DNA from: Muribaculaceae bacterium
Lineage (GTDB): Bacteria; Bacteroidota; Bacteroidia; Bacteroidales; Muribaculaceae
Assembly: GCA_017409345.1 (NCBI GenBank)
Contig: JAFQSX010000010.1
Coordinates: 1 to 32,530 of the forward strand
Length of the DNA stretch: 32,530 nucleotides
Direction: 5' to 3'
Shown here: piece after piece, positions 1 through 32,530 of the stretch
Position numbering within the stretch: position 1 is the first letter of the stretch
Layout of the letters: each line of letters starts with the position of its first letter
Notes under the pieces: model-generated
The model's input: the letters and a program-made list of their open reading frames with translations, nothing else
Told to the model about the DNA's origin: nothing
Databases searched by the model: none
Made by a program: the position numbers and the translations under genes

Positions 1-10
1 GAGTAATTTT

Positions 11-44
11 TAGGAGGAGTACGGCGAAGCCGGGAGGTGGTCAG
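11..44 (+). repeat. Dispersed hairpin repeat, copy 1
   Basis: Pattern TAGGAGGAGTA, then a mini hairpin CGGC-GAA-GCCG (22-32), then GGAGGTGGTC. It is followed at about 48-60 by a tail (CATGCGTTAGCCAT) that recurs, inverted, beside the copy at 3993-4026. The flanks match the other copies while the stem bases differ in a paired way. Confidence 0.75.
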
Positions 45-162
45 AACATGCGTTAGCCATATGCAAGTTATATCTGACTTGCTGTGGAGGAGTTAGATAG
101 AATGTCGGAATGGACAGGGATGTTTTTTGTTTAATTGTTTGTTATGCCTTACGGCATTTTGG

Positions 163-194
163 AACCACCTCCCCCCTTCGGGGTACTCCTCCTA
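163..194 (-). repeat. Dispersed hairpin repeat, copy 2 (inverted)
   Basis: On the minus strand this reads TAGGAGGAGTA, stem CCCC-GAA-GGGG, then GGAGGTGGTT. It is inverted relative to copy 1, with identical flanks and a changed but still paired stem. The adjoining plus-strand sequence to about 228 (ending AAGAGGAGAGTTA) also recurs beside the copy at 3993-4026, so the full unit is probably longer than the core. Confidence 0.75.
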
Positions 195-282
195 AAAATT
201 CCTCTGTAATTTTCAAGAGGAGAGTTATTGCCCTCATTGGCATCATTGTTCCTCCTATCCCATGCGTGGCAGGAGTAGAGTT

Positions 283-363
283 GCTGCGCTTCGGCAAAGC
301 CAGAAATAAAAAAAACAAAATAATTATGCATTATGAATTATGCATTATGAATTATTTACTATC
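283..363. repeat. 80-bp direct repeat, first copy
   Basis: Begins GCTGCGCTTCGGCAAAGC and ends TTATTTACTATC, with an A-rich middle and ATTATGCAT/ATTATGAAT units. It is near-identical to 384-463, differing at a few bases and in A-run length. The spacing suggests a recent tandem duplication of about 100 bp. Confidence 0.8.
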
Positions 364-383
364 GTTGGCTACGCCTTAGATAG

Positions 384-463
384 GCTGCGCTTCGGCAAAG
401 CAAGAAATAAAAAAGCAAAATAATTATGCATTATGCATTATGCATTATGAATTATTTACTATC
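384..463. repeat. 80-bp direct repeat, second copy
   Basis: Near-identical to 283-363. It ends inside a TATCTTTGCA sequence (460-469) that matches the Bacteroides -7 consensus, whereas the first copy has TATCGTTGGC there. I find no TTTG at the expected -33 position, so promoter activity is doubtful. Confidence 0.8.
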
Positions 464-532
464 TTTGCATCAATCTTGTGGGTGGCAAAGAGTTGCCCTC
501 CCTGCAGGAGACATATTTAGGAAGCGTTTCAG

Positions 533-710
533 CTTTATCCTTATTCGAAAATTCGCCAAAATTTTGTTCAGAAGGATAAACAGTGAAATTGCTCTCTCTT
601 GTCGTATATCCACTCCCCGACAAGGGGTTCGAGATATATCGATAAGGCGTGGGAGTGGACTGTTTATTTCTGAACGGGCGTTTGGCGATGCCTTCGAATA
701 GATAAACTGA
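533..710. repeat. Long nested imperfect palindrome
   Basis: The outer arms pair in four blocks: TTATTCGAA (541-549) with TTCGAATA (693-700), CGCCAAA (554-560) with TTTGGCG (681-687), GTTCAGAA (566-573) with TTCTGAAC (668-675), and ATAAACAG with CTGTTTAT. An inner stem pairs TCCACTCCC (609-617) with GGGAGTGGA (651-659). This could be a palindromic mobile-element remnant or a structured leader of the gene at 806. I cannot tell which. Confidence 0.65.
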
Positions 711-805
711 CAATGTCTCACGTCTTTCTTTTTATAGAGATATAAAACAAATTATTAACCGCCAAATTAGGAGGCATAGGAGGCAGACAAAAACAAAAAA
801 AGCTT

Positions 806-1309
806 ATGCGAAGAATTGTTACTTTTATTCTGATGCTTGTTGAGATTGTAGCGATGGCTGATACTCCTAAGTATCTTTTGCTTCATCACGCAGGAGGGAA
901 AGTTGAATCTTATTCAATATCCAACATTCGCAAGATTACTTTTGGAAAACAAACTGCCAACAATCTTGAAGTTTATCAAAAAACTAAAACCACTGTTGAC
1001 AACTATCCTTATTCCACATTTGAGAAAGGAACATTCGAGGTAGATCCATCGGGTGTAGAAGGGGTGTTGACAGATAATAATGATGATTTGTCAGTAGTCT
1101 ATAATTCCGGTTCACAAGAAATCATGGTATCTTCATCACAAGAAATCACTGCCATTGTAGTGTGCAACCTCAATGGCATGGTGGTAGAAATGTTAACGCC
1201 CATGACCACCGAAGCCACCGTTTCCCTTGCCGACTACGCATCGGGCATGTATGTGGTAAAAGCAGTAACAGCAACAGCCACCCAAATACAAAAGATTGTT
1301 AAGCACTAA
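806..1309 (+). CDS. Exported protein with T9SS-type C-terminal tail
   Basis: A 167-aa protein. Residues 1 to about 18 form a signal peptide (charged MRR, hydrophobic core, A-M-A end). Residues 20-50 follow a pattern, YLLLHHAGGKVESYSISNIR then KITFG, that is common just after the signal peptide in Bacteroidales surface proteins. Residues of about 95-167 resemble the Por secretion/T9SS type A sorting tail: a beta-rich segment with VCNLNGMVV, a conserved YASGMYVVKA turn, and a basic end (KIVKH). If so, the protein crosses the outer membrane by T9SS and the tail is removed on export. There is no evident catalytic domain. The next gene starts 18 nt downstream and has a similar N-terminal module, so the two are probably co-transcribed and may act together. 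The precise function is unknown. Confidence 0.75.
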   Translation: MRRIVTFILMLVEIVAMADTPKYLLLHHAGGKVESYSISNIRKITFGKQTANNLEVYQKTKTTVDNYPYSTFEKGTFEVDPSGVEGVLTDNNDDLSVVYNSGSQEIMVSSSQEITAIVVCNLNGMVVEMLTPMTTEATVSLADYASGMYVVKAVTATATQIQKIVKH

Positions 1310-1327
1310 TCTAATCCTATATTGAAT

Positions 1328-3463
1328 ATGAAGACAATAAAAAGAATAGTAATGATATTTGTGTGTATGATAACATTAAGTTCTGTAAACGCACAATATC
1401 TACACCTATATAAAAATGGTTCGTTGATTAAATCATATGTAACAGAGTCAATAGATTCAATGCTTTTTGATACATCAGGAGTAGTGTATTATATGGATTT
1501 ATATAATAATGGGACAAAGTATCGAGTAGATAATTTGGGGCGAATAGATGGTTTTAAATTAGGAGGGGAACCTATTAAAAGTGGCGTCTATCTAGGTATT
1601 CTTGCATTTAGCGATGATTTTCAACTAAAACCAATCGGAGATTTAAATTCTGCGACAAAAAGTGCCTATCAGAGTTTTGTGAGTAGTCAGACAATGAAGG
1701 GTTCAACACATTTATATTATGCAGTAGAAAATGCGATTAAGCTTCTTAAAGATGCTGAGCTTCCCGATGATTTAGTTTCGGTGTCGTTGGTGACATTTAC
1801 TGATGGCCTTGATGATGGTTCTCTATTTATGACGAGTGGCGGATATACAAGCTATGATGAGTATCTTACAGAACTAAACAATCAGATAAAAAATACAAAA
1901 ATCTCAAATCTTGATATAAATGCATATGCAATAGGTTTTGATGAGGGTTTTGTTGTTGATATGGATTTGTTTAATAAAAACCTCAGAATGTTATCAAGTA
2001 AAGAAGAGAACGCCACGACGGTAAAGAGTATTCGAGATGTTGAAAATAGTTTAAAAGAGATTAGTGATCAGATTTCCCAAGAAAACCATTTTAGCAATGT
2101 CAGCGTGATAATCAATGGAAAAGAAAATGGGACTATTTTGCGTGTAACTTTAGATGGAACGACAGCAGCAACGTCGAAGAAATATATAGAAGGCACATTT
2201 AACTTTGCAGATCAGTCATTGATAAATGTAAAATATGTGGGAGTAACAAGTGAATCTGGAAGTGCGGTTCCTTATGATACCAAAATAGGTAATTCGAAAT
2301 TTCAATATGTTTTTGAAGATGTTAAAACTTTAGATGGCTCGATTATAGAACCTAAAAATATAAAATTCTGGACCTATATACCATCATCGGGCTTGTGGCA
2401 AGAAACAAACGAAGGCGATACTGGTTCAGAACCGGAGGTAGAAACACTAAAGAAGAGTGCAGTTGTAGTATTTGTGCTTGATTGCAGTAGCTCTTTATCG
2501 AATAATTTTACCGAACTTAAAACGTATGCCAATAATTTTATCTCTACACTTGCTGGCTATGGCAATGATGAAGACTTCAGTGCAATTGATTTGAGAGGTG
2601 AAACTCCAGAGTCTCCTGAGGAACCTGAGACCCCTGAATATCCCGAAGAACCGTCTGTTTTTGAAGATTTTGATATATTTTCTTCTTTGCAAAAAGACGA
2701 AATGATAGCAGTAGAGGGTGGTACCTTTACGATGGGAGCAACCGCAGAGCAAGGGACATCAGACCCATGGGATGATGAATCTCCCACACATCAAGTAACA
2801 TTAAGCGATTTTTATATCGGAAAATATGAAGTAACACAACAATTGTGGGAATATGTGATGAAATATAGTGGCACATGTGCTGATGGTTCAACGATGAGTG
2901 CATACGCCTCAGATGTGTGGTTAGGCACAAATCCCTCATCAAGTTATGGAGTGGGGAATTACTATCCTGCTTATTATGTGAGTTGGGAAGATATAGTTAA
3001 TATCTTTATTCCACGCTTGAATAAGATAACTGGCAAAACCTTCCGTCTCCCCACTGAAGCCGAGTGGGAATATGCAGCCCGTGGAGGAAATAAGAGCAAA
3101 GGTTATAAATACTCGGGGAGTAACACCATCGGCGATGTGGCATGGTACGGAGACAATGCATATGATGTAGGCTCAAGTAGTTCAAATTATGGCACTCACC
3201 CAGTAGGCACAAAAGCGCCTAATGAATTAGGACTTTATGATATGAGTGGCAATGTTTGGGAATGGTGTAGTGATTGGTATGGCAGTTATTCATCAATAGC
3301 TCAAACCGATCCGTCAGGTGCTGGTTCAGGCTCTTACCGCGTGCTTCGTGGTGGCAGTTGGTACTACCCTGCGCAGTACTGCCGTGTGGCTTCTCGTGAC
3401 TACGGAACTCCCGGCGGTCGCTTCGACTACCGCGGCTTTCGGTTAGTGTGTTCACGTCTATAG
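1328..3463 (+). CDS. Exported vWA-like / FGE-sulfatase-domain protein, candidate DGR target
   Basis: A 711-aa protein. I chose the ATG at 1328; an in-frame TTG lies two codons earlier. Residues 1-23 are a signal peptide ending VNA-Q. Residues of about 80-225 carry the later vWA elements (GILAFSDD; KGSTHLYYAVENA with T127; LVTFTDGLDD with D159). Residues of about 230-370 look beta-rich. The first vWA motif, DxSxS (DCSSS, 385-389), comes only afterwards, so the order is permuted. A Pro/Glu-rich linker (about 425-450) leads to a formylglycine-generating-enzyme (SUMF1-like, C-type-lectin fold) domain at 459-711, with LPTEAEWEYAARGG, MSGNVWEW and RGGSW motifs and a GFRLV end. Only one of the two FGE catalytic cysteines is present (C685), so binding seems likelier than FGE catalysis. 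The last ~30 codons look hypervariable. Confidence 0.85.
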   Translation: MKTIKRIVMIFVCMITLSSVNAQYLHLYKNGSLIKSYVTESIDSMLFDTSGVVYYMDLYNNGTKYRVDNLGRIDGFKLGGEPIKSGVYLGILAFSDDFQLKPIGDLNSATKSAYQSFVSSQTMKGSTHLYYAVENAIKLLKDAELPDDLVSVSLVTFTDGLDDGSLFMTSGGYTSYDEYLTELNNQIKNTKISNLDINAYAIGFDEGFVVDMDLFNKNLRMLSSKEENATTVKSIRDVENSLKEISDQISQENHFSNVSVIINGKENGTILRVTLDGTTAATSKKYIEGTFNFADQSLINVKYVGVTSESGSAVPYDTKIGNSKFQYVFEDVKTLDGSIIEPKNIKFWTYIPSSGLWQETNEGDTGSEPEVETLKKSAVVVFVLDCSSSLSNNFTELKTYANNFISTLAGYGNDEDFSAIDLRGETPESPEEPETPEYPEEPSVFEDFDIFSSLQKDEMIAVEGGTFTMGATAEQGTSDPWDDESPTHQVTLSDFYIGKYEVTQQLWEYVMKYSGTCADGSTMSAYASDVWLGTNPSSSYGVGNYYPAYYVSWEDIVNIFIPRLNKITGKTFRLPTEAEWEYAARGGNKSKGYKYSGSNTIGDVAWYGDNAYDVGSSSSNYGTHPVGTKAPNELGLYDMSGNVWEWCSDWYGSYSSIAQTDPSGAGSGSYRVLRGGSWYYPAQYCRVASRDYGTPGGRFDYRGFRLVCSRL
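3341..3460 (+). other. Candidate DGR variable region (VR)
   Basis: The last 120 nt of the coding sequence are about 59% G+C by hand count, well above the rest of the gene, and poor in A. From W678 to G703 the putative variable codons are mostly NNC: five Tyr, all TAC; two Asp, both GAC; plus CGC, TTC and GGC. Nearby upstream Tyr codons are mostly TAT. Known DGR templates in this fold have AAC (Asn) at these positions, and adenine-specific mutagenesis turns them into NNC. The invariant scaffold RGGSW...CRV...R...TP...R...GFRLV is kept. I see no second copy (template) and no reverse transcriptase in the window. Confidence 0.55.
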
Positions 3464-3497
3464 GTTCGGTCATTCACCTCTATTTCTAAGCTAAAAA

Positions 3498-3551
3498 GAT
3501 ATTCGCTCAATAAGCAGGGCAATTTAAAGCCCGGCGAAAAGAGCGAATATC
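3498..3551 (+). other. Stem-loop just after the candidate VR
   Basis: GATATTCGCTC (3498-3508) pairs perfectly with GAGCGAATATC (3541-3551). Inside it, GCAGGGC (3514-3520) pairs with GCCCGGC (3529-3535) apart from one mismatch. It starts 34 nt after the stop codon. There is no T-run after it, so it is a poor intrinsic terminator. Hairpins downstream of VR are known to help target recognition in some DGRs, such as the Bordetella phage BPP-1 system. Confidence 0.7.
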
Positions 3552-3593
3552 CTCCGAAATAAAATATTTCTATGTATTGAGGCTGTGTCAAAA

Positions 3594-3620
3594 TTAACCC
3601 CTCCGTCACTTCGTGCCACG
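3594..3620 (-). repeat. Dispersed hairpin repeat, partial copy
   Basis: On the minus strand: stem CAC-GAA-GTG (plus strand 3607-3615), then ACGGAGGGGTTAA. The right flank matches the copies at 3781 and 3917 (GAGGGGTTAA type), but the left flank is not recognisable. This is the weakest member of the family. Confidence 0.45.
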
Positions 3621-3780
3621 TTACGGTGAGTCTCGCAATCGTGCACCGGCAAGCCGACATGCACTGCTCGCTCACTCGTGAGCTCTGCGAGGTTCCCTAA
3701 AAAAATTCAAATTTTCAGAGGAGAAGCTGCCAATATTATTGACAGAAGTATCATTAGCTCTCCCTCTGATTGCAAGGCAA

Positions 3781-3815
3781 TTAGGGGGAGTACGGCGTAG
3801 CCGGGAGGGGGTTAA
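3781..3815 (+). repeat. Dispersed hairpin repeat, copy 3
   Basis: TTAGGGGGAGTA, stem CGGC-GTA-GCCG (3793-3803), then GGAGGGGGTTAA. The stem equals that of copy 1 with a changed loop base. Upstream GCTCTCCCTCT resembles the inverse of the extension seen beside copies 2 and 4. Confidence 0.7.
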
Positions 3816-3820
3816 ATTTA

Positions 3821-3850
3821 ATTCATAATTCATAATGCATAATTCATAAT
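3821..3850. repeat. ATTCATAAT repeat array, left
   Basis: Overlapping ATTCATAAT and GCATAATTCATAAT units. The reverse complement matches the array at about 4119-4150, so the two arrays bracket about 270 bp as inverted repeats. The same units, in the rightward orientation, occur at about 322-356 and 422-456. Confidence 0.65.
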
Positions 3851-3916
3851 CTAATGGCAGGAGAGGAATATTTCCTCAAATAATTTTTTGTCTTTATGTT
3901 CTTCTGTCTAAAAATA

Positions 3917-3951
3917 TTAACCCCTCAGTCGCAAGCGACAGCCCCCCTAAA
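3917..3951 (-). repeat. Dispersed hairpin repeat, copy 4
   Basis: On the minus strand: TTTAGGGGGGCT, stem GTCGC-TT-GCGAC (plus strand 3928-3939), then TGAGGGGTTAAT. The stem is unlike the other copies yet fully paired, and the flanks match the copy at 3781. Confidence 0.6.
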
Positions 3952-3992
3952 ATAGGTGGGCAATGGCTAACGCATGGAAATTATAAATTACA

Positions 3993-4026
3993 CTGACCAC
4001 CTCGGCTCGTTGAGCCACTCCTCCTA
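3993..4026 (-). repeat. Dispersed hairpin repeat, copy 5
   Basis: On the minus strand: TAGGAGGAGT, stem GGCTC-AAC-GAGCC (plus strand 4004-4016), then GAGGTGGTCAG. The plus-strand sequence to the right (to about 4055, ending AAGAGGAGAGTTA) matches that beside copy 2. To the left is the GGCTAACGCATGG tail, the inverse of that beside copy 1. Confidence 0.7.
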
Positions 4027-4118
4027 TTTTTCTGCGAAAAACAAGAGGAGAGTTAGGCTGTCGCATGGGTGATTACGCATTATGAACCCCGAAGGGCTCA
4101 ACGAGGCTTGCCCGAGTT

Positions 4119-4150
4119 AATTATGCATTATGAATTATGAATTATGCATT
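4119..4150. repeat. ATTATGAAT repeat array, right
   Basis: TTATGCATTATGAATTATG units ending in ATTATGCATT just before the parE promoter. They are the inverted counterpart of 3821-3850. Confidence 0.65.
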
Positions 4151-4153
4151 AAG

Positions 4154-4185
4154 TTTGATATTGCCGCGAAAAATTATTATATTTG
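4154..4185 (+). promoter_or_regulatory. Promoter for parE
   Basis: Perfect match to the Bacteroides promoter: -33 TTTG at 4154-4157, a 20-nt spacer, and -7 TATATTTG at 4178-4185. The parE ATG is 50 nt further on. It probably drives parE-coaD and perhaps the genes after them. Confidence 0.75.
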
Positions 4186-4235
4186 TGGTGCGAAATACTG
4201 CGCGAGATGCAGTGTAACACTCCACAAATAAAATT

Positions 4236-6173
4236 ATGGCTACAGACGAACAATTACCTATTGAAGAAAATAATGGTGCTGCCAATTATGGCGAGAATGA
4301 TATTATAACCCTTGAATGGCAAGAACATATCCGACGCCGTCCCGGTATGTATATCGGTAAACTTGGTGACGGAACAAATTCCGATGATGGTATTTATGTG
4401 CTTCTCAAAGAGGTGCTTGATAATGCTATCGACGAGTATATGATGGGATTCGGAAAGCAGATTGTAGTCAATATTGCCGATGGAAAGGTGATGGTGCGCG
4501 ACTATGGTCGTGGTATTCCTTTGGAAAAGGTTGTTGATGTGGCATCGAAGATGAATACCGGTGCCAAGTATGACTCAAAGGCGTTTAAGAAATCGGTGGG
4601 GTTAAATGGTGTTGGTATCAAGGCTGTAAATGCACTTTCTACAAGTTTCATCATTGAGAGTGTGCGTGATGGCCAATGCAAACATGTGGAGTTCTCAATG
4701 GGTAAAATCACCGACGAGCGTGATATTTGTGCTACGGATGAGCCTAATGGGACAATGGTGACATTTGTTCCTGATGCTGATATATTCCGCGATTATCTTT
4801 ATCGTGAGGAGTTTATTGTTCCTTTGTTGAAGAATTATACATTCCTAAACACCGGATTGGCAATTGTGTTTAATGGCAAACGTTTCGTGTCGCGCAATGG
4901 TCTTGTTGATTTGTTGAAAGAAAATATGACCAAAGATCCTCTATACCCAATTATTCATTTGATAGGAGAGGATATAGAGGTGGTAATTACTCATGCCAAC
5001 CAATATGGCGAGGAGTATTATTCATTTGTCAACGGACAGCATACTACGCAAGGAGGTACCCACTTGACTGCTTTTAAAGAAGTGGTATCTCGTACTATCA
5101 AGGAGCATTTTAACCGCAATTTTGAATACTCTGATATTCGTAATGGGATGGTTGCTTCAATATCGGTTAAAGTGGAAGAACCGGTGTTTGAGTCACAGAC
5201 TAAAACGAAACTCGGTTCGCGTGATATGGGACCCGATGGCCCCACAGTGGCAAAGTTTGTGGGGGATTTTATAAAGAAAGAACTTGACAATTATCTCCAC
5301 AAAGACCCTGATACAGCCGAGGTTATTCTTAAAAAGGTGCAAGAGAGTGAAAAGGAACGCAAGGCTATGGCCGGAGTAACCAAACTTGCACGAGAAAAGG
5401 CAAAGAAAGTAAATCTACATAATAAAAAATTACTTGACTGTCGAGTGCATCTTAATGATGTGAAAGGGGATGAAGAAAAGAAACTTGCATCGTCGATTTT
5501 TATTACTGAGGGTGACTCGGCAGCCGGCTCTATCACAAAAATTCGTAATGTTGAAACTCAAGCCGTATTCTCATTGCGTGGTAAACCGCTTAATACGTAT
5601 GGATTGACTCAAAAGGTGGTCTATGAAAATGACGAATTTAACCTCCTTCAGGCTGCTCTTAATATTGAGGATGGACTTGATGGGTTGAGATATAACAATG
5701 TGATTATCGCTACCGATGCCGATGTCGATGGGATGCATATTCGTCTATTGATGATTACATTTTTCTTGCAGTTCTTCCCCGACTTGATTAAGAAAGGTCA
5801 TGTCTATGTGTTGCAGACACCTTTGTTCCGAGTGCGAAATAAGAAAACAGCCAAACGAGTAGGATTTAAAACATCAAAGAAACAAGGCATTGCCGATGAT
5901 ACATATTATTGCTACACAGATGAAGAACGTGTGAATGCGATAAATAAACTTGGTGCCAATGCTGAGATAACTCGATTTAAAGGTCTTGGCGAAATCTCTC
6001 CCGAAGAGTTTCGTGACTTTATCGGTCCTGACATGCGTGTTGATCGTGTGACTTTACGCAAAGAGGACGGGGTGGCAGAGTTGCTTGAGTTTTATATGGG
6101 CAAAAATACTATAGAACGCCAAAACTTTATCATCGACAATCTTGTTGTTGAAGATGATACCGAAATAGCATAA
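4236..6173 (+). CDS. parE: DNA topoisomerase IV subunit B
   Basis: A 645-aa type IIA topoisomerase ATPase subunit. It pairs with ParC to decatenate daughter chromosomes in the cytoplasm. GHKL ATPase motifs are visible: EVLDNAID (59-66), DYGRGIP (89-95) and GLNGVGIKA (122-130). The QTK loop (QTKTKLG, 321-327) closes over ATP. The TOPRIM domain has EGDSAAGS (425-432) and the metal-binding DADVDG (494-499). The sequence [16 protein letters not shown] favours the Bacteroidota ParE type over GyrB, and the length fits ParE. parC is not next to it. Downstream coaD starts 13 nt after the stop. There is no Shine-Dalgarno sequence, as is usual in this group. Confidence 0.93.
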
Positions 6174-6186
6174 AAATATATATATT

Positions 6187-6636
6187 TTGAAAAGAATAGC
6201 ATTATATCCAGGTACATTTGACCCATTTACAATTGGTCATCTTTCAATCGTTGAGCGTGGGTTGCAGTTATTTGATGAAATTATCATCGCAATAGGTGTT
6301 AATAACGCAAAGAAAAATCATGCTACAATACAACAACGCATTGAGCACATTGAACGAGTGACAAGTAAGATGCAAGGTGTAAAGGTGGTTAGTTATGACA
6401 ACCTTACTGTTGAGGCTGCCAAAGAGCATGGCGCCAACTTTATCCTCCGAGGAGTGAGGACTGTGGCTGATTATGAGTATGAACGCAATTTGGCTTATGC
6501 TAATCGTAATCTTACAGGAATTGAAACGGTGTTGTTATATACACTGCCCGAATTATCCTATATTAGTTCTACTCTTGTGCGCGACTTGCAAAGGCATGGA
6601 TATGATGTGAGTCAATATGTGCCGGATGAATTGTAA
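6187..6636 (+). CDS. coaD: Pantetheine-phosphate adenylyltransferase
   Basis: A 149-aa enzyme that joins ATP and 4'-phosphopantetheine to give dephospho-CoA, the fourth step from pantothenate to CoA. The nucleotidyltransferase motif TIGH is at 15-18, inside YPGTFDPFTIGH. The second signature, ISSTLVR, is at 126-132. The start is TTG at 6187: translation from it gives the family's normal N-terminus (MKRIALYPGTFDP) and no ATG or GTG precedes it in frame after the parE stop. It probably shares the parE transcript. Length is slightly short of the common 155-160 aa but contains all the core motifs. Confidence 0.93.
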   Translation: MKRIALYPGTFDPFTIGHLSIVERGLQLFDEIIIAIGVNNAKKNHATIQQRIEHIERVTSKMQGVKVVSYDNLTVEAAKEHGANFILRGVRTVADYEYERNLAYANRNLTGIETVLLYTLPELSYISSTLVRDLQRHGYDVSQYVPDEL

Positions 6637-6764
6637 TTAGTTAAACTTATTTATTCAAATTTTGTCAGAATGAAAAGGAGGGTTTGATATGTGCATCTTA
6701 GTAGAGGTGTATTTAATATATCCTTATTGCAAAATTTGAAACACATAATTTTATAAATTTAAAA
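6637..6764. other. Gap before the S41 protease, with a spaced inverted repeat
   Basis: No TAnnTTTG box is visible. TTCAAATTTTG (6654-6664) and CAAAATTTGAA (6730-6740) form an 11-bp inverted repeat 65 nt apart. An AAGGAGGG at about 6674 precedes only a five-codon frame, which I do not call a gene. Confidence 0.4.
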
Positions 6765-8369
6765 ATGAAGAAAATTTTAACTATAGCCATTTGGGGATTT
6801 TGTTGTTGTGCAGCAATGGCTCAAAGTATGGTTATGTCCCCATCGCAAAAACTTCGTTATGCCGAAGGTATTATTGAAGGTTACTATGTTGACACGGTTG
6901 ACGCCAATAAAATAACTGATGAGGCGATTATTGCAATGTTAAAGACGCTTGATCCTCACTCTTCTTACTCAACGCCTGAAGAAACAAAAGAATTGACCGA
7001 GCCGTTGAAAGGTAAGTTTAGTGGTATCGGTATCACTTTTAATATGCAAAGTGATACACTTTATGTTTTGCAAACGGTGGCTAATGGTCCGTGTGAAAAG
7101 GTGGGAATTGTTGCCGGAGACCGAATAATAAGTGCAAATGATACCATTATTTCGGGTGTAAAAAAGAAAAATAATGATGTGATAAAACTTTTGCGTGGTC
7201 CCAAGGGAACAGAAGTAAATTTAAAAGTAAAACGCAAGGGTAAAAAAGATTTGTTGTCTTTTCGTGTGATTCGTGAGGAAATTCCTATCTATAGTATTGA
7301 TGCATCTTATATGGCTGATGCTTCAACAGGTTATGTGCGCATTTCTCGCTTCGCAGAAGAAACCGACGAAGAATTCAAACGGGCGATAAAAGAGTTGAAG
7401 AAAAAAGGGATGAAGAATCTCATTATCGACCTTCAAGATAATGGTGGCGGTTATTTGGGTACGGCATATCAATTGGCTTGTCATTTCTTGAAGAATGAAG
7501 ATTTGGTTGTCTATACCGAAGGTCGAAACTCGGCTCCATATTATTTTAGAGCCGAAGGTGATGGCGATTTGCAAAACGGAAAAGTGATTATACTTGTTAA
7601 TCAATATTCGGCATCGGCAAGTGAAATTGTTGCAGGTGCTATTCAAGATAATGACCGCGGATTGGTCGTGGGGCGACGCACTTTTGGTAAAGGATTAGTG
7701 CAACGTCCGTTTCCATTCCCTGATGGATCTATGATTCGTCTTACAATATCACGTTATCATACTCCATCGGGAAGATGTATTCAAAAACCATATACAGAAG
7801 GTGACGAAGAAGCCTATCGTAACGATATGTTGAATAGATATGAGTCGGGTGAATTCATGAATGCTGATAGTATTCATTTTGCTGATTCTCTCAAGTATTC
7901 AACACTTAAAAATAAAAGAGTAGTATATGGTGGAGGTGGAATTATGCCCGATAAATTTGTGCCACTTGATACGACTGAGTATAGCGATTATTATCGCAAT
8001 ATGATTGCGAGCGGTAATTTACATAAATATTGTCTTGAATTTGTGGATTTGAATCGAGGTGATTTAAAGGCTAAATATCCTGTAGATGACGACTTTGTGA
8101 AGGATTTTGTCGTAACGGATGATATGATGAAACAACTAATTGAACGTTGTGAAAAAGATAGCATCAAATATGATGAAGGGCAATATCGTCGTAGCGAAAA
8201 AGTGTTGAAGATGGCAGTTAAAGCCAATATTGCTAGTGACCTTTACGGCTCAAAAAGTTTTTATAAAGTGTCTAACCCTCATGATAAATCGTTTAGGACT
8301 GCTCTAGAGTTGATTAATGATGATAAAGAGTATTATCGTCTATTGAAAGAGGGTGGTTTTAAAAATTAA
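6765..8369 (+). CDS. S41-family C-terminal processing peptidase
   Basis: A 534-aa exported serine protease of the CtpA/Prc type, which trims or degrades periplasmic proteins from their C-termini. Residues 1-19 are a signal peptide (ending AMA-Q). A PDZ domain spans about 80-165 (GKFSGIGITF ... VGIVAGDRI). The S41 core follows, with NGGG at 227-230, the probable nucleophile S284 in QYSASASEIVAGA and the general base K309 in TFGKG; the 25-residue Ser-Lys spacing equals that of E. coli Prc. A C-terminal extension of about 150 residues follows the core. Bacteroidales genomes commonly place this gene after parE-coaD. The next ORF begins one nucleotide after its stop, which indicates translational coupling. 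Confidence 0.92.
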   Translation: MKKILTIAIWGFCCCAAMAQSMVMSPSQKLRYAEGIIEGYYVDTVDANKITDEAIIAMLKTLDPHSSYSTPEETKELTEPLKGKFSGIGITFNMQSDTLYVLQTVANGPCEKVGIVAGDRIISANDTIISGVKKKNNDVIKLLRGPKGTEVNLKVKRKGKKDLLSFRVIREEIPIYSIDASYMADASTGYVRISRFAEETDEEFKRAIKELKKKGMKNLIIDLQDNGGGYLGTAYQLACHFLKNEDLVVYTEGRNSAPYYFRAEGDGDLQNGKVIILVNQYSASASEIVAGAIQDNDRGLVVGRRTFGKGLVQRPFPFPDGSMIRLTISRYHTPSGRCIQKPYTEGDEEAYRNDMLNRYESGEFMNADSIHFADSLKYSTLKNKRVVYGGGGIMPDKFVPLDTTEYSDYYRNMIASGNLHKYCLEFVDLNRGDLKAKYPVDDDFVKDFVVTDDMMKQLIERCEKDSIKYDEGQYRRSEKVLKMAVKANIASDLYGSKSFYKVSNPHDKSFRTALELINDDKEYYRLLKEGGFKN

Positions 8370-8370
8370 G

Positions 8371-9114
8371 ATGAATAAGGACAACGCTTCTACACTTGAT
8401 GTGCGTCATGACCCAATGGGTGCTGCTATCGCTGATTTTTATAAAAATGGTGTGGCAGGCCGATTGCGAGTTTTCTCGTCATTGTTTGATGAAGATGAGA
8501 TTCCTGTTGAGCACCTTTTTAGAGAAGAAGATGAAATGGGAGAGTTGGAATTGACGGCTCTCGATTGCTCGGTGGGCAAGGTGCTTGATGTGGGGGCCGG
8601 TGCCGGGTGTCATGCCCTCGCTTTGCAAGATAGGGGAGTGGAGGTGACTGCCATTGATGTGTCGCCACTGTCGGTAAAAGTGATGAGCGACAGTGGGGTG
8701 GAAGATGCCCGTTTGGTAAATCTATATGATGAATCGTTGCAAGGTAGTTTTGATACAATCTTATTGTTGATGAATGGTTCGGGGATAATCGGTAAGATTG
8801 AAAATATGCCTCGATTTTTTGCTCGCATTAATCAGTTGCTTGCCGAGGGTGGTCAAGTGCTTATGGATTCAAGCGATTTGATATATCTATTTGAGGACGA
8901 AGATGGTGGAGTGGATATTGATCTTGCAGGAGATTACTATGGCGAAGTTGATTTTATGATGCAATATAAAAATATAAAAGGGGAAACTTTTGATTGGTTA
9001 TATGTCGATTTTGCGACTCTTGCTTTCCATGCCGCGGAGAATGGCTTTGAGGCTGAACTGGTGAAACAAGGTGAACACTATGACTATCTCGCACGTTTGA
9101 CTCGAAAAGAATAG
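8371..9114 (+). CDS. Class I SAM-dependent methyltransferase
   Basis: A 247-aa protein. I chose the ATG at 8371, one nucleotide after the preceding stop; a GTG at 8353 would overlap the upstream gene. Motif I (VLDVGAGAGCHA, from 71) and the acidic residue ending beta-2 (D96 in TAIDVS) form the S-adenosylmethionine pocket. FDTILLLMNGSGIIG matches motif II, and the GGQVLMDSSDL strand follows. There is no signal peptide, so it should be cytosolic. The substrate cannot be read from the sequence. Coupling to the S41 protease may be an operon habit of the lineage rather than a functional link. Confidence 0.85.
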   Translation: MNKDNASTLDVRHDPMGAAIADFYKNGVAGRLRVFSSLFDEDEIPVEHLFREEDEMGELELTALDCSVGKVLDVGAGAGCHALALQDRGVEVTAIDVSPLSVKVMSDSGVEDARLVNLYDESLQGSFDTILLLMNGSGIIGKIENMPRFFARINQLLAEGGQVLMDSSDLIYLFEDEDGGVDIDLAGDYYGEVDFMMQYKNIKGETFDWLYVDFATLAFHAAENGFEAELVKQGEHYDYLARLTRKE

Positions 9115-9151
9115 TTGTTTATTGTCTGTTGCTGTTAATGTGTTTAAGTTT

Positions 9152-9772
9152 ATGAGAGAAGTAAATCCGGCTGAAACAAATAGGGCATACGCATTTGAAA
9201 TGTGGATGAAGGCGCCTATGCCTATGGTTACATTGTTCAAGACTCTCGATGTGTCGCGATTGGTTAAGATTAGTCGCAAAACGGGTTTGAAGTTTAATAT
9301 GTTGATGTGTTATTGTATAGGTAAGGCTGCAAGTCAGATAAACGAGTTTTATCTATTGCCGGTTGGAGATAAATTGATGCAATATGATGCTTTGGCGGTA
9401 AATACAATTGTGGCAAATGCGAGAGGGGGAGTTAGCTCCTGTGATGTTCCATTTGAAGAAGACTTGAACTTGTTTAATTCGCAATATCTGCAACTCACAT
9501 CGCAGGTGGCTCAAAGTTGTGTGGACTATGATATAGCAGATAGAATGGTTATTGGCACATCGGCATTGGTGCAATGTGAAATCGATGGGGCAGTGGGAAT
9601 GTATTCAGGCATATTCAATAACCCATTTATTATTTGGGGAAAATATAAACGCAATTTCTTCAAAACAACGCTTGCAATATCATTTCAATTTCATCACACT
9701 CAAATGGATGGTGCTCATGCTGCCCGGTTTCTTAACGGAGTGCAAAAAGAAATTAATACCCTTCAAGTTTAA
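9152..9772 (+). CDS. CatA-family acyl/acetyltransferase
   Basis: A 206-aa protein of the chloramphenicol O-acetyltransferase fold. I chose the ATG at 9152 (MREVNPAETN); a TTG at 9122 would add ten residues. The catalytic motif HHTQMDG is at 181-187, so H182 and D186 are the likely active-site pair (HxxxD as in CAT). The family's central region is present, with TSALVQ and NNPFIIWGKY. The length is close to classic CAT (about 215 aa). Homologues are widespread chromosomal genes in Bacteroidales, so acetyl transfer to some small molecule is likely, but drug resistance should not be assumed. It follows the methyltransferase by 37 nt. Confidence 0.85.
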   Translation: MREVNPAETNRAYAFEMWMKAPMPMVTLFKTLDVSRLVKISRKTGLKFNMLMCYCIGKAASQINEFYLLPVGDKLMQYDALAVNTIVANARGGVSSCDVPFEEDLNLFNSQYLQLTSQVAQSCVDYDIADRMVIGTSALVQCEIDGAVGMYSGIFNNPFIIWGKYKRNFFKTTLAISFQFHHTQMDGAHAARFLNGVQKEINTLQV

Positions 9773-10053
9773 TATTATAGTTCTCATATTATTATAGTAT
9801 ATATAATTAATGTGTATTGTAGAGCAGTTGGGTAACGTGATCCAAATGTATAGTAGTGGTAAAGGGTAGAGTGTAAAGGGTAGGGAGAAGAGAGAAGATA
9901 GAAGGGGGAGTGCCTATCCAATAAATGAGTTTTATTGCAGTTTTTTTTGATTGAGAATATTTTGTTGGATTTTTATTTGGTTTATAAAATAAACTTGTTT
10001 ATCTTTGCAGTGTGATTTATAAACTAAAGATAAAAACTAAAACAATTAAGAGT
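9773..10053. other. Intergenic region with purine-rich tract and promoter
   Basis: It begins AT-rich (ATTATAG units). A G/A-rich stretch at about 9858-9909 contains repeated AAAGGGTAG units, and the promoter for the next gene follows. I see no intrinsic terminator after the acetyltransferase gene. Confidence 0.5.
9976..10007 (+). promoter_or_regulatory. Promoter for membrane protein / regulator pair
   Basis: -33 TTTG (9976-9979), a 20-nt spacer and -7 TATCTTTG (10000-10007), followed by CA. This is a full match to the Bacteroides consensus, 46 nt before the ATG at 10054. Confidence 0.8.
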
Positions 10054-10674
10054 ATGGAAAAACAAAAATTTAGTGCCGAAGCAAGTTTGGAACTTATTTC
10101 GCAAATGATTAACCAATCAAAGATGAATCTTAATGGTAAGAGTTTTAATTCATGGATAGGTTGGGGTGTTTATACATTATTGTTGGGTATAGTTATTCTT
10201 GCAATAGTTGAGTTTACAGGAGTGCAACAATGGTATTGGTTGTGGTTTTTAGAATTTGCTTATGCGATATTTGATTGTAAACGCAATCAACGTCAAGAAT
10301 CAACGGTAAAAACTCATATTGATAATGCAATCGTTGGGATCTGGAGTGCACTCGGATGGTTGTATATTCTCACTCCTGTGGCGATGACTTTCTCTGCGAT
10401 ATATCTTCAGCATTTTTGGGCATTAAATATGATAATGCCATTGGTGCTTATTTATACAATAGTGGGTGTGGCCTTTACCGGTGTAATATTGCGTGAAAAA
10501 TGGATTACTGCCATTCCTGTAATTTGCTCAATCTCTCCGTTGTATATGTTTGCGATAATTTCCTCTCAACAATTTGCGCAATGGCACATGATATTGTTTA
10601 TGGTAACATTCTTTGTGATAATGGTTGTGCCCGGTGTGATATTGAATTACAAGTGCAGAAAATTGAGTAAATAA
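10054..10674 (+). CDS. Multi-pass inner-membrane protein of unknown function
   Basis: A 206-aa protein starting at the ATG at 10054 (MEKQKFSAEA); a GTG at 10012 is in frame but overlaps the likely transcription start. A soluble N-terminus of about 30 residues (SLELISQMINQSKMNL) is followed by five or six hydrophobic segments at roughly 34-54, 59-73, 92-118, 122-144, 149-170 and 177-197. I see no catalytic motif. It is co-transcribed with a winged-helix regulator 21 nt downstream. Such pairs are common in Bacteroidota, and a regulator-controlled membrane response is plausible, but the substrate or signal is unknown. Confidence 0.8.
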   Translation: MEKQKFSAEASLELISQMINQSKMNLNGKSFNSWIGWGVYTLLLGIVILAIVEFTGVQQWYWLWFLEFAYAIFDCKRNQRQESTVKTHIDNAIVGIWSALGWLYILTPVAMTFSAIYLQHFWALNMIMPLVLIYTIVGVAFTGVILREKWITAIPVICSISPLYMFAIISSQQFAQWHMILFMVTFFVIMVVPGVILNYKCRKLSK

Positions 10675-10695
10675 TGTTTTTTAGCCTTTGGAGAG

Positions 10696-10983
10696 ATGAA
10701 GTTTAAGGATTTAGATGTATTGTTACACTCGCAATTAAGGTTGGCGGTAATGTCTTTGTTAGTGAGTGTTGAAAGTGCCGACTTTGTATATCTCAAAGAG
10801 CAAACGGGTGCTACATCGGGTAATTTAAGTGTGCAACTTGATAAATTGCAAGCAGCAGGATATATAGAGATTGAGAAAGGGTATAAAGGAAAGAAACCAT
10901 GTACCACTTGCCGTATAACCCCTCTAGGAGTTGATGCTTTCTCTAATTATATTGACGCATTAAAAACTTATATTAATAAGTAG
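10696..10983 (+). CDS. Winged-helix transcriptional regulator (HTH_34/MarR-like)
   Basis: A 95-aa, single-domain DNA-binding protein. Residues 6-30 (LDVLLHSQLRLAVMSLLVS) form the first helices. FVYLKEQTGATSGNLSVQLDKL is the helix-turn-helix (about 31-52). GYIEIEKGYKGKKPCTTCRIT is the beta-wing (about 56-76), followed by a C-terminal dimerisation helix. This layout matches the small family in which the whole protein is a wHTH domain. The CTTC pair of cysteines in the wing is notable and might sense redox or metal, but that is only inference. It probably regulates its own two-gene operon. A perfect terminator follows at 11011. Confidence 0.85.
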   Translation: MKFKDLDVLLHSQLRLAVMSLLVSVESADFVYLKEQTGATSGNLSVQLDKLQAAGYIEIEKGYKGKKPCTTCRITPLGVDAFSNYIDALKTYINK

Positions 10984-11010
10984 TATTCCCTTATATATAT
11001 ATTAATGTGT

Positions 11011-11052
11011 AAAGTCGCATTAGGAATACAACTCCTAATGCGACTTTTATAT
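11011..11052 (+). terminator. Intrinsic terminator after the regulator gene
   Basis: A perfect 15-bp stem: AAAGTCGCATTAGGA (11011-11025) with TCCTAATGCGACTTT (11033-11047) and a 7-nt loop. A T-rich tail follows. It separates this unit from the ribosomal cluster. Confidence 0.85.
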
Positions 11053-11163
11053 TGTTTTTTGGTTTTGTGTTTTAAATCTTAAATCAATTATGGTTTATCC
11101 ATATACAAAAAATAATAGACCGAGAGGGGTGATTTTTGCTTTTGTGTGGACAAAATGCATCAC

Positions 11164-11361
11164 AAAGAAGTTAAATAAATATAAAAATGTATTTTTTGAT
11201 AGCCTAAAATATATTATAAAGGTCGTCAAAAGAGACGTAAAATGGAATAAAAACGGCAGAAAAACAGTCAAATTGATATAAAATGGGGCAAAATAGGGCG
11301 CAAAACGAGGATGTAAAGGAGCTCTGGAGGCTTGGAAAGTAGCTAAAATAAGAGTTTAAAA
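11164..11361. promoter_or_regulatory. Helically phased A-tract array (predicted bent DNA)
   Basis: A-tracts start at 11183, 11206, 11218, 11228, 11239, 11249, 11260, 11270, 11280, 11290, 11302 and 11315, then at 11336, 11345 and 11358, with a T6 at 11192. In the core (11228-11305) the steps are 10-12 bp, about one helical turn. Phased A-tracts bend DNA, and A-rich DNA just upstream of a -33 box can act as an UP element. Confidence 0.65.
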
Positions 11362-11363
11362 GA

Positions 11364-11395
11364 TTTGGTTATTAGCGAATTAATTAGTAATTTTG
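11364..11395 (+). promoter_or_regulatory. Promoter of the ribosomal supercluster
   Basis: -33 TTTG (11364-11367), a 20-nt spacer and -7 TAATTTTG (11388-11395), followed by CA. It is an exact match to the Bacteroides consensus and lies directly after the phased A-tracts. It is the only strong promoter visible before rpsL. Confidence 0.85.
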
Positions 11396-11536
11396 CAACG
11401 TTTTTCGGACTAACTTAATGCTGTAATATCGCTAACTCATTGAGAGAGAAAGTGGTATGCGGTGTTTTGGAGTGTGTAAAAATGGAATTTTTTTATAACA
11501 ATAATAAATTTTAAGTAACAAAAACAAAGAACTAAG

Positions 11537-11926
11537 ATGCCTACTATTCAGCAATTAGTAAGAAAAGGACGTGTTGCTCTTGAGGATAAGAGTAAATCAC
11601 CCGCACTTGATTCTTGTCCACAACGTCGTGGCGTGTGCGTGCGTGTGTACACTACTACTCCCAAGAAGCCTAACTCGGCTATGCGTAAAGTAGCCCGTGT
11701 GAGATTGACTAACGGTAAAGAGGTGAACTCTTACATCCCAGGTGAAGGTCACAACCTACAAGAACACTCAATTGTGTTGGTTCGTGGTGGTCGTGTTAAA
11801 GACCTTCCAGGTGTACGTTATCACATCGTTCGCGGTACACTTGATACTAGCGGTGTTAAGGATCGTACACAACGTCGCTCTAAATATGGAGCAAAACGTC
11901 CTAAAGCAGGTGCAGCTAAGAAGTAA
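11537..11926 (+). CDS. rpsL: Ribosomal protein uS12
   Basis: A 129-aa protein of the 30S decoding centre that helps monitor codon-anticodon pairing. The conserved loop TPKKPNSA (K43, K44) and RVKDLPG (K88) are intact; these are the positions where substitutions give streptomycin resistance in other bacteria, so the sequence looks like the sensitive type. It has the usual basic C-terminus. It is the first gene of the cluster, and rpsG follows only after an unusually long gap of 192 nt. Confidence 0.98.
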
Positions 11927-12118
11927 TCGGGTCCAATAAACCGGTGAAGTAACTAAATCGCACAAGAGAAATTAAAAAGAAAACGAGTTTTTAACTTTGT
12001 TTTTGATTTATTGGAACGCTGACATTATTGGTTGAGTAAGCCACGATTAGAGAATTGATGCGCTGAAGAATAAAGATGAAAGCAACCAAGCAAACAAAAA
12101 CACAAAACGACAAAGAAA
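11927..12118 (+). other. Long rpsL-rpsG intercistronic region
   Basis: 192 nt without a gene, far longer than most gaps in the cluster. TCCAATAAA (11932-11940) pairs with TTTATTGGA (12007-12015) over 66 nt. A TAACTTTG box (11992-11999) lacks a -33 partner. In E. coli the same intercistronic region binds S7 for autoregulation, so a similar role is possible here. Confidence 0.4.
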
Positions 12119-12595
12119 ATGCGTAAAGCAAAACCTAAAAAAAGGGTAGTATTGCCCGATCCCGTCTTCAATGACGTGAAAGTTTCTAAGTTCGTTAACC
12201 ATCTTATGTATGATGGTAAAAAGAATATTTCTTATACAATATTCTACAACGCACTTGAGATTGTGAAATCTAAATTGCCTAATGAGGAAAAAACTGCGCT
12301 TGAAATCTGGAAAAAGGCGCTTGAAAATGTTACTCCTCAAGTGGAAGTTAAGTCTCGCCGTGTAGGTGGTGCTACTTTCCAAGTTCCTACTGAAATTCGC
12401 CCTGATCGTAAGGAATCAATTTCAATGAAAAATCTTATCCTTTATGCACGCAAACGTGGTGGCAAAACTATGGCCGACAAACTTGCTGCAGAGATTGTAG
12501 ATGCTTTCAATGACCAAGGTGGTGCATTCAAACGTAAAGAAGATATGCACAAAATGGCAGAAGCAAACCGTGCATTCGCTCATTTCCGTTTCTAA
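12119..12595 (+). CDS. rpsG: Ribosomal protein uS7
   Basis: A 158-aa protein that nucleates folding of the 16S 3' domain (30S head) and lines the E site. The family signature begins at [15 protein letters not shown], followed by [26 protein letters not shown] forms the beta-hairpin and [10 protein letters not shown] the C-terminus. The length is normal. In other bacteria it is the autoregulator of the str operon by binding its own mRNA, which gives interest to the 192-nt gap before it. Confidence 0.98.
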
Positions 12596-12622
12596 TTTTT
12601 CATTGAATAATTATAGATTAAG

Positions 12623-14749
12623 ATGGCTAAATCAGACGAATTATTAAAATTTACCCGTAATATCGGTATTATGGCTCACATTGATGCTGGTAAAACTACT
12701 ACATCTGAGCGTATTCTTTTCTATACCGGTCTTACTCACAAAATCGGTGAAGTTCATGATGGCGCTGCTACTATGGACTGGATGGAGCAAGAACAAGAAC
12801 GTGGTATCACTATCACATCTGCTGCTACTACCGCATTTTGGAATTACGATAATAACAAATATAAAATCAACTTGATTGACACCCCAGGACACGTTGACTT
12901 TACTGTAGAGGTGGAACGTTCTCTTCGTGTTCTTGATGGTGCTGTTGCTGCTTTCTGTGCTGTTGGTGGTGTGGAACCTCAATCTGAAACAGTGTGGCGT
13001 CAAGCTGATAAATATAATGTGCCTCGTATCGGTTACGTTAACAAAATGGACCGTTCTGGTGCAAACTTCTTCGAAGTTGTGCGTCAACTTAAAGAAGTTC
13101 TTGGTGCAAATCCTTGTCCTATTCAAATCCCCATCGGTGCTGAAGAAACATTCAAGGGTATTGTTGACCTCGTAACTATGAAGGCTTACTATTGGCCCGA
13201 TGAACAACAAGGCGCTGATTATGTTATCGAAGAAATCCCTGCTACTCTTGTTGACGAAGCAGAAGAATGGCGTGACAAAATGCTCGAAAAAATTGCAGAG
13301 TATGATGACGCCTTAATGGAAAAATACTTCGATGATCCTTCTACTATCACTGAAGAAGAAATTCGCAAAGGCATTCGCAATGCGACTCTTAAAATGGACA
13401 TCGTGCCTATGACTTGTGGTAGTTCATTTAAAAATAAAGGTGTTCAATGCTTGTTGAACAATGTGTGTGCATATCTTCCTAGTCCTGCCGATGGTGGCGC
13501 TATTGAAGGCCATTCAATTGATAACCCTGAAGAAGTTATCACTCGTGAACCATCAAGTGATGCTCCTATGTGTGCTCTTGCATTTAAGATCGCAACTGAC
13601 CCATATGTAGGTCGTCTCTGCTTCTTCCGTGTATATTCGGGTGATATGTTGGCAGGAAGTTATGTGTTTAACTCTCGTTCGGGTAAAAAAGAACGTGTGT
13701 CACGTCTTTTCCAAATGCACTCAAGCAAGCAAAATCCTAAGGATGTAATCGGCTGTGGTGATATCGGTGCAGGTGTCGGTTTTAAGGATATTCGCACTGG
13801 TGATACTCTTTGTGCCGAAGATGCTCCAATCGTTCTTGAAGCTATGGAATTCCCCGAACCGGTTATTGGTATTGCAGTAGAGCCTAAAACTCAAAAAGAC
13901 CTCGACAAACTTGGTGTTGGTTTGCAAAAACTTGCTGAAGAAGACCCAACATTTACTGTTCAAACTAACGAAGAAACCGGTCAAACAGTTATTTCTGGTA
14001 TGGGTGAACTTCACCTTGATATTATTATCGACCGTCTCCGTCGTGAGTTTAAAGTAGAATGTAACCAAGGTCGTCCTCAAGTTACATATAAAGAAGCAAT
14101 CACTCAATCGGTTGAACTTCGTGAAGTGTTCAAGAAACAAACCGGTGGTCGCGGTAAATTTGCTGACATCATCGTTCGTGTTGAACCAGTTGACGAAGGA
14201 TTTGAAGGAAATCTTCAATTTGTTGATGAAGTGAAAGGTGGTAACATTCCTAAAGAATTTATCCCTTCAATTCAAAAAGGTTTCGTGACTGCAATGAAGA
14301 ATGGTGTACTCGCTGGTTATCCAGTGGAACAACTAAAAGTGACTGTTATTGATGGTTCTTACCACCCAGTTGACTCTGACCAACTTTCATTCGAACTTTG
14401 TGCAATCCAAGCATTCAAGAAAGCTTCAGAAAAAGCAGCTCCTGTTCTTCTTGAGCCAGTTATGAAGATTGAGGTTGTTACTCCGGAAGAAAGTATGGGT
14501 GACGTGATTTCAGACTTGAACAAACGTCGTGGTCAAGTTGAAGGTATGGAAACTAGCCGCAGTGGTGCTCGTGTTGTAAAAGCAAAGGCTCCTTTGGCAG
14601 AGATGTTTGGTTATGTAACTGCATTGCGTACTATTACATCTGGTCGCGCAACTTCAACAATGTCATTCTCTCACTATGATGTAGTGAGCACATCTATCGC
14701 GAAAACTGTCTTGACTGAATGCCAAGGCCGTGTTGATTTATTGAAATAA
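12623..14749 (+). CDS. fusA: Elongation factor G
   Basis: A 708-aa GTPase that drives tRNA-mRNA translocation and, with RRF, ribosome recycling. The G domain shows G1 AHIDAGKTT (18-26), switch I RGITITSA (60-67), G3 DTPGH (86-90) and G4 NKMD (140-143). Domains II to V follow, including the [11 protein letters not shown] motif of domain III and the domain IV segment with GRGKFADI. The length is standard for the bacterial housekeeping EF-G. It sits 27 nt after rpsG, and rpsJ follows by 19 nt. tuf is not adjacent in this window. Confidence 0.98.
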
Positions 14750-14768
14750 TACTTTATTTATAAATAAT

Positions 14769-15074
14769 ATGAGCCAAAAAATCAGAATTAAGCTAAAATC
14801 TTACGACCACAACTTGGTTGACAAGTCGGCTGAAAAGATTGTTAAAACTGTTAAGGCTACAGGTGCAGTGATCAGTGGTCCTATACCCCTTCCCACTCAC
14901 AAACGTATCTTTACAGTGAATCGTTCGACTTTCGTGAACAAAAAATCACGCGAACAATTCCAACTTTCATCATTCAAACGTCTTATCGACATCTACAACT
15001 CAACTGCAAAGACAGTAGATGCTCTTATGAAGCTCGAACTTCCTAGTGGTGTAGAAGTAGAAATTAAGGTGTAA
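14769..15074 (+). CDS. rpsJ: Ribosomal protein uS10
   Basis: A 101-aa protein of the 30S head, also NusE, which with NusB binds boxA RNA in antitermination. The signature is [10 protein letters not shown] at the start, with ISGPIPLPT and [12 protein letters not shown] further on. Only 19 nt separate it from fusA, so there is no room for the long S10 leader through which L4 regulates the operon in E. coli; the S10 block is simply read through from the str promoter. Confidence 0.98.
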
Positions 15075-15111
15075 TTTTAGCAAAGTAGAAAATTTTTTAA
15101 ATTAAAGAGAA

Positions 15112-15729
15112 ATGCCAGGATTATTAGGAAAAAAAATCGGAATGACATCCGTTTTCAGTGCCGACGGTAAAAATGTACCGTGCACTGTTATCGAAGTAGG
15201 TCCTTGTGTGGTTACTCAAGTAAAAACTCTTGAAAATGATGGCTATGAAGCTTTGCAACTCGGTTACGAAGAGCAAAAAGAAAAACATACCACTCAACCC
15301 GAATTGGGTCATTTCAAGAAAGCAGGTGTAACTCCCAAGAGACACTTGGCCGAGTTCAAAGGATTTGAAGGCGAATACAAACTTGGTGACACTATTACTG
15401 TAGAAATGTTTAGCGAAAGCGACTTCGTTGATATCGCAGGCATTACTAAAGGTAAAGGTTTCCAAGGTGTTGTAAAACGTCACGGTTTCGGTGGTGTGGG
15501 TCAAACTACTCACGGTCAACACAACCGTCTTCGCGCACCCGGTTCTGTGGGCGCATGTTCTTATCCCGCTAAAGTATTCAAAGGAATGCGTATGGCAGGA
15601 CAAACCGGCAACAAGCGTGTAACCGTGCAAAACCTCCAAGTATTGAAGGTGATTGCCGACCACAATCTATTAATGATTAAGGGATCTATCCCCGGAAGTA
15701 AAGGTTCAATCGTAATAATTGAGAAATAA
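15112..15729 (+). CDS. rplC: Ribosomal protein uL3
   Basis: A 205-aa early-assembly protein of the 50S subunit that reaches toward the peptidyl-transferase centre. It begins [15 protein letters not shown]. The extended loop [15 protein letters not shown] and the [16 protein letters not shown] segment hold the invariant Gly/His residues, including the Gln that PrmB methylates in some bacteria. Its stop overlaps the rplD start by one nucleotide (TAATG), which indicates coupled translation. Confidence 0.97.
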
Positions 15730-16349
15730 TGGAACTCGCAGTATATAATATCAAAGGAGAAGACACTGGTCGCAAAGTTCAATTGAACGACGAAGTGTTT
15801 GCAATCGAAGCAAACGAGCATGCCGTATATCTCGATGTTAAGCAATACTTGGCTAATCAACGTCAAGGTACTCACAAAGCCAAAGAAAGAAGCGAAGTAT
15901 CTGGTTCTACCCGCAAACTTCACAAGCAAAAAGGTGGTGGCGGTGCTCGCATCGGTGATATCAACTCACCAGTATTGGTAGGTGGAGGTCGTGTATTCGG
16001 TCCTCGTCCTCGTGATTACCGTTTCAAACTTAACAAGAAACTCAAACAACTTGCTCGCAAGTCGGCTTTGACATACAAAGCGCAAGATAACGAAATCATT
16101 GTAGTTGAAGACTTCACTTTTGAAGCTCCAAAGACTAAAGAATTCGTAAATTTTGCTAAAAATCTACAACTCGCTGACAAAAAGGTGCTTTTGGTTTTAG
16201 CAAATCAAAATAAAAACGTATATTTGTCAGTTAGAAATCTTCCGAATGCAAAAGCAATGGTTGCATCGGAAGTAAATACTTATGCATTACTCAACAACAA
16301 AGCTATTATCCTTATGGAAAGTAGCCTTGACGTTATTAATAAATTTTAA
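15729..16349 (+). CDS. rplD: Ribosomal protein uL4
   Basis: A 206-aa 50S protein whose internal loop lines the peptide exit tunnel. The loop is visible as [17 protein letters not shown] and [13 protein letters not shown]. The C-terminus resembles other Bacteroidota L4. In E. coli L4 represses the S10 operon, but here the S10 block has no separate leader. The start overlaps the rplC stop by one nucleotide. A strong Shine-Dalgarno sequence for rplW overlaps its own stop codon. Confidence 0.97.
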
Positions 16350-16354
16350 GGAGG
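16348..16354 (+). promoter_or_regulatory. Strong Shine-Dalgarno sequence for rplW
   Basis: AAGGAGG, 9 nt before the rplW ATG and overlapping the rplD stop codon. Most genes in this window have A/T-rich leaders with no such motif, so this one stands out. Confidence 0.75.
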
Positions 16355-16363
16355 ACAAAGAAA

Positions 16364-16654
16364 ATGGATATAATGATTAAACCAATCGTTACAGAAAAAG
16401 CAACTAAGCTTACAGAAAAGCTTAATCGCTACACTTTCCGTGTTTCTCTCAATGCCAATAAGTATCAAATCAAATCTTTGGTTGAACAACTTTATGGCGT
16501 TAAAGTAGTTAATGTCAATACTCTTGTTGTTAGAGGTAAAAACAAGTCTCGTTGGACTAAGAGCGGTCTTCTTCGTGGCAAAACAGTTGCCTACAAGAAA
16601 GCATTTATCACAGTTGGCGAAGGCGAAACTATTGACTTTTATAGCAACATATAA
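16364..16654 (+). CDS. rplW: Ribosomal protein uL23
   Basis: A 96-aa protein at the mouth of the 50S exit tunnel, where trigger factor and SRP dock. Motifs: IMIKPIVTEKATKL at the start, YTFRVSLNANKYQIK, and the flexible KNKSRWTKSGLLRGK loop that contacts 23S rRNA. The length is normal. It is one of the few genes in the cluster preceded by a strong Shine-Dalgarno sequence. Confidence 0.97.
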   Translation: MDIMIKPIVTEKATKLTEKLNRYTFRVSLNANKYQIKSLVEQLYGVKVVNVNTLVVRGKNKSRWTKSGLLRGKTVAYKKAFITVGEGETIDFYSNI

Positions 16655-16660
16655 TAGAAA

Positions 16661-17488
16661 ATGGCAGTAAGAAAATTAAAGCCCACAACACCGGGGCAAA
16701 GACACAAGATTATTGGTGTATTTAAAGGTACAATCACTGCTAGTACACCAGAGAAATCTCTTACAGTCGGTAAAAAAGCGTCCGGAGGTCGTAATGCCGA
16801 AGGTCACCTAACCACCCGTTACCTTGGTGGCGGTCACAAACGCAAATACCGTTTCATTGACTTTAAGAGAAATAAAGACGGTGTTCCCGCAGTAGTAAAA
16901 TCAATCGAGTATGACCCAAACCGTTCTGCTCGCATTGCTCTTCTTTACTATGTAGACGGAGCTAAGGCTTATATAATTGCACCCAACGGCTTGCAAGTTG
17001 GCGCAACAGTAGTAAGTGGTGAAGATGTAGCACCCGAAGTAGGTAACGCTCTTCCTTTGAGCAAAATTCCTGTGGGTACTCTTATTCACAATATCGAGTT
17101 GCGTCCCGGTCAAGGAGCATTCATGGCTCGTTCAGCCGGTACTTTTGCTCAGTTGACTTCTCGTGAAGGAGCTTATGCAATTATCAAATTACCTTCAGGT
17201 GAAACACGTAAAGTGCTCGCTGCTTGTAAGGCTACTATTGGTGTAGTAGGTAATAGCGAACACTCTCTTGAACGTTCAGGTAAAGCGGGTCGTTCTCGTT
17301 GGCTCGGACGTCGTCCACGTAACCGTGGTGTAGTAATGAACCCAGTAGATCACCCAATGGGTGGTGGTGAAGGTCGCGCATCTGGTGGCCACCCACGTTC
17401 ACGCAAGGGCTTGTATGCTAAGGGTCTTAAGACACGTGCACCGAAGAAACATTCTTCAAAGTACATTATTGAAAGAAGAAAAAAGTAA
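16661..17488 (+). CDS. rplB: Ribosomal protein uL2
   Basis: A 275-aa primary 23S-binding protein needed for subunit association and a functional peptidyl-transferase centre. It begins [16 protein letters not shown]. The C-terminal motif [12 protein letters not shown] (227-238) includes the conserved H231, equivalent to the essential His near position 229 in E. coli. The tail is basic. It starts 6 nt after rplW. Confidence 0.98.
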
Positions 17489-17507
17489 TCTGATTAATTA
17501 AGTAACT

Positions 17508-17777
17508 ATGAGTCGTTCATTAAAAAAAGGCCCATTTATCAGCGTCAAATTGGAAAAGAAAGTGACCGCTATGAATGAAAGTGGCAAGCAATCAGTTATC
17601 AAAACTTGGAGCCGTGCTTCAATGATTGCTCCCGAATTCGTTGGACACACTTTTGCAGTTCACAATGGTAATAAATTCATTCCTGTTTACGTAACTGAAA
17701 ACATGGTAGGTCACAAACTCGGAGAATTTGCTCCTACTCGTACCTTCCGTGGTCATGCCGGAAACAAGAAAAAATAA
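17508..17777 (+). CDS. rpsS: Ribosomal protein uS19
   Basis: An 89-aa protein of the 30S head next to S13, near the A site. The signature is [12 protein letters not shown], with [22 protein letters not shown] and the C-terminal [14 protein letters not shown]. Length and motifs are standard. It lies 19 nt after rplB. Confidence 0.97.
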
Positions 17778-17825
17778 GAGAGGCCTATTATAAATAATTT
17801 TTGATAAAAAAAGAAATTAAATACA

Positions 17826-18239
17826 ATGGGTGTAAGAAAAAGACAATCAGCCGAAGTAATGAAGGAAGCCCGCAAATCACAAGCGTTTGCTAAGTTGATT
17901 AATGTTCCTTCTTCTCCACGCAAAATGCGCCTTGTGGCAGATATGGTGCGTGGCAAAGAAGTGTTCCGTGCATTGGGTATCCTCAAGTTCTCAAATAAAG
18001 AAGCGTCAGCTAAAGTTGAAAAACTTTTGCGTTCAGCTATCGCTAACTGGGAGGCTAAAAATGAGAAAAAAGCTGAAAACGGTGAACTTTACATCAGCAC
18101 TATTTATGTAACATGTGCTCCTATGTTGAAGCGTCTCCGCACAGCTCCTCAAGGAAGAGGTTATAGAATTCGTAAACGTTCAAATCACGTTACGTTGTTT
18201 GTAGATACAATTGACAATAACGCTAAAAAAGAGGCATAA
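17826..18239 (+). CDS. rplV: Ribosomal protein uL22
   Basis: A 137-aa 50S protein with a long beta-hairpin lining the exit tunnel beside L4. The helical core has [15 protein letters not shown] and [20 protein letters not shown]. The hairpin tip is [20 protein letters not shown]. An N-terminal extension of about 20 residues precedes the core. It ends 3 nt before rpsC. Confidence 0.97.
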
Positions 18240-18242
18240 GAA

Positions 18243-18971
18243 ATGGGACAGAAAGTAAATCCGATCAGTAATCGTTTAGGTGTCATCCGTGGATGGGACT
18301 CTAACTGGTATGGTGGTAACAAGTATGGCGATACTTTGCTTGAAGACTCAAAGCTTCGTAAGTATCTCAACGTCCGCTTAGCCAAATCAAGCGTTTCTCG
18401 CATTGTTATTGAGCGTACTTTGAAACTTATTACAATCACCGTGTGTACATCACGCCCCGGTATTATTATCGGTAAAGGTGGTAGCGAAGTAGAAAAACTC
18501 AAAGAAGAGCTCAAGAAAATCACCGATAAAGATGTGCAAATCAACATCTTTGAAATTAAACGCCCCGAGCTCGATGCACAAATCGTGGCTAGCACTGTAG
18601 CTCGTCAAATCGAAGGCAAAATCGCATATCGTCGCGCAGTAAAGATGGCCATCCAAGGCACTATGCGTAGCGGTGCTGAAGGTATCAAAGTACAAGTGAG
18701 CGGTCGTCTTAATGGCGCTGAAATGGCTCGCAGTGAGATGTTCAAAGAAGGACGTACTCCTCTTCACACTCTCCGTGCTGATATCGACTACGCACTCGTT
18801 GAAGCACACACTAAAGTGGGTGTTATCGGCGTAAAAGTGTGGATTTGTCGTGGTGAAGTTTACGGCAAACGTGATCTCGCTCCTTCTTTTACTTCTAATA
18901 ATAAAGAAGGTCGTGGCAACAACAACGGCTCTCGTCGTGGTGGTTTCCGTAACAATAAAAAAAATCGTTAA
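18243..18971 (+). CDS. rpsC: Ribosomal protein uS3
   Basis: A 242-aa protein of the mRNA entry channel, with S4 and S5 part of the ribosomal helicase. It starts [20 protein letters not shown]. The KH domain has [18 protein letters not shown]. The C-terminal domain ends with [10 protein letters not shown]. After that comes a low-complexity Gly/Asn/Arg tail of about 25 residues ([12 protein letters not shown], then RNNKKNR), an extension typical of the group. Confidence 0.98.
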
Positions 18972-18994
18972 ACCTCAATTGATTCAACACAACA

Positions 18995-19426
18995 ATGTTA
19001 CAACCAAAGAAAACTAAATTTCGTCGTCAACAGAAAGGCCGCATGAGAGGTAATGCTCAACGTGGTAATCAGTTGGCATTCGGTTCTTTTGGTATAAAGA
19101 CTTTGGAGTCAAAATGGATTACCGGTCGCCAAATTGAGGCTGCTCGTATCGCCGTGACTCGTTATATGCAACGTCAAGGTCAAATTTGGATTCGCATATT
19201 CCCAGATAAGCCAATTACCAAAAAACCAGCAGAAGTGCGTATGGGTAAAGGTAAGGGTGCTCCCGAAGGTTTCGTAGCACCAGTTACTCCAGGTCGTATG
19301 CTAATAGAAGTAGAAGGCGTAAGTTTTGAAATTGCAAAAGAAGCTCTTCGCTTGGCTGCACAAAAACTTCCTGTGACTACTAAATTTGTAGTACGCCGTG
19401 ATTATGATCCAACTCAAAATGTGTAA
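18995..19426 (+). CDS. rplP: Ribosomal protein uL16
   Basis: A 143-aa protein beside the peptidyl-transferase centre and A-site tRNA. It begins [39 protein letters not shown] and [16 protein letters not shown] hold the invariant loop near the A site; the Arg before MGKGKG is the residue hydroxylated in some bacteria. The length is normal. rpmC follows by 6 nt. Confidence 0.98.
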
Positions 19427-19432
19427 TAGATT

Positions 19433-19630
19433 ATGAAGAAAGAAGAAATCAAAGAACTTAGCACTCAAGACCTCAAAGATCGTCTTGTAGAGATGGAAAA
19501 AGATTACCTTCAACTCAAGGTTAATCATGCAGTTTCTCCACTTGATAGTCCTGCAAAGATTACACAAGAACGTAAAATGATTGCACGCGTTAAGACAGAG
19601 TTGCGTCAGCGCGAACTTAACAATAAATAA
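19433..19630 (+). CDS. rpmC: Ribosomal protein uL29
   Basis: A 65-aa two-helix protein at the exit-tunnel rim beside L23. The core is EIKELSTQDLKDRLVEMEKD, followed by the conserved NHAVSPLDSPAKITQERKMI turn-helix and a TELRQREL end. Standard for the family. It lies between rplP and rpsQ in the conserved S10 order. Confidence 0.95.
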   Translation: MKKEEIKELSTQDLKDRLVEMEKDYLQLKVNHAVSPLDSPAKITQERKMIARVKTELRQRELNNK

Positions 19631-19639
19631 TCCCAAGAA

Positions 19640-19897
19640 ATGGAAAAAAGAAATTTAAGAAAAGAACGTATTGGGGTTGTATCGAGCAACAAGGGTGATA
19701 AAACTATCACAGTAACCATTAAGTGGAAAGAAAAACACCCTATATATGGTAAATTTGTGAACAAAACAAAAAAATACCACGCTCATGATGAAAAGAATGA
19801 GTGCCAAGTTGGCGATACAGTGAAGCTGATGGAAACTCGTCCATTGAGCAAAACCAAAAGATGGAGATTAGTAGAAATAATCGAAAAAGTTAAGTAA
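19640..19897 (+). CDS. rpsQ: Ribosomal protein uS17
   Basis: An 85-aa OB-fold protein that binds the 5' domain of 16S rRNA. Motifs: [20 protein letters not shown] and the C-terminal [20 protein letters not shown]. The length is standard. It closes the S10 block; rplN of the spc block starts 5 nt later, so there is no boundary between the two operons. Confidence 0.97.
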
Positions 19898-19902
19898 TAA
19901 TT

Positions 19903-20268
19903 ATGATACAGACTGAATCCCGTTTAACTGTTGCAGATAACAGTGGTGCTAAAGAAGCACTCTGCATCCGCGTTTTAGGTGGTACAGGACGTCGTTACGC
20001 ATCGGTAGGTGACATTATCGTAGTTACTGTGAAAAGTGTCATCCCTTCATCGGACGTAAAGAAAGGTACTGTATCAAAAGCTGTTGTCGTTCGCACTAAA
20101 AAAGAAGTTCGTCGTGCCGACGGTTCTTATATTCGCTTTGACGACAACGCATGTGTGTTATTGAACAATGCTGGTGAACTTCGCGGTACCCGCATCTTCG
20201 GTCCAGTTGCTCGTGAATTGCGTGCTACTAACATGAAGATTGTTTCACTCGCTCCCGAAGTACTTTAA
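19903..20268 (+). CDS. rplN: Ribosomal protein uL14
   Basis: A 121-aa 50S interface protein that contacts 16S rRNA and is the docking site of the silencing factor RsfS. It begins [38 protein letters not shown] and the [19 protein letters not shown] end are clear. The length is normal for the family. Confidence 0.98.
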
Positions 20269-20290
20269 CCATTAAGTAAATTTTAAAGTA

Positions 20291-20611
20291 ATGAGTAAAT
20301 TACATATCAAAAAGGGCGATACCGTTTACGTTCTCAGCGGCGAAGACAAAGGTAAGCAAGGTCGCGTGCTTTCAGTGCAAGTGACCAAGCAACGTGCCAT
20401 CGTTGAAGGCGTTAATGTTGTGACTAAGAGCACAAAGCCCAGCGCAAAATATCCACAAGGTGGTCTCATTAAGATGGAAGCACCTATTCACATCTCCAAC
20501 CTCAGCCTTCTAGATCCTAAAAGTGGTAAACCCACTCGCGTAGGATTCCGTAAGGATGAAAAAGGAGTTACAGTTCGTTATTCTAAAAAATCAGGAGAGG
20601 AGATTAAATAA
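20291..20611 (+). CDS. rplX: Ribosomal protein uL24
   Basis: A 106-aa assembly initiator of the 50S subunit with a KOW motif ([20 protein letters not shown]). [14 protein letters not shown]-type sequence follows, and [20 protein letters not shown] is the C-terminal signature. The stop overlaps the rplE ATG by one base (TAATG). An AGGAG (20598-20602) inside its last codons can serve as the rplE ribosome-binding site. Confidence 0.97.
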
Positions 20612-21156
20612 TGGCTACAACTCTTAAGAAAGACTATACTGAGCGCATTGTTCCCGCTCTTATGAAAGAATTCAACTACACCACTGTTATGCAGGTGCCC
20701 AAGTTGAAAAAGATTGTGATTAACCAAGGTCTTGGTCAAGCAACTCAAGATAAGAAGATTATTGAAACTGCAATCAACGAATTGACTGCTATTACTGGTC
20801 AAAAAGCGGTTGCTACTCTTTCTAAGAAAGATATTTCAAACTTCAAACTCCGTAAAAAAATGCCAGTTGGTGTAATGGTTACATTGCGTCGCGACTATAT
20901 GTATGAGTTCTTGGAACGTCTTGTTCGCATCGCATTGCCACGTATCCGTGACTTCAAAGGTATTGAAGGCAAACTTGATGGTCGTGGTAACTATACACTC
21001 GGTATTACTGAGCAAATTATCTTCCCCGAAATCAACATCGATAACATTTCTAAATTGTTGGGTATGAACATCACTTTCGTGACTTCGGCTAACACCGATG
21101 AAGAAGGTTATGCACTCCTTAAACAATTTGGCTTACCTTTCAAAAACGCTAAATAA
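20611..21156 (+). CDS. rplE: Ribosomal protein uL5
   Basis: A 181-aa 50S central-protuberance protein that binds 5S rRNA and contacts P-site tRNA. The signature [16 protein letters not shown] is followed by [21 protein letters not shown] and the [14 protein letters not shown] helix, then the [11 protein letters not shown] motif. The length is usual. It is coupled to rplX by a one-base overlap. Confidence 0.97.
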
Positions 21157-21166
21157 TATTTGAAGT

Positions 21167-21436
21167 ATGGCTAAAGAATCAATGAAAGCCCGTGAAGTGA
21201 AAAGAGCAAAACTCGTTGCTAAATATGCCGCTAAAAAAGCTGCTCTCAAGGCTGCTGGCGACTATGAAGCACTTCAGCTCCTTCCCAAAAACGCATCTTC
21301 TGTGCGCCTTCACAACCGTTGTAGCATCACCGGTCGTCCTAAAGGTTATATGCGTCAATTTGGTATTTCACGTATCCAGTTCCGCGAAATGGCTTCGGCT
21401 GGTTTGATACCGGGTGTTAAGAAAGCAAGTTGGTAA
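21167..21436 (+). CDS. rpsN: Ribosomal protein uS14, zinc-free type
   Basis: An 89-aa protein of the 30S head. The longer form lacks the four zinc-binding cysteines of the short type; only one Cys ([12 protein letters not shown]) remains. The C-terminus [21 protein letters not shown] is the family signature. It lies in its usual spc position. An 82-nt gap follows before rpsH. Confidence 0.97.
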
Positions 21437-21518
21437 TCTACTCTACGACTTGTTTTGAAAATTAGAGAGTATTAAATATTGTTCGGAGTAACCGAATCAA
21501 TTTAAACAATTAATAAAA

Positions 21519-21917
21519 ATGACTGATCCAATAGCAGATTATTTAACAAGATTGAGGAATGCGATTAAGGCTAACCATCGTGTTGTCGAAGTTCCCGCCT
21601 CAAACTTGAAAAAAGAAATCACTAAGATTCTTTTTGAACAAGGCTATATTCTTAATTATAAGTTTATAGAGGGTGAAACCCCCGCAGGTACTATCAAGAT
21701 CGCTTTAAAGTATGACGCAAAAGACAAAGTGAACGCTATCAAAGATCTTAAACGCGTGTCTCGTCCAGGTCTTCGTCAATACACAGGCTACAAAGATATG
21801 CCACGAGTGTTAAATGGTTTAGGTATAGCTATCCTATCTACTTCTCAAGGTGTGATGACTAACAAGAAAGCAGCTGAGTTGAAGATTGGTGGCGAAGTAC
21901 TATGTTATGTTTATTAA
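21519..21917 (+). CDS. rpsH: Ribosomal protein uS8
   Basis: A 132-aa protein that binds the central domain of 16S rRNA. It starts MTDPIADYLTRLRNAIKANH. The C-terminal motif GLGIAILSTSQGVMTNKKA is the RNA-binding signature. In E. coli S8 regulates the spc operon through a site near the rplE start; I did not identify such a site here. The gap before it (21437-21518) holds no gene. Confidence 0.97.
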   Translation: MTDPIADYLTRLRNAIKANHRVVEVPASNLKKEITKILFEQGYILNYKFIEGETPAGTIKIALKYDAKDKVNAIKDLKRVSRPGLRQYTGYKDMPRVLNGLGIAILSTSQGVMTNKKAAELKIGGEVLCYVY

Positions 21918-21923
21918 TCTTAT

Positions 21924-21930
21924 AGGAGGT
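21924..21930 (+). promoter_or_regulatory. Strong Shine-Dalgarno sequence for rplF
   Basis: AGGAGGT, 7 nt before the rplF ATG. It is fully complementary to the usual 16S 3' end and optimally spaced, in contrast to the A-rich leaders of most genes around it. Confidence 0.8.
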
Positions 21931-21937
21931 ATTAATT

Positions 21938-22492
21938 ATGTCAAGAATAGGTAAAGCTCCCATAGAGATCCCTGCCGGTGTAACGGTTAAGGTAGAAAAC
22001 AACGTAGTTACAGTAAAAGGACCAAAAGGTGAATTCACTCAAGCAGTGAACCCCGACCTTAATATCAAAATCGAAGGTAACATTCTCACCATCGAACGTC
22101 CTGATGACAGCCGCGAACACCGTGCTCAACATGGTCTTTATCGCGCGTTGATTAACAATATGGTCGTAGGTGTGTCAACTGGCTATCGCAAGGAAATGGA
22201 ATTAGTAGGCGTAGGTTACCGTGCAGCCGCTACAGGTCAAGTGCTCGAACTTTCGCTCGGTTTCTCTCACGCAATATATATTCAACTTCCAAAAGAAGTG
22301 AAAGTTGAAGCTAAAACCGAAAGAAATAAAAACCCACTTATCATTCTTGAAAGTGGTGACAAACAACTTCTCGGTCAAGTGTGTGCAAAGATTCGTTCAT
22401 TGCGCAAACCTGAACCATATAAAGGTAAAGGTATTAAGTTTGTTGGCGAAGTTATTCGTCGTAAATCAGGTAAATCGGCTAGTGCTAAATAA
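21938..22492 (+). CDS. rplF: Ribosomal protein uL6
   Basis: A 184-aa 50S protein near the factor-binding site and sarcin-ricin loop. Two similar domains: the first with MSRIGKAPIEIPAGV and VTVKGPKGEF, the second ending with the signature KIRSLRKPEPYKGKGIKF. Length is standard. It has one of the strongest Shine-Dalgarno sequences in the window. Confidence 0.98.
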   Translation: MSRIGKAPIEIPAGVTVKVENNVVTVKGPKGEFTQAVNPDLNIKIEGNILTIERPDDSREHRAQHGLYRALINNMVVGVSTGYRKEMELVGVGYRAAATGQVLELSLGFSHAIYIQLPKEVKVEAKTERNKNPLIILESGDKQLLGQVCAKIRSLRKPEPYKGKGIKFVGEVIRRKSGKSASAK

Positions 22493-22508
22493 GTAAAATA
22501 GACTCATT

Positions 22509-22850
22509 ATGATATCTAAGATACAAAGAAGAAATAAAATCAAGACCCGTATCCGTGGTAAAGTGTCTGGTACTGCCGCACGCCCTCGTATGACGGTCTT
22601 CCGCAGCAACAAGCAAATCTATGTTCAACTCATCGATGACCAAGCAGGTAAAACTATCGTTGCTACCTCTTCAAAAGGTCTCGAAGGAGGTACTAAAATC
22701 GAAATAGCTGCAAAAGTTGGTGCAGCAATTGCTGAAAAAGCAATCGCTGCCGGAGTTAGCGAAGTGGTATTTGACCGTAATGGTTACCTCTTCCATGGTA
22801 GAGTAAAATCATTGGCTGACGCCGCACGTAATGGCGGTCTTAAATTTTAA
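22509..22850 (+). CDS. rplR: Ribosomal protein uL18
   Basis: A 113-aa 5S rRNA-binding protein of the central protuberance. It starts [38 protein letters not shown] and the C-terminal [20 protein letters not shown] are the signatures. Standard length; rpsE follows by 5 nt. Confidence 0.97.
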
Positions 22851-22855
22851 CAATT

Positions 22856-23374
22856 ATGGCAAAAAGAAATAACAGAGTAAAAGCAGACAGTTCTATCGAA
22901 TTGAAAGATCGTCTTGTTGCCATCAATCGTGTTACCAAAGTTACTAAAGGTGGTCGTACATTCACTTTTGCTGCAATCGTTGTTGTTGGTAACGAAAATG
23001 GCATCGTAGGATGGGGTCTTGGTAAGGCAAATGAAGTAACTGCAGCTATCGCTAAAGGTGTTGAGGCTGCTAAAAAGAACCTTATCAAAGTCCCAGTACA
23101 CAAAGGTACTATTCCTCACGAACAATTCGCTAAATTTGGCGGTTCACGTGTGATTCTCAAACCTGCATCTCAAGGTACCGGGGTTAAAGCCGGTGGTGCG
23201 ATGCGTGCAGTGCTTGAAAGCGTAGGTATTACCGACGTGCTCGCTAAATCAAAGGGTTCTTCTAACCCCCACAACCTCGTGAAGGCTACTATTGCGGCTC
23301 TTGATGAAATGAGAAGCCCTGCTACAGTTGCTCAAAATCGTGGTATTTCAGTAGAACAAGTTTTTAAAGGTTAA
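22856..23374 (+). CDS. rpsE: Ribosomal protein uS5
   Basis: A 172-aa protein of the 30S mRNA entry channel and accuracy centre. The N-terminal double-stranded RNA-binding fold has [20 protein letters not shown], and the G-rich stretch [20 protein letters not shown] leads into the C-terminal domain. It is of normal length and in its usual place in spc. Confidence 0.98.
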
Positions 23375-23386
23375 TACTCAACGACA

Positions 23387-23566
23387 ATGGCACAAATTCA
23401 AATCAAACAAATAAAAAGCCGTATTAAGTGTCCTGCAGTGCAAAAACGCACTCTTGATGCTCTTGGCTTGAAGAAAATGAATCACGTTGTAGTAAAAGAA
23501 AACACTCCCGACGTGATGGGAATGGTAAACAAAGTACGTCATTTGGTAGAAGTGACTAACGCTTAA
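23387..23566 (+). CDS. rpmD: Ribosomal protein uL30
   Basis: A 59-aa protein read directly from the sequence (ATG 23387, TAA 23564-23566). It begins MAQIQIKQIKSRIKCP, continues with KRTLDALGLKKMNHVV and ends MVNKVRHLVEVTNA, matching the small L30 fold. It lies 12 nt after rpsE and 14 nt before rplO, which is the expected spc order. Confidence 0.95.
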   Translation: MAQIQIKQIKSRIKCPAVQKRTLDALGLKKMNHVVVKENTPDVMGMVNKVRHLVEVTNA

Positions 23567-23580
23567 TATTTTAATAAATT

Positions 23581-24027
23581 ATGGATTTAAGTAATATACA
23601 ACCCGCTGTTGGTGCTGTAAAAAGCAAAACTCGTATTGGTCGTGGTGCCGGTTCGGGCAAGGGTGGAACTTCTACCCGTGGGCACAAGGGTGCTAAATCG
23701 CGTTCAGGTTACAGCCGCAAGATCGGTTTTGAAGGTGGTCAAATGCCTCTTCAACGTCGCTTGCCTAAATTTGGTTTCAAAAATATCAATCGTGTTGAAT
23801 ACAAAGCAATCAACATCTCTGATATCGAAACACTCGCAACTGCTAAGAACCTTGCAAAAATCGGTCTTGCTGAACTTCGTGAAGCAGGTCTCGTAAGCAA
23901 GAACCAACTCGTGAAGGTACTTGCTAAAGGTGCTATCTCTTGCAAAGTGGAAGTGGAAGCAAATGCTTTCTCTGAAGCTGCTCAAAAGGCTATCGAAGCC
24001 GCTGGTGGTTCAATCAATAAAGTTTAA
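23581..24027 (+). CDS. rplO: Ribosomal protein uL15
   Basis: A 148-aa late-assembly 50S protein. The Gly-rich N-terminus (GRGAGSGKGGTSTRGHKGAK) and GFEGGQMPLQRRLPKFGF are family hallmarks that thread into 23S rRNA. The C-terminus ends AIEAAGGSINKV. Standard length; secY follows by 5 nt. Confidence 0.98.
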   Translation: MDLSNIQPAVGAVKSKTRIGRGAGSGKGGTSTRGHKGAKSRSGYSRKIGFEGGQMPLQRRLPKFGFKNINRVEYKAINISDIETLATAKNLAKIGLAELREAGLVSKNQLVKVLAKGAISCKVEVEANAFSEAAQKAIEAAGGSINKV

Positions 24028-24032
24028 TAATA

Positions 24033-25382
24033 ATGAGTTTCGTTCAGACCATAAAAAATATTTGGACTATCGAAGAACTTCGCAAGCGTCTTATCGTCAC
24101 TGTATTGTTAGTGTTGGTATATCGTCTTGGATGTTTTGTTGTTCTTCCCGGAATTAATCCTCAAGAACTTCAAGACTTGGCGAACTTTACTAACAAGAGT
24201 GGCTTGATGCAACTCCTCGACATGTTCTCGGGGGGTGCATTCTCGCAAGCTTCGATATTAGCTCTCGGTATCATGCCTTACATCACTGCATCAATCGTGA
24301 TTCAGTTGTTAGGTATGGTATTGCCATCGTTCCAAAAAATGCAACGAGAAGGAGAGAGCGGTCGTCAAAAATTGAACCAATATACTCGTTATCTCACAGT
24401 AGTGATTTTGCTCATGCAAGGTCCTGCATATCTCTACAACCTTCAAGCACAAATCAATGGTGCAGGTGGTCATATGCAAATGACATTTGCTATGGTAGTA
24501 TATCTCACTATTATTCTTGCAGCAGGCTCTATGTTTATCATGTGGCTTGGTGAAAGAATCACAGATCGTGGTATTGGTAATGGTATCTCTTTCATCATCC
24601 TTGTGGGTATTATCGCTCGTCTTCCACAAGCATTGCTTTATGAATTCACTAGCCGTCTACCAGGTTCAGCCGGTAGCGAAGGTGGTCTTGTGATGTTTGT
24701 AGTAGAAATTATACTATTGCTCGCTGTTACAATTGGTGCTGTATTATTGGTTCAAGGTACTCGCAAAGTACCCGTACAATATGCAAAACGCATCGTTGGT
24801 AACAAACAATATGGTGGGGCTCGTCAATATATCCCATTGAAAGTAAATGCTGCAGGTGTTATGCCTATCATCTTTGCTCAAGCAATTATGTTTATACCTT
24901 TGACATTGGCAGGATTCAGCACTTCAGAAGGTGCTTCTGGATTTATGGCTGCATTCTCTGATATCAATGGTTTCTGGTATAACCTTGTATTCTTCTTAAT
25001 GATTGTAGCGTTTACATATTTCTACACTGCAATCACTGTACGTCCTACACAAATGGCCGAAGATATGAAACGTAACAATGGTTTCATCCCAGGTGTTAAA
25101 CCAGGAAAGAAAACTGCAGAGTATCTCGATGTAATTATGTCGCGTATCACTTTGCCAGGTTCTATTTTCCTCGGCATTGTGGCTATTCTTCCTGCTTTTG
25201 CTCGTTTCTTCGGCATTAGCGATAATTTTGCTCAATTCTTTGGTGGTACATCACTTTTGATTATGGTGGGTGTTGTTCTTGATACACTTCAACAAATCGA
25301 AAGCCACTTAATGATGCACCATTATGATGGATTGATGAAGGATGGTAAAATTAAAGGCCGTACAACCGGTAGTGCTTATTAA
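24033..25382 (+). CDS. secY: Protein translocase subunit SecY
   Basis: A 449-aa channel subunit of the SecYEG complex in the inner membrane, with ten predicted transmembrane segments. Visible landmarks are the plug-region sequence FSGGAFSQASILALGIMPYI, TM3 with SIVIQLLG, the cytosolic loop GERITDRGIGNGIS, and the C5-C6 loops with QYAKRIVG and FIPGVKPGKKTAEYL. The length is close to E. coli (443). Its place at the end of the spc block is conserved. Confidence 0.98.
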   Translation: MSFVQTIKNIWTIEELRKRLIVTVLLVLVYRLGCFVVLPGINPQELQDLANFTNKSGLMQLLDMFSGGAFSQASILALGIMPYITASIVIQLLGMVLPSFQKMQREGESGRQKLNQYTRYLTVVILLMQGPAYLYNLQAQINGAGGHMQMTFAMVVYLTIILAAGSMFIMWLGERITDRGIGNGISFIILVGIIARLPQALLYEFTSRLPGSAGSEGGLVMFVVEIILLLAVTIGAVLLVQGTRKVPVQYAKRIVGNKQYGGARQYIPLKVNAAGVMPIIFAQAIMFIPLTLAGFSTSEGASGFMAAFSDINGFWYNLVFFLMIVAFTYFYTAITVRPTQMAEDMKRNNGFIPGVKPGKKTAEYLDVIMSRITLPGSIFLGIVAILPAFARFFGISDNFAQFFGGTSLLIMVGVVLDTLQQIESHLMMHHYDGLMKDGKIKGRTTGSAY

Positions 25383-25403
25383 TATCAGCTATTTCTAAAG
25401 TAA

Positions 25404-26186
25404 ATGATTTATCTCAAGACATCTGAAGATATAGAAAGAATGAGAGAAGCAAATACTCTCGTGAGTCGCACACTTGGCGAAGTTGCCAAGTGGGTGGCTC
25501 CTGGAGTTACTACTCTCAAACTTGATACTATTGCTCGCGAATTTATTTGCGACAATGGCGGACGTCCGGCATGTCTTGGATATGGAGGTTTCCCCGGCAC
25601 ATTGTGCTGTGAAGTAAACGAAATAGTTGTTCATGGTTTTCCTTCAAACTACACTTTGCGTGAAGGTGATATCATCGGTACTGATTGTGTGGTTGAGAAA
25701 GATGGCTTTATGGGAGATTCATGCTACACATTTGCTGTAGGCGAAATCGCACCCGAAGTCATGGCCTTGTGTGTTACAACAAAAGAATCTTTATATAAAG
25801 GTATCGAAGCTTGTCAAGAAGGTAAACGCATCGGAGATATTGCAAATGCCATCCAGACATATTGTGAAGCACGTCGATATACTGTCGTTCGCGAAATGTG
25901 TGGTCATGGAATCGGCAAAAGCATGCACGAAGATCCCGAAGTGCCCAATTATGGTCGCCGTGGAACAGGTCCGTTGATTAAGAATGGAATGTGTCTTGCT
26001 ATTGAACCGATGATAAACCTTGGAAGTCGCAACGTAGTTATAGAGGCTGACGGATGGACTTGTCGCACTCGCGATCGTAAACCCTCGGCTCACTACGAGC
26101 ACACAGTGGCAATTGTGAATGGTAAAACCGAAATATTAACAACTTTTGATTATATCCAAGAAGCCCTTGGAGATAGATTTATTTAA
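25404..26186 (+). CDS. map: Methionine aminopeptidase, type I
   Basis: A 260-aa metalloenzyme that removes the N-terminal Met from nascent proteins. The five metal ligands can be assigned as D94, D105, H168 ([11 protein letters not shown]), E201 (AIEPM) and E232 (HYEHTVA), with the conserved H77 in VVHG. A Cys follows D94 where many family members have Val. Its position between secY and infA is usual for Bacteroidota, and no adk intervenes. Confidence 0.97.
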
Positions 26187-26193
26187 TTATAAT

Positions 26194-26412
26194 ATGGCAA
26201 AACAAGCAGCAATCGAACAAGACGGAGTCATCGTTGAAGCACTTTCTAATGCAATGTTTCGCGTAGAACTTGAAAATGGACATGAAATCACTGCCCATAT
26301 ATCAGGAAAAATGCGCATGCATTACATTAAAATCCTTCCAGGAGATAAAGTGCGAGTAGAAATGTCTCCTTATGACCTATCAAAAGGTCGCATTGCATTT
26401 AGATATAAATAA
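26194..26412 (+). CDS. infA: Translation initiation factor IF-1
   Basis: A 72-aa OB-fold factor that binds the 30S A site with IF-2 and IF-3. I chose the ATG at 26194 ([17 protein letters not shown]); the frame extends upstream into map but the family's length and N-terminus fit this start. [20 protein letters not shown] and [18 protein letters not shown] are the signatures. It lies 7 nt after map. Confidence 0.98.
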
Positions 26413-26430
26413 TATTTAAAACTAAAAGAT

Positions 26431-26547
26431 ATGAAAGTTAGAGCCTCAGTTAAAAAACGTACCCCAGACAGCAAAATCGTGCGTCGTAAGGGACGTCTTT
26501 ATGTGATTAATAAGAAAAACCCAAAGTATAAACAACGTCAAGGATAA
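26431..26547 (+). CDS. rpmJ: Ribosomal protein bL36, zinc-free type
   Basis: A 38-aa protein read directly from the sequence: [20 protein letters not shown], then [18 protein letters not shown]. The zinc-ligand cysteines of the C+ form are absent (Arg/Thr/Ser replace them), as in other Bacteroidota. It lies between infA and rpsM as expected. Confidence 0.95.
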
Positions 26548-26555
26548 TTTTTTGT

Positions 26556-26563
26556 TATTTTTG
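26556..26563 (+). promoter_or_regulatory. Possible internal -7 box before rpsM
   Basis: TATTTTTG followed by CA, 23 nt before the rpsM ATG. No TTTG lies at the expected -33 position, so this may be chance in an AT-rich gap. Confidence 0.25.
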
Positions 26564-26586
26564 CAAAAAAAACAGTCAAATAAGAT

Positions 26587-26967
26587 ATGGCAGTAAGAAT
26601 CGTGGGAGTTGACCTCCCCCAGAATAAAAGAGGTGAGATCGCCTTGACTTATATCTTCGGCATCGGTCGTAGTGCAGCTAAAACAATCTTAGAAAAAGCT
26701 GGAGTTGATGTAAACATCAAAGTAAAAGATTGGACCGACGATCAAGCAGCAAAAGTGCGTGAAGTCATTGGTGCAGAATACAAAGTCGAAGGTGACCTCC
26801 GTAGTGAAATTCAATTAAATATCAAACGTTTGATGGACATCGGTTGCTATCGTGGTATCCGTCATCGTATCGGTCTTCCAGTGCGTGGTCAAAGCACTAA
26901 AAACAATGCTCGCACTCGTAAAGGTCGCAAGAAAACCGTTGCTAACAAGAAGAAAGCTACTAAATAA
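26587..26967 (+). CDS. rpsM: Ribosomal protein uS13
   Basis: A 126-aa 30S head protein that forms the B1 bridges to the 50S subunit. It begins [20 protein letters not shown], has the helix-two-turn-helix [14 protein letters not shown], and [20 protein letters not shown] before a basic tail. Standard length; it opens the alpha block. Confidence 0.98.
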
Positions 26968-26976
26968 TAATAGAAT

Positions 26977-27366
26977 ATGGCAAAAAAGACAGTCGCAGCT
27001 AAGAAGAGAAACGTTAAAGTTGATGGCGCAGGCCAACTTCACGTACACTCATCTTTCAACAACATTATTGTGTGCTTAGCCAACAGCGAAGGCCAAGTTA
27101 TTTCATGGTCAAGCGCAGGTAAGATGGGATTCCGTGGTTCTAAAAAGAACACTCCCTATGCAGCTCAAATGGCTGCTCAAGATTGCGCTAAGGTCGCTTA
27201 TGACCTCGGTCTACGCAAGGTTAAGGCTTATGTAAAAGGTCCCGGTAACGGACGTGAGTCAGCAATCCGCACTATTCATGGTGCAGGTATTGAAGTAATC
27301 GAAATTATCGATGTTACTCCACTACCACACAACGGTTGCCGTCCTCCAAAACGTCGTCGTGTATAA
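26977..27366 (+). CDS. rpsK: Ribosomal protein uS11
   Basis: A 129-aa protein of the 30S platform near the E-site codon. [18 protein letters not shown] and [20 protein letters not shown] are conserved, as is the C-terminal [18 protein letters not shown]. It lies 9 nt after rpsM. A 168-nt gap, unusual in the cluster, follows. Confidence 0.98.
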
Positions 27367-27534
27367 TCTTTAAATAGTTTACTAACTTTGTCTCTTTTAG
27401 TGACATTATCTATTAATTAACTTGAGATAAATTTCGTTGAGCAAAAGTGAATAGACCATAATTTTCATCACCTCTCTATGGTCGCGGCTGCACTAACCCT
27501 CGATGATAATCTCTAAAATCAGAATTCTTTTAAA
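27367..27534 (+). other. rpsK-rpsD gap, possible leader
   Basis: 168 nt without a gene. TAACTTTG (27383-27390) matches the -7 consensus but has no good -33 partner. GACCATA (27454-27460) pairs with TATGGTC (27477-27483). S4 represses the alpha operon through a structured leader in E. coli, so this segment is a candidate S4 site, but the evidence is thin. Confidence 0.35.
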
Positions 27535-28140
27535 ATGGCAAGATATACAGGACCAAAGTCCAAAATCGCTCGCAAATTTGGGGAACCAATCTTCGGAGAA
27601 GATAAAGTTCTCGCTAAGAAAAATTTCCCTCCCGGTCAGCATGGCGCCAACAAAAGAAGAAAAACTTCTGAATATGGTGTTCAGCTCCGTGAAAAGCAAA
27701 AAGCCAAATATACTTATGGCGTGCTTGAAAAACAATTCCGCAATCTCTTTGAAAAAGCATCTCGCACAAAAGGGGTTAAGGGTGAAGTATTGCTTCAATT
27801 ACTTGAATCACGTCTTGACAACGTAGTATTTCGTCTAGGTATCGCTCCAACTCGTGCTGCTGCACGTCAATTGGTGCTTCACCGTCACATTGTTGTTAAT
27901 GGCGCAGTTGTGAACATTGCATCTTACTCTGTAAAACCAGGTGATGTAGTTGGTGTTCGCGAAAAAGCAAAATCACTAGAAGTAATTGCTGATGCTTTGG
28001 CTGGTTTCAATCATAGCAAATATCCATGGATTGAATGGGACGAAGCAACAAAATCAGGTAAATTCCTTCACGTTCCTGCTCGCGAAGATATTCCAGAAAA
28101 TATCAAAGAACAATTGATCGTCGAGTTGTATTCTAAATAA
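27535..28140 (+). CDS. rpsD: Ribosomal protein uS4, zinc-free type
   Basis: A 201-aa protein that nucleates 16S 5' domain assembly and forms part of the mRNA entry helicase. It begins [18 protein letters not shown] and has no N-terminal zinc cysteines. The S4 RNA-binding domain spans about 92-155, with [20 protein letters not shown] and [13 protein letters not shown]. Standard length. Confidence 0.98.
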
Positions 28141-28158
28141 TAATTAAAATTAAGATCC

Positions 28159-29151
28159 ATGGCTATATTAGCATTCCAAAAACCTGACAAAATCCTTATG
28201 TTGGAAGCCGATAACTTCTACGGCAAGTTTGAGTTCAAACCCTTGGAGCCCGGCTATGGTATCACTGTGGGTAACGCTTTGCGTCGTGTATTGCTCTCTT
28301 CTTTGGAAGGTTTTGCAATCTCGTCTATTCGCATCGATGGCGTTAAGCACGAATTTGATACTATTCCTGGAGTAAAAGAAGATGTAACCAACATCATTCT
28401 TAATCTAAAGAAAGTAGACCTTAAACAAGTTGTTGAAGATACCGATTTCGAAAAGGCTACAATTTCAGTGTCAGGACAGGAGGTGTTCACAGCCGGTGAC
28501 ATCAGCAAAGTACTTTCGGGTTTTGAAGTTCTTAACCCTGACTTGGTGATTTGTCATTTGGATCCTAGCGCAAGTTTCAATTTAGAGTTGACTATTAATA
28601 AGGGTAGAGGTTGGGTGCCTGCTGAAGAAAATGAAGTGCCCACTGATGATGTCAATATTTTGGCTATCGACTCTATTTATACTCCTATTAAGAACGTTAA
28701 ATATGCCGTTGAAAACTTCCGCGTTGACCAGAAAACCGACTACGACAAACTCATTATTGAAATAACAACCAACGGTTCAATACTTCCAAAGGACGCTCTT
28801 AAAGAAGCCGCAAAAATCCTTATTTATCATTTCATGTTGTTCTCTGATGAAAAGATCACTCTTGAATCAAGCGAAAACAACGGAAATGAAGAATTTGATG
28901 AAGAAGTGCTTCACATGCGTCAATTGCTCAAATCAAAACTTGTGGATATGGATCTTTCGGTTCGTGCCCTCAATTGCTTGAAGAGCGCTGAAGTAGAAAC
29001 CCTTGGCGAACTCGTGGTTTTCAATAAAACCGATCTCTTGAAATTCCGTAACTTTGGTAAAAAATCGCTCACAGAGTTGGATGAACTCTTGGCTAACTTG
29101 AACCTTTCGTTCGGAATGGATATTTCAAAGTATAAATTAGAAAAAGAGTAA
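28159..29151 (+). CDS. rpoA: RNA polymerase subunit alpha
   Basis: A 330-aa scaffold for RNA polymerase assembly. The N-terminal dimerisation domain (1 to about 235) has [20 protein letters not shown] and the [14 protein letters not shown] motif. The C-terminal domain (about 255-320) shows [14 protein letters not shown] and the helix-hairpin-helix [19 protein letters not shown], which bind UP elements and activators. That is relevant to the A-rich DNA upstream of the rpsL promoter. It lies between rpsD and rplQ in the conserved order. Confidence 0.98.
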
Positions 29152-29157
29152 TAAACG

Positions 29158-29643
29158 ATGAGACATAATAAAAAATTCAACCACCTTAGCCGTACCAAAG
29201 CTCACCGCGATGCTTTGCTCGCTAACATGACGATTGCTCTCATCCTTCGCAAGCGCATTTTTACTACACTTGCTAAGGCTAAAGCACTCCGCGTTTACGC
29301 TGAGCCACTAATCAATCGTGCTAAAAATGATACAATGGCTAATCGCCGCCTCGTTTTCAGCTATCTTCAAAATAAAGAAGCGGTTACTGAACTTTTCCGT
29401 GAAGTAGCTCAAAAGATTGCTGACCGTCCCGGTGGTTACACTCGTATCCTTAAAACAGGTAACCGTCTTGGTGACAATGCTAAGACTTGCTTCATAGAGT
29501 TAGTTGACTACAACGAAAACATGCTCAAAGAAAAAGCAGCGAAAAAATCTACTCGCACACGTCGCTCTCGCAAGAGCACTGCTGCTCCTGCTGCTGAAGC
29601 ACCTGTTGCAGAAACTCCTGCTACAGAAACTGCTGCAGAATAA
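29158..29643 (+). CDS. rplQ: Ribosomal protein bL17
   Basis: A 161-aa 50S protein. The core (1 to about 125) starts [20 protein letters not shown] and includes the [17 protein letters not shown] and [17 protein letters not shown] motifs. The C-terminus is an Ala/Pro/Glu-rich extension ([17 protein letters not shown]) beyond the E. coli length of 127, common in Bacteroidota. It is the last gene of the supercluster; a strong terminator follows at once. Confidence 0.97.
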
Positions 29644-29666
29644 TTTAGCAACAGTTTAAGATACTG

Positions 29667-29714
29667 ATTAATAGGCTATCTTTGAAACATCAAAGGTAGC
29701 CTATTAATTTTATT
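29667..29714 (+). terminator. Intrinsic terminator of the ribosomal cluster
   Basis: A 19-bp stem with one G-T wobble: 29667-29685 pairs with 29690-29708 around the loop AACA. The arms include TAGGCTATCTTTGA and TCAAAGGTAGCCTA. A TTT-rich tail follows. It ends 24 nt after the rplQ stop is cleared. Confidence 0.88.
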
Positions 29715-29755
29715 GAAAATCTTTAGATTATGCTATTTTACTTGAGATTTTTTTG

Positions 29756-29763
29756 TATCTTTG
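29756..29763 (+). promoter_or_regulatory. Promoter -7 box for eno
   Basis: TATCTTTG followed by CA, as in the other promoters here. No exact TTTG lies 19-21 nt upstream, so the -33 element is degenerate. It sits after the rplQ terminator and 67 nt before the eno ATG. Confidence 0.6.
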
Positions 29764-29809
29764 CACTTGATTTATTAGGAATATAAATTAATAACAAATA
29801 TTTTACTAA

Positions 29810-31120
<1,311 letters not shown>

Positions 31121-31148
31121 TCCTAGATTAAACGTCATATAAAATGCG

Positions 31149-31182
31149 CGAGGCACTCTCAATTAGAGGGTGCCTCGTTTTT
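31149..31182 (+). terminator. Intrinsic terminator after eno
   Basis: CGAGGCACTCTC (31149-31160) pairs with GAGGGTGCCTCG (31166-31177), a 12-bp stem with one wobble and an AATTA loop, followed by TTTTT. An A-rich stretch on the other side could let it also serve the convergent gene ending at 31258. Confidence 0.88.
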
Positions 31183-31257
31183 ATTCGTCAATTTGAAATT
31201 AGTCAAGTTTAGAGGATGTTTAAATCAAATGTTATATTGATAATTCAACCGATATTT

Positions 31258-32124
31258 TTAGTTATTGAGTCGTATTATTCTAATTCCGGTAAGAGATTTG
31301 CTATTGGCGAGATATTTATGAAGGGGTAAGGGATCGATTATGACTTTCATGGCTTTCATTGATGCGTGCATCAAGTGTGGTACTCCATCAACAATCGCAA
31401 TTAATCCCATGTGACTGACATCAAGCCCTTTTGTATTTGTAGTTAATGCAATGATATCACCATCTTTCAATTCGTTTCTAATGGCTTTGTTTTTGATAGA
31501 AGACGTCTTTAAATAAGGAAATCGATGGTTGTGATAACCGATTTCGATATTTTTCATTTTTTCAAATTCAGCATCATCAGTCAAAGAATTATAACTTTTG
31601 CGATGAGAAGTCATGAAATCAAGTGTTTTTATCTTGTAACTTACAAAAGGGAACTCGTCGGTAACCTCCGAAAAATTTCCACGATAACTATTGTTTACAA
31701 TCCAATCGCTAATATAATGTAGGCGCGAAGAGTAACCATTGAGGATGCCATCTCGATATCTTATGCGTTCAAGATTGTGAATATAGTCACGCCAAGAAGT
31801 GCGACCTTCGCCCACTGTATATGCCATAGCTATTACCGTTTCGACAAATGTAGTGCAATCAAGTTCGTTAATATTGACAGTTAGTAGTTCTGTATCTCCT
31901 TCAAGAGTGTGAGCAACATAAGGTAATCCTAAAAATTGGCGAGCAATAAATCCAATCCTTTCATTTGGAGAATCAAAATGTTGCTGATAAGTATTAATTA
32001 ATAATTGAGTGATAGCCGAAGTGTCGTTTTGTTCGTTATGAAATCTTACCTTATCAAGGGTGATTGCATTAGAATTGCAGAATATGCAACACAAAATAAT
32101 AAATGAGATGTAATATTTTTTCAT
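31258..32124 (-). CDS. Exported DUF1460 / amidase-like NlpC-P60-fold protein
   Basis: A 288-aa protein. Residues 1-20 form a signal peptide (MKKYYISFIILCC ... SNA). The rest fits DUF1460, a Bacteroidota-rich family with an N-acetylmuramoyl-L-alanine amidase-like, cysteine-peptidase fold. The likely nucleophile is C90 in NELDCTTFVETV, with H238 (DVSHMGLIA) as partner; H253 (LMHAS) is also conserved in the family as I recall it. A role in periplasmic peptidoglycan turnover or recycling is inferred. It is transcribed toward eno, and an eno-side terminator lies between them. Confidence 0.82.
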   Translation of the reverse strand: MKKYYISFIILCCIFCNSNAITLDKVRFHNEQNDTSAITQLLINTYQQHFDSPNERIGFIARQFLGLPYVAHTLEGDTELLTVNINELDCTTFVETVIAMAYTVGEGRTSWRDYIHNLERIRYRDGILNGYSSRLHYISDWIVNNSYRGNFSEVTDEFPFVSYKIKTLDFMTSHRKSYNSLTDDAEFEKMKNIEIGYHNHRFPYLKTSSIKNKAIRNELKDGDIIALTTNTKGLDVSHMGLIAIVDGVPHLMHASMKAMKVIIDPLPLHKYLANSKSLTGIRIIRLNN

Positions 32125-32151
32125 TGATAAAACTATTATAGGTATATATTA

Positions 32152-32159
32152 CAAAGGTA
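32152..32159 (-). promoter_or_regulatory. Possible -7 box for the DUF1460 gene
   Basis: TACCTTTG on the minus strand, 27 nt before the ATG. I find no good -33 match at 19-21 nt, so it is a moderate candidate. Confidence 0.4.
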
Positions 32160-32339
32160 TGCAATTTTTTTTGAAACTGAACATGTAAAAAGGTGATTGA
32201 GTTATTTAGTAGAGATTATTATAAAAGAAAGATATAAAAGGAATATTTTTTTTGAAAAAATATTTTGAGTCTAATTGACTGAGAATCGGTGACAAAACGC
32301 TCATGGGTGAAAATAATTGCGAAAAAACTTTTAAAAATA

Positions 32340-32371
32340 TTTGGTGGGTAATAAAAAATGCTATAACTTTG
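32340..32371 (+). promoter_or_regulatory. Strong promoter reading out of the window
   Basis: -33 TTTG (32340-32343), a 20-nt spacer and -7 TAACTTTG (32364-32371), followed by CA: a perfect consensus. A-tracts precede it at 32294, 32310, 32322 and 32333. The leader beyond contains AAAAAAAGTTCTTA (about 32440-32453), a little like the sequence found before rRNA genes in Bacteroidales. Confidence 0.75.
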
Positions 32372-32530
32372 CACTCGCTTTTGAGAAATAAAGCACACGA
32401 ACATTGAAAGAAATACAATAGACAAGAGTAGTACAAGAGCAAAAAAAGTTCTTAGTCAATTCTTAAACGAAATAAGTCAAGCAGGAAGTTCTGAACGGGA
32501 ATTTTCGTTGAATATCAAGTCTTGTTAATA

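Follow-up and report, generated by a model that had tools for sequence, protein, structure and literature searches.

Among the described systems closest to our locus are the diversity-generating retroelements (DGRs) of Treponema denticola, for which targets remote from the element, leftover targets in isolates that have neither reverse transcriptase (RT) nor template (TR), and an HRDC accessory are already known (PMC4891356). It is also reported that an inverted repeat downstream of the variable region (VR) is needed for efficient retrohoming in Bordetella phage BPP-1 (PMC3240598), that Nanoarchaeota hold VR-bearing DGR fragments with no RT, read as fossils or as remotely diversified (PMC4372165), that Bacteroides DGRs diversify pilin tips (work cited in PMC12632263), and that VRs as a rule sit on C-type-lectin folds (PMC8144416). 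A literature match for diversity-generating retroelement together with Muribaculaceae gave a liver-disease review only, and we do not claim that the DGR of this genus is unpublished.

The window, by which we mean the whole 32,530-nt stretch of Muribaculaceae DNA analysed here, contains a gene that we file as a DGR target by descent rather than as a component of a complete DGR. It resembles the T. denticola TvpA DGR in having an FGE-type C-type-lectin target and, in the related cassette of a genus-mate, an HRDC accessory, and it resembles the T. denticola DGR again in that targets are found far from the core or left without RT and TR. It differs in belonging to another phylum, in the VWA domain upstream in the window protein and in the several dispersed targets per genome of this Muribaculaceae genus. 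With BPP-1 it has in common an inverted repeat directly behind the VR that can form a hairpin or cruciform (stem of 11 bp and loop of 32 nt in the window, 7-10 bp and 4 nt in BPP-1), whereas BPP-1 is a phage with an Mtd target and an Avd accessory. The Nanoarchaeota VR fragments are likewise without an RT, but their targets are unrelated proteins, and the Bacteroides systems come from the same order, Bacteroidales, but diversify pilin tips and not VWA-FGE proteins.

The window gene and its 3' end

The 711-aa protein (Table 1) matches VWA (PF00092, 35.5 bits against a Pfam cut-off of 23.8) and, over residues 456-707, FGE-sulfatase (PF03781, 184 bits). The top PDB match of the latter domain, 2y3c (1.5e-32), is itself a DGR target, and the VR lies inside the aligned stretch. 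The window gene has its VR C-terminally, on a C-type-lectin/FGE scaffold.

Table 1. Positions in the window of the gene, its variable region and the elements behind it.
Feature	Position	Strand	Remarks
Variable-protein gene, 711 aa	1328..3463	+	Hydrophobic N terminus, VWA, C-terminal FGE-sulfatase/C-type-lectin-like domain
FGE/C-type-lectin domain	2693..3448	+	Closest solved structure by sequence: 2y3c, Treponema denticola variable protein 1
VR	3335..3445	+	Gapless alignment to the TRs of G007 (a genus-mate; TR of 111 nt), L090, L055 and L063
Non-coding element CTATTYCTAAGCTAAAA	3464..3497	+	Directly after the stop
Inverted repeat, 11-bp stem 3498-3508 / 3541-3551	3498..3551	+	Site where DGR targets carry a hairpin/cruciform
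Dispersed-repeat copy	3755..3812	+	Other copy interrupts the HRDC fragment on contig C17

An earlier, sequence-only reading of this DNA had pointed to a G+C-rich, A-poor last ~120 nt in an otherwise AT-rich gene, to a bias there toward the NNC codons TAC, GAC, TTC and CGC, to TAT as the usual Tyr codon upstream, and to the scaffold RGGSW..CRV..R..TP..GFRLV, and all four hold. Positions 3341-3463 have 58.5% G+C and 12% A, as against 38.7% and 32% for the gene from 1328 to 3463 (711 codons and the stop); 120-nt stretches with at least 55% G+C start only between 3281 and 3344, and the maximum for starts before 3200 is 52.5%. Codons 672-711 include five TAC, no TAT, two GAC, one TTC and two CGC, TAT is used for 38 of the 43 Tyr residues upstream of them, and the scaffold is present at the gene end.

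The columns expected to vary were set independently of the window, as 14 Asn columns taken from four TRs of other organisms (G007, L090, L055 and L063). At these columns the window VR has NNY in 13 of 14 codons, compared with 111 of 208 upstream codons (Fisher p 0.0027, uncorrected), the one exception being GGA, and NNC in 9 of 14, compared with 37 of 208 (Fisher p 0.0003, uncorrected). The NNY excess owes something to the choice of residues, since the codons of Tyr, Asp, Asn, Phe and His are all NNY, and of the two signals the bias toward NNC says more. Where the window VR departs from a TR at bases other than A, third bases account for 11 of 14 mismatches with the TR of G007, 15 of 17 with that of L090, 14 of 18 with that of L055 and 18 of 24 with that of L063. 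An NNC excess at the Asn columns (p < 0.05, uncorrected) was seen in 18 of the 25 genes tested, a set from which the genes of G003 and G009 were left out; it was not significant in the other seven (G007c38, G001c18, G000c26a, L025, C9a, C9b and C12). At least one gene with the excess was present in nine of the ten genus genomes from which a gene was tested, with L024 and G011:C20, which have an identical VR and probably belong to one genome, counted once.

Many VR-bearing FGE genes have in common what follows the stop codon, namely CTATTYCTAAGCTAAAA and then an inverted repeat. A 118-nt probe of this 3' stretch found eight distinct places in 5 of 12 genus genomes, every one of them directly after a VR-bearing FGE gene. 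The window hairpin folds better than all of 200 shuffled versions (z -3.47), and six of seven folded stretches gave z between -3.2 and -8.8, including those behind the proven VRs of L090 (-4.53) and G007 (-8.11); the hairpin after the L024 VR was not significant (z -0.96, 36 of 200 shuffles as good). By analogy with BPP-1, the inverted repeat may be the homing hairpin of a DGR target. A dispersed repeat of ~80 nt also occurs in the window's genome: copies lie in the window at 2-45, the very start of the contig, and at 3755-3812, behind the VR, and others lie at L222:96-175 and at three places in L019, those in L019 being 81-97% identical to the copy on contig C17.

DGRs in relatives and remnants in the window's genome

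Among the matches listed, 80 loci from named genomes were surveyed, and a DGR-type RT (IGNLTSQYFAN ... YMDD) was found in the flanks of nine; the RT of L067 has stops in frame. A VR/TR pair was present at six of these nine RT-bearing Bacteroidota loci, again among the matches listed, with a wider tail pattern; a narrower one had given only the pairs of L055 and L090. The mismatches between VR and TR all fall at template A in L055 (22/22), L063 (11/11), L073 (18/18) and L090 (14/14), and mostly so in L086 (20/23) and L076 (19/27), where the comparison was ungapped and, for L076, spans a length difference. No pair was found with this pattern at the RT loci L029, L066 and L067. In the small flanks of the wider-family RT loci L138-L166, a tail pattern caught only L142 and L156, both of which match the window VR poorly. 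An IMG/VR scan returned three viral contigs (L207, L208 and L209), with FGE domains 37-45% identical to that of the window.

When 12 genus genomes were searched with a profile built from seven of the nine locus RTs, a DGR RT came up in G007 alone (E 5.5e-138) and in none of the four that are at least 90% complete; G004 gave two weak matches in longer frames (E 4e-9 and 8e-8). Across the family, 62 of 397 genomes had matches at E <= 1e-20, 11 of them at E < 1e-80, and among the weaker matches there may be many that are not DGR RTs. Contig C8 of G007 carries a VR, an HRDC accessory (PF00570, 2.2e-17), an RT and a TR in one row. All 24 mismatches between this VR and the TR are at template A, as are 20 of the 22 in a second VR on contig C24, and thus one template suits both an adjacent FGE gene and a remote one within the genus. 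The TR itself (L107, minus strand) has an in-frame TAG where the VR reads TTG, which fits a non-coding template whose adenines are mutated. In G002 (72% complete), which has the orthologous VWA-FGE architecture, the VR runs straight into an HRDC gene whose two pieces lie in different frames; these are 50% identical over 32 aa and 57% identical over 105 aa to the HRDC accessory of G007, and the profile search found no RT in that genome; the G002 locus reads as a fossil of a G007-type cassette.

The assembly of the window's genome is 2.09 Mb in 38 contigs and is 75% complete. The RT profile found no DGR RT in it at E values up to 10, and neither a DNA probe made from the G007 TR nor a window protein probe found a TR in it, although the same profile finds the G007 RT and both probes find the G007 TR. 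At 75% completeness the missing RT and TR are not proof. The sole RVT_1 match of this genome was considered as a DGR RT and ruled out, being a 1124-aa UG24-type defence RT with an HD-CE domain. At L018:4066-9149 (G000:C27, ~202-207 kb) the UG24 RT, a 245-aa ORF without a family match and a DnaG-like primase stand in a row, a candidate anti-phage defence island.

Of the HRDC accessory, the window's genome yielded no intact copy and one fossil fragment, in bases 1-111 of contig C17, where residues 67-103 of the G007 probe match at 62% identity (E 5e-9). The fragment is short, lies at a contig edge and is cut by the dispersed repeat, and no RT was found in the 1.5 kb beyond it. In most other genus genomes the same probe matched only through residues ~85-157, at 30-35% identity, to frames of ~730 aa, which we take to be RecQ. 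A bAvd model had no match anywhere, controls included, and is therefore uninformative.

Variation among homologues and competing explanations

Variation was compared by column in 13 chosen genes of 25 aligned (78 pairs); the G007 genes, G001c18, G006c23, L025, L026 and the C9, C12 and C26a paralogues were left out. Identity at codon positions 1 and 2 was 0.825 in the gene body, 0.913 at constant VR codons and 0.336 at the Asn columns, whereas third-base identity was 0.735 at the Asn columns and only 0.547 in the body. Of 240 columns ranked by variability in these 13 genes, the Asn columns are within the top 29 (Mann-Whitney p 6e-10). Two pairs of genes from different species have a downstream neighbour in common: in one (neighbour 73% identical over 265 aa) 167 of 205 body residues are identical and 2 of 13 at the Asn columns, and in the other (97% over 184 aa) the figures are 132 of 157 and 2 of 14. 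The excess variation among orthologues that the sequence-only reading had named as a check is found at exactly the NNC codons. That reading had staked itself on an RT and template as well, and its test came out split: RT and TR were not found in the 75%-complete genome, but the variation is present.

The C9 and C26 contigs hold FGE genes of 280 aa (L021, from G000:C9, and L020:1-411), as a tandem pair on the former and a partial gene on the latter. These genes have no NNC excess, yet their variation is highest at the same columns; they are perhaps older, decayed targets.

That these paralogues without an NNC signature also vary more, if more mildly, at the Asn columns (18, 19 and 22 of 28 identical for C9a, C9b and C26a, against 0.92-0.98 in the body) means that variability there is not specific in itself, and it lends some weight to an account without any DGR, in which the region owes its variability to diversifying selection of the ordinary kind or to recombination between FGE paralogues. 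We consider this account very improbable. Third bases are better conserved at the Asn columns than in the body while the first two positions are far less so, which is the pattern of a template; TR/VR pairs occur in the same genus on the same scaffold; and GldK-type FGE paralogues keep the scaffold nearly invariant, with a 36-residue tail identical in five of six genus genomes and one change in the sixth. The gene might instead have arrived already diversified, by duplication or transfer together with its 3' element, and never have been rewritten at its present site. In keeping with this, no FGE gene precedes parE in 10 genus genomes (892-1500 nt upstream readable; the stretch is unreadable in G009, and the twelfth genome is the window's own), and the 3' element accompanies such genes at all eight places where it was found. 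However, an arrival of this kind is compatible with orphaning and merely shifts the writing elsewhere, and the HRDC fragment on C17 shows that a DGR core was once in the window's genome; we regard it as improbable.

A stronger contender, if still an unlikely one, is that the gene is an active remote target, rewritten in trans by an RT, HRDC accessory and TR that lie in the missing quarter of the genome. Apart from the incompleteness, it draws support from the C24 VR of G007, which fits its TR save for two mismatches from a contig other than that of the DGR, from FGE genes at contig ends in several MAGs (for example G007:C8, G007:C24 and G011:C40), a sign that such loci assemble badly, and from the intact signature and hairpin of the window VR. 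Homing replaces the bases at silent sites by those of the TR, so that with a single TR these sites would agree. Both G007 VRs match their TR at 20 of 20 silent sites (third bases of constant codons), but the three VRs of the window's genome agree at only 12, 8 and 9 of 20, and the bodies of the three genes (128/197, 126/199 and 119/197) are about as diverged. It follows that the window VR was not recently rewritten from a template common to it and the other two; it is possible that a separate TR for each gene, or a private one in the missing quarter, would escape this argument. The scarcity of DGR RTs in the genus, including their absence from the four most complete genomes, also stands against activity when nine of ten tested genomes have NNC-excess genes. 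Moreover, G006 and G010, both RT-less and 99% complete, have genes with the excess (10/14 and 13/13 at the Asn columns), so orphaned targets do occur in the genus. Of the two fates that the sequence-only reading allowed for the RT and template, we favour "lost" over "elsewhere and active", on the strength of the silent sites and of the HRDC fragment cut by the repeat in the 75%-complete genome.

History and meaning of the target

That the window gene is a DGR target by descent, with a VR as its 3' end, is well supported by sequence comparison: the same scaffold is the VR in RT- and TR-bearing Bacteroidota DGRs and in G007, and to this extent the proposal of a mutagenic-homing target stands. 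We suggest that the gene is probably an orphaned former target, the writer having been lost, and that it now presents a fixed, formerly diversified binding surface. We infer both this history of writing and loss and a ligand-binding role. An ancestral DGR RT, together with an HRDC accessory, would have copied an Asn-rich template RNA, mutating it at template adenines; with the 3' element and hairpin as guides, the cDNA would then have taken the place of the gene's 3' end and left NNC and NNT codons at binding-site positions. In the window's organism the writer is most likely gone, with RT and TR not found, the HRDC fragment cut and the VR silent sites diverged, and the gene most likely keeps its putative binding surface in the form last written.

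More speculatively, and we would not ourselves wager on it, the VR-bearing FGE genes and their 3' element could serve across the genus as standing docking sites, while the writer of RT, HRDC accessory and TR comes and goes. If so, an incoming DGR would find several resident targets, dispersed over the genome, that it could rewrite simultaneously. Our results indicate that a single gene can reveal a DGR target, which is then confirmed through relatives. Within the genus, a single DGR family can be compared at several stages (complete, remote, fossil and orphaned), and the comparison has a bearing on the ways in which gut bacteria acquire, spread and freeze hypervariable binding proteins.
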